64,000 bases of DNA from Halalkalibacter krulwichiae (lineage in GTDB: Bacteria > Bacillota > Bacilli > Bacillales > Bacillaceae_D): positions 3,247,501-3,311,500 of the forward strand of contig NZ_CP020814.1 of NCBI RefSeq assembly GCF_002109385.1, written 5' to 3'. A model generated the notes under the pieces. The model worked only from the letters and a program-made list of their open reading frames with translations, made no database searches and was not told the origin of the DNA. The translations under genes and the position numbers were made by a program. Positions 1 to 64,000 of this stretch are shown piece by piece; within the stretch, counting starts at the first letter, position 1; each line of letters begins with the position of its first letter.

Positions 1-24
1 TACAAACTCATTAGTATTATCCAT
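1..24 (-). CDS. 5' end of an unidentified gene, cut by the window edge
   Basis: Only the first eight codons (MDNTNEFV) are inside the window. The start is supported by a strong ribosome binding site, GAAGGAGGG, about 6 bases before the ATG whose complement is at 22-24. The gene runs leftward out of the window. It follows the sensor kinase gene on neither strand closely enough to prove an operon. Too little is present to name a product. Confidence 0.5.
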
Positions 25-85
25 CTCAATCCCTCCTTCATTTACCTTTAGGATTACCGTGGCTTACGAAAACATGTATGTAATA

Positions 86-1464
86 TTAAGAAGCAGCGTG
101 ATTTATAGGTAGTAAGATTTCTATTTTTGTTCCTTGATTTGGTTTACTCGAAATCGTTATATGGCCTTGGTGTGAGTCAACAATTTTAAAGGTTGTCATT
201 AACCCAAGACCCGTTCCTTTTTCTTTTGTTGTATAAAAAGGTGTACCAATATCTTTTAAAAATTCTACTGGAATGCCACAACCTTGATCGATTACCTCGA
301 CTAATATACTTGTAGTATTAGTCGTTGATGCTACAACAGTTACACGGCCTCCATCTGGCATTGCTTCAATTGAATTTTTGATTAAATTAATAAACACTTG
401 CTTCAATTGACTTGGAACACATTTAATCAGTGGTATATTACTTGATTGAACGACCACTTCAACATTGTTAATTAATGCTTGTGACCTTAATAAAAGGACG
501 ACATCATCAATGATTTTCTCTAAGCTTTCTTCCTGAAATTTATGCGCTTGCGGCTTTGCCACCAGTAACAGTTCTCCTGTTATCATTTCAATTCTCGTAA
601 TTTCTTCAGCCATGATTTCTAAATAATGATCCTTAAATTCTAATTCAGTGCTCCTAAAAGCATCTAGAAAGCCTTTAATAGAAGTTAATGGGTTTCGGAT
701 CTCGTGAGCAATTGATGCAGCCAATTGACCGACAGCAGTAAGCTTCTCTGATTCGAACAAAAGGTTCTCTGTATGTTTCTCTTTTGAAATATCTTTGGCA
801 ATTCCGTAAATTCCTACTATTTTTCCTTCAACATCAATCGGGATATTTGTAACTCTTGTATCAATGACATCTCCCCTCTTATTCTTTACTTTCGTTTCAT
901 AATTCTGAGTGATCCCTAGCGTCGCTTTCGTAAAAGAACCGTTTATTTTTTCTATCTCATCCTCAGTAATGATTGATTTATATGACATCGTTAATAATTC
1001 ACTTTCACTATAGCCTACTAGTTGTTCCATCGCTGGATTGACATCTAAATAATTTCCTTCAAGATCTAATGAATACACGGCATAAGGATTATTATCAAAT
1101 AACGAGCGATAATGTTGCTCGCGCTTAGAATTCATATGTTTTTCTTTTGTAACATCTTGAAAATAAATAGATAAACCATTAGTAGAAGGAAAAACCCGAA
1201 TATTAAACCACTTTTTTAAAGGGGATAATACATATCAAAAGTTACCGTGACCTGCTCTTTGAATGACTTCTGAAATTCTTTGTACATCCCGAGGTCAGCT
1301 GCATAGGGTAATACTTTCCAAATGCTCCTTCCTTTAAATTCTTCTTTTTTGCGATTTAAGATCTTTGCTGCTTCTTTGTTGACATACGTAAAATTCCAAT
1401 TTTCATCTAAAGCGATAAAGCCGTCTGATATTCGATCTAAAATTTCCTTTTCTGAATTATTCAT
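86..1464 (-). CDS. PAS-PAS sensor histidine kinase, interrupted by a frameshift
   Basis: A cytosolic-type sensor kinase: two PAS domains, then HisKA and HATPase domains. The first frame (1464-1216, 82 residues) is a PAS domain. The second (1135-86, 349 residues) has a further PAS domain (about residues 5-120), the H-box IAHEIRNPLTSIKG (phosphorylatable His near 144), N-box NLIKNSIEAMPDGG, G1 DQGCGIP and the F/G2 boxes PFYTTKEKGTGLGL. No membrane segment or signal peptide is visible, as in the sporulation-type Kin kinases of Bacillus. Between the frames the sequence encodes KKWFNIRVFPSTNGLSIYF, the usual end of a PAS domain, in the second frame. Adding one C to the CCCC run (GGGG at 1221-1224) gives YYPPLKKWFNIR and joins everything into one protein of about 460 residues. 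ATG 1135 has a poor ribosome binding site, whereas 1464 has GAGAGGT. No response regulator is adjacent. Input signal unknown. Confidence 0.85.
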
Positions 1465-1583
1465 TTCATACCTCTCACGTCACTAGCATACCTAGTACCT
1501 TACTTTTTCATTTTCTCCACATCTATAAGATTATTCCCTGATTCTTCGTTATTTCCTTTTTTATTTATTACATTATAACAAAA

Positions 1584-1609
1584 AGGAGCTGGAAACTATT
1601 CCAACTCCT
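1584..1609 (-). terminator. Terminator of the natAB-like operon
   Basis: An 11-base stem (AGGAGTTGGAA / TTCCAGCTCCT, with one G-U pair) and a short loop, followed on the minus strand by TTTTTG. It lies just downstream of the permease stop codon. Confidence 0.8.
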
Positions 1610-1621
1610 CTTTATTATCCC

Positions 1622-2875
1622 TTATTCTTTTTTTGTTAAGTCAATTGCTTTTTTAATGTCTTTAAACGAGTTTGATTTTCCATACATCAATACTCCACCT
1701 CTATAAACTCTCGCTCCAAAGACTGCAAGGATAATGATGGAAGCTAGTAGAATGACGATCCCAAGAATAGGCTCTATTGGCGATAAATTTAACATTCCCG
1801 CTCGTAAGAACATTACCATTGGTGTGAAGAATGGAATATATGAAGTGATCGTTATAAAGGACGAATCTGGTGCCCCTAATCCGAACATAGCTATAAAAAA
1901 GCCAATCATTACTAGAAACACTAGTGGAAAGATCATTTGTTGCACATCTTCTATTCGACTTACTACTGAACCTAGCAATGCAGCTAACGTCGCATATAGG
2001 AAATACCCTAGCAAGAAAAAGATCACAGCATAGAAAATAATCGCAACAGACAGATCTCCAAAGCCGAAAAACTCTAAAAATCCGCCCATTAATAGATCTT
2101 GGCTATTTCTTAAAGCGAAATAACCAACGAGCAGAAGCACAACCATTTGCGTTAAGCCAACGAAACCAATTCCGATAATTTTAGCGAACATTTGCTTAAC
2201 GGGCGAAACACTTGAAATTAAAATCTCCATTACTCGAGAAGACTTTTCTGTTGCTACTTCTGTTGCTATCATACTTGCATACATAATGACCGAGAAATAA
2301 ATAAAAAACAATAGTACGTATACTATGCCTCTTGCTTGATTTAATTCTTCTTCCGATTTCGCTCCTTCTACAATCGCCTCATTCACAAAAGATACTGGAG
2401 CATTGAGTATCGCTAATTGTTCTTGTGTTAAATTAAGGTCTTCTGCAGCAAGAGTTGTTTGAATATGCTGTAAGGCCGTTTGAAGACTTGCTGGAATCGT
2501 ACCTGCAGTAAGTGAAGTCGATCGATAAACAGCCTGAGGAAATCCATTATCCCCCTCTGTCAGCAGCAGTACTCCCTCATAAGTCCCTTCTTCTACCTCT
2601 AGCTCTAATTGTTGCAATTCAGCAGATGAATCTTCTAACGTAATTGTTTCATTGATCATCATTAGCTCTTGTTGCAATAGTGGATAATACACTCCCGTTT
2701 CATCAATGACAGCAACTTGATCTTGTCGCTCGTCACCACTAAACGTTTTAATCGCTGTTTCAATATTAGCAAGGACAATAATACCAAGGGCAATAATGAC
2801 TGTTGTAATAATGAATGATTTTGATTTAATTTTAGAAAGAAAGGCGTGCGACATCATAATCCAAAAGTTACCCAT
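1622..2875 (-). CDS. ABC-2 type exporter permease, NatB family
   Basis: Membrane half of an ABC exporter. The protein (about 417 residues) has one N-terminal membrane helix (about residues 18-40), a large extracellular segment to about residue 185, and five or more C-terminal helices. This is the layout of NatB, which in B. subtilis works with NatA in Na+ extrusion; related exporters carry other substrates, so the substrate here is open. I place the start at ATG 2875, because AGGTAGGTG lies 6-7 bases upstream; a GTG at 2884 is in frame but has no spaced ribosome binding site. The start overlaps the stop of the ATPase gene by 8 bases (ATGGGTAA), implying translational coupling. A terminator follows at 1584-1609. 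Confidence 0.85.
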   Translation of the reverse strand: MGNFWIMMSHAFLSKIKSKSFIITTVIIALGIIVLANIETAIKTFSGDERQDQVAVIDETGVYYPLLQQELMMINETITLEDSSAELQQLELEVEEGTYEGVLLLTEGDNGFPQAVYRSTSLTAGTIPASLQTALQHIQTTLAAEDLNLTQEQLAILNAPVSFVNEAIVEGAKSEEELNQARGIVYVLLFFIYFSVIMYASMIATEVATEKSSRVMEILISSVSPVKQMFAKIIGIGFVGLTQMVVLLLVGYFALRNSQDLLMGGFLEFFGFGDLSVAIIFYAVIFFLLGYFLYATLAALLGSVVSRIEDVQQMIFPLVFLVMIGFFIAMFGLGAPDSSFITITSYIPFFTPMVMFLRAGMLNLSPIEPILGIVILLASIIILAVFGARVYRGGVLMYGKSNSFKDIKKAIDLTKKE

Positions 2876-3767
2876 AACTAGCACCTACCTTTTCAACAAA
2901 AATATCATGTAAGGAAGGATCTTCTAGCTCAAACTTTCTCACAAACCCTTTTGCTGTCACTTCCTTAAATACCCCTTCTGCAATTTCTTCCGATTCAACT
3001 TGCAATCGAATTCCTTCCGTCGTATCCATTGCCTTTACAACTCCCGGCAAATTTTTAAGAAAGGACAAATCAAAATCAGCATGAATAGCCACATTTTTTT
3101 TACCAAATGAGCGTTTAATCGTCTTTAAATTTCCTTGAACAACTGGAGCTCCTTTGTGCATGATACAAAGATTTTCACATAATTCTTCAACGTGCTCCAT
3201 TCGATGACTTGAAAAGACAATTGTTGCACCATTTGCTTTTATTTCTTTCACTGCTTCTTTTAATAACTCAACATTAACAGGGTCAAGCCCACTAAAAGGC
3301 TCATCTAAGATTAAGAGCTTCGGTTTATGTATCACAGCAGCGATAAATTGTATCTTTTGCTGGTTTCCTTTCGAAAGTTCTTCTATTTTCTTATTTTTAT
3401 ATTCGGGAACCTTAAACTTTTCAAGCCACCAATCTAGTTCTTTTAAAATCTCTTTCTTTTTCATCCCTCTTAAGCGCGCAAGATAGACAACTTGATCACT
3501 TACCTTCATCTTCGGATATAGACCTCTTTCTTCAGGAAGATAACCGATCTCTGGAGTAGTCTCATAACTGATGGACTGTCCATTCCATGTAATTTCACCA
3601 TTACTCTGATCTAATAATCCTAGAATCATTCTAAATGTTGTTGTTTTCCCTGCACCATTCGCGCCTAAAAACCCAAACATCTCTTGTTCAGGAACACTTA
3701 ACGTCAATTGATTTACAGCCGTAAAGGAACCAAATTTCTTCGTCAGTTCCTTTATTTCTAATCCCAT
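2868..3767 (-). CDS. ABC transporter ATP-binding protein, NatA family
   Basis: Cytosolic ATPase of the two-gene exporter. Visible motifs are Walker A GANGAGKTTT, the signature LSKGNQQK, Walker B LLILDEPFSGLDP and the switch His in VFSSHRME. The C-terminal third after about residue 215 is the extra domain (DUF4162-like) found in NatA-type ATPases. The start at 3767 (MGLEIKELTKKFG) is chosen because AAGGAG is 9 bases upstream; an in-frame ATG at 3776 touches the ribosome binding site. The protein is about 299 residues. Nothing in the flanks shows which ion or drug it exports. Confidence 0.88.
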   Translation of the reverse strand: MGLEIKELTKKFGSFTAVNQLTLSVPEQEMFGFLGANGAGKTTTFRMILGLLDQSNGEITWNGQSISYETTPEIGYLPEERGLYPKMKVSDQVVYLARLRGMKKKEILKELDWWLEKFKVPEYKNKKIEELSKGNQQKIQFIAAVIHKPKLLILDEPFSGLDPVNVELLKEAVKEIKANGATIVFSSHRMEHVEELCENLCIMHKGAPVVQGNLKTIKRSFGKKNVAIHADFDLSFLKNLPGVVKAMDTTEGIRLQVESEEIAEGVFKEVTAKGFVRKFELEDPSLHDIFVEKVGASYG

Positions 3768-3995
3768 TACGCTCATCTCCTTATACGAATCTTTATTAGA
3801 AATACGAATCAAATAACAAACAGGTTTCATCACATTATTCCTTTATAAACTTAACATAATTTCCCAAATACAAATAGAATATCTTCTAAAATTGTAAAAA
3901 AAACTATTATTCAATTTTCACAAGGAATATAATTAGAGTATAGAAGTTACTATATCACCTTTTATATACAGAGAGTATTTTGTAGGGGGAAGCAG

Positions 3996-4907
3996 ATGAG
4001 TTCTACACAAAAAGGGCATATTTTTAACTTGCTATCCGTACTTGCGGTGGCAGCAGGACCTTTACTCGCTAAATTCGGGCTACTTGAAATATCTGCAGCC
4101 AAGGCAGCGATGATCAATGCCTTTACTATTATTGTTGCAAGTTTTTTACTTGGACTTTTCACGAAAAAGAGAGTCCAATTTTATTTTGAAAAAGACATGC
4201 TTATGCTCGCACTTTTTAATACACTTGGGGTTATCTTTTTATTTGTCAGCATGGATATGCTCACTCCTGTTGAGATCGGCTTTATCGGAAGGTTTTATAC
4301 GGTTTTCGCAGTAATATTCTCCGTTTTCATTTTAAAAGAAAGACTGACTCGTAATGAAATCGTTTTTATTTTGTTTGCCATTGTTGGTGTGTTTTTATTT
4401 GTTGAAAAGGGAGGTAACTATCAAGCCAATTTATTAGGAAGCTTTTTTGCCCTTTTGTATACCTTTTTCTTTGCGCTAACGAATGTTTATATTAAAAAAA
4501 CGATTTCAAAAGAGAGAAGCTCTAACTCGATTTTATTTACAAACAGCTGTACAACGTTGCTTCTTGTATCAATCTACGCTGTCTTTTCTGGCCAACTTTT
4601 CACTGGTACTGTTTCACTAGAGGCTGTCGGCTTTATCGTCGTCTCATCATTATTTTCAGGCTTTATTGCTACGATTTTCTTATATGAAGCATTGAAATAT
4701 TTACGCTTCTCAGTTGCTAATGTGACAAGAGCTTTTAGCCCGGTCTTACTTGCAATCATCTCTTTTCCTTTTTTTCCAATTGAGCTAACTTGGCAAAATA
4801 TCACTGGGGCAATTGTCTTACTCGTCTCGATTCTGTTGCTCTCCGTAAGCGATAAAAAGAAGAGTAAGGGGAAAACAACAGAAGCGCAAACTGAAGCACA
4901 AACTTGA
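3996..4907 (+). CDS. EamA/DMT-superfamily transporter
   Basis: A hydrophobic protein of 303 residues with about ten predicted membrane helices arranged as two EamA-like repeats, which is typical of the drug/metabolite transporter superfamily. The charged tail after about residue 280 (KKKSKGKTTEAQTEAQT) should be cytosolic. GGGGGAAGC lies 3 bases before the ATG. It is transcribed alone, away from the minus-strand exporter genes to its left, and ends at a hairpin. Substrate cannot be read from the sequence; family members export amino acids, nucleosides or drugs. Confidence 0.8.
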   Translation: MSSTQKGHIFNLLSVLAVAAGPLLAKFGLLEISAAKAAMINAFTIIVASFLLGLFTKKRVQFYFEKDMLMLALFNTLGVIFLFVSMDMLTPVEIGFIGRFYTVFAVIFSVFILKERLTRNEIVFILFAIVGVFLFVEKGGNYQANLLGSFFALLYTFFFALTNVYIKKTISKERSSNSILFTNSCTTLLLVSIYAVFSGQLFTGTVSLEAVGFIVVSSLFSGFIATIFLYEALKYLRFSVANVTRAFSPVLLAIISFPFFPIELTWQNITGAIVLLVSILLLSVSDKKKSKGKTTEAQTEAQT

Positions 4908-4938
4908 TTTTCTTTTCTTGTTACAACGCAGGAGGCAT

Positions 4939-4986
4939 CGATTCCGTTATGGCTTTCATCCTACCTTTAAAACGGAATCGTTGTTT
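4939..4986 (+). terminator. Hairpin after the EamA transporter gene
   Basis: A perfect 10-base stem (CGATTCCGTT at 4939-4948, AACGGAATCG at 4971-4980) with a 22-base loop, followed by TTGTTTTCCTT. Acceptable as an intrinsic terminator for the plus-strand gene, though the loop is long. Confidence 0.6.
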
Positions 4987-5037
4987 TCCTTCACCATCTA
5001 CGGAATAACGATCATCCACTTACGATCACAGCTCTGC

Positions 5038-5598
5038 TTATTTTAAATATGTCATAACGAAATGAAGAATCGTCGTGGATGAGGTTGGATTTATATAGGC
5101 ATGTATTCGATCAGCATTAAACTTTAATGAATCATAGGCAAAAAGGTGATATGTTTCATTTTCGATTTGAATGATTAGTTCCCCTGACATGACGGTTACA
5201 TACTCGATAACACCTGGTTGGTGTGCCCCTGGTTTGTATTCACTATTCGGCTTTAAAAAGGCTCTATGCAGTTCACTTTGACCATAATTCGCAACTTCAA
5301 ACATTGGTTCGAGCACACACACCTGATTGGCACTTACGACTTTATTTCCTTGGTGGGCACGCGAAATAGTCACTTGATTATTTTCTTGAAGAAGAGTAGA
5401 TATCGGAATTGACAAGCCGTTTGCTATTTTCCAGATAATTGAAAGTGATGGATTCGCCTCGCCTCTCTCAATATTCCCAAGAGTTAACTTACTGACATCC
5501 GTCTTATCAGCTAAATCTTGCAAGCTGATTCCACGATCTTGCCTTATTTTCCTTAACGTCATTCCTACCTGCTTAGCGATAGAATCGGCACTCTTCAT
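5038..5598 (-). CDS. XRE-family regulator with C-terminal cupin domain
   Basis: A 186-residue DNA-binding regulator. An N-terminal XRE helix-turn-helix (about residues 12-66; core LQDLADKTDVSKLTLGNIERG) is followed by a cupin fold (about 110-180; HQPGVIEYVTVMSGEL) that probably binds a small ligand. This HTH-cupin architecture is common among regulators of amine, sugar and drug transport genes. AGGAGG lies 7 bases before the ATG. It is divergent from the EmrE-like exporter gene at 5703; the AT-rich gap between them holds palindromic sequence, so control of that exporter and of itself is the likely role (inference). Confidence 0.85.
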   Translation of the reverse strand: MKSADSIAKQVGMTLRKIRQDRGISLQDLADKTDVSKLTLGNIERGEANPSLSIIWKIANGLSIPISTLLQENNQVTISRAHQGNKVVSANQVCVLEPMFEVANYGQSELHRAFLKPNSEYKPGAHQPGVIEYVTVMSGELIIQIENETYHLFAYDSLKFNADRIHAYINPTSSTTILHFVMTYLK

Positions 5599-5641
5599 TT
5601 GAGATCCTCCTAATCATTTCTTATCAATTTACAGCTCCTGT

Positions 5642-5690
5642 AGTATACTATACTTAACTATAAATATATCATAATATACTCCATGAAGAA
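5642..5690. promoter_or_regulatory. Divergent control region with palindromic sequence
   Basis: The gap between the XRE-cupin gene and the exporter gene contains the perfect 8-base palindrome AGTATACT (5642-5649), and AATATACT near 5683-5690 forms an inverted partner. The segment is very AT-rich and must hold both promoters. It is the best candidate for the regulator's operator, but no consensus is known to me. Confidence 0.4.
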
Positions 5691-5702
5691 AAAGGTGATC
5701 TC

Positions 5703-6692
5703 ATGAAAGAAATCGGTCTTGGTATCATTGCCTCAATCTTTTTTGCTGTTACATTTATTCTGAATCGTTCAATGGAATTGTCTGGAGGTAGCTGGCTATG
5801 GAGCTCTTCTTTACGTTTTCTTTTTATGGTTCCCTTTCTTGTCCTGATCGTCTTCTACCGGAATAACATCAAGCAATTATTTTATGAAATGAAGAAACAA
5901 CCTTTCCAATGGCTCTTATGGAGTTTTGTTGGCTTTGTTTTGTTTTACGCACCTATTACGTTTGCAGCTGCCTATGGTCCCGGGTGGCTTGTCGCTGGCA
6001 CTTGGCAATTAACCATTGTCGCTGGTACTTTACTCGGTCCCCTTTTTTGGCAAACCATTCAAACAAAAAATGGCCAAACAAAAGTCAGAAGTCGCATTCC
6101 ATTAAAAGCACTCGCAATTTCATCTATTATTTTAATAGGAGTCGTTCTCATTCAAGTAGAAAGAGCTAGCAACCTGCCCTTGCAAACAATCTTAATTGGT
6201 GTGATTCCTGTTGCTATTGCAGCGTTCGCCTATCCATTAGGTAATCGTAAAATGATGGAAGTATGTGGAGGGAGGTTGGATACGTTTCAACGAGTACTTG
6301 GAATGACTTTAGCAACGATCCCATTTTGGCTTGTCATTGCTGCTTTTGGATTTGTTTCTGTCGGCGCACCTTCTTCCGACCAAGTTCTTCAATCCTTTAT
6401 CGTTGCCGTGTCATCAGGGATCATTGCAACTACTCTATTCTTTATTGCTACCGATCGAGTAAGAGGTGATCAAGGAAAATTAGCCGCCGTGGAAGCAACT
6501 CAATCGACACAAGTCCTCTTTGTTCTAATTGGAGAAATTCTCCTTCTATCAGCTCCGTTCCCAAATGGGTTAGCCATTACCGGCTTATTCATTATCGTCT
6601 GTGGTATGCTCTTGCATAGCTATGTAACTAATAAAATGAATTCAAATTCTACTAAGCTTGCTGTTAAACAAAAGAAAGTTCAAGAATTATAA
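5703..6692 (+). CDS. EmrE-type multidrug-resistance efflux transporter (DMT superfamily)
   Basis: A 329-residue integral membrane protein with about ten helices. The N-terminal part (FAVTFILNRSMELSGGSWLW, then a segment around FAAAYGPGWLVAGTWQLT) matches the multidrug-resistance efflux subfamily of the DMT superfamily rather than ordinary EamA exporters. AAAGGTGATCTC precedes the ATG. It is divergent from a one-domain regulator gene 104 bases away, a usual arrangement for an inducible exporter. A hairpin at 6702-6740 ends the unit. Drug specificity is not predictable. Confidence 0.8.
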   Translation: MKEIGLGIIASIFFAVTFILNRSMELSGGSWLWSSSLRFLFMVPFLVLIVFYRNNIKQLFYEMKKQPFQWLLWSFVGFVLFYAPITFAAAYGPGWLVAGTWQLTIVAGTLLGPLFWQTIQTKNGQTKVRSRIPLKALAISSIILIGVVLIQVERASNLPLQTILIGVIPVAIAAFAYPLGNRKMMEVCGGRLDTFQRVLGMTLATIPFWLVIAAFGFVSVGAPSSDQVLQSFIVAVSSGIIATTLFFIATDRVRGDQGKLAAVEATQSTQVLFVLIGEILLLSAPFPNGLAITGLFIIVCGMLLHSYVTNKMNSNSTKLAVKQKKVQEL

Positions 6693-6701
6693 CAAGTTAA
6701 A

Positions 6702-6740
6702 GGAGATAGTAGCCCTACTCAGGCATCTGCTATCTCTTTT
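6702..6740 (+). terminator. Terminator after the efflux gene
   Basis: GGAGATAGTAG pairs with CTGCTATCTC (one mismatch), followed by TTTTCTTG. It lies 10 bases after the stop codon at 6692. Confidence 0.75.
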
Positions 6741-6916
6741 CTTGTGTTAAGTGTAATTAATCTTTAAAAAGTGTTTATTGAAATTTAACACGTGGTTAAT
6801 GGTGTACCTCCTCGTTTTTTTAAAAGCATTACTTTAGTCATGCATTCTGCATATGATGACACTCGCATCCTTTCCTTCCCTATTGCTTTTTAGGTCATAA
6901 GACTAGAAGTGGACGT

Positions 6917-6980
6917 TTGTCACACTCTTCTCTCAAACTTATCACTTACTTTATAAGTATTTTGCAGCTTTTTACATAAT
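6917..6980 (+). promoter_or_regulatory. PhoP-box-like array and promoter for phoX-tatA
   Basis: Hexamers resembling TT(A/T/C)ACA recur with an exact 11-base period: TTGTCA 6917, TTCTCT 6928, TTATCA 6939, TTTATA 6950, TTTGCA 6961, and TTTACA/TTACAT at 6971-6977. The Bacillus PhoP site is four such hexamers spaced by about 5 bases. A -10-like CATAAT (6975-6980) would put the start near 6987, with the repeats from about -21 to -70, matching the known -20 to -60 position of activating Pho boxes. The rest of the 390-base gap (6741-6916) shows nothing I recognise. Confidence 0.65.
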
Positions 6981-7082
6981 TGAAATCATATGTCCGTATT
7001 TCGTTAATAATCATCTGCTACATTTTTCTTAGAACCACTTCTTTGATCGACACACCCCTAAAAAAAATTAGGAGGCATTATT

Positions 7083-8543
7083 ATGATGAACACCGGTATG
7101 AATAGGAGAGATTTTTTAAAAATGGGCGGAATGAGTACACTTGCCTTAACTCTTGGTACAACAGGTGTATTCTCACTTGCAGATGGCTCAAAAGCATTAG
7201 CAAATGCAACCGATCCAACGAAAGGGAAAGGTTGGGGTGGTTACGGTCCATTGGTTCAGGATCCAAATGGATTTCTAGATTTGCCACAAGGCTTCAACTA
7301 TAAAATACTCTCATCCAGTGGGGAAGCTATGGTGAACCCAAGTGGAAATGTCGTACCAGGACTTCCTGATGGAATGGCCGCTTATCAAGGACCTAAAAAT
7401 TCTACTATACTCGTACGAAATCATGAATGTGGGACAAACCATCAATGGGCGGTCAATGGAAAAAATCCTTGGAGCAAAGGCGCAGCTGGCGGTACAACAG
7501 CTCTAGTAATTAGTCCAAATCGTGAAGTCGTTGATGAATATGTAACTAATTCAGGTACGATCCGTAACTGTGCAGGTGGAGCTTCTACTTGGGGTACATG
7601 GCTAACCTGTGAAGAAACTCGTAACCTCGGTCACGGTTTTGTATTCGAAGTCAATCCGTTAGACCCAGAAAACGAAATGTCTATAACGCCAATACGTGAC
7701 ATGGGATACTTCTCCCATGAAGCTTGTAGTGTTGACCCTGCAACAGGGATTTGGTATTTAACAGAGGATAGCGAACCTTCATTCCTTTATCGCTTTACTC
7801 CACATAATCGCAGCCAAAAGTTAGGTTCGCTTCAAGAAGGAGGAATTTTAGAAGCGGCTGCATTGGACGAGCTTCCAAATCATTCAGCAAGTACGTTCAC
7901 CCCAGGACAAAAGGTCGGTGTTGTATGGAAGAAGGTAAACCCAGAACGAGCGAAGGAAGATGCAAGAGATTTAGGCTGCATTCAGTTTACTCGTTTGGAA
8001 GGGTCTTGGTTCGGCGGTGGTGCTTTTTGGTTTGATGATACGAGCGCTCGTACAACAACAGCACCAGGAAGATTTGGTCGAGTGTATCGATATTTTCCAG
8101 CAACTAATACGTTAGAGCTATTCTTCGAGTCTCAAGATTCCAATGACTTACATGCACCAGATAATGTAACGATTACTCCTTGGGGTGACCTTTGGATTGC
8201 AGAGGATGGCAACCCACGTGGAGACCGCATTATTGGCTTAACTCCTGAAGGGAATGTCTATGAATTTGCACAAAATGTATATAACAACTCTGAATTCGCT
8301 GGAGTTTGCTTCTCACCTGATGGAAAAACGATGTTTGTAAATATGCAAACTCCTGGGTTTACGATTGCTGTTTGGGGTCCTTTTTCACGTCGAAATTCAG
8401 CACGTCAATTTGCAATGAGTCATGCAGCTCCTCCGGCTAGCTTTGCACCACAAATTTCAGAGAAAGTGATCGCTTATGCTGAAAAGGAAGGTATTTCACC
8501 ACTAGCTGCAGCCGTCTTAGACCGTCATGGAGTCACACTATAA
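7083..8543 (+). CDS. PhoX/DUF839-family secreted phosphatase with Tat signal
   Basis: A 486-residue exported protein of the PhoX (DUF839) family, Ca/Fe-dependent alkaline phosphatases that release phosphate from organic esters outside the cell. The N-terminus has a twin-arginine signal (MNRRDFLKMGG at about residues 6-16, then a hydrophobic stretch and an A-rich cleavage region near residue 40), so it should fold in the cytosol and leave through Tat. Family-like elements include VRNHECGTNHQ, TCEETRN, YFSHEACSVDP, HAPDNVT and WIAEDGNPRGD. AGGAGG lies 7 bases before the ATG. A tatA gene follows by 27 bases, paralleling the phoD-tatAd-tatCd unit of B. subtilis, and a PhoP-like array lies upstream; both support expression under phosphate starvation. 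Activity has not been shown for every DUF839 protein. Confidence 0.85.
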   Translation: MMNTGMNRRDFLKMGGMSTLALTLGTTGVFSLADGSKALANATDPTKGKGWGGYGPLVQDPNGFLDLPQGFNYKILSSSGEAMVNPSGNVVPGLPDGMAAYQGPKNSTILVRNHECGTNHQWAVNGKNPWSKGAAGGTTALVISPNREVVDEYVTNSGTIRNCAGGASTWGTWLTCEETRNLGHGFVFEVNPLDPENEMSITPIRDMGYFSHEACSVDPATGIWYLTEDSEPSFLYRFTPHNRSQKLGSLQEGGILEAAALDELPNHSASTFTPGQKVGVVWKKVNPERAKEDARDLGCIQFTRLEGSWFGGGAFWFDDTSARTTTAPGRFGRVYRYFPATNTLELFFESQDSNDLHAPDNVTITPWGDLWIAEDGNPRGDRIIGLTPEGNVYEFAQNVYNNSEFAGVCFSPDGKTMFVNMQTPGFTIAVWGPFSRRNSARQFAMSHAAPPASFAPQISEKVIAYAEKEGISPLAAAVLDRHGVTL

Positions 8544-8570
8544 GTCTAACGATTGTAAGGAGGCTTTGAC

Positions 8571-8804
8571 ATGCTATCAAATATTGGCATTCCTGGACTC
8601 ATCCTTGTTCTAGTGATTGCCCTAATGATTTTTGGCCCTTCCAAGTTGCCCGAGATCGGAAAGGCGTTTGGAAGTACATTAAAGGAGTTTAAAAAAGCAA
8701 CGAATGAGTTAGTGAATCACGAAAGCGCCGATGACCGTCCAAAAAAGAGAAAGCGAAACTTCAAGCAGTTGAACAACCTAATCATAGAGCTGGAAGTTAA
8801 TTAA
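8571..8804 (+). CDS. tatA: Twin-arginine translocase subunit TatA, tail probably frameshifted
   Basis: TatA forms the protein-conducting part of the Tat system. The N-terminus ([34 protein letters not shown]) gives one membrane helix, the FGPSKLPE hinge and an amphipathic helix. It is very close to B. subtilis TatAd, the partner of PhoD. As written, the tail after DDRPKK reads [18 protein letters not shown]. One more A in the A6 run at 8741-8746 would instead give [19 protein letters not shown] and a stop at 8798-8800, which resembles the TatAd tail as I remember it. A frameshift is therefore likely, but it spares the functional core. No tatC is present here; TatA must pair with a TatC encoded elsewhere. 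A strong hairpin follows. Confidence 0.9.
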
Positions 8805-8811
8805 CGTAGTA

Positions 8812-8849
8812 AAAGATGCAAGTAGATCTTTTAATGTACTTGCATCTTT
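8812..8849 (+). terminator. Terminator of phoX-tatA
   Basis: A perfect 13-base stem (AAAGATGCAAGTA 8812-8824, TACTTGCATCTTT 8837-8849), 12-base loop, then CTCATTTC. It closes the phoX-tatA unit. Confidence 0.75.
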
Positions 8850-8884
8850 CTCATTTCATATATTAAAGAAGGAGTGAAGAATAA

Positions 8885-9076
8885 ATGGTTTCTGTTTGTC
8901 CAAAACATGTAAAAAACGGATTAGACAGTCTAGTGGTCCCACATGTTTATAAACTAGACCAAAACCAAACACGAAAGAATGCCTGTAAGTGTCAATTTTG
9001 TCACTTGAATGCGAATTATAAACTAGATAGTTTTACTGTAACTCAAACGAATAACGAGTTAGAAAAGCAGGGTTGA
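8885..9076 (+). CDS. Small CxxH/CxxC protein
   Basis: A 63-residue protein with CPKH near residue 5 and CQFC near residue 36, the two half-sites of a probable metal or redox centre. This pattern and size match the small Firmicute family called CxxH/CxxC protein (BA_5709 type), whose function is unknown. AAGGAG lies 10 bases before the ATG. The gene sits alone between two terminators, so it is monocistronic. Family assignment rests on cysteine spacing and length only. Confidence 0.65.
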   Translation: MVSVCPKHVKNGLDSLVVPHVYKLDQNQTRKNACKCQFCHLNANYKLDSFTVTQTNNELEKQG

Positions 9077-9105
9077 ACGATAATTTCAACCCTACCACCT
9101 TTTTT
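9069..9105 (+). terminator. Terminator after the CxxH/CxxC gene
   Basis: A 9-base stem (AGGGTTGAA / TTCAACCCT) with a 7-base loop, then ACCACCTTTTTT. It overlaps the stop codon region of the small gene. Confidence 0.75.
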
Positions 9106-9165
9106 AACACCGTTTAGATCTTCTAACTCTAGAAACTCTTTTGTCCGCCCCTGATTACATTTTTG

Positions 9166-10326
9166 TTAGAAAAAATCATAAAAGTATGGTACTTTTTTCG
9201 GAATCAGTTGATCTAACTGTTCAAGTGCTAGTTCATCACCGGAAATTCTCTCCAACTCCTTTAACTCACTTGCTTTTTGATACCCTAACAGCAATGTAGT
9301 TAACGTATTAATTGATAAGCTAATCAATTTTTCTTCTGTATTCGGATATGGGATGATGTTGATCGTGTTTGGTTTTACTTCAAATACTTGGTTGTTCCAC
9401 GGTGCATATTCATCTGTTACTTTTATCAAAATGTTTGTTTCTTTCGTTGCATTCTTCCAATGAAATGGATACTCCTCGAGAAATGGCTTAACATCAACAA
9501 TGCGTGCCATAAAGTATGGGGTCAACTCTTGCTTTACCCGAGGTTCCTTTAATGAAAATAGCAGCGGATCTCTTTCATGTAAAACCATCTCCAACTCATT
9601 AATCATGGAATCGTGCTGACATATAAAATTCCATAAGCCCCGTCTTGCATCACCACCAAGAGCAACAAATTCCTTTACTTTCATCTTTTTATCTTGAACT
9701 GTATAGATTATATATCCTTTCGCAACTTTCATCGTATCGTAGTAAATAGCCATTTGTTGATCTTTAACAAGCTTTCTCCACCAATCGTGATCACGGTGGA
9801 GCATTCCAAAAAGTTTAGTAGCATATTGAGTATAGACAATAGCTAAATCAGCAACTTGTCCTTCTTGACTCCGCTTCACCGTCCCCGTTGCTTCACGCTG
9901 AAACATAAGATCAGACTTAGTCATCGTAACCGTTTGTTTATTTGAAAACAGCTCCCAACCAAATTTGCGATAAAATGGTACAGAAAAAGGAAAGAGCATT
10001 GAGATCCTAAATTCATCCTTTTTCAGCTGTTCTAAAATGTGGATTAGCATTTCTTTCACATAGCCATTTCTCCGATATTCTGGATAGGTTGCAACACCAG
10101 CAATCCCGCCCATTTTTAATAGGTCGTCTCCTAAATATACCTGTAATGAGAGAAGATGTAGCTTAGCAACCAACTGCTTCTCATCCAAAAATCCAATTAC
10201 TTGCTGTTTCTTGAGCATTTCCATTATTTCTTCTATATCCTCTTTTGGAACCTTGTATTGAAAAGCATATTCAGATAACCGAATTGCTTCTAAATATTTA
10301 TCTTCATTTATAGGAATGACTTCCAT
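9166..10326 (-). CDS. Eis-family GNAT N-acetyltransferase
   Basis: A 386-residue protein with the three-part layout of the Eis family. An N-terminal GNAT domain (about 1-145) carries the acetyl-CoA loop GGIAGVATYPEYRRNG. A second GNAT-like domain follows, and then an SCP2-like C-terminal domain (about 280-386). The protein ends in aromatic residues, YFYDFF; in Eis proteins the C-terminal carboxylate of the last residue takes part in catalysis, so an intact end matters. Family members acetylate aminoglycosides or other amines, and whether this one confers resistance is unknown. It is a single gene, and the plus-strand genes to its left end at a terminator. Confidence 0.85.
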   Translation of the reverse strand: MEVIPINEDKYLEAIRLSEYAFQYKVPKEDIEEIMEMLKKQQVIGFLDEKQLVAKLHLLSLQVYLGDDLLKMGGIAGVATYPEYRRNGYVKEMLIHILEQLKKDEFRISMLFPFSVPFYRKFGWELFSNKQTVTMTKSDLMFQREATGTVKRSQEGQVADLAIVYTQYATKLFGMLHRDHDWWRKLVKDQQMAIYYDTMKVAKGYIIYTVQDKKMKVKEFVALGGDARRGLWNFICQHDSMINELEMVLHERDPLLFSLKEPRVKQELTPYFMARIVDVKPFLEEYPFHWKNATKETNILIKVTDEYAPWNNQVFEVKPNTINIIPYPNTEEKLISLSINTLTTLLLGYQKASELKELERISGDELALEQLDQLIPKKVPYFYDFF

Positions 10327-10402
10327 ACGGACGCTCCTTTGCTTGTTAAGAGTGATTCATATTAGTTCTCTATTCAACGGTTAAACTCCTTTAAGTAGAA
10401 GA

Positions 10403-10435
10403 AAAGAGGCTGAACATTGTACGTTCAACCTCTTT
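10403..10435. terminator. Hairpin between the Eis and UspA genes
   Basis: AAAGAGGCTGAAC pairs with GTTCAACCTCTTT (one unpaired base), loop ATTGTAC. On the minus strand it follows the UspA stop codon and runs into TTCTTCTAC, so it mainly ends the UspA transcript. Confidence 0.7.
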
Positions 10436-10438
10436 ACA

Positions 10439-10855
10439 CTATTTCACAATTAAAACAGGGACTTGTACTCGTTTGGCAACCTTATGACTTACACTTCCAA
10501 GCACCATTGTTTGAAGCTTATTTAAACCTCTGCTGCCAATTACTACGCAGTCATAATTACCTTTGTTCGCGAACGCTACAATTGAAGGGCCAGGATCACC
10601 ATGAATCATATGTACTTGATAGGTAATGCCCTCTTTTTCTAATAATTCAACAACAGGAGCGAGCTTTTCTTTACGCTTTTTCTCTACTTCAAATTTACTG
10701 TTATTTGTCAGTACATCTGACTTAGAGGTAGATTCATCAATTGAATAAACAACATCCATTTTTGCATGATGTAGCTTACATAAAGCAATTGCTTTTTCGG
10801 CTGCACGTATGGAATGCGTAGAACCATCTGATGCCAACAGAATACTTTTAAACAT
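10439..10855 (-). CDS. Universal stress protein, UspA family
   Basis: A single Usp domain of 138 residues. The N-terminus has the ILLASDGS strand-loop, and the C-terminal half has the ATP-binding pattern G-x2-G-x9-GS seen as GSRGLNKLQTMVLGS, so it belongs to the ATP-binding class. Such proteins respond to starvation and stress; the specific role is unknown. In many bacteria a usp gene lies beside a SulP permease, as here: the permease gene ends 127 bases upstream on the same strand with a hairpin between, so any shared function is an inference. Confidence 0.85.
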   Translation of the reverse strand: MFKSILLASDGSTHSIRAAEKAIALCKLHHAKMDVVYSIDESTSKSDVLTNNSKFEVEKKRKEKLAPVVELLEKEGITYQVHMIHGDPGPSIVAFANKGNYDCVVIGSRGLNKLQTMVLGSVSHKVAKRVQVPVLIVK

Positions 10856-10945
10856 GAGTGGACCTCCCTCCTATTCTTGAATCTAATGTTAATCAAGAGT
10901 TCACTCTTTGTAAAGGAAGTTTTCGTTATAACCTTCTAACATAAC

Positions 10946-10976
10946 AAAAAGACAGAAGGATTGCTTCTGTCTTTTT
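10946..10976. terminator. Terminator of the SulP gene
   Basis: A perfect 13-base stem (AAAAAGACAGAAG / CTTCTGTCTTTTT) with a 5-base loop. On the minus strand it is followed by TTTTTGTTAT and lies right after the permease stop. Confidence 0.85.
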
Positions 10977-10982
10977 ATATAT

Positions 10983-12443
10983 TTAATGTCCTGAAGCTTT
11001 AGAGATTCCAGCTAATCGTTTTTTTAACTTCTCACTTTCAGCGTTTAAACCAATAAACTTAACTTCGACATGGTTTTGCTCGAATTTCGCTTCTATTTTA
11101 TCAAGGGCACCAATAGCTGAATCATCCCAAAGGTGTGCATTTGATAGATCAATTTCAACATAGCGAATATCTTCTTTGTAATCAAAATTATTAACAAAAT
11201 CGGTCACAGAGGCAAAGAATATTTGTCCAGTAACCTTGTAAACTTTTTTATCTAAGTGATTTATGACACTCTTTTCAACATGAACTTTCGAGATCTTTGC
11301 AGCAAAGAAAATGGCACTCAATAATACTCCAGCAAATACACCAATCGCCAAGTTATGTGTCACGACAACTGTGACAACTGTGACAACCATGACAATTGCA
11401 TCCGTACGTGGGAGTTTATGAATGTTGCGAACAGATCCCCAGTCAAATGTACTAAATGAAACCATAAACATAACTCCAACTAAAGCAGCCATTGGAATTT
11501 GAACGACGAGTCCACCAAGAACTAGAATCAGAAACATTAGGACTGCACCAGCAACCAAAGCAGAAAGGCGACCTCTTCCACCAGATTTCACATTGATTAC
11601 TGACTGACCAATCATTGCACAACCTGCCATTCCACCAAAAAATCCCGCTACGATATTGGCAATTCCTTGCCCTCTGCTCTCTTTATTTTTATCACTTTCT
11701 GTATCTGTCATATCGTCTACGATATTAGCCGTCAGAAGAGATTCTAGTAAGCCGACAATCGCTAAAGCAAGGGAATAAGGAAGGATGATCATTAATGTTT
11801 CAAGATTTAACGGGATTTCAGGAATTAAAAATACAGGTAATGCCTGAGAAAGTGCACCCATATCTCCGACTGTGCGAATGTCAATACCCATATAAATAAC
11901 AAATGCCGTTATAAAAACAATGGCAACTAAAGCAGATGGAACAGCTTTAGTAATTCTAGGCAAACCATAGATAATAAATAACGTTACTGCTACCAGTGTA
12001 TACATCACCCAAGTCGCGCCTTCAAATTGCTCTAATTGAGCCATAAAAATCAAGATTGCTAAAGCATTTACAAAACCGATCATGACCGATCGTGGTACGA
12101 ATTTCATAATTCTAGCAAGCTTAAAGACACCAAAAAGAATTTGGAATACTCCTGTCAAAATGGTTGCTGCTAACAAATACTGCAAACCGTGCTCAGCAAC
12201 AAGTGTCACCATAACTAAAGCCATTGCTCCTGTTGCAGCAGAAATCATCCCTGGTCGACCACCGACAAAGGCAATAACAACAGCGATACAAAAAGAAGCA
12301 TAAAGCCCAACCATTGGGTCTACCCCTGCAATGATTGAAAAGGCGATTGCTTCTGGAATGAGTGCAAGAGCAACGACAAGGCCGGCCAATACATCGCCTC
12401 TCACATTCCCAAACCATTCTTGTTTAATAGATTGAATGTTCAA
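10983..12443 (-). CDS. SulP-family anion permease with STAS domain
   Basis: A 486-residue transporter. The membrane part (about residues 15-385, ten or more helices) contains the family signature [20 protein letters not shown], and the C-terminal part (about 390-480) is a cytosolic STAS domain with [20 protein letters not shown]. SulP proteins carry sulfate, bicarbonate or other anions, often with Na+ or H+. Shorter bacterial members such as BicA take up bicarbonate; substrate here is undecided. The start appears to be TTG at 12443, with GAGGTG 5 bases upstream. It has its own terminator at 10946-10976. Confidence 0.88.
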
Positions 12444-12681
12444 CCTAACACCTCTTTTTCTATTTAATTATTTTGTTCGACTTTTGACTCTCACAAAAGT
12501 CGCGGTCCGTTGTTAACAATCGTATAGTAACATGTTCTCCACAAACTTCAAACACCCATGTAAGCGTTTTTCATATTTGTTTATCTTTCTTTTTCTCTTT
12601 GATACTATCTTTTTCTTGCCTATTTGGTATTCAACCAAAATACCTACACATAAAATTGCTCATCCATGAAGTTAATCCAAA

Positions 12682-12720
12682 CAAAAAAAAGAGACGCAAC
12701 TCTATCCCAACAGCTGCGTC
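12682..12720 (-). terminator. Terminator of the ring-cleavage dioxygenase gene
   Basis: On the minus strand GACGCA ... TGCGTC forms the stem, followed by TCTTTTTTTTG. It lies 15 bases after the dioxygenase stop codon. Nothing else was recognised in the 290-base gap to the permease gene. Confidence 0.75.
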
Positions 12721-12735
12721 CTTAGTTAAGTTGAT

Positions 12736-13713
12736 TTATTCTTTTACGAACTCTTTCGTACTTCTCACTGTATCAATCGGTCGAACCATTTTTTCAATCG
12801 CTTCACGTTTTGGTTCTAAAAACGGTGGCAAAGATAGCTTTTCTCCAAGTGTTTCATACGGCTCATCCCCCATAAAACCTGGTCCATCTGTAGCAAACTC
12901 AAATAAAATTTGCGGTGCTACTCGTGCATATAAGGACTCAAAGAAATAGCGATCAACATAGCCAGAAGTTTGAAAACCGAATTGCGGTAACCGTTCAATC
13001 CACTCATTTAATACATCGCGATCTTCTACACGAAATGCCACATGGTGAACCGTTCCATAGCCTTGACGCGCTTGCGGAAGCATGACGTTATGTTCAACGA
13101 TGACTTGTGCTCCATTTCCTCCTTCGCCAACTTCAAATAAGTAATGTGACCCTTCCTTGGCGACTTCTTTAAACAACAGTACTTTTTCTAACACTTCTTT
13201 AAAGTAATCAAATTGAGCCACTCGAATAAAAATTGGTCCTAGACCAGTAATCGCATATTGTAAAGGAATCGGTCCTTTTTGCCAAGGTGTACCGGATTCA
13301 ATCCCAACATTCAATTCATCAGAAATTAATTGATACTGCTGATCATCAAAGTCGACAAATGATAACGTCTTTTTCCCGAATTGTTCTTTGATCCCTGTAT
13401 GTTTCACTTCCAAGCGATCAAACCGGTTCACCCAATAATCTAATGCTGCATCTGTTGGTACTCTAAATGAAGTTTTCGCAATTTCATTTGTACCATGGGA
13501 ACCTTTTGGAATACCAGGAAAGTCAAAGAATGTCATGTCTGTCCCTGGGCTTCCTTTGTCATCAGCAAAAAATAAATGGTACGTTTGAATATCGTCTTGG
13601 TTGACCGTTTTTTTCACTAATCTCATTCCTAATACAAATGTGAAAAACTCATAGTTCTTTTCCGCACTACTTGTAATAGCTGTTACATGGTGAATTCCTT
13701 TTAAATGATTCAT
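12736..13713 (-). CDS. Ring-cleaving dioxygenase of the MhqO type (VOC superfamily)
   Basis: A 325-residue protein made of two glyoxalase/VOC halves. Probable iron ligands are seen in GIHHVTAI (near residue 8), VHHVAFRV (near residue 217) and the Glu of ILFEFATDGPGF (near residue 270). In B. subtilis the homologues MhqA, MhqE and MhqO are induced by quinones and hydroquinones and are thought to open their rings. The upstream region contains an MhqR-like operator next to a good promoter, supporting the same role here. Single gene with its own terminator. Exact substrate unknown. Confidence 0.88.
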   Translation of the reverse strand: MNHLKGIHHVTAITSSAEKNYEFFTFVLGMRLVKKTVNQDDIQTYHLFFADDKGSPGTDMTFFDFPGIPKGSHGTNEIAKTSFRVPTDAALDYWVNRFDRLEVKHTGIKEQFGKKTLSFVDFDDQQYQLISDELNVGIESGTPWQKGPIPLQYAITGLGPIFIRVAQFDYFKEVLEKVLLFKEVAKEGSHYLFEVGEGGNGAQVIVEHNVMLPQARQGYGTVHHVAFRVEDRDVLNEWIERLPQFGFQTSGYVDRYFFESLYARVAPQILFEFATDGPGFMGDEPYETLGEKLSLPPFLEPKREAIEKMVRPIDTVRSTKEFVKE

Positions 13714-13765
13714 TTTATTCCTCCGTATATAGTACTTTTTTATGGTTTAATACTTCAATTTAGAA

Positions 13766-13813
13766 TATCTTTAATTCGAGATAAATATATCATGTCTGCC
13801 TCTTCTTTGTCAA
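13766..13813 (-). promoter_or_regulatory. Promoter and MhqR-like operator of the dioxygenase gene
   Basis: On the minus strand a -35 TTGACA (13808-13813) and a -10 TATATT (13784-13789) are 18 bases apart. Immediately downstream is the inverted repeat TATCTCGAATTAAAGATA (13766-13783). It agrees with the MhqR operator of B. subtilis as I recall it (TATCTcgaatTCGAGATA type). Its position at the transcription start suits a repressor. Confidence 0.7.
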
Positions 13814-13820
13814 TGAAAAC

Positions 13821-13845
13821 AAGACTCCCTAATACAGAGAGCCTT
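13821..13845 (-). terminator. Terminator after the 95-residue membrane protein gene
   Basis: AAGGCTC pairs with GAGTCTT (one G-U pair), followed on the minus strand by TGTTTTC. The stem touches the stop codon at 13844-13846. Confidence 0.55.
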
Positions 13846-14131
13846 ATTGTTTCGTTTTATCCTTTATATAATGAATAAAAATATCTCGGTGGACTTCCTT
13901 ATCAATAATTTTTCGAACATAATATGGATCCTTCAGCAGCCCATTTTCTTTATCAGACAATATCCAATCCCTTGCATGAGGATTAGCCATTAAAGCTTGA
14001 AACCACTCCTCCTTTTCAAGCTCCTCCCAAAGTTGTTGAATAGCTACTTCTTTTCTTGGATACACAACCTTTCGAATCATTTCAAAAAAGAAGCCTCCTG
14101 CTAGTAAAACTAGTAAGAATAGTACAAGCAT
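13844..14131 (-). CDS. Small protein with N-terminal membrane anchor, unknown function
   Basis: A 95-residue protein I do not recognise. The first 18 residues (MLVLFLLVLLAGGFFFEM) form a membrane anchor; the rest is a charged, probably helical cytosolic part with WEELEKEEWFQALMANPHARDW. AAGGAG lies 6 bases before the ATG. It is separated from arsA by about 170 bases and a hairpin, so it is not part of the arsenic operon. The start and ribosome binding site are convincing, so the gene is probably real. Confidence 0.6.
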   Translation of the reverse strand: MLVLFLLVLLAGGFFFEMIRKVVYPRKEVAIQQLWEELEKEEWFQALMANPHARDWILSDKENGLLKDPYYVRKIIDKEVHRDIFIHYIKDKTKQ

Positions 14132-14214
14132 ACCCTTCTCCTTTAATCAAGCTTCAACTCTGTTTGTATTTTACTAAAGAAATCTAAGAGATGGGGGATT
14201 TTTTCCTAACAAAG

Positions 14215-14243
14215 AGCATACCAAATTATTCATTTAGTATGCT
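14215..14243 (-). terminator. Terminator of the ars operon
   Basis: A 12-base stem (AGCATACTAAAT / ATTTGGTATGCT, one G-U pair) with a 5-base loop, followed on the minus strand by CTTTGTT. It lies about 60 bases beyond the arsA stop codon, after a tandem repeat. Confidence 0.7.
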
Positions 14244-14256
14244 GAACTCTATAGTT

Positions 14257-14304
14257 ATTCCTTTATTCCTTTCTTCCTTTATTCCTTTCTTCCTTTCTTC
14301 CTTT
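14257..14304. repeat. Tandem octamer repeat, six copies
   Basis: Six uninterrupted copies of (A/C)TTCCTTT in the order A, A, C, A, C, C fill 48 bases and end exactly at the arsA stop codon (14304-14306). On the minus strand the unit is AAAGGAA(T/G), so the transcript would have a purine-rich 3' end. Copy number could vary between strains. Confidence 0.85.
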
Positions 14305-16055
14305 TACTGCTCATAACCGATTAATTTATTGGCTTGCCACGGAATCACAGCTGTACCTTGTTCATGCTGATTGGTAACAAAGTGAATCCACTTCTGTTCT
14401 GCCCTAGCACGACTTGTTAAAATTGGATCTGACGTTTTGGTCGCAGAAAAGCATTGATTTATGACCCACCAACTAGGTTTTATTTTAGCACGTGACAAAT
14501 CTTCTTCTAAGCGTGTTGCTTCATGTACAGGAGTTGCTTCTGGCAACGTTACGATTATTACGTCTGTTTCATCTCTATTTCTTAGCCTAGGCAAAAGCTT
14601 TGTTACAGCCTCTGGAACCTCTTTCGTCGATCTTTCTATCTCTTTATGATAAGACTGAGCGGCGTCTAACAACAAAAGAGTATGACCTGTTGGTGCAGTG
14701 TCAATAACTACAAAAGAATCTTCAGCTTGATCAACAACATTTGCAAACGCTCGAAATACAGCGATTTCTTCTGTACATGGGGAACGTAGATCTTCTTCTA
14801 AATATGCAAGCCCATTTTCATCAAGTGATTCCTTCGCTTTTTGCAAAACTTCTTCTGTATAAGCTTCCACTTCTTTTTTCGGATTGATTTGGCTCACAGT
14901 TAAATTTGCATTTGCCTTCGTTTCCGCTAGGACATAAGACAAGTGCTCAGCAGGGTCTGTTGTCGTTAAGTGAACGGAATGGCCAAGTTCAGCTAGTCCA
15001 ACTGCAACAGAAGCGGCAACAGTCGTTTTTCCGACTCCACCTTTTCCCATCGTTAAAACAAGACCTTTGCGCTTAGTTCCTAATTTCTCGACAACTTTCT
15101 TTAGTGAAGGAAGAGTAGAAGCTGCCTGTGTGCTCAACTGTTCTTCTTGCTCCATACGATCTTGCTTAGAAAACGCTCTTAACGCTTCTATACCAGTCAG
15201 CTGATACGGAACATAAGGCAATATGTAACCATGCATCGTTTTTAACTGATCAGGCATTTGTTCTAATGCTTGTTGCTGACGCTTGTAAAGCGCTGTTGCA
15301 ATTGAATCTGTCTGCTCATATTGTTGCAATAAACCATTAATAATCAGCAACTGATTCTCCAAACCAACCTCTTTAAGTTCTTTTGCTGCTTTACTTGCTT
15401 CTAATAATGCTGATTCATCAGGCCTAGATACAAGGATCAGCTTTGTTTCAGCTGCATTGGCTAACGCATTGACCGCTTTTGCATACAGTTCCTTTTTTTC
15501 TGCAAGACCGGAAAGTGGACCTAAGCATGAAGCACCATGGGTACTATCTTCAAGAAATTCAGACCATGCTGATGGAAGCTGCAACAACCGCAACGTATGA
15601 CCCGTTGGTGCAGTATCAAAAATGATATGATCATACTCTTTCGTGCGATCCGTATTCGTTAATATCGATGCAAACTCATCAAAGGCAGCAATTTCAACCG
15701 TACATGCTCCTGAGAGTTGTTCCTCCATTTGCGCTACGACAACGCCAGGAAGTTTATCACGAAAAGGCCCAACAACCTTCTCACGATATGCACTTGCAGC
15801 CTCTTCTGGGTCTAAGTTAATGGCATCAAGACCCGTTATTCCTATTATTGAAGTAGCTCCATAGCCAATCTCTTGGTCAAATACGTCCTGTAAATTTGAA
15901 GCAGGATCGGTTGAGACAATTAATACTTTCTTTCCTTCATCCGCCAATGCCAGCGCTGTTGCACAAGCAGTTGATGTTTTTCCGACACCACCTTTGCCTG
16001 TAAAAAACAAATAAGGGCTCATTGAACTCGAACTTGGTTGAAAACGTGGCTTCAT
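14304..16055 (-). CDS. arsA: Arsenite efflux pump ATPase ArsA
   Basis: A two-domain ATPase of 583 residues that energises ArsB for arsenite and antimonite export. Each half has a P-loop, FFTGKGGVGKTS (about 17-28) and LTMGKGGVGKTT (about residue 333), and the signature FDTAPTGHTLRLLQLP / IDTAPTGHTLLLLD. The three metalloid-binding cysteines are visible: SGACTVEIAAFDE, ASCLGPLSG, and RSPCTEEIAVF. The length equals that of the plasmid R773 enzyme. Its ATG overlaps the arsD stop (ATGA), so the two are translationally coupled. It is the last gene of arsRBCDA. Confidence 0.96.
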   Translation of the reverse strand: MKPRFQPSSSSMSPYLFFTGKGGVGKTSTACATALALADEGKKVLIVSTDPASNLQDVFDQEIGYGATSIIGITGLDAINLDPEEAASAYREKVVGPFRDKLPGVVVAQMEEQLSGACTVEIAAFDEFASILTNTDRTKEYDHIIFDTAPTGHTLRLLQLPSAWSEFLEDSTHGASCLGPLSGLAEKKELYAKAVNALANAAETKLILVSRPDESALLEASKAAKELKEVGLENQLLIINGLLQQYEQTDSIATALYKRQQQALEQMPDQLKTMHGYILPYVPYQLTGIEALRAFSKQDRMEQEEQLSTQAASTLPSLKKVVEKLGTKRKGLVLTMGKGGVGKTTVAASVAVGLAELGHSVHLTTTDPAEHLSYVLAETKANANLTVSQINPKKEVEAYTEEVLQKAKESLDENGLAYLEEDLRSPCTEEIAVFRAFANVVDQAEDSFVVIDTAPTGHTLLLLDAAQSYHKEIERSTKEVPEAVTKLLPRLRNRDETDVIIVTLPEATPVHEATRLEEDLSRAKIKPSWWVINQCFSATKTSDPILTSRARAEQKWIHFVTNQHEQGTAVIPWQANKLIGYEQ

Positions 16056-16408
16056 AACAATTCAATTCCTTTGGGTTTACTCGGTTGCTTTGTCAGAAAC
16101 TCAGCTGATACATCACCCCACTGAGCTAATTCCTCATTAGTCGGGTAACGACCCTTGAGCTTTATTTCTCCGTCTACTATGATCGTCGGAAGGCTTTCTA
16201 TCCCCTCTTGATGTAGCAATTGTTGAATTTGTGTTTCTTCGACAAATGCTTGAGGATCCGATGCTAAATTGAATCGTTTAATATCAACCTTTTGTTTTTC
16301 TAACATAAATATAGCCGTTGCGACTCTTGTTAATTCAGGATCTACACTCGGACCACAAACACCAGTATCACAACACATTGCTGGATCAAACACACGAATT
16401 TTTGTCAT
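16052..16408 (-). CDS. arsD: Arsenical metallochaperone ArsD
   Basis: A small (118-residue) thioredoxin-fold protein that hands trivalent arsenic to ArsA. The essential cysteines appear as Cys12, Cys13 and Cys18 in MCCDTGVCG when counting from MTKIRVFDP. I choose ATG 16408 for this numbering and because AAAGGAG lies 7 bases upstream; an ATG two codons earlier touches the ribosome binding site. The second vicinal Cys pair of R773 ArsD is absent, which is common. It overlaps arsA by four bases. A 140-base gap separates it from arsC. Confidence 0.93.
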   Translation of the reverse strand: MTKIRVFDPAMCCDTGVCGPSVDPELTRVATAIFMLEKQKVDIKRFNLASDPQAFVEETQIQQLLHQEGIESLPTIIVDGEIKLKGRYPTNEELAQWGDVSAEFLTKQPSKPKGIELL

Positions 16409-16414
16409 AATCAT

Positions 16415-16555
16415 TCTCCTTTCTATGAAACGGGTACATAACTATAGTGCTTTATTAAGAATACGAACGACAACAATCTTAGCAAGGATATTTCCGGAGC
16501 GGCTGCTATCCATTAACTTATTGCGTTCGGATTTCGATTAATAATCAAGACTTCA
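16415..16555 (-). other. Gap between arsC and arsD with a 23-codon open frame
   Basis: The rest of the ars operon is tightly packed, so this gap is unusual. It contains a short minus-strand frame from ATG near 16507 to TAG near 16440. The frame reads MDSSRSGNILAKIVVVRILNKAL and has no convincing ribosome binding site. It could be a gene remnant, a leader peptide or chance. I see no terminator or promoter of quality. Confidence 0.3.
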
Positions 16556-16975
16556 TTATTTACCTGTTTCTGCAAATGTTTTAATGCGCTCGCCAATTTC
16601 ATCACGAACACGTTGGAAGAAAGCCCACTTTTCTTCTTTTGAACCTTCTGCTTTTGCTGGGTCATCGAACCCCCAATGTGCACGCTCTTTATTAGGAGGC
16701 GTTGCAGGACAAACATCATTTGCGTGACCACAAAGAGTAACAACAAAATCAGCCTTCTTCAAAATTTCTTGATTAATCGTATCCGATGTTTGAGTTGAAA
16801 TATCCACACCAGCTTCAGCCATTGCTTTCACCGCACTCGGATTCACTCCATGTGCCTCAATGCCTGCAGAATAGACATCATATTTATCTGACAGATATTT
16901 CTTTCCCCACCCTTCAGCCATTTGACTACGACAAGAATTTCCCGTGCATAAAAAATAAATAATTGGTTTAGACAT
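16556..16975 (-). CDS. arsC: Thioredoxin-coupled arsenate reductase ArsC
   Basis: This enzyme reduces arsenate to arsenite for export. The 139-residue protein has a low-molecular-weight phosphatase fold with the P-loop CTGNSCR (Cys10 to Arg16). The redox relay cysteines lie in [11 protein letters not shown] (Cys82 and Cys89), marking it as the thioredoxin-dependent pI258/B. subtilis type. The ending is normal in length. AAGGAG lies 8 bases before the ATG. It lies 62 bases after arsB in the operon. Confidence 0.96.
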
Positions 16976-17037
16976 AATAATTGCTCCTTTTTATTCGTGT
17001 TTTTTATTAAATTAAAAAGCAAGGTCATTTGCTTTCT

Positions 17038-18348
17038 TTACAGAATGACATTTAACCAGAGATATAACCCGACAAGAGTAATAAATAAAGTAGGCACCGT
17101 TAAGATGATTCCGACTTTAAAATAATAACCCCATGAAATTTTCATGCCTTTTTGAGCAAGGACATGTAACCATAGTAAAGTGGCTAATGAACCAATAGGG
17201 GTTATTTTCGGTCCTAAATCAGACCCAATTACATTCGCATAAATTAAAGCTTCACGCATCGCACCGCTTGTAGCAGTATCCCCTATTGCCAATGCATTAA
17301 TTAAAACAGTCGGCATGTTGTTCATAACCGATGACAAGATAGCGGCAATAAAGCCCATCGAAATGGTTCCTACAAACATTCCTTGACTTGCAGCTGCTTC
17401 AATCACACTTACTAACACATCTGTAAGACCAACATTTCTTAAGCCGAAGATGACCACATACATTCCAATCGAAAATACAACAATGGCCCAAGGTGCTCCT
17501 TTAATGATGCCAGCAGAGCTTAACGCTGGGTTTTTCGCACTTAACTGACGGAAAATAAGATAAAAGATAAACGCAATCGGCATCGCGACAAAGGAAACAG
17601 GAATGTGAATAAACTCACTAATAAAATAACCAACTAATAAAACAGTTAAAATATACCATGATAACTTAAACAGCCGAGGGTCTTTGATAGCTTCATTAGG
17701 TTGTTTTAACTGGCCCATATCATAATTTTTTGGAATATCCTTTCTAAAATATAAATAGAGAACAAGGATACTCGCACCTAATGCAAAGAAGTTTGGAACA
17801 ATCATTCTCGTTGCATATTCAACAAAACCAATTCCAAAAAAATCTGCTGACACGATGTTAACTAAGTTACTCACAATTAGCGGTAATGAAGTTGTATCAG
17901 CTATAAATCCACTTGCCATAATAAAAGGCAGTACCATTGCTTCTTTAAAGCGTAAAGCCCTTACCATCGCTAAAACGATTGGGGTTAGGATTAGTGCTGC
18001 TCCGTCATTTGCAAATAACGCAGCGACTATCGCCCCGAGTAGCGAAACATAAAGGAACATTTTAATTCCATTTCCTTTGGCAAACCTCGCCATATGCAAG
18101 GCAGACCATTCAAAAAAACCTATCTCATCTAGAATAAGAGATATAATAATGATTGCGACAAACGTTAACGTTGCATTCCAAACGATTTCAGTTACAGTTA
18201 TCACATCGCCAAAATCGACCACACCGACAAGCAATGCGAGCGTAGCACCAATTGAGGCAGACCAGCCAATTGATAATCCCCTAGGTTGCCATATGACGAG
18301 TACAAGTGTAATTAAGAAAATAATCGATGCCAAAATAACCTCTGACAA
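17038..18348 (-). CDS. arsB: Arsenite/antimonite efflux membrane protein ArsB
   Basis: The membrane channel of the arsenite pump, 436 residues with about twelve helices, of the ArsB/NhaD ion-transporter superfamily. Typical segments are [33 protein letters not shown] and [14 protein letters not shown]. ArsB works alone on the proton gradient or as the channel for ArsA; arsA is present in this operon. Translation seems to start at TTG 18348, with AGGAG about 9 bases upstream. It lies 28 bases after arsR. Confidence 0.94.
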
Positions 18349-18376
18349 TGTTCTCCACTCCTCTTTTTTCTACTCC

Positions 18377-18727
18377 CTAACAACAACTTACGCGTAAACC
18401 GCGCTCCTCTAAGTCCTTTAATTTCTCTTTTTGACTTGGAAGATGCTTTAAAAGATCTTGTACCAATGGATACATTTCATGATTTTGATTTAGACGATAG
18501 AAAATCCATTGACCTTTTCGGTTTTCTTCTACCAGTCCTACATCACGTAATTTACGCAAATGTTGACTGACAGACGGTTGACTCATTTGAAATAATTCAA
18601 CAAACTCACATACACAGCATTCATCCTCAGCTAGCATTGCAATCATTGCTAATCTCGTTTTATCACCTAAAAGTTTTAATACTTTCGCTGCGTTTTCAAT
18701 TGGTAAAGATGTTGTAATCTCACTCAA
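18377..18727 (-). CDS. arsR: Arsenic-responsive repressor ArsR
   Basis: A winged-helix repressor of the SmtB/ArsR family, 116 residues. The metalloid-sensing site is in helix 3 (ECCVCEFVELFQMSQPSVSQHL), where the ELCVCDL motif of classical ArsR is replaced by a three-cysteine version. A further Cys pair ends the protein (VSCC). The start is TTG 18727 with AAAGGA about 10 bases upstream; there is no in-frame ATG nearby. The predicted operator lies inside its promoter at 18759-18787, so it should repress the whole arsRBCDA unit until arsenite binds. Confidence 0.94.
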   Translation of the reverse strand: MSEITTSLPIENAAKVLKLLGDKTRLAMIAMLAEDECCVCEFVELFQMSQPSVSQHLRKLRDVGLVEENRKGQWIFYRLNQNHEMYPLVQDLLKHLPSQKEKLKDLEERGLRVSCC

Positions 18728-18758
18728 GTTACGTCAGTCCTTTCTTTAACATGGTTAT

Positions 18759-18787
18759 ATTATATAAACATATACTTATATAAGCAA
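18759..18787 (-). promoter_or_regulatory. ars promoter with embedded ArsR operator
   Basis: Minus strand: -35 TTGCTT (18782-18787), a 17-base spacer, and -10 TATAAT (18759-18764). The spacer and -10 are covered by the imperfect palindrome ATATAAGTATATGTTTATAT (18762-18781), an A/T-rich dyad of the kind bound by ArsR. Repressor binding would block RNA polymerase. Confidence 0.75.
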
Positions 18788-18922
18788 CTCACTTATTTTA
18801 TTGTAACGCTTTTTTATCTTATGTAAAGACTGTTCATTCCACTCCTCTCTAGGTTTCTAGTTATTTATTAAGAGTTTGTAAAGAAGTATGGGCAACTCCT
18901 TTACTTTGAAGAAACTAAAAAA

Positions 18923-18942
18923 GAAAGAGCCTATGCTCTTTC
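18923..18942 (-). terminator. Terminator of the yhfI-like gene
   Basis: GAAAGAGC / GCTCTTTC stem with a 4-base loop, followed on the minus strand by TTTTTTAG. It lies 3 bases after the stop codon. Confidence 0.85.
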
Positions 18943-18944
18943 CA

Positions 18945-19679
18945 CTATAAAGTCAACTGCGAGCCGGATCGTGCAAGAATGATCTCTCCATAAAAATGTT
19001 TCGCTACTTCTTGTTGCAATTGTTCATGCTCTCCAGCGTGAGGCAAATGAGTTAAAACAATTTTTCCAGGCTTTGCTTGTTTGGCTAACTTTCCTACATC
19101 TTCACTGGTCATATGACCATATTGAGCGATTTGGTCTCCTTCATAGCCGCTACATTCAGCTATAAGCAGGTCAACTCCTTGTGTAAAGTCAGCTAATCCA
19201 GAAAAGTAACTTGTATCAGCCGTATAAACGATTGTCTTCCCTTTATTTTCTATGTGCATTGCATAGCAAGGAACTGGATGCATCGTCTTCTTAAAGGTAA
19301 ATGTGAATGGGCCTATTGATAAAGGCACACCCTCCTGATAGGATTGTGATGTCACGGCATTTTTATAGGAAAGCTTCGAGAAAGCTTGTTCGTCATCTTG
19401 ATGACCATAGATTGTCGTCTCCTTCAACCTCTTGTTCATCCCGTTATTTATCAATCTTGCATATTGATAAACACCAATATCTGCTTGATGGTCTTGGTGA
19501 TAATGAGAAAGAACGATACCATCTAAATCCTGTACGCTGCAATAGTTCTGCAGTTGCGACACGACTCCACTTCCAAAATCGAGTAAAAGTTTCACATCGC
19601 CGTCCTCAAGCAAGTAGCCAGATGTCGCCTCTCCTTTTTCCGGATATCCATGCCAATATCCAACTACTGTCAGCCTCAT
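18945..19679 (-). CDS. yhfI: Metallo-beta-lactamase-fold hydrolase, YhfI-like
   Basis: A 244-residue MBL-fold protein similar in length and motifs to B. subtilis YhfI. The metal site shows SHYHQDHQAD (HxHxDH), a later His in KKTMHPVPCYAM, the Asp in YTADTSYF and HLPHAG at the end. The overall pattern is that of the RNase Z/phosphodiesterase branch; the substrate of YhfI is unknown. GGGGAG precedes the ATG, 11 bases after a small gene on the same strand that should be co-transcribed. Confidence 0.8.
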   Translation of the reverse strand: MRLTVVGYWHGYPEKGEATSGYLLEDGDVKLLLDFGSGVVSQLQNYCSVQDLDGIVLSHYHQDHQADIGVYQYARLINNGMNKRLKETTIYGHQDDEQAFSKLSYKNAVTSQSYQEGVPLSIGPFTFTFKKTMHPVPCYAMHIENKGKTIVYTADTSYFSGLADFTQGVDLLIAECSGYEGDQIAQYGHMTSEDVGKLAKQAKPGKIVLTHLPHAGEHEQLQQEVAKHFYGEIILARSGSQLTL

Positions 19680-19690
19680 CGTTCACTCCC

Positions 19691-19831
19691 CTATTTTTCA
19701 GCTTGCTCAATTCTTTCTTTTTCAGTTAAAATGGCTAGTTCCGTCATTAATTTCTTTTGTTCATGTTCTGTATTTGAGTCTGCTACACACTCTTGCAAGC
19801 GCTTTAATTTATCGTGTCCTGATTTCCTCAC
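19691..19831 (-). CDS. 46-residue helical protein upstream of yhfI
   Basis: A small gene with GTG start at 19831 and AAAGGAAG about 6 bases upstream. It ends 11 bases before the yhfI-like gene. The product (begins MRKSGHDKLKRLQECVADSN, ends ERIEQAEK) is charged and should be a helical or coiled-coil peptide with a single Cys. I know no family. Tight spacing and the ribosome binding site support a real gene, but comparison with relatives is needed. Confidence 0.55.
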   Translation of the reverse strand: MRKSGHDKLKRLQECVADSNTEHEQKKLMTELAILTEKERIEQAEK

Positions 19832-19990
19832 GAATAACTTCCTTTCTGTAACCCTGTCTGATTCTCTATCGTAGAGACATTCATTTACACTCTATCCCTT
19901 ATACATTATAGACATATTTTTAATTTTATAAACATTTAACTGACTAGTTACCTCAAACCATTGAAAGGGTCGATACTAACAGATAAAAAA

Positions 19991-20020
19991 GCCCTTCAAC
20001 AGCGAATGCTGTTAAAGAGC
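19991..20020 (-). terminator. Terminator of rplU-prp-rpmA
   Basis: A 13-base stem (GCTCTTTAACAGC / GCTGTTGAAGGGC with G-U pairs), loop ATTC, followed on the minus strand by TTTTTTATC. Confidence 0.85.
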
Positions 20021-20034
20021 TTCCTCAACTATTA

Positions 20035-20319
20035 TTACTGAGCTGCAGGGTATACGCTCACTTGTTTGCGATCACGACCAAGACGCTCGAATTTAACAAC
20101 GCCGTCTACTTTCGCAAATAGTGTATCGTCTCCACCTTTACCTACGTTCACACCAGGGTAAATACGTGTTCCGCGTTGGCGAACAAGAATCGATCCACCT
20201 GTTACAGTTTGACCGTCAGCACGTTTAGCACCTAAACGTTTAGACTCAGAGTCACGTCCGTTCTTTGTACTACCTACCCCTTTTTTCGATGCGAAAAATT
20301 GAAGGTTCATTTTTAACAT
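20035..20319 (-). CDS. rpmA: 50S ribosomal protein L27
   Basis: L27 (94 residues) sits near the peptidyl-transferase centre. The N-terminus is [14 protein letters not shown]; Firmicute L27 carries this extension, which is removed between LQFFA and SKKG by the protease Prp before assembly. The next gene upstream is prp itself. I choose ATG 20319 because GGGAGG lies 8 bases upstream and the length equals the B. subtilis protein; a GTG three codons earlier overlaps that site. The core [19 protein letters not shown] is fully conserved. Confidence 0.97.
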
Positions 20320-20324
20320 GGAAT

Positions 20325-20666
20325 TCACCTCCCGATTGTATCGTTGACTTGAATATTGCGACTGTATTCTTCAGCAATCGACTGGAGAGATACTAACATC
20401 CCTTCAAGAAGAAGCTGGACTTTCTCAAATGTTACTTCATCCAAATCGTTTGGAACATAACAGCGGAGAAAGCCGCCATCATCTTCCATCTCTATATCAA
20501 GCTCTACTCCACAAAGGGCAGCGATTGCATTGACAGAGCCAAATGAGACAGCTGAAGCTCCAGCACAAACGAGATCATGTCCATACGGGCCAGAGCCAGC
20601 ATGTCCACTCATCGTAAAAGAGACAATTTTTTGATCGTCGTTACGAGTAATGTCTACCGTAATCAT
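20325..20666 (-). CDS. prp: Ribosomal-processing cysteine protease Prp
   Basis: Prp (YsxB, 113 residues) cleaves the N-terminal extension of L27. The catalytic pair is visible as His in [11 protein letters not shown] (about residue 22) and Cys in [12 protein letters not shown] (about residue 34). It lies between rplU and rpmA, 5 bases from each, the standard Firmicute arrangement. Confidence 0.95.
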
Positions 20667-20671
20667 ACAAC

Positions 20672-20980
20672 TTAAGCGTTAATCTTTTCGATTACAACTT
20701 TAGTGTAAGGTTGACGGTGACCTTGCTTACGACGGTAGTTCTTCTTAGCCTTCATCTTCCAAACGATGATTTTCTTAGCACGGCCTTGTTTTTCAACTTT
20801 AGCCGTTACAGTAGCGCCTTCTACGTAAGGAGCACCTACTTTCACCTCATCGCCACCTACTAAAAGAACGTTATCGAAGCTAACTGTTTCACCAGCTTCT
20901 GCGTCTAATTTTTCGATGTAGATTTCTTGGCCTTCTTGAACCTTGATTTGTTTACCACCAGTTTCAATAATTGCGTACAT
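20672..20980 (-). CDS. rplU: 50S ribosomal protein L21
   Basis: L21 (102 residues; starts [14 protein letters not shown], ends in the basic [21 protein letters not shown] region) binds 23S rRNA. AGGAGG lies about 8 bases before the ATG. First gene of rplU-prp-rpmA, with its own promoter and a structured leader, so L21 probably regulates its own operon. Confidence 0.97.
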
Positions 20981-21090
20981 ACTTGCACCTCCTCATATAC
21001 TCAGACTCGCCATCCTAGGTAGACAAAATGTCATTTCAAAACCTGTTCTGTGCGGTTGTAGTTGTTTGGGTGCGACCAAATAACTAACAA
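20981..21090 (-). ncRNA. L21 leader (autoregulatory 5' UTR)
   Basis: The roughly 110-base leader between the promoter and rplU contains the stretch CCGCACAGAACAGGTTTTG, which I recall from Firmicute L21 leaders, plus GC-rich pairable segments. The family is thought to bind L21 as feedback control. Call rests on position and partial motif memory; no full fold was made. Confidence 0.55.
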
Positions 21091-21095
21091 ACGAT

Positions 21096-21125
21096 ATTGT
21101 AGCATAGATTCTTCGATACTGTCAA
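21096..21125 (-). promoter_or_regulatory. Promoter of rplU-prp-rpmA
   Basis: Minus strand: -35 TTGACA (21120-21125) and -10 TACAAT (21096-21101), 18 bases apart. The -35 abuts the rng stop codon, so rplU is transcribed separately from rng. Confidence 0.8.
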
Positions 21126-22631
21126 TCAACTATTTGCTTTTAATCGTTCGAGCTGTGCCGTTGCTTCCGTCATCTCACCGATGTATCGAATCGCGTATTG
21201 CTCTTCTAATAATCTCTTATTCGGATAGACTAATATTCGGAAGCCGAGGGCTTCTTCTAATCGTTTTAAATGCTCACTCTTTGCTCCAAATAAAACAGTA
21301 GCTACTGATGAAGGCAGTTCTAATACAAGAGCCTCGTTGTCCATCCCTTTATGCTCCCATAACTGTCTCTCTATTTTAAAGGCTTGTGCTTCATCAGATA
21401 AGACCACACCTTTTCCTTGGCAAGTTGGACAAGTTTTTGAAAGGCTTGCTTGCAAGTTTTGCCGAACTTTCTTTCGCGTCATTTCAAGCAAACCAAGTCC
21501 CGTTATACCAAGTACATTCGTTTTGGTCCTGTCTTTCTTTAATGCTTGTTCAAAAACCGAAACGACATGTGCACGGTCTTCTTCTCGTTTCATATCAATA
21601 AAATCAATAATGATAATGCCAGAAATGTCTCGTAATCGAAGCTGCCTTGCAATTTCTTTTGCAGCTTCACTATTTGTTTTTCGAACCGTATCATGTAAAT
21701 TCGTCTTCCCAGTAAATTTACCCGTATTGACATCAATGACCGTAAGCGCTTCTGTTTGATCAATCATTAAATAGGCACCATTCTTTAGCCAAACTTGTCG
21801 TCTAAGGGCACGTTCCAACTCTTTCTCAATCCCAAAAGCACTAAAAAGATTTTCCTTTTCTCGATAAAAGGTTAACACTTCACGCAATTTTGGAAAGGGT
21901 TCGAGCAGCTCCTGCAGCAGTTTATACGCTTGAAGTTCATCCACAACAATCTGATCGATTTGTTCATATGAAAAGTCACGAATCATCCGCTCAATTAAAT
22001 CAGAATCTTGATGAATGAGAACAGGGGCCTTTTTCGTCCGTTCCTCTTTTCCAATTTCCTTCCAACACTTCCGGAGAAATTGCAACTCTTGTTCGACCAA
22101 TTCAGAAGCTTGTCCTTCACAAGACGTACGAATGATTAGCCCTTCTTTTTCTTCGAGCAGTTGTTCACCAAATTTCCGCCAGCGTTCACGCTCGTTCTCA
22201 CTAGAAAAACGGCGTGACACACCGACATAATTACCTTCTGGCATATAGACAAGAAATTGTCCCGGAAATGAAATGACACCAGAGAGTCTCGGTCCCTTCG
22301 TACCGAAACCTTCTTTCGTTACTTGAACAAGTAACTCATCTCCTTGGCGAACAAATTCAGATATGCTTCTTTGCTTTTTTACTTCTTCCTCTTCGTCAAA
22401 CAGATGATAGGAAAGCAAGTCATCTCGATATAAAAAACCATTTTTCTCACGTCCAATATCAACAAATGCCGCTTGCATTCCAGGTAGAACATTCACTACT
22501 CTTCCTCGATACACATTACTGACAATGCGGTTCTCAGACTTTCTTTCGACCATCAATTCAGCAACACGTCCGTTTTCAACTACAGCAGCCCGCCTCTCCC
22601 TCGTTGCCATGTTAAAATAGATTGTTTTCAC
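21126..22631 (-). CDS. rng: Ribonuclease E/G family endoribonuclease
   Basis: An RNase G-type enzyme of about 501 residues. It has an S1 RNA-binding domain (about 35-125; VYRGRVVNVLPGMQAAFVDIG), the catalytic DNase I-like region with metal-binding aspartates in VIDVNTGKF and IIIDFIDM, and the Zn-link CPTCQGKG. It would process rRNA and mRNA. B. subtilis lacks this enzyme and relies on RNase Y, whereas several other Bacillaceae have one just before rplU, as here. I choose GTG 22631 (MKTIYFNMATRERR) because AAAAGGGG lies 9 bases upstream; a TTG seven codons earlier is less likely. Confidence 0.93.
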   Translation of the reverse strand: MKTIYFNMATRERRAAVVENGRVAELMVERKSENRIVSNVYRGRVVNVLPGMQAAFVDIGREKNGFLYRDDLLSYHLFDEEEEVKKQRSISEFVRQGDELLVQVTKEGFGTKGPRLSGVISFPGQFLVYMPEGNYVGVSRRFSSENERERWRKFGEQLLEEKEGLIIRTSCEGQASELVEQELQFLRKCWKEIGKEERTKKAPVLIHQDSDLIERMIRDFSYEQIDQIVVDELQAYKLLQELLEPFPKLREVLTFYREKENLFSAFGIEKELERALRRQVWLKNGAYLMIDQTEALTVIDVNTGKFTGKTNLHDTVRKTNSEAAKEIARQLRLRDISGIIIIDFIDMKREEDRAHVVSVFEQALKKDRTKTNVLGITGLGLLEMTRKKVRQNLQASLSKTCPTCQGKGVVLSDEAQAFKIERQLWEHKGMDNEALVLELPSSVATVLFGAKSEHLKRLEEALGFRILVYPNKRLLEEQYAIRYIGEMTEATAQLERLKANS

Positions 22632-22699
22632 AGCATAATGCCCCTTTTCCAAATTTCTTTACTCTATTGTAACAGGTTACTAACCAAAGTCGTAGTAGA

Positions 22700-23569
22700 T
22701 TAAAGCTTCCTAGAGAAAAAATGCGAGAGAGGGGCTTTTGGCTTTTTTTGGTCAAAGAGCAGTTGCAGCATTTCTTTTTCTTCCACGATAAGTGATTTTC
22801 CAGTTTGTATTTGAACGATTCGAAACAAGTGATAGCGACCTTTTCTAATTCGTTTCATCGCTTCTCGTAATGGCAAGGAATCACGCACCACTATTGTTTT
22901 CTTAAATGGATCTTGACGGTTGGCGGACCATCTCGCCATTAAAAAACGCATAAAGCGATAATGACGCTGCTTCCATTCTAAGTAATTGCTTAGAAAAAGA
23001 AACACGAGCACAACCCATAAATTCAAATGATATGGAAACCAAATGGCGCTTATCACAACAAGAATAGCCAATGCTGCTCCTGACAACCACCTTGAAAACC
23101 TTAACGCATCTACATAAGAAAAGTGATACGTACACCATAGTTGAACGAGTCTCCCACCATCCAGCGGTATGACAGGAAGGAGGTTAAAAGATAAAATCAT
23201 CACATTGTGCCAAATAAAGAGATGGTGATCTGTAGTAGTCCAAAAAGAAAAATGAACACAAACATAAGACAAAAGGATCATCCATACATGCTGAAGTGGA
23301 CCAGCTAATGTTACAATCAACTCTTCATGAAATGGACGATTTGCAGCATCTTCTACTTCTGCTACTCCTCCAAAAGGAAGTAATTCAATCTTATGAATGC
23401 GCCATTTAAACAGATGAGCTGCAAGCGCATGTCCCATCTCATGAATGAAAACAATAAGAAATATCATTAGAACTTCTCGAAAATATCCAGTAACGACACC
23501 TATACCGACAATGAACCAGAATAAGGGATTGATCTTGATCTTTGATAAGATCTCTCTCATATCAATCAA
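22700..23569 (-). CDS. spoIVFB: Stage IV sporulation intramembrane protease SpoIVFB
   Basis: A site-2-type metalloprotease (289 residues, six or so helices) that cleaves pro-sigma-K in the mother cell. The zinc motif is HEMGHALAAH (about residues 43-52; B. subtilis has HELGH), and the third ligand is in NLLPVIPLDGGR. A C-terminal CBS-like region (from about 215) binds ATP in B. subtilis. The start overlaps the end of spoIVFA by 8 bases, and the two products form one complex in the forespore outer membrane. Confidence 0.94.
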   Translation of the reverse strand: MIDMREILSKIKINPLFWFIVGIGVVTGYFREVLMIFLIVFIHEMGHALAAHLFKWRIHKIELLPFGGVAEVEDAANRPFHEELIVTLAGPLQHVWMILLSYVCVHFSFWTTTDHHLFIWHNVMILSFNLLPVIPLDGGRLVQLWCTYHFSYVDALRFSRWLSGAALAILVVISAIWFPYHLNLWVVLVFLFLSNYLEWKQRHYRFMRFLMARWSANRQDPFKKTIVVRDSLPLREAMKRIRKGRYHLFRIVQIQTGKSLIVEEKEMLQLLFDQKKPKAPLSHFFSRKL

Positions 23570-24353
23570 ATGTTATAACATCAGTTGGATTAATGTACTG
23601 ATTGTCTTTTTTTAGAGCAAAATAGAACATTCCTTTTTCTGCTTCTTCGTTTGTGGATACTGTGCCAATTAGGTGTCCAGCTTGAATGTGATCATACTTG
23701 TTTACTTCAATTGTATCTAACATTCCATATACAGACTCCGTTCCATCATAATGCTCAATTGTAACTGTCTTCCCTAAACTTTGGTCTTCATTGTTTGTAA
23801 CAGCAATCACATGTCCACCTTTAACTGCTTCAACTTCTGCATTCATCCCTGTCTCAACTAGAATACCACGTCCATCATGTTCAAAATCTTGGCTAATTGT
23901 CCCTAACACTGGTAATGCGTAAGCCACATCAACTTGCTCGTTTGGGTCTCCTTGCGCAATGTTCTGATTAATGGGGAGGAGTGCCAATGGTCTCCCAAAT
24001 TGATTTTCATACCAATCTGCAATCGCCGCAAATTGTAGCTCCTGCTCATACACTTGTTTAACTAAATTTCTTGGACCTTCTGCCTGAGGAACTTGTGATT
24101 GAAACAGAATTGCTGTCATTAAGAACAAACAAACTGCTGCCATCACTCGAAATAAGAAAAATTCATTTTTCTTCACCGATTTGCTTTCATCTTGCTTATC
24201 GCTTGGAGGAATATAAAAGTCCGGCTCCTCCCTTTCCTCATCGTGCCGGTTCATTAACATAGGCACAGTACGTTCCCTTTGCTTCACACTGTGATTAATT
24301 TGACGTCTCCTTGTCTCAAGCTTTCTCCTTACTTTATTCAAATCCTTGGACAT
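23562..24353 (-). CDS. spoIVFA: Stage IV sporulation protein SpoIVFA
   Basis: Inhibitor and scaffold of SpoIVFB. The protein (about 263 residues) has a basic cytosolic N-terminus, one membrane helix (about 75-95) and a C-terminal LytM/M23-like domain (about 150-260) without the zinc ligands needed for peptidase activity, as expected. I use ATG 24353 (MSKDLNKV), where AAGGA and GGGGAAG lie upstream; a TTG at 24377 is in frame and possible. spoIVFB follows with overlap. Confidence 0.88.
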   Translation of the reverse strand: MSKDLNKVRRKLETRRRQINHSVKQRERTVPMLMNRHDEEREEPDFYIPPSDKQDESKSVKKNEFFLFRVMAAVCLFLMTAILFQSQVPQAEGPRNLVKQVYEQELQFAAIADWYENQFGRPLALLPINQNIAQGDPNEQVDVAYALPVLGTISQDFEHDGRGILVETGMNAEVEAVKGGHVIAVTNNEDQSLGKTVTIEHYDGTESVYGMLDTIEVNKYDHIQAGHLIGTVSTNEEAEKGMFYFALKKDNQYINPTDVITFD

Positions 24354-24488
24354 AGACTTCCCCATCCTTTTTGACAAGCTTATTTACTTAAACTATATGA
24401 CTTGTCCTCTATCATTATGATAGAGTAAAAACAAATTTACTTCTTTGTTATCTTGAACAATGACCATTTAATAAGGAGAGGATTCTTA

Positions 24489-25409
24489 ATGAAAAAACGT
24501 CAGTTAGGTTCGTCACAATTATATGTAAGTGAAATTGGACTTGGATGTATGAGCCTAGGAACAGATATAACACAAGCTCGTACTACGATTGAAACAGCTC
24601 TTGATCAAGGAATTAATTATTTGGACACAGCAGATTTATATAACCAAGGCTTCAACGAGGAAATAATTGGTGAGGTTGTAAAAGGAAAACGTCAAGACAT
24701 CATTCTCGCTACAAAAGCCGGGAATCGATTTGAAAAAGGTAAAGAAGGCTGGTCTTGGGACCCATCTAAAAAACATATTCATCATGCGGTAAGGGAGAGC
24801 TTACAACGCCTTCAAACTGATTACATAGATTTATATCAATTACATGGTGGAATGATTGAAGACAATATTGAGGAAACAATAGAGGCATTTGAAGAACTAA
24901 AACAAGAAGGTCTTATTCGCTATTATGGCCTATCTTCAATACGACCAAATGTCATTCGTGAATATGTTAAGCGCTCATCAATCGTTAGTATAATGATGCA
25001 ATACAGCTTGCTTGATAGACGACCTGAAGAACTCTTCCCCCTACTTGAAGAGAACCAAATTAGCGTTGTTGCTAGAGGGCCTGTCGCCAAAGGGATCTTA
25101 ACTAATCGACCAATCGATCAGCTGTCAACGTCGATTAAAGAAAAAGGATATTTAAATTATCAATTTGAAGAGATACAAGCGCTTCGTTCTTCCATTTCAG
25201 ATCAACTTCTTAACGGTCGCTCAGTCCAAGCCATTGCGCTTCAATATTGTCTAGCGTCACCTGTCGTCGCATCCGTTGTCGCAGGTGCTAGTAACACTCA
25301 GCAAGTTATTGAAAATGTCCAAGCACTTGAAGAGGGTACGCTAAATACCGAAGAGCTTAATTGGTTAAAAAAACAAACAAAACTAGATGTATACGAACAG
25401 CATAGATAA
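24489..25409 (+). CDS. Aldo/keto reductase
   Basis: An NADPH-dependent oxidoreductase of about 306 residues, similar in size to B. subtilis YqkF. The catalytic tetrad is visible: Asp and Tyr in YLDTADLYNQ, Lys in LATKAGNR and His in LYQLHGG. The strand GLSSIRPNVI and the C-terminal VVAGASNTQQV belong to the cofactor site. ATG 24489 is chosen because AAGGAGAGG lies 7 bases upstream; an upstream in-frame ATG lacks one. It is a single plus-strand gene between spoIVFA and moaB with a strong terminator. Substrate unknown. Confidence 0.88.
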   Translation: MKKRQLGSSQLYVSEIGLGCMSLGTDITQARTTIETALDQGINYLDTADLYNQGFNEEIIGEVVKGKRQDIILATKAGNRFEKGKEGWSWDPSKKHIHHAVRESLQRLQTDYIDLYQLHGGMIEDNIEETIEAFEELKQEGLIRYYGLSSIRPNVIREYVKRSSIVSIMMQYSLLDRRPEELFPLLEENQISVVARGPVAKGILTNRPIDQLSTSIKEKGYLNYQFEEIQALRSSISDQLLNGRSVQAIALQYCLASPVVASVVAGASNTQQVIENVQALEEGTLNTEELNWLKKQTKLDVYEQHR

Positions 25410-25415
25410 GGAAAA

Positions 25416-25465
25416 GGAGCGTTTCAAAAGGTCAATAACAACCTTTGAGACGCTCCTCCTTTTTT
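25416..25465 (+). terminator. Terminator of the aldo/keto reductase gene
   Basis: A 16-base stem with one mismatch (GGAGCGTTTCAAAAGGT / ACCTTTGAGACGCTCC), loop CAATAACA region, then TCCTTTTTTCGG. Confidence 0.9.
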
Positions 25466-25497
25466 CGGGTGGGCTTTGGCTCCTCTCGCTGCGCGTC

Positions 25498-25598
25498 CCT
25501 CTGAGAAGACCACTCAGAGGCACTTAAAACCTGGCAGCGGCTCCGCTTAAAGCTGAGCCTATTAAAAAAGGTAAAGGGCGACCTTTTTTAATAGGCTC
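25498..25598. repeat. Cluster of hairpins at the 3' end of moaB
   Basis: Three inverted repeats lie in a row. They are CCTCTGAG/CTCAGAGG (25498-25520), the short AGCGG/CCGCT, and a perfect 18-base stem GAGCCTATTAAAAAAGGT / ACCTTTTTTAATAGGCTC (25555-25572, 25581-25598). The last stem covers the moaB stop codon (25588-25590). The block is more GC-rich than the surroundings. The big stem may terminate moaB from the minus strand; the whole may be a dispersed repeat element. Confidence 0.6.
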
Positions 25599-26115
25599 TT
25601 ACTTTGTCCATCAGGATTTCTTTCATGACTTGGCCGATTTCTGGTAGGATGATGCGTTTCATGGCTAGGTTTACGGCTCCGATTGCTCCCGGCATGGAGA
25701 AGATCGCTTTCCCGTCTCGAACTCCAGCCGTTGCTCTGCTAAGAATGGCAGCTGTACCAATTTCCTCTTGAAAACTTAAGTGGCGGAATATTTCGCCAAA
25801 TCCTGGCATTTCTTTATCCAAACTATCTCTGACAGCTTCATGTGTTGTATCATGAAGAGCAATACCTGTACCTCCCGTAATCAAGATCGCATCAATATCT
25901 GCTCGTGTCGCTGCAATTTTGATCCAATGCTGGATTAAACTATATTCTGAATTTATTATTTGGTATTCAGAAACACTATGCCCTTTCTCTTCTAATAGCG
26001 AACGAATCCGCGCACCACTTTGGTCATTCTCATATGTACTAGAGTCTGACACCGTTAAAACCATACAGCGAATGCTCCTCGTTACCTGATCACAGTGCTC
26101 TTCCATCATCGTCAT
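25588..26115 (-). CDS. moaB: Molybdenum cofactor biosynthesis protein MoaB/MogA family
   Basis: A 175-residue MoCF-domain protein that probably adenylylates molybdopterin. Conserved elements are LTVSDSSTYENDQSG, ITGGTGIALHDTTHEAV and FSMPGAIGAVNLAM. AGGAGG lies 8 bases before the ATG. No other moa or moe gene is near. Its last codons lie inside a perfect 18-base hairpin, an uncommon arrangement. Confidence 0.88.
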   Translation of the reverse strand: MTMMEEHCDQVTRSIRCMVLTVSDSSTYENDQSGARIRSLLEEKGHSVSEYQIINSEYSLIQHWIKIAATRADIDAILITGGTGIALHDTTHEAVRDSLDKEMPGFGEIFRHLSFQEEIGTAAILSRATAGVRDGKAIFSMPGAIGAVNLAMKRIILPEIGQVMKEILMDKVRAY

Positions 26116-26351
26116 TTAATTAGCCTCCTCTTATCGAACATTGATTCATTGAATTTATAGTAACACAGCCATTTCACTCTGTTATTGAATGCTTTCAAAT
26201 AATTGGTACGCGGCTCAAAAAGTGACAGATATAAAGTTTTCTCACACTGACCTCTTCTCAGCATGGAATAGACAGAATAATCCTGAATATTCGCTGAATA
26301 TGACTACCGAGAATGTAACGAATTATACGTAGAAGCTTGACCAACAAAAAA

Positions 26352-26375
26352 GAGCAGAGGATTCATTCTCTGCTC
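26352..26375 (-). terminator. Terminator of minCD
   Basis: GAGCAGAG / CTCTGCTC with an 8-base loop, followed on the minus strand by TTTTTTGTTGG. In the 230 bases between here and moaB I recognise nothing. Confidence 0.85.
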
Positions 26376-26381
26376 ATAAAT

Positions 26382-27176
26382 TTAGCGAACACTAAAAAAT
26401 GATTTAATTTTCGCAAACATCCCTTTTTGCTCATCTAACGACATAAGTGGAACAGTTTCTCCTAATATTCTTCTTGCAATGTTGCGATATGCAATAGAAG
26501 CTTTACTCGTTGTATGAAGAGCAATAGGCTCACCTTTGTTTGAATGTTTAATAACCTCTTCATCATCAACAACAATTCCGAGAAGATCAATAGCTAAAAT
26601 AGATGCAATCTCATCGACATCTAACATTTCGCCACTTTTCATCATATGTCCACGAATTCGGTTCACTACAAGTTTAGGAGCTTCTACATCTTCTTGTTCC
26701 AATAAACCAATGATACGGTCTGCATCACGAACGGCTGAGACTTCAGGCGTTGTAACAACAATAGCTCGATCAGCACCCGCAACAGCATTTTTAAAACCTT
26801 GCTCAATTCCCGCTGGGCAATCAATAATTACATAGTCATATTCCTGCTTTAACTCGTCAATAATCAATTTCATCTGTTCAGGTTGAACGGATGTCTTATC
26901 TTTTGTTTGAGCAGCAGGCAATAAGTATAAGCAATCAAATCGTTTGTCTTTAATTAAAGCTTGCTTAAGTTTACAGCGGCCCTCCGTTACATCAACGAGG
27001 TCATAAATAATTCGATTCTCAAGACCCATGACAACATCAAGATTGCGGAGCCCGATGTCTGTATCCACTAAGCAAATTTTCTTCCCCGAAAGTGCAAGGG
27101 CTGTGCCAATATTTGCTGAAGTCGTCGTTTTTCCGACTCCACCCTTTCCACTTGTAATGACGATTGCCTCTCCCAC
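26382..27176 (-). CDS. minD: Septum site-determining ATPase MinD
   Basis: Membrane-bound ATPase that positions MinC and prevents polar division. The 264-residue protein has the deviant Walker A GKGGVGKTTTSAN (about 10-22), switch I DTDIGLRNLD and switch II YVIIDCPAGIE. The C-terminal amphipathic helix KGMFAKIKSFFSVR is the membrane-targeting sequence. It follows minC in the usual minCD pair; a terminator comes right after. Confidence 0.97.
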   Translation of the reverse strand: MGEAIVITSGKGGVGKTTTSANIGTALALSGKKICLVDTDIGLRNLDVVMGLENRIIYDLVDVTEGRCKLKQALIKDKRFDCLYLLPAAQTKDKTSVQPEQMKLIIDELKQEYDYVIIDCPAGIEQGFKNAVAGADRAIVVTTPEVSAVRDADRIIGLLEQEDVEAPKLVVNRIRGHMMKSGEMLDVDEIASILAIDLLGIVVDDEEVIKHSNKGEPIALHTTSKASIAYRNIARRILGETVPLMSLDEQKGMFAKIKSFFSVR

Positions 27177-27253
27177 GTTGATGACCCCTTTCTATCGTGC
27201 TTTCTTAAAATTCATATACAGGAATAGAAAAGACTTCCTTATATTGAAGTAAC

Positions 27254-27937
27254 TTATCGTTGCAACTGTGCTTCATTTTTTGAAAGCTCTGGATGAGAAT
27301 GCACAAGCTGCTGGACTTTTCCGATATGAAATCTATATTGTTCATCTAAATAAGCACTTGTCATAATTCTTTCCTCGTCCACATCTCGATCAAAATGCTT
27401 AATTTGATCAGAAATTCTCAGTTGTGATGGTGCTAATAATGAAGCAGAAACGACGGCCTTATGATTGCCATCACAACCCGCATGAGCAATGCCTCGAAGT
27501 GCTCCCATCACATAAATATTTCCCGAAGCCATAAGAGTACCGCCTGGATTCACATCTCCTATTAACAGCACATCCCCGCTTACTTTTAGGACTTGTCCTG
27601 AACGAATAATGCGCATTAAAGTAACCGTCTGCGACTCTTGGCGCAGCTTTTCTGATTCCTCTTTTGATAGAACACGAGATTCAAACTGATCAACAGCGAG
27701 GTTGCGACCTTCTGAAATCATCGTCTCTAATTCTTCTTGCTGATGGACTTGCAAGTAACGATATCCAATATCGACTTTCACTCGCACATCAGGGCCCTCT
27801 GACTGCTGATAATGCTTGGACGAAAGCTTCTCGTTTAACTCCTCTAGCAAACTTTCATAAGAACAATGATCATCCAGTATAAAAATCAATCCATCTTTCG
27901 TCCCTTTTATCGTAACATTTTGCTTCTTTTGAACCAT
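27254..27937 (-). CDS. minC: Septum site-determining protein MinC
   Basis: FtsZ-ring inhibitor. The N-terminal domain (about 1-100) contacts FtsZ, and the C-terminal beta-helix (about 115-220; GDVLLIGDVNPGGTLMASGNIYVMG) dimerises and binds MinD. ATG 27937 (MVQKKQNVTIKG) is chosen because GAGGTGG lies about 7 bases upstream. It gives 227 residues, close to B. subtilis MinC. Confidence 0.95.
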   Translation of the reverse strand: MVQKKQNVTIKGTKDGLIFILDDHCSYESLLEELNEKLSSKHYQQSEGPDVRVKVDIGYRYLQVHQQEELETMISEGRNLAVDQFESRVLSKEESEKLRQESQTVTLMRIIRSGQVLKVSGDVLLIGDVNPGGTLMASGNIYVMGALRGIAHAGCDGNHKAVVSASLLAPSQLRISDQIKHFDRDVDEERIMTSAYLDEQYRFHIGKVQQLVHSHPELSKNEAQLQR

Positions 27938-28106
27938 AGTTATGTCCACCTCAGCCTCACTTACATCCGTCACTCGTCTCATCTTTTCAGTTTACGAGTA
28001 TACCGAAAAAAAACAGTGATGATACGTTTATTCAACATGATACTGCGTAAATCCTTCTAAATTAGAGAAGAAAAAGAAAAAAAACATAGATTTTGTCGTA
28101 TTTTAT

Positions 28107-28625
28107 CTATCTAAGACTTGCCTGTTTCATCACATGTGAAATTAATTTTTTCACTGGATAATAAATAATCACTGCAAAAGCAAAGTTCAAAATTAACCCT
28201 GGTATAAACCGTTCATAGAAGAACAAATTTGCAGCTAAATCAGTAATGCCAATTAACTTATATAACCCAAATTGATAATAATCAAAAAGAGCGACAGCTG
28301 CGAGCATTAATAATAAGTGAAATAAGAGTGAATCCTGTATTTGTTTGTATTTAAAAGCAAATGCATAGCCAATCAATCCAAATCCAAACATATACACACC
28401 TAACAATTGCGTGTAGACAATGTCGTAAATAAGACCAAATGCCAATCCATAAACTATACTGCTAAAACGTCCGAAATGAATCCCGATAAATACGAGCATA
28501 ATTATGACAAAACGCGGTACGAGCGTTACATCCATTTCATTTTGCGCAGGTGTAAGCAATTGAAAGATCGTTCCTTCTAGCACAAGCAAAACAAAAACGA
28601 GCGTCGGGATAAAGAAACGGCTCAC
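28107..28625 (-). CDS. mreD: Rod shape-determining protein MreD
   Basis: A 172-residue integral membrane protein with about five helices, part of the MreBCD elongation complex that guides lateral wall synthesis. Start is GTG 28625 with GAGGAGG upstream; the GTG overlaps the mreC stop (GTGA). Assigned mostly from hydrophobic profile, size and position between mreC and minC. Confidence 0.92.
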   Translation of the reverse strand: MSRFFIPTLVFVLLVLEGTIFQLLTPAQNEMDVTLVPRFVIIMLVFIGIHFGRFSSIVYGLAFGLIYDIVYTQLLGVYMFGFGLIGYAFAFKYKQIQDSLLFHLLLMLAAVALFDYYQFGLYKLIGITDLAANLFFYERFIPGLILNFAFAVIIYYPVKKLISHVMKQASLR

Positions 28626-29497
28626 GATGGTTCCTCCTCAAGCAGATCTGGATCTAACGTCGTACTCGTACGTTCAATAATATATACATAGTCTATTGCA
28701 AAGAAGTCTGCCGTTGGCTCAATATAGGCATTTTGTGTCAACCCATATTCATCGGGTTCAACACGAACAATTTCCCCAATTAATAAACCACTAGGATAGA
28801 CGCCACCTTTACCTGATGTTACGACAGTTTGTCCCTCTTCAATATCGGCTTCAAGATCAATCTTTCTCATGATAAGCAATCCAGCTTCCTCATCATATCC
28901 CTCAATAAAGCCATATTCAGGTTGATCCATCGAGATCATTGCTGACACACGGTTTGTTCGGTCATTGTCAGATAACAATTGAATTCTAGAAGAAAACTCA
29001 CTTACTGTTTTCACTTTTCCAATGAGCCCGCCTTTTGAATCAACGACACCCATATTAGGTTCAATGCCATGTTCCGACCCGCGGTTAAGGCCGATGTATT
29101 CACTCCATCTATCCGGACTTCGATGAATGACAACAGCTGATCTCATTAAGTAATCATTTAAGCTCTCATCTAATTCAAGCATATCTTTTAATGTTTCATT
29201 TTCATTTCTCAGTAAATTTCGCTCGACCGAAATTTGAGCATATTCATCGAGTCTTGATTTCAATATTTTATTTTCTTCGTAAATATGTTGGATGTCTCGA
29301 ACATTTTCAAAGAAACCCGCAATAGCGTATGCGGGTTTCGTGAAAATGGTTTGCACCCATCCAACAGCATCTCTAATCACTTGTTCTGGTCCTGTAATCT
29401 GCTCACGATCTTGTCTTGAGTAACCAATTAGTGCAACAAGAATAATGATAGCAACGAGAAGAATAATTAATTTTTTGTTTGAAAAAAAGGACGGCAT
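28622..29497 (-). CDS. mreC: Rod shape-determining protein MreC
   Basis: Bitopic protein (291 residues): membrane anchor about residues 8-26, coiled coil about 65-110, then a beta-rich extracellular domain with AVVIHRSPDRWSEYIGLNRG and TSGKGGVYPSGLLIGEI. It organises penicillin-binding proteins with MreB and MreD. It begins 13 bases after mreB. Confidence 0.95.
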   Translation of the reverse strand: MPSFFSNKKLIILLVAIIILVALIGYSRQDREQITGPEQVIRDAVGWVQTIFTKPAYAIAGFFENVRDIQHIYEENKILKSRLDEYAQISVERNLLRNENETLKDMLELDESLNDYLMRSAVVIHRSPDRWSEYIGLNRGSEHGIEPNMGVVDSKGGLIGKVKTVSEFSSRIQLLSDNDRTNRVSAMISMDQPEYGFIEGYDEEAGLLIMRKIDLEADIEEGQTVVTSGKGGVYPSGLLIGEIVRVEPDEYGLTQNAYIEPTADFFAIDYVYIIERTSTTLDPDLLEEEPS

Positions 29498-29509
29498 GCG
29501 TTACACCTA

Positions 29510-30550
29510 CTAACCTTTCCGATCTGAACGAGAAGTTATTCCAGCCTTTGAACGGAATAAATGAAGATTTTCTAGTGCTCTTCCTGTTCCAATTGCCACA
29601 CAATCTAAAGGATTTTCAGCAACTAGGACAGGCATTTTTGTTTCGTCGCTTAGTACTTTGTCAAGATTGCGAAGCAAAGCACCCCCACCTGTGAGGACAA
29701 TCCCACGATCCATAATATCCGCTGCAAGCTCTGGCGGCGATTGTTCTAACGTATTTTTAACCGATTCTATAATTGTTGTCACCGTATCAGCTAATGCACC
29801 TGCAATTTCTTCTGCTGATACACTAATTGTCTTTGGTAGACCCGTTAATAAATCACGACCTCGAATGTCCATATCATCAACGCCTTCAGGAGCACCAGCC
29901 GATCCAATTTCAAGCTTTAACGCTTCAGCCGTTCGTTCACCGATCATTAAGTTATATGTTTTCTTAATATACTGAATGATCGCTTCATCCATCTCATCAC
30001 CAGCAACTCTGATCGATTGACTTGTCACAATCCCACCAAGTGAGATAATCGCAACTTCAGTCGTTCCTCCACCAATATCTACAACCATGCTACCTGTCGG
30101 CTCCCAAACTGGAAGGTCTGCTCCAATTGCAGCTGCAAATGGTTCTTCAAGCGTATATGCTTCCTTTGCTCCTGCTTGCTTTGTTGCATCTTCCACAGCT
30201 CGTTTTTCAACTGCGGTAATTCCTGACGGTACACAAACCATAACAGACGGCTTACGTGTAAACATTGAACGATTTTTTAACGCTTGACGAATAAAGTATT
30301 TTAACATCGTCGCCGTTGTATCAAAGTCTGCAATGACACCATCTTTCATTGGACGCAAAGCTACAATATTACCCGGTGTACGACCAATCATATTCTTTGC
30401 ATCGTTCCCAACAGCTTCAATGGAGCCAGTATCCGTTCGAAATGCAACAACTGACGGCTCACGAACGACGATTCCCTTACTCTTCACGTAAACAAGCGTG
30501 TTTGCTGTTCCTAAATCAATTCCTATATCTTTTGAGAACCCACCAAACAT
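29510..30550 (-). CDS. mreB: Actin-like cell-shape protein MreB
   Basis: Bacterial actin, 346 residues. Nucleotide-binding segments visible are [14 protein letters not shown] (phosphate 1), [18 protein letters not shown] (phosphate 2) and [13 protein letters not shown] (adenosine). The protein forms membrane filaments that orient wall synthesis. GAAGGGAGAT precedes the ATG. radC is terminated upstream, so mreBCD-minCD has its own promoter in the 30551-30660 gap. Confidence 0.97.
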
Positions 30551-30662
30551 CTATGTATCTCCCTTCATACAAAACCGAAATCATAACCTTCATTATAACG
30601 AATAATTCATAAAAAAAATAGCCTTAAGTTCCCCAAGTTTTAAGCAAATTGCTTCTTTCAAA

Positions 30663-30690
30663 TAAAAAAGGCAACAAAACTTATGTTACC
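30663..30690 (-). terminator. Terminator of radC
   Basis: GGTAACA / TGTTGCC (one G-U pair), 7-base loop, followed on the minus strand by TTTTTTATT. Confidence 0.75.
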
Positions 30691-30741
30691 ATTCTCTCCC
30701 CTCCATCGCTATCTTTGTTTTTTCCTGAAAAATCCTTTTTA

Positions 30742-31434
30742 TTATATGACATATCCTTGCTCTTTAAGACTAACAAATTTACGGTCTCCAATAATAATAT
30801 GATCAAGAAGTTCGATGCCAATCATTTTGCCTGACTCGGCAAGTCGCTTTGTCATTTCAATATCTTCACGACTAGGAGATGGATCTCCTGATGGGTGATT
30901 ATGAAGACAAATAACAGAAGCCGCTGAGCGCCTCAGGGCTTCTTTAAAAATCTCACGTGGATGGCAAATGCTTGCATTTAAACTGCCAATGAAAATAGTC
31001 TTCCGATGAAGCACTTGGTTTTTTGTATTTAAATACAAACAATCGAAGTGTTCTTGTTGAAGAAAACGCATATCTTCCATGACATAATTAGATACATCCT
31101 CTGGCGAACGAATTACATATCGTTCCTCGGGCTGCATACTATGAATTCTTTTCCCAAGCTCAATCGCTGCTAATAACTCAACCGCCTTCGCTTCTCCAAT
31201 TCCTTTGATTGAACATAATTCTTCAATTGCAGCTTCTTTCAACAGTAAGATCCCATCAAACTTCGCTAACACATGTTGAGCTAGCTCTAAAACAGACTCT
31301 TGCTTTGTACCACTTCGAAGCAAAATTGCCAAGATTTCTTGATTCGTTAATGCCTGTGCACCCTCTTGCAACAATCGTTCACGCGGCCTTTCTCGAAGAG
31401 GAACATCTCGAATAAGGAAAGGGGATTGGCGCAT
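30742..31434 (-). CDS. radC: RadC family JAB-domain protein
   Basis: A 230-residue protein with an N-terminal helix-hairpin-helix-like part (LRERPRERLLQEGAQALTNQ, SIKGIGEAKAVELLA) and a C-terminal JAB/MPN+ domain. The metal motif is HNHPSGDPSPSREDIEMT with an upstream Glu. Despite its name, a repair role is doubtful and the true function is unknown. ATG 31434 has AAAGGAG upstream; an upstream in-frame ATG gives a non-homologous extension. Lies between maf and mreB as in B. subtilis. Confidence 0.93.
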   Translation of the reverse strand: MRQSPFLIRDVPLRERPRERLLQEGAQALTNQEILAILLRSGTKQESVLELAQHVLAKFDGILLLKEAAIEELCSIKGIGEAKAVELLAAIELGKRIHSMQPEERYVIRSPEDVSNYVMEDMRFLQQEHFDCLYLNTKNQVLHRKTIFIGSLNASICHPREIFKEALRRSAASVICLHNHPSGDPSPSREDIEMTKRLAESGKMIGIELLDHIIIGDRKFVSLKEQGYVI

Positions 31435-31485
31435 AGCAAGCAGCTCCTTTCTATTTTGAACAAAACGAGGCAAATTTATGAATGT

Positions 31486-32058
31486 TTACGTATCGGGGTG
31501 AATTCCTCTTTTTCGAAGTTCTCGTACCGTTTTTGCTAATGGTAAACCAACAACTGAAAAATAATCGCCAATAATACGTTTAACTAAAAACGCACCAAAT
31601 CCTTGAATGCCATAACTACCTGCCTTATCGTTTGGCTCGCCACTTTTAACGTACATGTTGATTTCATCCTCTGTAAGCGGATAAAACTCGACATCTGTCT
31701 TCTCATAAAAAGTGTCTTTTCCGTTTGGCGAACAAATAGCAACACCTGTATAGACGCTATGCGTGCTGCCAGACAGTTTCCGAAGCATCGCTCCTGCGTC
31801 CTGCTCATCCATAGGCTTGCCAAGAATTTCATTGTCATAAGCTACAACTGTATCTGCTCCAAGTACGATTTCAGTTGGATGCTTCGACCAGACATCTTCG
31901 GCTTTTTGCAATGCTAACTGTTGAACGACTTCACTTGGCGTCAGTCCTTTTTCGACTTTTTCTTCAACGTCACTTGTTTTCACTTCAAAGGAATAATGAA
32001 CTTGTTGTAAAAGCTCTTTTCGTCTTGGGGATCCTGAGGCTAAAATGAAAGATTTCAT
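31486..32058 (-). CDS. maf: Maf-family nucleoside triphosphate pyrophosphatase
   Basis: A 190-residue house-cleaning enzyme that hydrolyses dTTP/UTP and modified nucleotides. Motifs are ILASGSPRRKELL near the start, VLGADTVVAYD, and GKPMDEQDAGAMLRKLSGSTHSVYTG. GAGGTGA lies 8 bases before ATG 32058. Same place as in B. subtilis, between spoIIB and radC. Confidence 0.95.
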   Translation of the reverse strand: MKSFILASGSPRRKELLQQVHYSFEVKTSDVEEKVEKGLTPSEVVQQLALQKAEDVWSKHPTEIVLGADTVVAYDNEILGKPMDEQDAGAMLRKLSGSTHSVYTGVAICSPNGKDTFYEKTDVEFYPLTEDEINMYVKSGEPNDKAGSYGIQGFGAFLVKRIIGDYFSVVGLPLAKTVRELRKRGIHPDT

Positions 32059-32228
32059 GAAGGGAGTCACCTCTACAATTTTTAATTCTATTGTACAGGT
32101 TCAAAATTAGAATACCAAATTTTTGCAACTAGAACGATCAATGTGTGAGATAACATAACGAGATATATAATACTCTTTTAACAAGGGGCATGGAAACATA
32201 CAAAAAAACAGCTAGATTTATTTGAGGG

Positions 32229-32262
32229 CACTGAAAAAGGTTTATTTTCACCTTTTTCAGTG
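32229..32262 (-). terminator. Terminator of spoIIB
   Basis: A 13-base stem (CACTGAAAAAGGT / ACCTTTTTCAGTG) with an 8-base loop lies about 35 bases downstream of the spoIIB stop. The minus-strand tail (CCCTCAAATAAATC) is weak in T, so this is a probable rather than certain terminator. Confidence 0.6.
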
Positions 32263-32297
32263 GCTTCATTTATTTCCAGCTGTTTCTTCATCTTCTT

Positions 32298-33401
32298 TTA
32301 TTGTAACGATTGGACAACTTGTTCATAGCTTACTAAGGCGTCTAATATAGCTTGCTGTGATTGCCATAATGCGTCTTGTTCACCTTTTGATTCATATTCT
32401 TTTAATTTTTGACCTGCTAGCACTAATTTGTCTCCCATTTCAAGAGCATGCTGTTGCGAGTCACCTGTTAAATGGCTAAAAGCTACATCCCGCTCAGCTT
32501 GTAAAGCTTGGGCATTTTCTTCAATTGACTTAACACTTTCTGTTGTTATGAGCGAACCACCATTTAAGCCATCGACTGATAACTGCATCACCTTTTTATA
32601 ATGATCTATCGCATTTGTAAACCAAGCAGAGACTTCTTCAGCTTGACCTGTGATATCTTGTCCATCGACTTGGTATGACTTCAAATAAGTATCTTGTCCA
32701 TATTCTTCATATAAACTACCGATCTTCGTAGCCTGTGCACGATCCCCTCCAGCTCCGATAAACATATAAATTGGATCAGTTCCTTTTGTAAGTGTTCCTG
32801 CTAACCCTTGTTCGTGAATGCGTGCAACTACTTCTTCTCCTTGTGCTAGTTCAGTAAAGGCAGCACCTTGGACAACTTCTATAGACAGAGTTGGAAGAGC
32901 TGTTCCTTCTACAGTCGCATCAACGGAAGCTGCTGCTTGAGTTGCTTCTTCCTGCTCTACTCCTTGAACAACCGGAACGGAGCTCCCTTTAAAAACAGTG
33001 AGAATCATCGTACCAAAGCCAAGACCTACAATGATAGCAGAACAGACTGCTACGACCATCATCAATGGAATTTTCGGTCTGCTATTATTTGTGGCGGACT
33101 TCTTTTTTCTTTTAAACGGAAGCTTTGGACTTTTCTCTCGATTGCCATCGTCCCAAAATGGTTGTCCATTTCTCTTACGCTCCTCGTGCTTTTTTTCGAA
33201 ATGAATGACATTGTCTGGTTGAGGAATGATTTCTGCTACGTCGATTTCTTCTTGTTCACGGGTCGGGACAATTTCTTCGGAACGCACTTGCTCATTTGAG
33301 AACACTTCAGAATCCACTTGAATTCGATCCTGAGTCTCCCTTTTTAACGTCTGTTCCTTGCCGTTTAACCGAACCGATATTTTGTGCTTATCCTGATTCA
33401 T
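32298..33401 (-). CDS. spoIIB: Stage II sporulation protein SpoIIB
   Basis: A bitopic protein of about 367 residues that, in B. subtilis, localises to the septum and helps septal peptidoglycan thinning during engulfment. Layout: charged cytosolic part (1-110), one membrane helix (about 112-138), a SPOR-like domain (about 175-260; IEVVQGAAFTELAQGEEVVARI) and a helical tail ending WQSQQAILDALVSYEQVV. ATG 33401 has AAGGAG 8 bases upstream. Identification uses position (between the pilus/comC genes and maf) and architecture. The SPOR frame in the pilus operon resembles its outer part. Confidence 0.85.
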   Translation of the reverse strand: MNQDKHKISVRLNGKEQTLKRETQDRIQVDSEVFSNEQVRSEEIVPTREQEEIDVAEIIPQPDNVIHFEKKHEERKRNGQPFWDDGNREKSPKLPFKRKKKSATNNSRPKIPLMMVVAVCSAIIVGLGFGTMILTVFKGSSVPVVQGVEQEEATQAAASVDATVEGTALPTLSIEVVQGAAFTELAQGEEVVARIHEQGLAGTLTKGTDPIYMFIGAGGDRAQATKIGSLYEEYGQDTYLKSYQVDGQDITGQAEEVSAWFTNAIDHYKKVMQLSVDGLNGGSLITTESVKSIEENAQALQAERDVAFSHLTGDSQQHALEMGDKLVLAGQKLKEYESKGEQDALWQSQQAILDALVSYEQVVQSLQ

Positions 33402-33533
33402 CGTATCACTCCTTTCCACAATCTCCCTTTATAACTCTATTCTATTACGTGAGCCTTGCAGATAGAACATGTCTAATAAATTAGTTTGACGATTTTTCTC
33501 TCTTTCCTTCTTAATCTATTAAATTAAAAAAGA

Positions 33534-33552
33534 ACAAGACATTCAGTCTTGT
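33534..33552 (-). terminator. Terminator of the pilus operon
   Basis: ACAAGAC / GTCTTGT with a 5-base loop, followed on the minus strand by TCTTTTTTAA. It lies 9 bases after the pilC stop and ends the long transcript that begins near 44289. Confidence 0.85.
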
Positions 33553-33561
33553 CCTTGTCTA

Positions 33562-34779
33562 TTAACCACCGAAATTATCATAGATTGAGAACATTGGTAA
33601 AATTGCTGCTAACACAATTGTTCCAACGATTAATCCTAATACAACAATCATAAGAGGTTCCATGATCGCACTTAAGCGCGAAGCCATTTGTTCCACTTCT
33701 TCTTCATAGAAATCGGCTACTTTCTCAAGCATCGTGTCTAGTTGACCAGATTCCTCTCCCACTTTCACCATGTGGCTGACTAGCTTCGGGAAAACCCAAC
33801 TTTCTGAAAGAGGGCCCGATAAGCTTTCACCAGCTCGTAACGATTCTTTGGAGTCATGTAACACTTTTTTTACTACTTCATTATCAGAGATTTCCGCACT
33901 CATCGTTAATGTTTGTAGAACCGGAACCGAACTAGAAAACAAAGAAGCCATTGTTCTTGTGACTCGAGCTAAAATCGTTTTCTGAGCCAACAATCCAAAT
34001 ATAGGAATCTTTAATTTGGCATAATCTAGCATATACTTCCCTGTTTGGTTCCGTTTGATGCTAATAAATGCCAGAATTAACACGGTTACAAGGAGCATGA
34101 CAATATACCAACGTTGGATCAGAAAGTCCGAGGCTCCCATCACCAATTGAGTCGGAAGTGGAATGTCCCCTCCCATTGACGTTAAATTCGCTAGTAGATT
34201 GGGAAGAACGACCGTTAATAAAGTGATTACAACTCCAATGGCAATAATGGAGACAGCAATTGGATACATCATCGCAGATTTCACTTTTTCCCTTACACGA
34301 CGTTCCTTTTCGTAAAATGTCGCTAATCGCTCTAAGACATTTTCTAAATCTCCACTTGTCTCACCAGCACGTACCATGTTTATAAAAACTTTATCAAAAA
34401 CTTTCGGATGCTTCTCACAAGCTTCAGAGAAAGGTGTACCTGAACGGATGTGGAAATAGACATCATTTAAAACTTCTTTAAATCTTTTTGAAGTCACTTG
34501 GTCACTAAGAATATTAATCGCTTCTGTAATGGTCGTTCCCGCTTTTAATAGCGTAGCAAGTTGACGGCAAAACACGACGAAGTCTTGGTTTTTCACAGGT
34601 TTCCCAAGCGTAATATTTAAATCTTTATTCCAGATCGTCTCTACTTGTTCATTTAACTCAGCGATAAATAATCCTTTCCCTTTCAGCTCTCGAATAGCCA
34701 CTTCTTCTGAAGAGGCATGAAGCTTCCCTTTCACTTCTTTTCCCGTCCGAGAATCAATTGCTTTATAAAGAAAATTCAT
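33562..34779 (-). CDS. pilC: Type IV pilus inner-membrane platform protein PilC
   Basis: Polytopic GspF-type protein (405 residues) on which the PilB and PilT motors act. Two T2SSF domains are visible (about 70-195 and 270-395), each with FCRQLATLLKAGTTITEAI / RTMASLFSSSVPVLQTLTMS-like starts and the GEESGQLDTMLEKVADFYEEEV segment. Three membrane helices are predicted. AAGGGGG precedes the ATG. Last gene of the pilus operon. Confidence 0.94.
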   Translation of the reverse strand: MNFLYKAIDSRTGKEVKGKLHASSEEVAIRELKGKGLFIAELNEQVETIWNKDLNITLGKPVKNQDFVVFCRQLATLLKAGTTITEAINILSDQVTSKRFKEVLNDVYFHIRSGTPFSEACEKHPKVFDKVFINMVRAGETSGDLENVLERLATFYEKERRVREKVKSAMMYPIAVSIIAIGVVITLLTVVLPNLLANLTSMGGDIPLPTQLVMGASDFLIQRWYIVMLLVTVLILAFISIKRNQTGKYMLDYAKLKIPIFGLLAQKTILARVTRTMASLFSSSVPVLQTLTMSAEISDNEVVKKVLHDSKESLRAGESLSGPLSESWVFPKLVSHMVKVGEESGQLDTMLEKVADFYEEEVEQMASRLSAIMEPLMIVVLGLIVGTIVLAAILPMFSIYDNFGG

Positions 34780-34797
34780 TGTTCATGCCCCCTTTCC

Positions 34798-35838
34798 TTA
34801 TTCATGCTTGTCCCAACCTGGCACAAATTCATCGGCAACCGTACGTGTAATAAGACCTTGACGAACGAGATCCATAACAGCCATCTGAATCGTCTGCATC
34901 CCTTGGCTCTTGCTTGTCTCTAGGACGGTTAAGATTTGATGAATTTTGTCTGAGCGAATTAAATTAGCAACAGCCGGATTGTTGATTAAAATTTCCAAAG
35001 CCGCAATTCGTCCTTGTTCCGTTGCCGTTGGCAATAAACGTTGTGACACAACTCCTACAAGAGAGCTTGCAAGCTGCATCCGTACTTGTTGGTGTTGTTC
35101 TGGTGGAAAAACATCGATGATTCGATGAACCGTTTGAGAAGCTGTTGTTGTATGCAACGTCCCTAGAACGAGGTGCCCTGTTTCCGCAGCCGTAATGGCC
35201 GTTCGAACGGTGTCCAAATCTCGCATTTCCCCTACAAGAATCACATCAGGGTCCTGTCTTAAAGCCGCTCTAAGCCCTACTGAAAATGCTTTGCTATCAA
35301 GCCCAATTTCACGCTGGTTGACAATGCTCTTTTGGTGCTGATGTAAATATTCAATCGGATCCTCTAATGTTAGGATATGTTTGCTCATATTTTGGTTAAT
35401 ATAGTTAATCATCGCCGCTAATGTCGAAGACTTACCAGAACCTGTTGGACCCGTAACTAACATAAGACCTTGCGTTTGTTTCGCAAAATATTCTAATGCT
35501 TTTGGTAACCGCAATGACTCAAACGTAGGCACTTGACCATTGATGACACGGCAAACAATCCCAATAGAGCCTCGCTGCTTGTAAATATTTACACGAAAGC
35601 GACAAACCCCTTCAATCGCATAGGAAAAATCAAGTTCGCTCTCTTCCTCAAAGCGCACCATTTGGGCATCTGTTGTAATTTCCTTTGCCATTTCAAACGT
35701 GTCTTGCGGCCTTAGCACTGTAGATCCGACACGTTTTAATTTTCCATTTATCCGCACTGTTGGAGTGGTGCCAACGGTAATATGTAAATCAGAGGCACCA
35801 TTTCGAAAAGAAAACTCTAACAATTTATTCATATCCAT
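34798..35838 (-). CDS. pilT: Type IV pilus retraction ATPase PilT
   Basis: Hexameric motor for pilus retraction, which drives twitching and DNA uptake. The 346-residue protein has a PAS-like N-domain and a RecA-like C-domain. Walker A is GPTGSGKSSTLA, Walker B LRQDPDVILVGEMRD, and the His box LGTLHTTTASQ. The AIRNLIRE motif of classical PilT is diverged here (IRSDKIHQILTV). B. subtilis has no PilT, so this cell can probably retract its pili. AAGGTGG lies 9 bases before the ATG. Confidence 0.95.
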   Translation of the reverse strand: MDMNKLLEFSFRNGASDLHITVGTTPTVRINGKLKRVGSTVLRPQDTFEMAKEITTDAQMVRFEEESELDFSYAIEGVCRFRVNIYKQRGSIGIVCRVINGQVPTFESLRLPKALEYFAKQTQGLMLVTGPTGSGKSSTLAAMINYINQNMSKHILTLEDPIEYLHQHQKSIVNQREIGLDSKAFSVGLRAALRQDPDVILVGEMRDLDTVRTAITAAETGHLVLGTLHTTTASQTVHRIIDVFPPEQHQQVRMQLASSLVGVVSQRLLPTATEQGRIAALEILINNPAVANLIRSDKIHQILTVLETSKSQGMQTIQMAVMDLVRQGLITRTVADEFVPGWDKHE

Positions 35839-35852
35839 TGCTTATTTCCACC

Positions 35853-37523
35853 TTATTCAACAGTTACTCTAAAGACTTCTTCAAGTGTCGTAATCCCTTG
35901 AGCAGCTTTCATTAACCCATCATGCTGCATACTAATGAAATCTTTCTCCTCCACATACGCTCGGTAAGTTTGATAAGAAGATTTTCTCGTAATGTATTCT
36001 CGTAGTGTATCATCCATTACGACAATCTCATGAATTGCTAAGCGCCCTTTATAACCAGTACTGTTACAGTTTGCACAACCCTTTCCTTTTACAAGGTTCG
36101 AAACGGTCATGCCAACTGATTCAAATACTTGCCGTTCTTCTTTAGTTGGAACATATCGGTCCGCACAAGAGGAACAGACACGACGGACTAGACGCTGGGC
36201 CACGATTCCAGACAGAGCAGATGAAACAAGAAATGGTTCGATTCCCATGTCCATTAAACGGTTAATTGCACTTATGGCATCATTTGTATGCAATGTACTT
36301 AAAACTAAATGACCTGTTAAAGCTGAGCGTAATGCAATTTCTGCTGTTTCCGTATCTCTAATTTCCCCTATCATAATAATATCAGGGTCTTGCCTTAAAA
36401 TGGATCGTAAACCAGACGCGAAAGTAAGACCGATGTTGGCATTAACTTGAACTTGATTGATTCCTTTTAATTGATATTCGACAGGGTCCTCAACCGTGAT
36501 GATGTTTACATCCTCAGAGTTAAGTTTAGACAATGCAGAGTACAACGTTGTTGATTTCCCCGAACCCGTTGGACCTGTTACAAGAATGATTCCATAAGCA
36601 CTATTTAACATCTTGCGAAACTTCTGTTCATTTGCGGTTGAAAAGCCCAAGCGCTTAATGCCTAACGATACATTTTCAGTATCAAGCAATCGCAAGACTA
36701 CTTTCTCGCCAAAAACTGTTGGCAATATCGACACCCGCAAATCAATTTTTCGAATTTCAAGGTCAACCTTAAACCGACCATCTTGCGGCAAGCGTTTTTC
36801 GGCAATATTTAAGTCAGCCAAAATTTTAATACGTGACACTAACACATTGTGCATACTCTTTGGAAGCGTTCGTTCTTGACGCAACACTCCATCGACACGA
36901 AAGCGGATAACCGTCTCTGATTCAAGCCCATCAATATGAATATCACTAGCTCCTTCTTCGGTCGCTTGATAAATCAACTGATTGACCATCTTCGCAACAG
37001 GAGAATCATCGGACTGCTGAAGATCACTCATAGCCGATTCGTCTTCTTTTACAGCCATGTTATCTACCATTTGGTCAATTGACTTTTGCATACCGTAATA
37101 GCGATTAATCGCTAAGCGAATCTCTTCTTTCTTAGCGATCGCTGGTTGAATGTGAAATCCGGTACTCAGTCTTAAATCATCTAATGCAAAAATATCGAGA
37201 GGATCAACCATGGCAACCGTTAAACGCTCTCCAATTCGCTCAATTGGCAGCAGTTGATAACGCCTAGCCAACTCTTCATTAATAATCCCAATAATTTTCG
37301 GATCAATTTTTTGTTTGTACAGATTAATATGGGGGATGCCTAATTGATACTCTAGTACTTCAATAATTTGTTGTTCGGTGACCACTTCCATTTGTACAAG
37401 CTGATCCCCTAATCGTGCACCTGTTACCTTTTGCTCTTTTAACGCAGCCATTAACTGATCATATGTGATCATGCCTGATTCAACGAGAATATCACCAAGG
37501 CGTTTTCTTTTTTGCGTAGCCAT
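35853..37523 (-). CDS. pilB: Type IV pilus assembly ATPase PilB with MshEN domain
   Basis: Motor for pilus extension, about 556 residues. The N-terminus is an MshEN domain. Its first half fits the published c-di-GMP pattern RLGxxLLxxGLLxxxxLxxxLxxQ residue by residue (RLGDILVESGMITYDQLMAA, then LKEQ). The second half (RLGDQLVQMEVVTEQ) has Glu where Gly is expected. The motor domain has Walker A GPTGSGKSTTLY, Walker B LRQDPDIIMIGEIRD, His box LSTLHTND and a zinc tetracysteine (CSSC ... CANC). ATG 37523 is favoured by AAAGGAG 8 bases upstream. Binding of c-di-GMP is therefore likely. Confidence 0.95.
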   Translation of the reverse strand: MATQKRKRLGDILVESGMITYDQLMAALKEQKVTGARLGDQLVQMEVVTEQQIIEVLEYQLGIPHINLYKQKIDPKIIGIINEELARRYQLLPIERIGERLTVAMVDPLDIFALDDLRLSTGFHIQPAIAKKEEIRLAINRYYGMQKSIDQMVDNMAVKEDESAMSDLQQSDDSPVAKMVNQLIYQATEEGASDIHIDGLESETVIRFRVDGVLRQERTLPKSMHNVLVSRIKILADLNIAEKRLPQDGRFKVDLEIRKIDLRVSILPTVFGEKVVLRLLDTENVSLGIKRLGFSTANEQKFRKMLNSAYGIILVTGPTGSGKSTTLYSALSKLNSEDVNIITVEDPVEYQLKGINQVQVNANIGLTFASGLRSILRQDPDIIMIGEIRDTETAEIALRSALTGHLVLSTLHTNDAISAINRLMDMGIEPFLVSSALSGIVAQRLVRRVCSSCADRYVPTKEERQVFESVGMTVSNLVKGKGCANCNSTGYKGRLAIHEIVVMDDTLREYITRKSSYQTYRAYVEEKDFISMQHDGLMKAAQGITTLEEVFRVTVE

Positions 37524-37567
37524 ACACATAGCTCCTTTATCTAAATAACTAGCTTGTCTGAATGGAG

Positions 37568-38230
37568 TTATTTTAAATGGTAGCGTTCGTATCCATTTAA
37601 TGTATGAACAAAGTCAAGCATTGCTGCTTGCGTTTGCCATAAGTACTCTTCTCTACTCGTTCGAGTATACTCATTAATGGCATTATTAGCTAACTGTAAA
37701 AAGGTGACCGTCTGTTCCAATTGGTCCTTGCGTTCTTCTGTTGTTCCTTGATTTATCGCTTGTTTGACAGCTTGCTCATAATTCGCAACAATCGTAGACA
37801 AGTTTGTCTGATCGTTTGAATCAAAGGGAGCACGCCCGAACCCAGCTGTAGACATTTTGCTTACTAGAGTGACAGCATCGATTGCTACAGGAAGGACCGT
37901 AGTTTGTTCATTTTCTAATAGACGAAACGGAATACGATCGACCCACGATTGAAAGCTTTCCCCTTTACTTGATACTTGTCGATTCACCATTTCTGCTGAT
38001 TCACGATCGTGTGCAAAACCAGTGTGAACGACCAATGAGGCTAACGTCGGATCATGCTCTCTCACAACCGACCTCGGGTAAATTCCATCATTCATTAAAT
38101 TACTTAACTGTCTAAGAAAATAATATTCTGTATTAAACGCTCCTGTTTGCACGACATAAAAAGCATTATCTCCAGCTTGAATCTGAGCATTGAAATTTTC
38201 TGGCTGGTAATAAAGTTCCAACCTGCTCAC
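37568..38230 (-). CDS. SPOR-domain frame of the pilus operon, SpoIIB-like
   Basis: A 220-residue frame with a SPOR-like domain (about residues 22-105; AFYVVQTGAFNTEYYFLRQL, later LVVHTGFAHDRESAEM) and a helical tail ending LWQTQAAMLDFVHTLNGYER. The same order and a similar ending (LWQSQQAILDALVSYEQV) occur in SpoIIB. SPOR domains bind peptidoglycan glycan strands outside the membrane, yet this frame has no signal or membrane helix. The only start, GTG 38230, overlaps the pilO stop (GTGA) but lacks a ribosome binding site at the right distance. The open frame continues upstream as a polar linker in step with pilO if one C is added at 38301-38304. A former PilO-SPOR fusion is therefore the better reading. 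I know no named homologue. Confidence 0.7.
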   Translation of the reverse strand: MSRLELYYQPENFNAQIQAGDNAFYVVQTGAFNTEYYFLRQLSNLMNDGIYPRSVVREHDPTLASLVVHTGFAHDRESAEMVNRQVSSKGESFQSWVDRIPFRLLENEQTTVLPVAIDAVTLVSKMSTAGFGRAPFDSNDQTNLSTIVANYEQAVKQAINQGTTEERKDQLEQTVTFLQLANNAINEYTRTSREEYLWQTQAAMLDFVHTLNGYERYHLK

Positions 38231-39186
38231 ACCAACATTGACGGAAGGTTCAGCGTCTGAACCACTCGGATTACGATCTTCCTCCTGCAGCGAGTTTGAC
38301 GGGGATCGTTCGTTTGCTCTGCATTTGAATCAGCTTGTGAGCTTGAATCATTACTCTGATTCGTATTCGTATTCGAATTAATAGAAGTTTGAGCGTGCTC
38401 TCCATTTATTTCCGTTGAACCAATCATACTAGATTCTATTATCGTCTCTACAGTCGTTACCTTCTCTAGATAAGACTTAATCCAAGCAGAATCAAACTGA
38501 TAATCAAGCTCAAACTCTTTCGTCTCTTCCATGAATGGCGAGAAATCTTCTGAATAAAAAGCTCGTAATGTTAAAACTCCCTCTACATGATTGGAATCTT
38601 CCGCTACCACATACGAATAATTTTGTATGTGGACAATTCGGTCAAGTTGCTCGATTTCATCGACAAAAGAATGAAGGTCATCCTCTTCTCCCAAAATGCT
38701 TAAAACTAGCTCCACATATGCAAGGTTAATATGTTCAAGTTCCGTTACCTCTTCCTCTAATGAGGCATAAAGCTCTTCAGAAAACAGATGTCGCCAGCTC
38801 TGGTTCTGGTCAACCTCAGCATCTGTCTCCTCATCAAATGGCGCTTCTAGCGGTGAAACTTCAATATCAATCCTTTCAATGACAACATCCGTATCCAGTT
38901 CAGTCCGCTCAAGGTCAGCAACCATTTGCTCAATATCCGGACGTAGAGGAATAAGCGCAAGGAGCTTACTCTCTTCTTCGTCACTTAGCTTCTGCTTCTC
39001 ACTATTATCCAAATGCTGTTGATAGGTTTGTAGACTGTTCGTTATTCGCTGCAATTCCGCCTGCTGATCTTGTTCTTTCGCTTGCAACGGTCGAACTTGG
39101 TATAAATAAAAAGCAACGAGGCCTAAAAAGAAAAGAAGAATAAAATATAAGACCGGTTTTTGATTACGTATAAACCATTCATTCAT
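38227..39186 (-). CDS. pilO: PilO-like pilus alignment protein, probably fused to the downstream SPOR frame
   Basis: Bitopic protein of about 319 residues: membrane helix (about 9-30), coiled coil (about 33-65), a two-part alpha/beta domain, then a low-complexity Ser/Asn/Gln tail from about residue 255. PilO with PilN and PilM forms the inner-membrane alignment complex. The last 24 residues (RQTRCRRKIVIRVVQTLNLP and onward) are basic and hydrophobic, unlike the tail before them. One more C in the GGGG run at 38301-38304 (plus-strand letters) would replace them with SNSLQEEDRNPSGSDAEPSV and lead straight into the SPOR frame. ATG 39186 overlaps the pilN stop by 8 bases, with AGGTG upstream. Confidence 0.75.
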   Translation of the reverse strand: MNEWFIRNQKPVLYFILLFFLGLVAFYLYQVRPLQAKEQDQQAELQRITNSLQTYQQHLDNSEKQKLSDEEESKLLALIPLRPDIEQMVADLERTELDTDVVIERIDIEVSPLEAPFDEETDAEVDQNQSWRHLFSEELYASLEEEVTELEHINLAYVELVLSILGEEDDLHSFVDEIEQLDRIVHIQNYSYVVAEDSNHVEGVLTLRAFYSEDFSPFMEETKEFELDYQFDSAWIKSYLEKVTTVETIIESSMIGSTEINGEHAQTSINSNTNTNQSNDSSSQADSNAEQTNDPRQTRCRRKIVIRVVQTLNLPSMLV

Positions 39187-39742
39187 ACTGTTCACCTGCT
39201 AACGTTTTTAGCTTTAACGTGAAATCCGATTGATAGATGATCCCGCTTTCGCTCTGCAATTCAATTGTCGTCACTTCCGCTCCACTTATTTCTCGCTCAT
39301 TTAGAAGGTGATTAAGAAAAACAGCTGCATCTCCTTTAGAGACAGACGTAACTTGAACAGTTAGATCACCATTGTTTTCATACGAGTAACGAGTGACCTC
39401 AGTCCCTTCTGGCAAATGGAAATAAATACGATCTTTTAACGAAATCGTTCCTTTAAACACACTCGATAACAAAGTACTCATAGCCGTAAATTCATCAACA
39501 TAATTGAAAGCATTAATGCCTGATGTCGTGGCTAACACACCTGCTTCAAGAGTAAGTAATTCCTCTGTCTTCGTCGCTACTTGCGCTTCCAATTGCGTAA
39601 CATTATTATTTACGCTTATATACGTAAACGTTAAAAACATCGCACCTGCAACGATCGAAGCGAGACCGAAAACCGGGATCAATGGAAGTTTCCCTTCCTG
39701 CCTTCGAGTTCGTTCAGGTAATAAATCAATACTAATGTTCAC
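39179..39742 (-). CDS. pilN: PilN-like pilus assembly protein
   Basis: A 187-residue bitopic protein: short cytosolic start (MNISIDLLPERTRRQEGK, containing the conserved N-terminal peptide that binds PilM), one membrane helix (about 22-43), a coiled coil and a ferredoxin-like domain. GTG 39742 has TTGGAG 8 bases upstream. Identification uses the INLLP-like motif, size and position between pilM and pilO. Confidence 0.85.
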   Translation of the reverse strand: MNISIDLLPERTRRQEGKLPLIPVFGLASIVAGAMFLTFTYISVNNNVTQLEAQVATKTEELLTLEAGVLATTSGINAFNYVDEFTAMSTLLSSVFKGTISLKDRIYFHLPEGTEVTRYSYENNGDLTVQVTSVSKGDAAVFLNHLLNEREISGAEVTTIELQSESGIIYQSDFTLKLKTLAGEQYE

Positions 39743-39773
39743 AACTATCGCTCCAATCTACAACCCGTCTCAT

Positions 39774-40898
39774 TTATTTTCCTTTTCGATTCTTATCTGG
39801 TTTGTCATTCGCTCTAAGGGCAAGCCCAATTGCTACACTGCACGAATCGAGCAGCTGTTGGTTTTGCTCGGCTGTTACAATCGAACTATAATCAATTGTG
39901 CTAATCTCCATGCGCATTCTCTCAGATAACGGATCAATAAGAAGACTAGCAGACTCTCCCGTTACAATGATTTTACTAAACTCACTATCACGTTCCCCAA
40001 GTGAATACCTAAAGAAATTCTGCGCTCTTTGAATCTCGGTAATGACAGAAGAAACATACTCGTCTAGACGTTTCGTTGAACCTTCTCTTGCGGCTGCAAC
40101 TTGTGTAACAGTCTCTTCTGCAACTTCATCCGAAAAAGCGAGGACGTCTTCATCTTGTCTAGGGCTCCTCTCATCAGGCTCCTCAAGCGCCATCGTTCTC
40201 GAGAAAACAATGAGATCGTGTTTGAAAATGTGGATATCGACCGTCTCTTCGGAAACATCGAGAATCATCGCTGTATCTTTTAACCAGCTAGGATGCAAAT
40301 ACATTAACAACCGTTGCAGTGACAACCCTCTTAGCTCAGCTGTAAGCGGCTTATAACCAGCCTCTTCACATGACTCCATTAAATCTTCTGAAATAGAACG
40401 CGACGTCGCAAAAAACAAAATCTCACTTCGCGGTCCCTGAATGTCCTTTTCAACATTGTTCGCTAGTTCCTCAAGGGTAAAATCATCATCTGTCCTTACC
40501 CCATTTCGTTCTGGGATGACCGACCCAATTTTGACAAAATCATAAATCGGATCCTCAAACGGAATATGAATCGATTCCCCAATCTGAAACCGAATCAGCT
40601 TCGCTAAATCTTTTTCCTCCAAATCAGGCAAAGTCGTAATTTTTCGTATGAGCGTATTTTGAGTAGGGATCGACAAATGAACCTTTTTTGAAGCTTTTTT
40701 ATTCCCCTTTAGATAACTACGAACAGCCGTTGACAACAAGCCTTTCTCGACCACAACCCCATTTGCTACAATGTTTTCTTGGAGTGAATGCTCATAAACC
40801 TCCTCTAAAACAGGAGCTTGCTTATCTAGCTTAATCGTCGCAAATGTCACTTTGTTGTCACGAACGTCTATGCCTGTGTATTTGTTGTTGAATAACAT
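39774..40898 (-). CDS. pilM: Pilus assembly ATPase-fold protein PilM
   Basis: Actin/FtsA-fold cytosolic protein of 374 residues that binds the PilN N-terminus. The nucleotide-site elements are GIDVRDNKVTFATI at the start, MILDVSEETVDIHIF in the middle and IIVTGESASLLIDPL near the end. GAGGTG lies 7 bases before the ATG. First of the pilMNO set; the minor pilin genes come directly before it. Confidence 0.9.
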   Translation of the reverse strand: MLFNNKYTGIDVRDNKVTFATIKLDKQAPVLEEVYEHSLQENIVANGVVVEKGLLSTAVRSYLKGNKKASKKVHLSIPTQNTLIRKITTLPDLEEKDLAKLIRFQIGESIHIPFEDPIYDFVKIGSVIPERNGVRTDDDFTLEELANNVEKDIQGPRSEILFFATSRSISEDLMESCEEAGYKPLTAELRGLSLQRLLMYLHPSWLKDTAMILDVSEETVDIHIFKHDLIVFSRTMALEEPDERSPRQDEDVLAFSDEVAEETVTQVAAAREGSTKRLDEYVSSVITEIQRAQNFFRYSLGERDSEFSKIIVTGESASLLIDPLSERMRMEISTIDYSSIVTAEQNQQLLDSCSVAIGLALRANDKPDKNRKGK

Positions 40899-40915
40899 GT
40901 AAGCACCTCAGTTAA

Positions 40916-41959
40916 TTATTTATTACCGATTGTAGTTTTATAATCTTCAACTTTAATTGTTGAAGTGTTCGTAACATCCTCAGATGACCCTTTTTTGCAA
41001 AGCCCTGCGTTGGCAAGACCAATTAATGAACAATCAATTCCTTTTCCCTCTCCAGTAAAATCATTGTTGCCACTTGTTGAGAAGTTTTTAACAATGATAC
41101 CCGAGTTTATTATTAGCTTTCCAGCACCATTATAGTTGCTTGTTACAACCAAAGCGCCATTTACAGTAATTGGGAAGTTCCCTCCATGGTTTAAATCATT
41201 CACAATTAAAACTCCATCCACTACTATATTACTAGTGTTCCCTTGACCAGTAACTTTCATTTCTTTTACCATTACTATTGCGTCTGGTCCAATATACAAT
41301 TGATTATCGTTTCCACTATAATCTAAAACCTCAAAAAAATGAGTACCTGACATGTAATTTTTGGAACTACTAACTTTTTCATGCCCGAAATTACTAGCAT
41401 CGTTAGGAATTTCTAAGTGTGCCTTAACAGTATTAAAATCTGTATTAGACATTTTTAATTTATTATCATAAAGTTTAAGCGTATCATGATTATTACTTCC
41501 GTTATAATTGAAATTTTCCACAAAGTATAAAGGGGATTTCAGATATCCACTTACAATTGTCTCTTCTTGTATATTTAAAAGTAAATTTCTATTCACTTTG
41601 GATTCAGAGGCATAACGTGCTCCAATTTCATAAGTATTCGTTTCCTTATCATATGACTCGAGTGATACTTTAATTGGAATATCGTTTTTAGCTCCAATTG
41701 AAAATTGTTTAGGTAATTCTTCTTGTAGATAAGCAATTGCACCTTTTTCATAGATCTCCATCTCTTTTAAAGCTACCTCTATTGCACCTTCCGCACGATA
41801 AAACTCCCCTTGAACTTCTGCATTGCTAACAATTGTTTGTTTGCTATAGCTCGTCGAAAACAACATAGCAGAACCAACAGAAGCCAATAAAACAACAACA
41901 AATAAAACAAGTATTAATGCGGCACCTGATTCTGATTGAACCAATTTATCTTTCACCAC
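40916..41959 (-). CDS. PilX-type minor pilin with large C-terminal domain
   Basis: A protein of about 347 residues. The N-terminus (ESGAALILVLFVVVLLASVG) is the hydrophobic helix of the PilX group, which lacks the usual Phe/Glu start. The rest is extracellular and rich in Asn, Gly and Ser. The stretch from about residue 225 to 310 (DAIVMVKEMKVTGQGNTSNI, VDGVLIVNDLNHGGNFPITV) has repeating hydrophobic strands, suggesting a beta-solenoid. This could be a tip or adhesin subunit (inference). Several GTG starts are possible; 41959 suits AAGG best. Confidence 0.7.
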   Translation of the reverse strand: MVKDKLVQSESGAALILVLFVVVLLASVGSAMLFSTSYSKQTIVSNAEVQGEFYRAEGAIEVALKEMEIYEKGAIAYLQEELPKQFSIGAKNDIPIKVSLESYDKETNTYEIGARYASESKVNRNLLLNIQEETIVSGYLKSPLYFVENFNYNGSNNHDTLKLYDNKLKMSNTDFNTVKAHLEIPNDASNFGHEKVSSSKNYMSGTHFFEVLDYSGNDNQLYIGPDAIVMVKEMKVTGQGNTSNIVVDGVLIVNDLNHGGNFPITVNGALVVTSNYNGAGKLIINSGIIVKNFSTSGNNDFTGEGKGIDCSLIGLANAGLCKKGSSEDVTNTSTIKVEDYKTTIGNK

Positions 41960-41972
41960 TATCACCGCCTTC

Positions 41973-42404
41973 TCAAAAACGAGAATACATTATGGTAGAT
42001 GCTAGTTTAGTATCCCCGATTTCTAGTATTATTCGAACTTCATTAGCATCTTCTTCATTCTCAAAAACAAGAATAGAAGCTGATTCAGAAACAACTTGAT
42101 TACTTCCATTTATTAAAAGGATGGTGGTCATCTTCTCTTTATAAATCAGGAGAGTTTTATCATTTTTTCTTAGTTCCAATGTTCCCAAATCTTTATTTTC
42201 AATCCATCTTGCGCCATCACGCATTTCCCTCGTCATATATTCCATTAGAAAACGAGCTTGCCTTTGTGTATCATTTTTATGAAATACAACTTGTTCAGAC
42301 TTTAATGAATAACTTACGAGACTTACTGCAACCATCGTAATAACAGTCATTAAGGCAATTACGACTAAAAGTTCTACAAGTGTAACTCCTTTTTGATTAT
42401 TCAT
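41973..42404 (-). CDS. Minor type IV prepilin, PilW-like
   Basis: A 143-residue prepilin. The class III signal is MNNQKG followed by VTLVELLVVIALMTVITMVA, cleaved by PilD between Gly and Val, with the Glu at +5. The ATG overlaps the previous stop (ATGAATAA), so the minor pilins are translationally coupled. The C-terminal domain is short and not recognised. It probably helps start pilus assembly, like PilW/PilJ proteins. Confidence 0.8.
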   Translation of the reverse strand: MNNQKGVTLVELLVVIALMTVITMVAVSLVSYSLKSEQVVFHKNDTQRQARFLMEYMTREMRDGARWIENKDLGTLELRKNDKTLLIYKEKMTTILLINGSNQVVSESASILVFENEEDANEVRIILEIGDTKLASTIMYSRF

Positions 42405-42864
42405 CCGGTCGAAACACCACCGTAACAAGTTCAATTTTATTTTCTTTTTCATGTAATCCAGCTTTCCCACTACTAATAAAACTATTTTTCTCAACCCTAA
42501 CTGTTATTTGGTAAAAATTATCCACTTCATGCTCATAAGGATCGACTTTAACAAATACAGTTACGGGCTCATCTATCACCAAATTGCTATAAGGAGCAGG
42601 GAGGTTAGCATGCGATTCACATTGTTCGTTAATATTACTCCAACAATATGTATCAACACTCAATGTACCTGTTGTTGAGTACCTAACCTTCTCCATCACC
42701 TCTTGAGCAATATACGCAATTTGCGTTTCTTTTTCTTGACTAACCGTGCGCGTAAAAGTGCCAGTCATAATCGTCAATAATGGAACAATAATAATCCCGA
42801 CAATGACAATCGCTACTAACAATTCAACAAGCGTCAGCCCTTTCTCATTTTTCAAACTACTCAC
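42397..42864 (-). CDS. Minor type IV prepilin, PilV-like
   Basis: A prepilin of about 155 residues with the signal SSLKNEKG followed by LTLVELLVAIVIVGIIIVPL. Two Cys (CWSNINEQC) may form a disulfide. GTG 42864 overlaps the pilD stop (GTGA). The function in the pilus is inferred from family and position. Confidence 0.8.
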   Translation of the reverse strand: MSSLKNEKGLTLVELLVAIVIVGIIIVPLLTIMTGTFTRTVSQEKETQIAYIAQEVMEKVRYSTTGTLSVDTYCWSNINEQCESHANLPAPYSNLVIDEPVTVFVKVDPYEHEVDNFYQITVRVEKNSFISSGKAGLHEKENKIELVTVVFRPDE

Positions 42865-43613
42865 CCCTGCCACAAGCTGACATACCAATTCCAAACGTCA
42901 TATCCGAACAAATAAGCAATCAAAGTTCCGATAAAAATAAACGGCCCAAACGCGATCGGTTGTTTTCTCTTTACTACTCCAGTAACGATTAAGAGTAAGC
43001 CAACAACAGCCCCCAAAAAAGAGGCAACCATGAAACTTAAGAGCGTCATCCATGGTCCGAGCACAAGTCCAATTGCTGCATAAAGCTTTATATCACCACC
43101 ACCCATTCCGCCACGGCTGACGATCGCTATGAGAAGGAGCAATACAAAACCAACAGCCCCGCCAACTACATAAAACCAGAACGGTTCAGAACCAATAAAC
43201 AGCCGAGTTATTAACAAGATCGCTATTGCTGGAAGCGTAATCACATCCAAAATTAACTTTTCTCGAATGTCTGTCAAAACAGCTAACACAAGAACAGTCG
43301 TTAAAATAATCGCTGGAAGCAATTCAAGCTGCACACCAACAACTTTATAGACGAGGAAAAGAGAAGAAGCTGTTACAAGCTCACCAACAGGATAGAGAGG
43401 AGAGATCTTCGCCTTGCAATAACGGCACTTCCCCTTTAAGAAGAGATAACTAAAGACAGGCACTAAATCTAGTACCGATAAACGATGATGGCAGTTTGGA
43501 CAATTTGAAGGAGGGAAGGCGATTGATTCTTTTTTGAGTAGACGGATGGCGACTACGTTGAGAAAGCTTCCTAAAAGTAACCCTATTAACCAAAAATAAG
43601 AATCGCAAATCAA
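42861..43613 (-). CDS. pilD: Prepilin peptidase PilD/ComC
   Basis: Membrane aspartic protease (250 residues, about eight helices) that cleaves and N-methylates prepilins. The zinc-binding N-domain has CPNCHH and CRYCKAK. The catalytic aspartates are in VLTDIREKLILD and GMGGGDIKLY. It corresponds by position (next to folC and spoIIB) to comC of B. subtilis, so it probably also serves competence pseudopilins. Start appears to be TTG 43613 with AAGGAG about 10 bases upstream. A terminator separates it from the pilin gene. Confidence 0.94.
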   Translation of the reverse strand: MICDSYFWLIGLLLGSFLNVVAIRLLKKESIAFPPSNCPNCHHRLSVLDLVPVFSYLFLKGKCRYCKAKISPLYPVGELVTASSLFLVYKVVGVQLELLPAIILTTVLVLAVLTDIREKLILDVITLPAIAILLITRLFIGSEPFWFYVVGGAVGFVLLLLIAIVSRGGMGGGDIKLYAAIGLVLGPWMTLLSFMVASFLGAVVGLLLIVTGVVKRKQPIAFGPFIFIGTLIAYLFGYDVWNWYVSLWQG

Positions 43614-43647
43614 TATCTTTTTCTCCTTTTAACATTAATTATTTTTT

Positions 43648-43680
43648 AAAAGCTGTCACTATGAACTAGCGACAGCTTTT
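43648..43680 (-). terminator. Terminator between pilin gene and pilD
   Basis: AAAAGCTGTC / GACAGCTTTT stem with a 13-base loop, followed on the minus strand by TTAAAAAAT (the T run is part of the stem). It is probably partial, so that pilin mRNA exceeds mRNA for the machinery genes. Confidence 0.7.
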
Positions 43681-43697
43681 TAAAGAAAATAAACACA

Positions 43698-44066
43698 TTA
43701 ATCAGTAGATGGGGAAGGTAGGGAATTTGGTTCACAGACCTCAGTAATTGATCCCGTATCATTATCTATGGTAAAAGCCGGAGTTGAGTTATCCGCACAC
43801 TTAGGAGCTTCTCTTAGGTAATCGGCAGCTACTAAAGCAGCTGCGTTGGCAGCATAGCTTCCTGTCATTGCATAATACCTTTCAGATGCATCCTGAACAA
43901 CCTTATTTACCTGAGCATTCGCATTTGCTTCAGCACTGTCTCTATTCCCCATAACCATGGGTACAACAATCGCCGCAATAATCCCCAAAATAACAATTAC
44001 CACCAATAACTCAATCAACGTTAAACCTTTTTGATTCTTTAAACGCTTTTGAATAAACTTTCTCAT
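43698..44066 (-). CDS. Major type IV pilin
   Basis: A prepilin of 122 residues with the signal MRKFIQKRLKNQKG cleaved before LTLIELLVVIVILGIIAAIV (Glu at +5). The mature part has an A-rich helix and two Cys (KCADN ... VCEPN) that can form the C-terminal disulfide loop of major pilins; ComGC is a relative. It is first in the operon and flanked by two terminators, the position expected for the most abundant subunit. GGGAGATG precedes the ATG. The leader contains a c-di-GMP-II riboswitch. Confidence 0.9.
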   Translation of the reverse strand: MRKFIQKRLKNQKGLTLIELLVVIVILGIIAAIVVPMVMGNRDSAEANANAQVNKVVQDASERYYAMTGSYAANAAALVAADYLREAPKCADNSTPAFTIDNDTGSITEVCEPNSLPSPSTD

Positions 44067-44154
44067 TCTTACTCATCTCCCAATATAAGTTTTTTTATAT
44101 CTAAGGTGTAACTAAAGTCACAGTCCTTAAGTACTGAAATTAACAAAAATGCCA

Positions 44155-44209
44155 TAAAAAATAGCCTTTCAATTTTTCTACTACAATCTATAAGTAGAAC
44201 ATAAAAGGC
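44155..44209 (-). terminator. Attenuator terminator in the pilin leader
   Basis: An outer stem GCCTTT/AAAGGC (44204-44209, 44164-44169) and a perfect inner stem TTCTACT/AGTAGAA (44193-44199, 44176-44182) are followed on the minus strand by TATTTTTTATGG. The 5' arm directly follows the riboswitch and overlaps the strand that closes its P1 helix, so ligand binding and termination should be mutually exclusive. Confidence 0.8.
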
Positions 44210-44285
44210 CGGTTGCACCAATCGCTCAATACGACTAAGGTGCCCAAATAAAAGTCGTATTTCTATGCTTTCCAAACTATTCTTT
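44200..44285 (-). promoter_or_regulatory. c-di-GMP class II riboswitch
   Basis: On the minus strand the aptamer reads GGAAAGC (44273-44267), then a perfect 9-base helix AATACGACT/AGTCGTATT (44261-44253 with 44236-44228) whose loop contains TTTGGGCACC. It is followed by GGTGCAACCGGCC (44219-44207). GGGCACC in the loop pairs with GGTGC downstream, making the pseudoknot. The order GGAAA, helix, UUGGGCAC, helix, GUGCAACCG is that of the c-di-GMP-II aptamer of Clostridium acetobutylicum. It lies between a promoter and a terminator ahead of the pilin gene; by analogy with the C. difficile pilus riboswitch it should turn transcription on when c-di-GMP is high (inference). Confidence 0.9.
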
Positions 44286-44295
44286 TGATACTTTG

Positions 44296-44324
44296 ATTGT
44301 ATTCTGAGAGATTGCTAAAGTCAA
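44296..44324 (-). promoter_or_regulatory. Promoter of the pilus operon
   Basis: Minus strand: -35 TTGACT (44319-44324), 17-base spacer, -10 TACAAT (44296-44301). The transcript would start near 44289, just before the riboswitch. Confidence 0.75.
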
Positions 44325-44359
44325 TACTTTTTCCTTAGTAATCACCATTTATTCACATA

Positions 44360-44458
44360 AAAGGACAAATTAAACTAAATTCAACCAGGTCTTTTGATGG
44401 GTATCTCATCGAGTCAAAAAGACAAACACCACCACCAATAGACCTAGCAATGTCCTTT
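44360..44458. other. Nested inverted repeats downstream of folC
   Basis: Three helices are nested in 99 bases: AAAGGACA/TGTCCTTT (44360-44367, 44451-44458), AGGTCT/AGACCT (44387-44392, 44440-44445) and TTTTGA/TCAAAA (44392-44397, 44414-44419), with GATG/CATC inside. The block lies between folC and the pilus promoter. It has no T-tail on the minus strand, so it is not an ordinary terminator. Possible structured RNA or DNA element; no known family recognised. Confidence 0.45.
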
Positions 44459-44485
44459 ATGCATTTATTATATAACCCTTTATCC

Positions 44486-45793
44486 CTACATGACAGAGAT
44501 CAAATTTTTCCATTTTTCTCTTACTCTAGCGATAAAATATAAAGAACCACAAATGATTAATACTTCATCCATTTTGGTTTGTTCGATTTCTTCATGCAAA
44601 GCTTGCGTCCAGTTCTCGTGATAACGTTTCGTTTGAACAGGAGCTTGTGTCGATAAGCTTTCTGCCTTTGCTGCTCGATCAAAGTCAAAAGTTGTAAACG
44701 TAAAGCTTGCTTGAAAATCTAAAAATGGCTGTAGTAAGCTGTTCATGTCTTTTTCTTTCGTTGCAGCTATTAAAAAGCGAACATTTTTATTCGGATAGTG
44801 TAGTTTTAATGTTTCAGCCAATGCTTGCATTCCTTCTTTGTTATGTGCACCATCCACTATAACCGTCGGGCTTTCTTGTAACACTTCAAAACGCCCTGGC
44901 CATGTTGTCAAAAGGAGTCCTTTTTGAATGTGTGTATCATCAATAACCAACTGATTATTCGTTCTTAATAATTCTAGTGCTTGTATGGCAATAGCAGCAT
45001 TTTGACGTTGATGAGGTCCAGACATTTGAATTGTGACATCCAAAGGCTCTCTTCCTATTTGAGTATAAGTAAAAACTTGTCTCTCTTCATTAACAGCGAC
45101 AACCTCTTCATCAAAATGTTTTCCTAACACATAAAGAGGAGATTTGTTTTGATTTGAGACAGCTTGGATCACTCTTTTCGCATCTTCTTGCGACACACCG
45201 GATACAATGGGTACGTGTTCTTTAATAATGCCTGCTTTTTCTGAAGCAATTTCTTTTAGCGATTCTCCTAAGATTTGCATATGATCAAAACCAATAGACG
45301 TAATAATCGATAGAATCGGCGTAATCACATTTGTCGAATCTAAGCGGCCGCCTAAGCCTACTTCTACTAAAACAATATCTGGCTTGGCGATCGTTCCGAA
45401 GTAGTCAAAAGCGATCGTTGTCAGGACTTCAAATTCTGTTGGACTGCCATATTCCGTTTTGCTTAATTGTTCTACTAATGGTTGAATGCGCTTGGCACAT
45501 GTAAGAAGAGCTTCCTCATTAATGGGTGTGCCGTTTAATGAAATTCGATCTTCAAAACATTCCATTGAAGGAGATGTAAATGTACCAACCGAGTAGCCCG
45601 CCTCCACTAATGTGTGACGTAAAAAGCTAACTGTTGAACCTTTTCCATTCGTTCCTCCAATATGAATCGCTTTAAGCATTTGATCAGGACGGTCTAATCG
45701 ATCAAGCATCCAATTCATCCGTTCAAGTCCGGGCTTTATGCCAAATGAAAGTAACCCTTCAATCCAGTTAATCACATCTGCTCTATTTTTCAT
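44486..45793 (-). CDS. folC: Folylpolyglutamate synthase/dihydrofolate synthase
   Basis: Adds glutamate to folates (and to dihydropteroate in bifunctional forms). The 435-residue Mur-ligase-type protein shows the P-loop IHIGGTNGKGSTVSF, then GTFTSPSMECFEDRISLNG, VEVGLGGRLDSTNVI and the C-terminal VDGAHNKEGM. GGAGG lies 8 bases before ATG 45793; an ATG 8 codons upstream lacks a spaced site. Usually transcribed with valS; here the ECF sigma operon and the fasciclin gene lie between them. Confidence 0.95.
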   Translation of the reverse strand: MKNRADVINWIEGLLSFGIKPGLERMNWMLDRLDRPDQMLKAIHIGGTNGKGSTVSFLRHTLVEAGYSVGTFTSPSMECFEDRISLNGTPINEEALLTCAKRIQPLVEQLSKTEYGSPTEFEVLTTIAFDYFGTIAKPDIVLVEVGLGGRLDSTNVITPILSIITSIGFDHMQILGESLKEIASEKAGIIKEHVPIVSGVSQEDAKRVIQAVSNQNKSPLYVLGKHFDEEVVAVNEERQVFTYTQIGREPLDVTIQMSGPHQRQNAAIAIQALELLRTNNQLVIDDTHIQKGLLLTTWPGRFEVLQESPTVIVDGAHNKEGMQALAETLKLHYPNKNVRFLIAATKEKDMNSLLQPFLDFQASFTFTTFDFDRAAKAESLSTQAPVQTKRYHENWTQALHEEIEQTKMDEVLIICGSLYFIARVREKWKNLISVM

Positions 45794-45893
45794 CGCACAT
45801 TCCTCCGATTCTCCCAAGTTGCTAGTTCAAGTTTATCTTAGAATGGTAGGGAATGAAATAGTAGATGTTTGGTATGAGCTGAATAAGAAAGAG

Positions 45894-47735
45894 CTAATTC
45901 TCATCTCCACCGTGTTGCTCATACATTTCCATCCACTCTCTAAACGCCTCGTCATCTCCTTCCTTCTCTGCTTTTTCCATCATCATTTCTGCATAGAAAG
46001 GTTTCTCTGTCAACTCAGATAGCTTGGCGATATAGTGATACATTTCCTCTCGTAACAGCGGGGAGTTATCTTTTGTTTGCTGACGGACGATATTTAGGAC
46101 TTTAACGGCCATTCTAAGAGCGAGATCGTCGTCATTGTTTTCTTTTATTAAGGATCGGTATGCATCAAGTGCTTGTTGATGCTTCCCATCAAGCAATAGT
46201 TGGTCAGCTTCAGTTATAGACCGGTTTCTAACCGTGAAAAAAGGAAGTTTCTCTGTGAGTGATTCGTCTAAACGGTAACCATTGCTGCGGCGTAGTTCTT
46301 TGTCATTTTCATCATAGGCAACGACCGACCATGAAAACAACCCTTTTGGATGCAAGTAGTCAAAAAGTTGAGCAGGATCGAGTCCGCCTTCATAAACGTC
46401 TTGATTACTAATTTCATAGTCTACAAAAAACGGACTGTGATATAGTTCCGTAATTGCCACACTCCATTTATCATCTGTGATTGGACCACTTACTAAACTA
46501 GACATTGATCCATTTTCAAAATGATAGGCCGTATATACTTGATAATAAGCTGCATCGGTTTCCTCCCACTGAAACGTAATCGTCTCGCCTTCTATCACTT
46601 CGGAATTCACAGGCGATGTAACATTCATAAGTCGACGTAACTCTATGTCATACTGAATATCTTGATCTGTTACACGGAGGATTTCTTCCTGGTCTACTGG
46701 CCATGAATACCCATCGATTTGTTCAAAAAATAATCGGATGCCGATTTGATAATCTCCTGGTAAGACAGTGAGAGTGAACTTACCTTGTTCATCTGTTTTC
46801 GTTTCATTTTCTTCTCCGATTGGACTAATGGATCGATAGGATTCCTCTTCGTCACGCATTACAACAGCTGCTCCGACAACCGGTGTACCATCCTCTTTTT
46901 TCACATAGCCTGTAACGGTTCGAAATTCGATGTCACCCTTCATTTGTTGTAGCTGCTTTTTCAACTGACTGACTCGTTCTGATTCGTCGGCATACCAGTC
47001 CTCTTCCATCGTAGCTGCTTTCTTCCTTTGTTGTTCCCATTCCTTAATTGCAGACAGCGCCTCTGAAAGGAGATTTTCTTCTAGTAACAATTTCACTTTT
47101 AAAACAATCCATTTCTCTGAAGGAACGTATACAAATGCATGTTGCAGTCGCTTCTCTTCCTGAGCTCGATAAGCCTCAAGAAACTCTAATGCTTCCTCTT
47201 TTTTTCCTAACTGCCTTAAATATTCTGGCTGTAAGAGCAGCAATTCTTCATCAACAAATTCACGTTTCGATAAAATGACTTGCTTCTGTTCTTCTATATA
47301 AGCAATCGCTTCTTCCTTCGATTTCTCTGTTGCAATCGTCTTTGCTTTTAACGCCTGCGCATAATCAAAGTAAATTCGGTCTGCACTTCCTCGCTCTATA
47401 TACTCATCAATATAGGATTGAACGTCCTCTGTCTTAAACCCTCTACTGAAACCCCTATCTGACCAAGAAGATGATGTCGGTGTCACATAGACGTCATATC
47501 GTTGTCCAAGCTCAGGTTCAAGAATGTATCTCTCGATTAAAGTTAACTTTCTCGATATTGTCCATGATTGATCTATTAAAGCCTTCATCATTTCAAAGGC
47601 TTCTGGATCACCAGCCTGAAACGCTGCCTCTACTTGTTTCTCTTTCCATATAGGGATCACTAAAGCTTGAATTGTCAGGAATGACATACTTAAAGCAACA
47701 ACGACTATAAGCAAATGCTTAATCTTTATTCTCAT
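45894..47735 (-). CDS. Membrane-anchored protein with TPR-like and carboxypeptidase-regulatory domains, unknown function
   Basis: A 613-residue protein. One N-terminal helix (about 8-28) anchors it, with the rest outside. A helical region (about 90-265) rich in paired helices resembles TPR. A CarboxypepD_reg-like beta-sandwich follows (about 272-360; VTGYVKKEDGTPVVGAAVVM, TDEQGKFTLTVLPGDY), then a fibronectin-like part (about 365-500; VNSEVIEGETITFQW) and a final TPR-like pair. It is the third gene of an operon with an ECF sigma factor and its anti-sigma protein, with ATG overlapping the previous stop by 4 bases. It may be a sensor or effector of that envelope stress system (inference). I know no named homologue. 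Confidence 0.7.
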   Translation of the reverse strand: MRIKIKHLLIVVVALSMSFLTIQALVIPIWKEKQVEAAFQAGDPEAFEMMKALIDQSWTISRKLTLIERYILEPELGQRYDVYVTPTSSSWSDRGFSRGFKTEDVQSYIDEYIERGSADRIYFDYAQALKAKTIATEKSKEEAIAYIEEQKQVILSKREFVDEELLLLQPEYLRQLGKKEEALEFLEAYRAQEEKRLQHAFVYVPSEKWIVLKVKLLLEENLLSEALSAIKEWEQQRKKAATMEEDWYADESERVSQLKKQLQQMKGDIEFRTVTGYVKKEDGTPVVGAAVVMRDEEESYRSISPIGEENETKTDEQGKFTLTVLPGDYQIGIRLFFEQIDGYSWPVDQEEILRVTDQDIQYDIELRRLMNVTSPVNSEVIEGETITFQWEETDAAYYQVYTAYHFENGSMSSLVSGPITDDKWSVAITELYHSPFFVDYEISNQDVYEGGLDPAQLFDYLHPKGLFSWSVVAYDENDKELRRSNGYRLDESLTEKLPFFTVRNRSITEADQLLLDGKHQQALDAYRSLIKENNDDDLALRMAVKVLNIVRQQTKDNSPLLREEMYHYIAKLSELTEKPFYAEMMMEKAEKEGDDEAFREWMEMYEQHGGDEN

Positions 47736-48034
47736 TGTCCCCTCACCCTTTCCTGAAATAAGTCACTCCAAACAATATTACCTTGGACTTCGATTAACTC
47801 ATTTGTTTCAATTTGATAAAAGCTTATCAAATCAATTGAGGCTCCAACGAAGAAGCATGCCATAATGGCCATTACCGGAAGCACTGGAAGCGTGATCTCT
47901 TTATTTAAAAAGCGCTTAACCTTTTCTTGCTTTGAACGAGAATTCAACTGACGTAATATAGACTCATGTTGTGTAAAAACGATTCCAGTCAATTCTTCAT
48001 CTAGTTGTTGTTTCATTTGTTTTCGTTCAGTCAT
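47732..48034 (-). CDS. Putative anti-sigma factor, single membrane helix
   Basis: About 100 residues: a charged cytosolic part (1-60, TERKQMKQQLDEELTGIVFT), one membrane helix (about 65-85) and a short outer tail. No zinc-binding HxxxCxxC motif is present. The position right after an ECF sigma gene, with ATG 48034 overlapping the sigma stop by 8 bases (ATGACTGA), supports an anti-sigma role. Function inferred from context only. Confidence 0.65.
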   Translation of the reverse strand: MTERKQMKQQLDEELTGIVFTQHESILRQLNSRSKQEKVKRFLNKEITLPVLPVMAIMACFFVGASIDLISFYQIETNELIEVQGNIVWSDLFQERVRGQ

Positions 48035-48569
48035 TTTGCTCACCTTCTAAACGGTCTTTTAATTGCTTACGTGCCCTGGCCAGCCGACTCTTCACCGTAC
48101 TTTCTTTTTCATCGATCATCGATACAATCTCCTTCACACTAAACTCCTGAAAATAATACAAGGCAATGATTTCTCGATATTTTTGATCAAGGGTTTGAAC
48201 TGCTTTTACTAAAGATTGACCATCAAGTAAGCGAAGAATTTCCGTTTCTGGTGTGTCTTCGACGGTCCCCTCTTCTATATGATCATCAGCATGCCTTAAG
48301 AAAACATGCTTAAAGCTCCAACGCCTTGTTCTTTTTCGGCACTCATTGATCACAATCGATACGAGCCATTGTTTAAACTTCTTTGAATCCTGTAACTGAT
48401 GAATCCGATCAAATGCAGCTACAAACGCATCTTGAACGACATCTTCTGCCTCATAGCGATCTTTCAACACTAGAGAAGCTAACCTGAGGCATTCGTTACT
48501 GAACAGTTCGAGGCATTGCTTAAATGCCGCTTCATCCTTCTCTTTTAATCGCTGTACTAGCTCCTCCAT
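48027..48569 (-). CDS. ECF-family RNA polymerase sigma factor
   Basis: A 180-residue sigma-70 family protein with region 2 (about 20-90; RYEAEDVVQDAFVAAFDRI) and region 4 (about 120-172; LDQKYREIIALYYFQEFSVK, STVKSRLARARKQL). Region 3 is absent, as in ECF factors. It should direct transcription of its own operon in response to an envelope signal. GAGGAG precedes the ATG. Upstream, TGTTGCAACC could be a -35 element, but I found no convincing -10 of ECF type. It is divergent from the fasciclin gene at 48809. Confidence 0.88.
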   Translation of the reverse strand: MEELVQRLKEKDEAAFKQCLELFSNECLRLASLVLKDRYEAEDVVQDAFVAAFDRIHQLQDSKKFKQWLVSIVINECRKRTRRWSFKHVFLRHADDHIEEGTVEDTPETEILRLLDGQSLVKAVQTLDQKYREIIALYYFQEFSVKEIVSMIDEKESTVKSRLARARKQLKDRLEGEQND

Positions 48570-48808
48570 TTACTATTCTCCTCGGGTAAAATTCGTCTCA
48601 ATTAAACGTACTTACTTAATAGAGTCATCATAGCAGATTTTGGTTGCAACATTTCAGAATTTTTTTCCTATTACATTCGGATAATGTAATCGATTAGACG
48701 GATACTACCTTTGTAGCTTACATATCGGAGGTGCTATGACATATAAAATTTGAGATGGTTGTGATGATGAAAAAGAACTAAAAGGGAAACAAAAAGGAGG
48801 ATTTTGAA

Positions 48809-49306
48809 ATGGAAAAGAAAAGAATTGGGTTGCTGTTCATTGTCTTTATGCTACTTATCTCGTTTGCAACAGGAGCTTTAGCAGCTGAGAAACCTAGAGC
48901 TGATAAAGACATTGTAGATACAGCCGTTGACGCTGGTGATTTTAGTATTTTAGCAGGTGCTTTAGAAAAGGCAAATTTAGTCGAGGCACTTAAAGGGGAA
49001 GGACCCTTTACTGTGTTCGCTCCTACTGATCAAGCATTTAAACAGTTGTTAGCTGAATTAGGAATCACTATCGATGAGTTGTTAGCAAGAGAAGACTTAG
49101 CAACGATTTTACAATACCATGTCGTCCCTGGAAAAATGATGTCTGGTGATTTAAAAGACGGTATGAAAGTGAAAACATTAGCTGAAAAAGAAGTAATGAT
49201 ATCGTTAGATCCTGTTCGAATAAACGATGCAAAAGTAGCAAAACCAGATATTGAAGCTTCAAATGGAGTCATCCATGTGATTGACAAAGTGTTATTGCCT
49301 AACTAA
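48809..49306 (+). CDS. Secreted fasciclin (FAS1) domain protein
   Basis: A 165-residue exported protein: signal peptide (about 1-25, ending GALAA) and one FAS1 domain with the two conserved blocks EGPFTVFAPTDQAFKQL and ILQYHVVPGKM, ending NGVIHVIDKVLLPN. FAS1 domains act in adhesion or cell-surface binding. No LPXTG or lipobox is present, so it should be released or held non-covalently. AAAGGAGG lies 8 bases before the ATG. The 239-base gap to the divergent sigma gene contains the inverted repeat ATTACAT/ATGTAAT near 48672, of unknown use. Confidence 0.88.
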   Translation: MEKKRIGLLFIVFMLLISFATGALAAEKPRADKDIVDTAVDAGDFSILAGALEKANLVEALKGEGPFTVFAPTDQAFKQLLAELGITIDELLAREDLATILQYHVVPGKMMSGDLKDGMKVKTLAEKEVMISLDPVRINDAKVAKPDIEASNGVIHVIDKVLLPN

Positions 49307-49315
49307 ACAATGTTT

Positions 49316-49366
49316 AAAAAGGGGCTTATCAAAGGTCTGGTTTGACCTTTTGACACGCCCCTTTTT
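49316..49366. terminator. Bidirectional terminator between fasciclin gene and valS
   Basis: AAAAAGGGGC/GCCCCTTTTT closes an inner stem TCAAAGGTC/GACCTTTTGA. Runs of T follow on both strands, so it serves both convergent genes. Confidence 0.9.
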
Positions 49367-49376
49367 CAAGTCTTTA

Positions 49377-52021
49377 TTAAGCCTTCAATTCAGCAATACG
49401 TGCTTGAACCGCTTCACGTTTCGCTTTGTAATCTGCTTGCTTCGCTTTCTCTTCTTCAATAACCTTTTCCGGTGCTTTTCGAATGAAGCCTTCATTCGAA
49501 AGCTTCTTGTCAACACGCTCGACTTCTTTCGTAAGCTTCTCAAGCTCTTTTTCAAGGCGAGCAATTTCTGCATCTAAATCGAGTAATCCAGCTAAAGGCA
49601 AGTATAGGTCAACACCTGATAATACTTGAGACATCGACTTTTCTGGAGCGGTAACATCTGTACCGATTGTTAATTTGCTTGGGTTACAGAGTTTCTCGAT
49701 GTAACTTTGACCACGAGTTAGCTGAGCATTTACTTTGTCACTCTTCGCATGAATGAGTAATTCGATTTGTTTGCTCATTGGTACATTTAATTCCGCTCTC
49801 GTATTACGAACAGAGCGAATAATGTCCTTTAATAATTCCATATCTTCAACAGCATCTTCAAAGATTAATGCTTCTTCACGCTCAGGCCATGCTGCAACCG
49901 TAATCGATTCGCCTTTGTGCGGCAAATGTTGCCAAATTTCCTCGGTAATAAACGGCATCATCGGATGAAGCAATCTCATCGTTTGATCAAGAACATAAGC
50001 TAACACCGATCTCGTTGTTTTCTTTGCCGCTTCGTCTTCACCATAAAGTGGAAGTTTCGCCATTTCAATATACCAATCACAGAAATCATCCCAAATGAAG
50101 TTATATAACAGGCGACCAACTTCACCAAATTCATATGCATCAATAAGACGAGTGACATCTGTGATCGTCTCTTGTAGACGAGTTAAGATCCACTTATCTG
50201 CGATTGTCTTCTCACCAGTTAAATCAATTTCGTCATAAGTTAAACCTTCCATATTCATGAGAGCAAAGCGCGATGCATTCCAAATCTTATTCCCGAAATT
50301 CCACGTTGATTCGACTTTCTCCCAATAGAAACGAAGGTCATTTCCCGGGGAACTTCCTGTCGATAAGAAGAAACGTAGCGAATCCGCTCCGTATTTGTCG
50401 ATTACGTCCATCGGGTCTACACCATTACCTAGTGACTTACTCATCTTACGGCCTTCTGAATCACGTACAAGTCCATGAATAAGTACATCATCAAATGGAC
50501 GTTTTCCTGTAAACTCAAGCCCTTGGAAGATCATTCGAGATACCCAGAAGAAAATGATATCATAACCAGTTACAAGAACATTCGTTGAATAGAAGCGCTC
50601 GTAATCAGGCGACTGTTCATCTGGCCAACCCATCGTTGAAAATGGCCATAAAGCTGAGCTAAACCATGTATCTAGTACGTCATTATCTTGATTCCAGTTT
50701 TCCTCATCTTCAGGCGCTTCATGACCTACATACACTTCTCCTGTTTCCTTGTGATACCAAGCAGGAATACGGTGGCCCCACCAAAGTTGTCTTGATATAC
50801 ACCAGTCACGAATGTTTTCCATCCAGCGTAAATACGTTTTCTCAAATCGATCTGGAACGAAATTCACTTTTTCGTCTGACTTTTGTAGGTCAATTGCCTG
50901 ATCTGCTAATGGCTGCATTTTTACAAACCATTGAGTTGATAAGTATGGTTCTACGACTGCTCCACTACGCTCAGAGTGTCCAACTGAATGCATATGCTCT
51001 TCAATTTTGAATAATACTCCGGTTTCTTGTAGATCTTTAACGATTTGTTTGCGGCATTCAAAGCGATCCATTCCTTGATACTTTCCTGCCTTAGCATTCA
51101 TCGTTCCATCTTCATTCATGACAAGAATTCGCTCAAGATTATGACGATTTCCAATTTCAAAATCATTCGGGTCATGAGCTGGTGTGATTTTCACCGCACC
51201 TGAACCAAATTCCATATCAACATAGTCATCGGTAACAATCGGAATTTCTCGTCCCGTAATCGGTAATGTAACTGTTTTTCCAATTAAGTGCTTATAACGG
51301 TCATCCTCTGGGTGTACGGCTACCGCTGTATCACCAAGCATCGTTTCTGGGCGAGTTGTTGCAACTTCAATCTGGCCACTACCATCTGAAAGCGGGTAAT
51401 TCATATGATAGAACGCCCTTGAACATCTTGATAGATAACTTCAATATCTGATAGGGCTGTTTTCGTTTGTGGATCCCAGTTGATTATATATTCGCCGCGA
51501 TAGATTAACCCTTTTTCATATAGCTTAACGAATACTTCTCTTACCGCTTTTGATAAACCCTCGTCTAATGTAAAACGCTCACGTGAATAGTCAAGAGACA
51601 AACCCATTTTTGACCACTGATTACGGATGAAAGATGCATATTCTTCTTTCCATTCCCATGACTTTTCTAAGAACTTTTCACGCCCTAGGTCATAGCGGCT
51701 TAATCCTTCTTCTTTTAATTTTGCTTCTACTTTTGCTTGAGTTGCGATACCGGCATGGTCCATTCCTGGAAGCCATAACGTATCATAGCCCTGCATTCGC
51801 TTAACACGAGCTAAAATATCTTGAAGAGTTGTATCCCAAGCATGGCCTAGGTGTAGTTTCCCCGTTACATTAGGGGGTGGAATGACAATCGAATACGGCT
51901 GTTTAGACTCATCGCTCGTCGCTTCGAAAAATTTCCCTTCTAGCCAGTAGGAATACCATTTTGCTTCGGTTTCCTGCGGGTTGTATTTCGTTGGCATCGT
52001 TAGTTGCTCTTTTTCACTCAT
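49377..52021 (-). CDS. valS: Valyl-tRNA synthetase, reading frame broken once
   Basis: Charges tRNA-Val. Together the two frames make the full enzyme of about 881 residues. The first (52021-51401) has the HIGH element [15 protein letters not shown]. The second (51404-49377) has the editing-domain segment [21 protein letters not shown], the KMSKS loop [10 protein letters not shown] and the C-terminal coiled-coil arm. The break is at VQG: adding one G to the GGG run (CCC at 51416-51418, plus-strand letters) gives [17 protein letters not shown], the expected sequence. Because valS is essential, a sequencing or assembly error is more likely than a true mutation. GGGAGG precedes the ATG. A Val T-box leader lies upstream. 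Confidence 0.95.
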
Positions 52022-52039
52022 TAGTTATCCTCCCTTTGC

Positions 52040-52320
52040 ATATAAAAAAACCCCCTCCATCCAAAGGACGAAGAGAGTTACTTTCGCGGTACCACCTTTG
52101 TTTGCAACAAAAAGAAATAGACCTTCTCGCTCCTTGTTGCACACTTAAACTGATAACGGCCAGTCTCCGGCTAAGCTTACTTTGATAACAAAATTAATTT
52201 TCAGCAAAGCTGCTCCTAGGCGACATTCAAATCGTACATCTTAAGAAATCTCTCAGCAACTGATTTCTCTCTCTGAAAGGTTCCGATCCTACTCTTCCTA
52301 TTCAACGCAATCATATTATT
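52040..52320 (-). promoter_or_regulatory. T-box leader of valS
   Basis: The minus strand carries the T-box antiterminator sequence AAAGGTGGTACCGCGAAAG (about 52096-52078). It is followed by a terminator stem, CTCTCTTCGTCC pairing with GGATGGAGGGGG, and then TTTTTTT (about 52044). The 5' part has the AGAGAGA and GAGA elements of stem I. A GUC valine codon within GAATGTCGCC (GTC at 52222-52224) is the best specifier candidate. Uncharged tRNA-Val would allow readthrough into valS. Confidence 0.93.
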
Positions 52321-52328
52321 GTGGTTAT

Positions 52329-52357
52329 ATTCTATCCGAATCGAGTTCATTCGTCAA
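52329..52357 (-). promoter_or_regulatory. Promoter of the valS transcript
   Basis: Minus strand: -35 TTGACG (52352-52357), 17-base spacer, -10 TAGAAT (52329-52334). It lies just upstream of the T-box leader. Confidence 0.75.
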
Positions 52358-52464
52358 TAAGAGCATTACCCATTTTTTTCTTTCTTATACTTCTTTCTTT
52401 ATTGTACACATTAGACTATGGTTTCGCATACCGTGTAGAAGAATGTTGCAGAGGAGGTACTGTA

Positions 52465-52674
52465 ATGAAGCGTCGTTTTGGTCGTTTTCATCATCACTTT
52501 CATCCTAAACGTCCAGGAATCTGGTTTCAAATTAAAGCAATTTGTATCCAAATCTTCTTGCCGCTTATTTGTTTTCAATTGCTGAGAACCTTGCTGTTGC
52601 CAACTACTTTTGATATTGTTCTCCTTACGCTCATGATCGCCTTTTATTTATCGTTAAAATTACGCATCATTTAA
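52465..52674 (+). CDS. Small membrane protein, His/Arg-rich N-terminus
   Basis: A 69-residue protein with a basic, histidine-rich start (MKRRFGRFHHHFHPKRPG) and two hydrophobic helices (about 27-43 and 48-65). GAGGAGG lies 8 bases before ATG 52465; the longer upstream open frame overlaps the valS promoter and has no start signal. It is divergent from valS and convergent with ysxE. No family known to me. Confidence 0.6.
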   Translation: MKRRFGRFHHHFHPKRPGIWFQIKAICIQIFLPLICFQLLRTLLLPTTFDIVLLTLMIAFYLSLKLRII

Positions 52675-52723
52675 ATCATACAAATCAAAAATAAAAAGCT
52701 CTCTTTCAAGTAGAAAGAGAACT

Positions 52724-53743
52724 TTATTCTGTCGGTGTTTGTTGAGCTGCTTCTATGACAATTAGCTTTTGCGTCAGTCGCTGTACTCTGCGCATTGACG
52801 TTAAGCGTTTTTCAAGGCGTTGGACATGCTCGAATTCTCGTTGTCCTTTATTTGCTAAATAGGCATCAACCGCAAAGGCAATCGGTTCTGGGAAGTTTAA
52901 ATAAGCGCATAGTAAATGCTTCTCTTCTTCTAAAAGTGGCAAGTGCCGCTCATATTGATAGAACCATTGCAAGATTTCTTCTTCAACCCAAAAGGCATGG
53001 CGGAAGCTATAACGACAAAAGCTTGCTATATCCCTTGAAGGCGTATCAATGCTTGAACGTTCAAAATTAATAAGGTAAGGTTCATTTTCTCGATTAAAGA
53101 AGGCATGAGAACGATTCATTCTCCCGTGACAAAGTACAGTACGATATTTTTCTTTTTCAAGACAAGTTTCATACCATTTTTGTAAATGACCTTTTGCTGC
53201 TTCGGCCATTTGATCAAGCATATGGGCATGTGTGAGAAACGTTAATTCAAACGGAGACATATATGTCTTCCGTTCCGCTTCATCAGCAAAACGGTTTAAC
53301 TCTAGTCTCCTCATTTCCCAGCGTCTTAGAAGCTGTTGATAAGACTCATCAACATTTTCTTTTACAAATGGCTGTGTTTTCACAGTTAAACGATGAATTA
53401 TACCAAGCTGAGAAGCAAGCTTCTGCTCCTGTGATTCCCTTGCTGTATATTCTAACGGCTCCATCCACGGCATGAGATAATACGTATGAGTTCCGTTAAA
53501 AAGTGTGTATTCCCCGTACTTCGTTGGATAAACCGGTACCGCATGGGTATAACCTAGCTTCGTTAGTTTCCGTAAAGCATGGATAAATCCATCCGCTTGT
53601 GCAGGGGTCATCGTTGTTTCTTTTAACGCAAAAGTTCCGTGGTTGGTTGTTACTTTTTTAACTTTACCAAAATCCTCGATTGCTTGTGGATATAAGTCAT
53701 AATAAAAGAGTACAGAATCATAAGGAGATCGTGCTTGCATCAT
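52724..53743 (-). CDS. ysxE: Spore coat-associated protein YsxE, CotS/aminoglycoside-kinase fold
   Basis: A 339-residue protein of the CotS/YsxE/YutH group of kinase-like spore proteins. The catalytic-loop region CHGRMNRSHAFF and the INFERSSIDTPSRDIASFCRY segment correspond to the phosphotransferase loops; canonical HGD...N and DFD motifs are altered, so activity is doubtful. In B. subtilis YsxE lies next to spoVID and is found in the coat. The start overlaps the previous stop (ATGA). Confidence 0.85.
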   Translation of the reverse strand: MMQARSPYDSVLFYYDLYPQAIEDFGKVKKVTTNHGTFALKETTMTPAQADGFIHALRKLTKLGYTHAVPVYPTKYGEYTLFNGTHTYYLMPWMEPLEYTARESQEQKLASQLGIIHRLTVKTQPFVKENVDESYQQLLRRWEMRRLELNRFADEAERKTYMSPFELTFLTHAHMLDQMAEAAKGHLQKWYETCLEKEKYRTVLCHGRMNRSHAFFNRENEPYLINFERSSIDTPSRDIASFCRYSFRHAFWVEEEILQWFYQYERHLPLLEEEKHLLCAYLNFPEPIAFAVDAYLANKGQREFEHVQRLEKRLTSMRRVQRLTQKLIVIEAAQQTPTE

Positions 53744-54651
53744 GTTTGAAACACCTTCTTTTTCTGATCAATCAATGTACTTAATACTTCAACAAGTGTC
53801 TTTGAATGTTCCCATTCCTTTGTCACGTCATTGATTGTCGATCTAATCTTGCGGTCAGTCGATTGACTCGCTAGTTCCTTCACAAGAAGGTCTAATTCGT
53901 AAGGCTTTAAACATTCAGCTAGAAGCAGTATTGCTTGTTCTCTTGTGAAGCTTTCATTTTCCAACATTTCAGCGGTTAATTTGTTCAATGATTCTTTGCC
54001 ATTCTCTTTCAACCAATTAAGCAGATAACAGCGAATGGAGTAATATCCTCGTTCAGGCTCGATCGTCGATCCAAACCAAATAAAGACATCATAGATCATT
54101 TTTGACGACTTCGCTTCTGTCAGTGGATCAATGATTGGCCGTGGTTCTTCCTTCAGGCTGCTCAGCAACATCTCAGCCTTTTTCATTCGGAAAGCTGATT
54201 CTTTAAGTAACGACTCAACAACAATACGGTTATCCTCCTGCAAGGTTGCTACGCTTTCTTCAAGCTGTTTAAAAAGCGGCTGCTTCCTGCTTGTTGGAGT
54301 AACTTCTGGATTTGCTTCAAGGCCATATTTCACCATTGTGGCAATCATCCGCCCCACTTTTTCTCCCGATTGATGATTTCGAAAACTTACATCAACTTCA
54401 TCATGAACAGTTAACCATCCATCTTTCCATTCAATAGCCGCCTTTTGATCTTTGTTTCGGATCATTCGGTCTGCCAGCATATAAGGCGAGACACTGCAGG
54501 CATCTCGCCACCCAATATGCCAATCAAGGAGCGCTCTGTCGGACCAGTAGCGCAACCTTTTTCGACCATGTTCTGTTTCTATTAATGCTTCATTAACCAG
54601 TCTCACCTCTTGCCAGAGGTAGTGCTCCTTGAGCCGATCCAACAATTCCAT
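53740..54651 (-). CDS. Unidentified protein in the spoVID-ysxE cluster
   Basis: A 303-residue soluble protein that I do not recognise. It is mostly helical and charged, with conserved-looking aromatic segments (KRLRYWSDRALLDWHIGWRD near 30-50; YDVFIWFGSTIEPERGYYSI near 190-210). No membrane helix or signal. It overlaps ysxE by four bases and follows spoVID by about 105, so a role in spore coat formation is inferred from position. AAGGAG lies 7 bases before the ATG. Confidence 0.65.
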   Translation of the reverse strand: MELLDRLKEHYLWQEVRLVNEALIETEHGRKRLRYWSDRALLDWHIGWRDACSVSPYMLADRMIRNKDQKAAIEWKDGWLTVHDEVDVSFRNHQSGEKVGRMIATMVKYGLEANPEVTPTSRKQPLFKQLEESVATLQEDNRIVVESLLKESAFRMKKAEMLLSSLKEEPRPIIDPLTEAKSSKMIYDVFIWFGSTIEPERGYYSIRCYLLNWLKENGKESLNKLTAEMLENESFTREQAILLLAECLKPYELDLLVKELASQSTDRKIRSTINDVTKEWEHSKTLVEVLSTLIDQKKKVFQT

Positions 54652-54757
54652 GAGCGTTCTCCTTTATTTAAATTCTAATAACACAAATGAACGATTCTAT
54701 ACAGTTCGCTGCTCATGTAGCCACGGTCTCAAGTTGTCTTGCAGCGTCTAACAACAA

Positions 54758-56074
54758 TCATTGAGACTCCATTTTAACTGGGATATAGAGAATCTGTCCT
54801 TCTTCGACTTGTTCGCCTTGTAGGCGATTTAGTCTCATAAGCTGACTAGTACTGATTTCATATCGATCTGCAATCGTGTCCAACGATTCATTCTCTTGAA
54901 TAATGCACATTCTCCATTTAGAAAAACGTTCTTCTCCTTTTGAGAGCATCTTCGTTAAATAAAGGGCATTTTCTTCACGAGGCGGAGCCGGCTTTGTCTC
55001 TGAATCGCCACTTGCCTCTCCCTCTGCAGAAGATTGTACTTCCGCTAGCGGCTTTGCCATTTCCTTTAAAGGCGCTAAATTTATTTTCGTTTCAGGCTCA
55101 GGTTGACGTTCTTCTCTAGCTTCTAATACGTGTTCAACCTCTTCTTCTGCTATTGTATCTACTTCCTCCGTTTCAGCAATCGCTTCGACTTCTTCTACCT
55201 CATCTTCTAATTCTACCGCCGCTTCCTCTCTTACAACCTCTTCTTCTAGTTCCAATTGATTATCATCATATTGTGAATCAGTTGCCTTCAAAGTTGGTTC
55301 CTCCTCTTCTTGATGTTGTTCTCTAGCAGAAGGAGTTTCCTCGAATTCAACTTGCTTTTCTACCGGCTCGACTTTTGAGTGTTGGAACGCTGGTGGTTGT
55401 TGTGGTGAATGATTAGGATTATAGGACTGATAAGTCGGCATAGGTCTTTGATATGGCGTAGACAATGGTGTTGGGTATGGCTTTGGTTGTTCTGGATATT
55501 CTAATTCAGGTCTTCTTCTCGCTTCAAATGAAAAAGCTGTAGGAATAGGCTGCGACTGTTCTAGCTCTGGCGTTTCATCAACCGGTTGACTTGGTTCTTC
55601 AACCTCTTCTACTCGATCTGGTGATTCAAGCGATTGTGTCATTCCACTTATACTAATGTCAGCTGTTAATTGGATGCAGCTTTTTTCTGGTAAGTCATAG
55701 TCAAATGAATCTACTTGAACGTAGACATCATCTAAATTCTGAATACGGGCAATTGGAATGGTTACATCAATTGGAAAGAAATGCTTGATTTCACCTGTAC
55801 CATTTGATGAGACTGTCACATCTCCTGCAGAGCGGAATGATACTTGATCTGATAATGATGCACTATTAACATCAATCGCATCATCTGAACTTTGCGAACG
55901 ATATTCGCCAACGAGACGTAAACCACCCTTAATATATACATGATGATCTCTTTCTTCTATCACAATCTCTGGTTCTAACGACATTCCTAAGATTTCTTCT
56001 ACTTCTTGACCTTTATTTAACCATACCGATTCCTCAATCGAAAATGATAATTTAGATGGGTGTTCAAGTGTCAC
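54758..56074 (-). CDS. spoVID: Stage VI sporulation protein D (SpoVID)
   Basis: Spore coat encasement protein, 438 residues. The N-terminal domain (about 1-165, starting LSFSIEESVWLNKGQEVEEI) drives encasement. The middle is Pro/Glu-rich and disordered (about 170-370), and a C-terminal LysM domain (about 390-436; SLDTIADRYEISTSQLMRLN) binds lipid II or peptidoglycan and SafA. GTG start at 56074 with GAGGAGG upstream. Its place between the hem operon and valS agrees with B. subtilis. Confidence 0.93.
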   Translation of the reverse strand: MTLEHPSKLSFSIEESVWLNKGQEVEEILGMSLEPEIVIEERDHHVYIKGGLRLVGEYRSQSSDDAIDVNSASLSDQVSFRSAGDVTVSSNGTGEIKHFFPIDVTIPIARIQNLDDVYVQVDSFDYDLPEKSCIQLTADISISGMTQSLESPDRVEEVEEPSQPVDETPELEQSQPIPTAFSFEARRRPELEYPEQPKPYPTPLSTPYQRPMPTYQSYNPNHSPQQPPAFQHSKVEPVEKQVEFEETPSAREQHQEEEEPTLKATDSQYDDNQLELEEEVVREEAAVELEDEVEEVEAIAETEEVDTIAEEEVEHVLEAREERQPEPETKINLAPLKEMAKPLAEVQSSAEGEASGDSETKPAPPREENALYLTKMLSKGEERFSKWRMCIIQENESLDTIADRYEISTSQLMRLNRLQGEQVEEGQILYIPVKMESQ

Positions 56075-56292
56075 GCTGCATTCCTCCTCATAATAATCTC
56101 ATGCTTTTGCTACGGTCATAGTCAGTACAATATCACTCTATGACAAGTTGTTCTTCAATATGCTAGAGAATGTAAGATTGCTTCCAACTATTTTTATGAT
56201 TATGGACAAGAAGACTATGACACATATTCCTCTAGTCAAAGGAATGACTATAAATCATTTTTTGAAACTCCATCTATCACAAACGAAGAAAA

Positions 56293-56319
56293 GCCTGCTA
56301 TGATTTCTTCATAACAGGC
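56293..56319 (-). terminator. Terminator of the hem operon
   Basis: GCCTGTTATGA / TCATAGCAGGC (one G-U pair), 5-base loop, followed on the minus strand by TTTTCTTCG. It lies just after hemL. Confidence 0.85.
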
Positions 56320-56330
56320 ATAAGGTCTAT

Positions 56331-57617
56331 TTATTTTAATTTAGAGAAGGCAACTTCAGCTGCTGCAATCGTTTGATCAATGTCTTCTTCTGTATGCTTT
56401 GTTGAAAGGAACATTCCTTCAAATTGTGAAGGAGGAAGTGAGATTCCTTGATTTAACATTTCTTTAAAATAACGAGCGAAGAAATCTAGGTTAGACGTTT
56501 GAGCTTTTTCGAAATTGGTTACTTTTTCATCTGTGAAGAAAAAGCCAACCATTGAACCAGCACGATTAATGGAATGTGGAATCTCATATTTCTCAGCTGC
56601 TTTTGCAAGTCCTGTTGCTAGACGCTCCGCTAACACTTCAAAACGATCATAGTCAGCCGGAGTTAATTGAGACAACGTTTCATATCCAGCCGTCATTGCT
56701 AGTGGATTTCCAGACAGTGTCCCAGCTTGATAGATCGGACCAGCCGGAGCGATTTGCTCCATGATTTCACGCTTTCCGCCATAAGCGCCGACAGGTAATC
56801 CTCCACCAATTACTTTCCCAAGACATGTAAGATCAGGTGTAACACCTAATTTTCCTTGTGCACAATGATATCCTACACGGAAACCAGTCATGACTTCATC
56901 AAAAATTAATAGAGTTCCATTTTCTTCTGTTAACTTTCTTAACTCTTCAAGGAACCCTGGCTCAGGAGGAACGACACCCATATTTCCAGCTACAGGTTCT
57001 ACAATAACACCGGCAAGGTCATCACCAAAATGTTCAAACACATAGCGAACACTTTCTAGATCATTATAATTCACCGTCAACGTGTTTTGAGCAACCGATT
57101 CTGGTACACCAGGGCTATCTGGAAGTCCTAATGTTGCAACACCTGAACCTGCTTTAATAAGAAGTGAATCACCGTGACCGTGATAACAACCGACAAATTT
57201 CAAAATTTTATTCCGGCCTGTATAGCCACGTGCTAATCGGAGCGCACTCATTGTCGCTTCCGTTCCTGAATTTACCATACGGACAACTTCAATCGAAGGG
57301 ACACGCTCAATGACTAATTCCGCTAACTTTGTTTCTAGTTCACTAGGAGCTCCAAAGCTTGTCCCTTTTTCAGCCGCTTCCTTTAAAGCCGCGATGACCT
57401 TTTCATCAGCATGACCTAAAATAAGCGGTCCCCAAGAAAGGACATAATCAATATACTCGTTGCCATCAATATCATAGATTTTCACACCTTCTCCACGCTC
57501 CATGAAAACAGGGTCCATTTGCACGGATTTAAAAGCACGAACAGGGCTATTTACCCCACCCGGCATAAGTGGCTTAGCTTTTCCAAATGCTTCTTGTGAT
57601 TTTGTATATGAACGCAT
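56331..57617 (-). CDS. hemL: Glutamate-1-semialdehyde 2,1-aminomutase
   Basis: PLP enzyme (428 residues) making 5-aminolevulinate from glutamate-1-semialdehyde, the second committed step of haem synthesis from glutamyl-tRNA. Motifs include [40 protein letters not shown] and [19 protein letters not shown], whose Lys binds PLP. Last gene of hemAXCDBL. Confidence 0.97.
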
Positions 57618-57632
57618 TGTATTGCCCCCTTC

Positions 57633-58616
57633 TTATTCGCTTTCGTTTAACCAACGTACAGCATCTTTGGCATGATACGTTAATATTAAGTCTGCTCCTG
57701 CACGCTTCATGCTTGTTAACGTTTCAAGGACAACTTCTTTTTCGTTGATCCATCCGTTTTGACTTGCTGCTTTGACCATTGAGTATTCTCCACTTACATT
57801 GTAAGCGACAACCGGGAATCCTGAGAAATCTTTTACTTCACGGATTACATCTAAGTAAGAAAGAGCTGGTTTAACAATTAAGAAATCTGCACCCTCTTCC
57901 ATATCAGATTCTGCCTCGCGTAAAGCTTCTAAGCGATTAGCCGGATCCATTTGGTACGTTTTACGATCGCCGAATTTCGGTGAACTATGTGCGGCATCGC
58001 GAAACGGTCCATAATAAGCAGAAGCAAATTTAACAGCGTAAGACATAATCGGAACATCTGTAAAACCAGCTTCATCCAATCCAAAACGAATTGCAGCAAC
58101 GAAGCCATCCATCATATTAGAAGGAGCAATAATATCTGCCCCCGCTTCGGCTTGTGATACAGCCGTTTTTGCAAGCAAGTCTAATGTTGGATCATTTAAA
58201 ATTTTCCCATCTTCAATAACTCCGCAGTGTCCATGGTCTGTAAACTGGCATAGGCATGTATCTGCAATTACAGTTAGTTCTGGGTGCTTCTCTTTAATTT
58301 GACGAATCGCTTTTTGAACAATTCCATTCGCATCGTAAGCAGAAGAACCAACGTCGTCCTTTGAATTTGGTACACCAAAGACAATGATCGATGGAATGCC
58401 TAGTGAGACGATTTCATCTACTTCAGCATCTAATAAATCTAGTGACAAATGAAAAACATCAGGCATTGATGGGACTTCATTTGTCACGTTTGTTCCTTCT
58501 ACAACAAAGATTGGATAAATGAAATCCTCTGGGTGCAAGTGTGTTTCTCGAACCATTTTTCGAATACTAGCACTTCCACGTAGTCTGCGATGACGACGAA
58601 ATTGTAAGTCTTTCAT
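57633..58616 (-). CDS. hemB: Delta-aminolevulinic acid dehydratase
   Basis: Joins two 5-aminolevulinates to porphobilinogen. The 327-residue protein has the zinc-binding cysteine motif [14 protein letters not shown]. The two active-site lysines lie in [14 protein letters not shown] and [13 protein letters not shown]. Follows hemD by 3 bases and precedes hemL by 15. Confidence 0.97.
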
Positions 58617-58619
58617 ATT

Positions 58620-59390
58620 TTACACTCCTTTTGCATCATTGATAATTTGTTCTACTAAATGGTCAATCGTATATGTATGTGGGGTAAGATCAACTGTTAA
58701 GCCATTTTTCATAGCCGTTCGAGTAGCGATTGGTCCGATGCAAGCAACTTTAAAATCGGTCTTACATTGACTTCCGCGGACAATCTCACTAAAGTGATCG
58801 ACGGTCGATGAACTTGTAAATGTAACATAATCCACTTGCCTCGTATTAAGCACGCTTATGAGCTCATCTTGTGCATCCTCTGGTACAACGGTTTCGTAGA
58901 CAGGTAAATCATGGACGTATGCACCCAATTCAGTTAATTGTTCTACTAATATTTTGCGACCGAGATTGCCTCTAGCTATCAGGATTCTATCCCCTCTTTT
59001 AATTTGTCCTGCTAGTGCTTGTATTAGCCCTTCTGCGACAAAATCTTCAGGGATCAAATCAGCCTCCAGATGGTAGTGTTTTAGCACTTCGTTCGTCTTT
59101 GTTCCCACAACCGCAATTTTTATCGAATGTGGCGGAATCGATTTTTCTAACCGCTTAACTTCTTCCATAAAAAAGCGAACTCCGTTTGCACTAGTAAAAA
59201 CGAGCCACTGATAATCTTCTAAAGTATGTATTACTGATTTCATCTCATTAGAAGAAACAGGCTTAAAAGCAATAAGCGGAACTTCGATAACCGTTCCGCC
59301 TTGCTCTTTTAGCAAATGTGTTAATTGTTGCGCTTGCTCCTTCGCTCGCGTAACAAGAATCGTTTTGCCTTCTAATGGCTTGCTTGTCAT
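58620..59390 (-). CDS. hemD: Uroporphyrinogen-III synthase
   Basis: Closes hydroxymethylbilane to uroporphyrinogen III. A 256-residue, two-domain protein of low sequence conservation, recognised by [13 protein letters not shown] at the start, [27 protein letters not shown] and [14 protein letters not shown]. The ATG overlaps the hemC stop (ATGA). Confidence 0.94.
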
Positions 59391-60322
59391 CCTTGATCAA
59401 GTTCTTTCTTTACTTGATCAAGAATCTCTTTTGCACCGCGATCGAGCAATAACTGTGAAGCCATTTCCCCGATGTCTACCGGATCCTCTCCTGTTACCGT
59501 TTCTTTAAGCAATACTTTTCCATCTGGTGATCCTACAAGAGCGGTTAATTCAATTTTATTCTCTTCAGTGATAGTAGCATACCCAGCAATCGGAACTTGG
59601 CAACCACCTTCCATGCGGTTTAAGAAAGTACGTTCAGCCGTTACCGCTCGTGCTGTCACATCATCATTTAAGTGTTGTAATAACTCAATTAACTCTTGAT
59701 CATTAGCACGACATTCTAGACCAAGTGCACCTTGACCTACAGCAGGTACACACATACTAGGGTCTAAATACTCTGTTACGAGATCTTCAGGGAATCCTAA
59801 GCGACGAATACCAGCCGTTGCTAAAATGATAGCATCAAAGCCTTCTTCCTTTAGCTTTCTAAGTCTTGTTTCAACGTTTCCACGAATCCACTTCACTTCA
59901 AGATCAGGACGTTCTGCAAGAAGCTGAGCCGAACGTCTTAAGCTGCTCGTTCCAACGACAGATCCAGCCGGTAAATCTGCTAGCTTGACATGATTGTTAG
60001 AAATAAGGGCATCACGTGGATCTTCACGTTCCGTTACAGCAGCAAGTGTGAAGTTCTCTTGTAAAACCGATGGCACGTCCTTCATACTATGAACCGCAAG
60101 ATCAATTTCACCATCGATCAATGCTTGCTCAATCTCTTTTACAAACAACCCTTTTCCGCCAACCTTTGACAGGGTAACATCAAGGATTTTATCTCCTTTT
60201 GTAACAATTTTCTTCACTTCAAATTCATAAGGAAGTCCTGTTTTCTTTAATTGCTCAATGACCCAATCCGTTTGAACGAGGGCAAGATTACTTTTTCTAG
60301 AACCAATGACTATTTTACGCAT
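59387..60322 (-). CDS. hemC: Hydroxymethylbilane synthase (porphobilinogen deaminase)
   Basis: Polymerises four porphobilinogens. The 311-residue protein shows [30 protein letters not shown], and the Cys that carries the dipyrromethane cofactor in [18 protein letters not shown] 60322 has GGAGG 6 bases upstream; an in-frame TTG four codons earlier coincides with that site. Confidence 0.97.
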
Positions 60323-60395
60323 AACTTCCTCCAATTTAAAATCACTTTTCTTCTTTGCATTTCGTAAACAAATTCATTATACCTTTGACAAATCA

Positions 60396-61210
60396 TTAGT
60401 ACCAAATATGAAAAGAAGAGTATTGACCTGACAAGAAATAATTAATTAATAGGACAAGAAAGCCTGCAATTCCAAGCAAGGCCATATTATATCCCTAGCA
60501 AGTTTAACAACTCTTTGATAAATATAAAACGCATAAATTCCTAATACAACTAATGAACTGATCACTTTCGTATCCAAGATTGGAACAAATGTAAGCTGAC
60601 TATGGGCCCATATAAAACCGAGTATAAGCCCAATTAATAAGAAAGGCCATGCGACTGTTATTGCTCCAAATGAGAGCGAGTCCAATTTTGCGAGCGCACC
60701 GAACCGAAGCAACCTTTTCCCCCACAGTTTCCTTTTTAACATTTGATGCTGAATCACATACATCATTTGACATGCAAACGATAACGTGAAGGCTGCATAT
60801 GAAAGCATAATAAAGGAAATGTGAATAACGAGGAGCTCAGAAGCAAGCAAGGCAGAGAGCGATTCAGGTATGTCTCCATCAGGTGTGAACAAGCTAAACG
60901 CCATCATACTAAAACCAATGACATTTGTAAAAAGAACAAGAAAGTCTACTCGTAAGAACCAGTTTATCGCTAGCGACAACGTAACGACTAGCCACGCATA
61001 GAAGAATAACCCTTCAAATGGTGTTAGCAACGGCAAACGATCAAGTTCGGATGCTCGAACAATAAAAAAAACAGTTTGAAGGACCCAAACAATAGAAAGC
61101 AACCAGAAAGCCATCCGATTGGCCTTCCGGTTGTTCTGTAAGAAATCAATAAAGTATCCGAGCAAACTCAAACTGTAAAGCACAATTGTAATAGGATAAA
61201 TCCAATTCAT
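60396..61210 (-). CDS. hemX: HemX membrane protein, C-terminus frameshifted
   Basis: Polytopic protein (about eight helices) that lowers the amount of HemA in B. subtilis and resembles cytochrome c assembly proteins. As written, the frame stops at 60446 after YQRVVKLARDIIWPCLELQA. One extra G in the GGG run (CCC at 60493-60495, plus-strand letters) gives YQRVVKLARGYNMALLGIAG followed by FLVLLINYFLSGQYSSFHIW, a typical HemX end. It would stop at 60396-60398 for a total of 271 residues (B. subtilis 276). A frameshift or sequencing error is therefore likely. It lies 18 bases after hemA. Confidence 0.88.
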
Positions 61211-61228
61211 CTTCGCTCGTCCTTCTTT

Positions 61229-62608
61229 CTAAGAACGGACAACTGCTTCATGCCTTTTCGCTACCGCTACGTATTCTTGCTTCTTCGATTCCCACTGCTT
61301 CTCAACCTGTTCAATACGAACTCGCTCTTCTTGAGCTGTCAGCTCATCTTCTAAAGCAAAGATTTTTGTAAATAACTCAAGGGTCGCATCAGCCTCAGAC
61401 TCACCTGCAAGTTCTTTCACTTTCGTAATCGGATCACGTAGAAGTTGATTTACAATGCTCTTCGTATGCTTATTTAATACTTTTCTCTCGCGTTCCGTTA
61501 AATTAGGAAGCTTACGCTCAATGCTTTCCATCGTCTCAGCTTGTACTGCAAGAGCTTTTGTCCGTAAAGCTGTAATAATCGGAACAACTCCAAGAGTATT
61601 TAACCACTGCTTAAACTCATCGATTTCAGCTTCAATCATGATTTCGATTTTTTCTGCTTCGCGCTTTCGTTCAGCTAGATTCGCCTCAACAATATTTTGT
61701 AAATCATCAATGTCATATAAATAAACATCATCAAATTCAGCTAGAGCTGGATCTAAATCACGTGGCACAGCAATATCCACCATAAATAGCGGACGTCCTT
61801 TTCTTTGTTTCATTGTTCCCGTTAGCATGTCTTTTGTAATGACAAAATCACGCGCACCCGTTGAACTAATTAACACATCTGCCTCTCTTAATGTCTGTTG
61901 CAAGTCTTCCATCGGTCTTGCTTGTCCTAAGAAGCGTTTTGCTAATTCAGCAGCTTTTGCTTCTGTACGGTTAATGACCGTAATCTGATCAGCACCGTTA
62001 GCATGTAGATGCTTTGCTGTTAACTCACTCATTTTTCCTGCGCCTAAAATCACCACATGCTTATTAGAGAAGTCTCCAAAAATATTTTTACCTAACTCAA
62101 CCGCTGCATAGCTCACAGAAACGGCATTAGCACCAATCTCTGTTCCTGTATGAGCTTTCTTCGCAACTGTCACAGCTTGCTTAAATAGTTGATTAAAAAT
62201 TGTTCCTGTTGCTTTTTGCTCTTGTGCAAGTAGAAAACTATCTTTTACTTGTCCAAGTATTTGAGTTTCACCTAAGATCATTGAATCTAGTCCACAGGAC
62301 ACACGGAATAAATGCTCAATTGCGTGTTGGTCCTCGCGAATATCTAAGTATCCGATGAATTCTTCTTTCGGAAGATCAAACCATTCTGCTAAGAAAGTTT
62401 TTGTAAAGTGACGGCCAGTGTGCAATTGGTCAGCAACTACATAAACTTCTGTGCGGTTACAGGTTGATATGATTGTACACTCCAAGATACTTTTCATATT
62501 ACGTAATTTATTTAAAGCATTAGGAAGTTCAACTTCTTCAAAGGCAAACTTCTCTCTTAATTCGACAGGAGCTGTTTTATAGTTAAATCCGACAACAAGA
62601 ATATGCAC
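61229..62608 (-). CDS. hemA: Glutamyl-tRNA reductase
   Basis: First committed enzyme of haem synthesis; reduces glutamyl-tRNA with NADPH. The 459-residue protein shows [20 protein letters not shown], the catalytic Cys in [30 protein letters not shown] and the nucleotide site [14 protein letters not shown]. The C-terminal helical domain dimerises. Start is GTG 62608 with GGGGGTG about 9 bases upstream. First gene of hemAXCDBL. Confidence 0.97.
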
Positions 62609-62728
62609 CTGACGTTCACCCCCAACTTTTATATCCGTTCAAATTTTCTTTATCTATATGCTAAAACATTAACGGTCAACAATAAAATCCTTATACTAGA
62701 CTGCTTGCTACCAGTATAACATAGCTAC

Positions 62729-62756
62729 ATTATAACATGTCTAATCTAGCACACAA
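62729..62756 (-). promoter_or_regulatory. Candidate promoter of the hem operon
   Basis: Minus strand: -10 TATAAT (62729-62734) with a weak -35 TTGTGT 16 bases upstream. A second possibility, TTGACC with a 17-base spacer, lies nearer the gene (about 62640-62675). The leader is about 120 bases. I looked for a PerR box and did not find a good one. Confidence 0.4.
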
Positions 62757-62897
62757 AAAAAATTTGTGAACAGATCATGAAGCTATGCTATCATGTTGAT
62801 ATCGCTTTATCAAATTGGTTTTCAAGGCAATTGCTTCCTTGAATGTTATTGTTCCCAACTATTAGTATTTGTATAAAACATTAACAGGAGGATTTGG

Positions 62898-63374
62898 ATG
62901 AAATCACAACGAATCTTTCCAGGCGCCTTACTAATCGGTATTGGCATTTATTTCTTTCTACAGCAGTATTCTTTTCCTGTTCTTGATCCCTTTTTAAGTT
63001 GGCCATCCCTCCTATTCGTCATTGGAGCGGCAATGATTTTACAAGCATATATCGGAAGAGAGAATTCGATGATTCTCCCAGGTGTAATTTTGACTGGATT
63101 ATCCATTCATTTCCATCTCGATTCTCTTATTATGTGGTGGCCTAATCACTGGGGTATGTACACATTGATTGCAGGGATTGCCTTTTTGATTGTCTATGTA
63201 AAAGTTAGAAAAGAAGGGTTAATCCCCGCAATCGTTTTGCTTACCATTTCGTTCTTCAGCTTTACAGCAACAAACCCATTTTTATGGTTTGAACAAGGAT
63301 TTTCTTCTTTGTTTTCACTTTGGCCGATTTTATTAATTGGTTTTGGGTTGTTCTTGCTTATAAGGAAGAAATAA
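62898..63374 (+). CDS. Small polytopic membrane protein, LiaI/LiaF-like TM region
   Basis: A 158-residue protein with about seven short hydrophobic segments, starting FPGALLIGIGIYFFLQQY and ending FSLWPILLIGFGLFLLIRKK. The repeated G-x-x-L-I-G-x-G pattern resembles the transmembrane module found in LiaF-like proteins. Function unknown. AGGAGG lies 6 bases before the ATG. It is divergent from hemA and ends at a very stable hairpin. Confidence 0.7.
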   Translation: MKSQRIFPGALLIGIGIYFFLQQYSFPVLDPFLSWPSLLFVIGAAMILQAYIGRENSMILPGVILTGLSIHFHLDSLIMWWPNHWGMYTLIAGIAFLIVYVKVRKEGLIPAIVLLTISFFSFTATNPFLWFEQGFSSLFSLWPILLIGFGLFLLIRKK

Positions 63375-63417
63375 TACAATTAGAAGGCTTCGTGCACACG
63401 AAGCCTTCTAATTGTAT
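63374..63417 (+). terminator. Perfect 21-base palindromic terminator
   Basis: AATACAATTAGAAGGCTTCG (start of the left arm) pairs base for base with the right arm ending CGAAGCCTTCTAATTGTAT, leaving almost no loop (central GTGCAC). On the plus strand AAAAAAA follows rather than T, so its best use is as a cruciform or as a pair with the next hairpin. Confidence 0.7.
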
Positions 63418-63423
63418 AAAAAA

Positions 63424-63460
63424 ACTGGTTAAATCAGCCATCAAGGCTAATTTAACCAGT
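63424..63460 (-). terminator. Terminator of ysxC
   Basis: A 16-base stem with one G-U pair (ACTGGTTAAATTAGCC / GGCTGATTTAACCAGT), 5-base loop, followed on the minus strand by TTTTTTTATAC. On the plus strand TTTTAC also follows, so it may stop both convergent genes. Confidence 0.88.
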
Positions 63461-63465
63461 TTTAC

Positions 63466-64000
63466 TTATTTTGAAATATAATACAAAATGGTTTTCCATA
63501 TTTGCTCTTTTCCTTGAGCAGTTTCTGAAGAGAAAAGCAACAATGGATCCGATTCGATCTTTTCTAAATCATTCGATATTACTTTTAAGTGTTTCTGCCA
63601 TTTCCCTTTAGGAATCTTATCACTTTTTGTTGCGACGACGATAACTGGAATTTCAAAATGTTTGAGCCAGTTATACATCATTTTATCGTCGGCTGAAGGT
63701 GGATGTCGCAAATCAACAATTAAAACAACCGCTTTTAATTGCTCTCTGTTTTGCAAATACGTTTCAATCATCCTGCCCCATGCTTCACGTTCTGGCTTTG
63801 GTACTTTTGCAAAACCATAACCTGGTACATCGACGAAATAAATACTTTCGTTAATTTCATAAAAATTAAGCGTTTGTGTTTTACCAGGTCTTTGGGAAGT
63901 TCGTGCGAGCCCTTTCCTGTTAATCATTTTATTAATGAATGAACTCTTTCCAACATTTGAACGACCCGACAAGGCAATTTCTGGTAAACCTGAAGTTGGG
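63466..64000 (-). CDS. ysxC: Ribosome-biogenesis GTPase YsxC/EngB, 5' end outside the window
   Basis: The GTPase needed for 50S subunit maturation. About 178 C-terminal residues are visible and the frame is open to the window edge ([20 protein letters not shown] at the edge). G1 is [10 protein letters not shown]3 DVPGYG, and G4 ATKSDK; RPGKTQT is the G2 region. The true start lies beyond 64000, probably about 20 codons away. Position next to hemA is as in B. subtilis. Confidence 0.95.

Follow-up and report, generated by a model that had tools for sequence, protein, structure and literature searches.

The leader of a type IV pilin gene in Halalkalibacter krulwichiae raises the question of whether c-di-GMP controls a pilus operon through RNA in this member of the Bacillaceae and, if so, in which direction and together with which other genes. 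Here, we analyzed a window, that is, the whole stretch of 64,000 nucleotides containing this leader, along with the rest of the genome and the genomes of relatives. A sequence-only reading of the window had proposed a class II c-di-GMP (c-di-GMP-II) riboswitch ahead of the pilin gene, and its claims are taken up below where the results bear on them.

A c-di-GMP-II aptamer in the pilin leader

Searching the window with the complete set of Rfam models gave three matches over threshold: a T-box leader, a ribosomal protein L21 leader, and a c-di-GMP-II aptamer. The T-box leader (52061-52314, minus strand) lies upstream of a gene that reads as a valyl-tRNA synthetase, the name valS being taken from reading the sequence, and the L21 leader is found at 20993-21067 (minus strand). 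The c-di-GMP-II model RF01786 matches positions 44281-44198 of the minus strand, and the features of the aptamer are as follows.

44198..44281, minus strand: c-di-GMP-II aptamer (RF01786; 67.4 bits, cut-off 53.5)
44253..44261, minus strand: 5′ arm of helix P3, pairing with 44236-44228 (Rfam alignment, sequence, and folding)
44228..44236, minus strand: 3′ arm of helix P3 (Rfam alignment, sequence, and folding)
44239..44243, minus strand: pseudoknot strand GCACC, pairing with GGTGC at 44219-44215 (read from the sequence)
44215..44219, minus strand: pseudoknot strand GGTGC, followed by the conserved AACC (read from the sequence)

The alignment spans the full model (1-84); its score of 67.4 bits exceeds the gathering score of 53.5 bits by 13.9 bits, and the E-value of 6.3e-13 rules out a chance match. 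Hence, the Infernal search with RF01786 on the minus strand, which the sequence-only reading had put forward as a check, places the leader above the Rfam threshold. The class II landmarks listed in that reading are all present as well: P3 has 9 bp (44261-44253 with 44236-44228), the loop is TTTGGGCACC, and its pseudoknot partner is GGTGCAACC. The strand GGTGC (44219-44215) is followed by AACCGG, and the conserved GCAACC is present. By the Rfam test, the pilin leader is very likely a c-di-GMP-II riboswitch, with ligand binding predicted. A search of a plasmid collection with the leader and pilin as query gave no match.

The P1 helix is weak in this copy. Several of its pairs are flagged as nonstandard in the Rfam alignment, part of them being standard, and the duplex amounts to −2.5 kcal/mol, compared with a stronger mean of −4.9 kcal/mol for the 65 pilin leaders from the order, this one included.

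A terminator that shares a strand with P1

Between the aptamer and the pilin gene, and directly upstream of the aptamer, the leader carries the following elements.

44296..44324, minus strand: promoter-like site TTGACT-17-TACAAT (10/12 matches), with the predicted leader start just before the aptamer
44156..44210, minus strand: intrinsic terminator, its 5′ arm (44210-44202) overlapping the P1 3′ strand (44208-44198) (folding)
44077..44081, minus strand: Shine-Dalgarno sequence GGGAG of the pilin gene (sequence)

The TTGACT-17-TACAAT site (44324-44296) ends 14 nt 5′ of the aptamer, and the promoter claimed by the sequence-only reading is supported in this respect. As a count, such sites are not above chance (4 found, 3.7 expected from shuffles), and the case for this promoter is therefore its position.

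Folding finds the terminator that had also been proposed, a 48-nt stem-loop of −16.7 kcal/mol (44210-44156) followed by a T-run. A terminator scan limited to loops of 3-8 nt detected none in the pilin leader, which is probably due to that limit, and the absence of a terminator suggested by the scan is overturned by the folding. The stretch between the terminator and the Shine-Dalgarno sequence (44155-44082) contains a further stem, CTTAAGG...CCTTAG, and some relatives carry a TTGACA element in the matching region. A TTGACA-like element near the Shine-Dalgarno sequence occurs in 7 of 67 pilin leaders, compared with 21 of 670 shuffles.

Because the 5′ arm of the terminator (44210-44202) overlaps the 3′ strand of P1 (44208-44198), the closed aptamer and the terminator compete for bases; the overlap itself is observed directly. 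Without c-di-GMP, the P1 3′ strand GGCCUUUUA would pair with the downstream UGAAAGGCU, and the resulting terminator would stop transcription short of the pilin gene. Once c-di-GMP is bound, the aptamer with its pseudoknot would keep the GGCCUUUUA strand in P1, the terminator would not form, and pilA and the following genes would be transcribed. We consider it highly probable that the leader is a c-di-GMP-II riboswitch acting in this manner, as a transcriptional ON switch for a type IV pilus operon. The machinery for c-di-GMP in this genome includes 12 GGDEF matches and four class I c-di-GMP riboswitches.

The overlap is conserved. We collected 68 pilin leaders, the window's included, of which 65 have a recognizable anchor and three do not, and asked for a terminator with a stability of at least −7 kcal/mol that starts in the P1 3′ strand. 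Such a terminator is present in 52 of the 65 leaders, compared with 27 of 325 sequences in which the downstream 150 nt had been shuffled; the remaining 13 leaders have none by the criteria applied. Of 76 loci that precede other genes, 37 have the same layout. There are 32 different terminator 5′ arms among the 52 pilin leaders, and in 41 of these leaders the arms prefer their own partner, in that the native pairing is among the top 20% of swaps. For P1 strands, a preference for the native partner is seen in 22 of 65 leaders, with 13 expected under the same 20% rule; this test is crude, the strands being cut at fixed offsets, and gives weak support for P1 pairing.

Energy folding of the longer RNA still makes the terminator when P3 is held and the pseudoknot bases are kept free, which means that the ON model needs cotranscriptional timing and the energy contributed by the ligand. 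Unconstrained folds of this longer RNA, obtained with a method that excludes pseudoknots, do not contain the native aptamer. Since folding retains the terminator, the argument for ON logic comes from the shared strand, its conservation, and the precedent from C. difficile, rather than from energies. The same persistence of the terminator with the core constrained, together with the weak P1 (nonstandard pairs, −2.5 kcal/mol), is what one would see if the aptamer were decaying, with an intact core and a P1 too weak to compete, such that the leader mostly terminates or is unresponsive. We give this alternative a small chance, the pseudoknot strands and AACC being intact, the score lying well above the cut-off, and the terminator and its overlap with P1 having been kept, as they also are in two pilin leaders from the same genus (L014 and L025).

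The type IV pilus operon

The genes downstream of the leader are listed below; all are on the minus strand.

43698..44066: major pilin gene, pilA-like, 122 residues (PF07963; “major” from position and size)
43648..43680: 14-bp hairpin between the pilin and pilD genes (sequence)
42861..43613: prepilin peptidase PilD/ComC (Pfam, A24_N_bact)
42397..42894: minor pilin-like gene (PF07963)
41973..42494: minor pilin-like gene (PF07963)
40916..41965: PilX-like ORF, so named by position only (no Pfam match)
39774..40898: pilM (PF11104)
39179..39742: pilN (PF05137, 23.5 vs 22.8 bits)
38227..39195: pilO (PF04350, 24.3 vs 22 bits)
37568..38230: ORF inside the pil operon (no Pfam match)
35853..37529: pilB, extension ATPase with an N-terminal MshEN domain (PF00437, PF05157)
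37344..37502: tandem 24-residue MshEN-type motifs with a 5-residue spacer, PilB residues 10-62 (motif from PMC5013675)
34798..35838: pilT, retraction ATPase (PF00437; PilT by length, gene order, and lack of MshEN)
33562..34779: pilC, platform protein (PF00482)

The aptamer had been placed ahead of the major pilin gene, and the ORF at 44066-43698 with its N_methyl motif is indeed downstream of it. Prepilin, PilD, PilM, PilN, PilO, PilB, PilT, and PilC all score above their Pfam cut-offs, PilN and PilO narrowly so. PilB and PilT, which both belong to the T2SSE family, were told apart by the MshEN domain, length, and gene order. The two ORFs that lack a Pfam match (37568-38230 and 40916-41965) are possibly pilus components special to this group. 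The gene upstream of the operon appears to be folC-like, a name taken from reading its sequence, and the B. subtilis-like neighborhood described earlier is recovered in that the pil operon adjoins folC and includes a comC-type peptidase.

The 14-bp hairpin at 43648..43680 is possibly an attenuator or a stabilizer of the 3′ end. A search for promoters from pilA into pilD gave no good candidate, the best one having 9 of 12 matches, and we infer that the whole operon is cotranscribed.

Through the MshEN domain of PilB, c-di-GMP would probably act a second time, on the pilus machine. The c-di-GMP receptor MshEN consists of two 24-residue motifs, RLGxx..LxxxLxxQ, separated by a 5-residue spacer (PMC5013675). 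The first motif in PilB fits except for a Met at one position. The second has Glu for Gly and Ile for Leu, and the Glu falls outside the relaxed motif given in PMC5013675; c-di-GMP binding by PilB is therefore plausible, not assured.

Alternatively, the operon could be devoted to competence, not to an adhesive or twitching pilus, and c-di-GMP would then gate DNA uptake. No A24_N_bact match other than PilD exists in the genome, a single contig that is 99.99% complete, and any ComG pilins would depend on this ComC-type peptidase. PilM, PilN, PilO, PilT, and an MshEN-containing PilB are, however, a pil-type set, and the com locus, which is separate, seems disrupted: in ORF translations inspected by eye, it contains a ComGA-like ORF and comGB as two ORFs, followed by rRNA-like sequence (L198 1474-3358). 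The competence genes of this genome look damaged, and we see only a slim chance for a role of the operon in DNA uptake.

Comparison with the pilA1 switch of C. difficile

The reading of the leader as an ON switch for pili has a counterpart in Cdi-2-4 of C. difficile, likewise a class II aptamer in the 5′ leader of a major pilin gene, pilA1; there, transcription terminates without c-di-GMP and is ON with c-di-GMP, with some read-through into the pil genes (PMC6366702). The layout in the window resembles that of Cdi-2-4, with a terminator that shares a strand with P1 and precedes the start codon, and the C. difficile-like wiring claimed at the outset is strengthened by the fit between the P1-strand terminator and the ON logic of pilA1 (PMC6366702). 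Unlike Cdi-2-4, the present switch belongs to the Bacillaceae, adjoins folC, has a weak P1, and is a prediction from sequence. All four class II switches of C. difficile, including that of pilA1, are reported to be ON (PMC6200980, PMC6366702). Class I c-di-GMP riboswitches of C. difficile are OFF (PMC6200980), and an OFF switch in which c-di-GMP binding favors termination is nevertheless very improbable for the pilin leader, since its terminator uses the P1 3′ strand, making the closed aptamer and the terminator mutually exclusive, and since the four C. difficile switches of class II are ON (PMC6200980). We regard the pilin riboswitch, and its role in turning type IV pili on, as very likely genuine; both belong to a known kind and extend the clostridial wiring to the Bacillaceae, where it is common.

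Distribution of the class and its targets

Within the family, 21 of 41 genomes, from 6 of 7 genera, carry a c-di-GMP-II aptamer. A sample of 397 genomes from the order yielded 148 with a match, 140 of them over the cut-off. The window's genome is counted in each case; stricter filters were used for these counts, and weak matches were lost. These numbers rule out that the class is rare in Bacillaceae, and the earlier view that it is out of place there was overstated. A published set based on RF01786 includes a B. halodurans sequence as a c-di-GMP riboswitch homologue (PMC6806525), and a 2011 paper described pil operons in Bacillales (PMC3244431).

Downstream genes were examined for 158 loci, with tandem aptamers counted once and close relatives not thinned. 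The set combines 30 loci from the window's genome and the family search with 28 and 100 stretches from the order, which represent the better-scoring part of the order matches; 16 listed rows of the order survey and all rows beyond the listing were left out. nhmmer placed the aptamer in 157 of the 158 loci. Pilin genes, recognized by their N-terminal motif, follow 68 of them. Other targets include secreted or surface-like proteins, judged by their N-termini, as well as protoglobin-type and other chemotaxis receptors and EAL and HD-domain proteins. With the class so widespread in the order and pilins so frequent as targets, the switch in the window is typical of a common regulon.

At L018, L024, L079, L096, L134, and L167, c-di-GMP-II aptamers occur in tandem with a spacing of 75-81 nt, ahead of secreted or surface-like proteins; such arrangements are not new, 59 doublets and nine triplets having been published (PMC9481103). 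At five loci (L006, L007, L008, L019, and L021), the aptamer lies 14-16 nt before a protoglobin-type (HemAT-like) chemotaxis receptor, assigned by Pfam for L006 and by likeness for the other four. The receptor gene at L021 looks broken.

A second aptamer before an Sda homologue

The window's genome has a second c-di-GMP-II aptamer, at G000:C1:3542843-3542924(+), with 53.1 bits (0.4 below the cut-off of 53.5) and an E-value of 3.3e-10. Its pseudoknot, GCGCC/GGCGC, is compensated, and a start codon lies 25 nt beyond its end.

L002 1501-1774 (G000:C1:3542843-3543116), plus strand: second aptamer and Sda homologue (Rfam, Pfam)
L002, L011, L013, L020, L022, L067, L085, L090, L093, L101, L151, L173: Sda-linked loci

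The protein encoded at L002 is an Sda homologue (PF08970, 26.2 vs 22.6 bits), and phmmer aligns it with solved Sda chains (3fyr, E 1.4e-4; 1pv0, E 4.3e-4). It is a divergent paralogue that may inhibit sporulation kinases, as Sda does. Other Sda-linked aptamers of the same family score 55.9 (L022), 56.6 (L020), 60.6 (L173), 69.1 (L013), and 70.5 bits (L011).

Among the 158 loci, 12 are followed by Sda-like ORFs; these loci come from four families (f1, f6, f25, and f28). The Pfam cut-off is passed by nine of these ORFs but not by those at L020 (19.9 bits) and L173 (16.2 bits); the ORF at L022 has no Pfam match, yet aligns with the others. Six genomes of family f1 have an Sda switch, and five of them (G000, G012, G015, G024, and G025; not G014) carry a further match ahead of a pilin gene, the pilin matches in G015 (51.3 bits), G024 (44.8 bits), and G025 (41.7 bits) being below the Rfam cut-off. 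Each of the 12 genomes has at least one further Sda match, with six Sda matches in G000, from which it follows that the switch would act on a paralogue and not on the sole Sda. Named genomes were also searched with a pattern for the Sda-type platform; of the 12 loci returned, three are riboswitch-sda arrangements in Halalkalibacter/Alkalihalobacillus, and the other nine, judged from the organism names, are likely chance matches. G012, assigned to the genus of the window's genome, has a 1500-nt segment in common, without mismatch, with contig NZ_BAUV01000041.1 of Halalkalibacter akibai JCM 9157, and 150-nt riboswitch segments of G014 and G015 recur exactly in records of H. alkalisediminis and Alkalihalobacillus deserti.

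A terminator starting in the P1 strand was found in none of the 12 Sda leaders and in neither of two SinI leaders, and a terminator-like stem occurs further down in two of the Sda leaders. In folds read by eye and without a shuffle control, the strand after AACC pairs with the Shine-Dalgarno sequence or nearby bases in 11 of the 14 Sda and SinI leaders, the masking being ambiguous in L011, L013, and L069. The P1 strands of 10 of the 14 favor their native partner. These results suggest that the Sda leaders are translational ON switches, with a platform that masks the Shine-Dalgarno sequence instead of forming a terminator.

In C. difficile, c-di-GMP inhibits early sporulation by an unknown path, and the riboswitches of this organism did not appear to affect sporulation genes; as of 2021, direct control of sporulation by c-di-GMP was described as known only in Streptomyces (PMC8653836). 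A riboswitch on the checkpoint protein Sda would provide a direct route from c-di-GMP to sporulation in endospore formers. We are inclined to think that, in this branch of the Bacillaceae, c-di-GMP directly brakes endospore formation through RNA, by a translational ON c-di-GMP-II riboswitch before an Sda homologue. We set this reading beside the c-di-GMP-II ON switch for pili and the class I riboswitch before SinI in the same genome, and beside the occurrence of the Sda wiring in four families. The genome has two Spo0A_C matches. If the predicted functions hold, c-di-GMP would switch pili on and brake sporulation through RNA, and the link to Sda, by which c-di-GMP would act directly on the decision against sporulating, matters more than the pilin switch. 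Among the literature matches listed, which mostly do not cover subscription journals, we found no c-di-GMP riboswitch before sda, and a 2025 paper on Sda regulation has no hits for c-di-GMP (PMC11925247).

The link to SinI

In the same genome, a class I c-di-GMP riboswitch (G000:C1:2169472-2169560) precedes a gene for a 44-residue SinI homologue (L189 1352-1483, minus strand). SinI also follows two of the 158 c-di-GMP-II loci (L069 and L154). Together, the RNAs before pilin, Sda, and SinI could form a program for life on surfaces, in which pili are built, the matrix repressor is released, and sporulation is delayed.

SinI is not a new target, a c-di-GMP riboswitch before sinI having been reported in Bacillus methanolicus MGA3 (PMC4342826). 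The MGA3 switch resembles the Sda arrangement in that a c-di-GMP riboswitch precedes a regulator of development or biofilm formation in a member of the Bacillaceae; it differs in its target, sinI, and Sda has no hits in that paper (PMC4342826). Bc2 of B. thuringiensis, a class I riboswitch before cap, which encodes a collagen adhesion protein, is similar to the pilin switch in being an ON switch on surface adhesion, and differs in its unrelated aptamer class and its target (PMC6366702).
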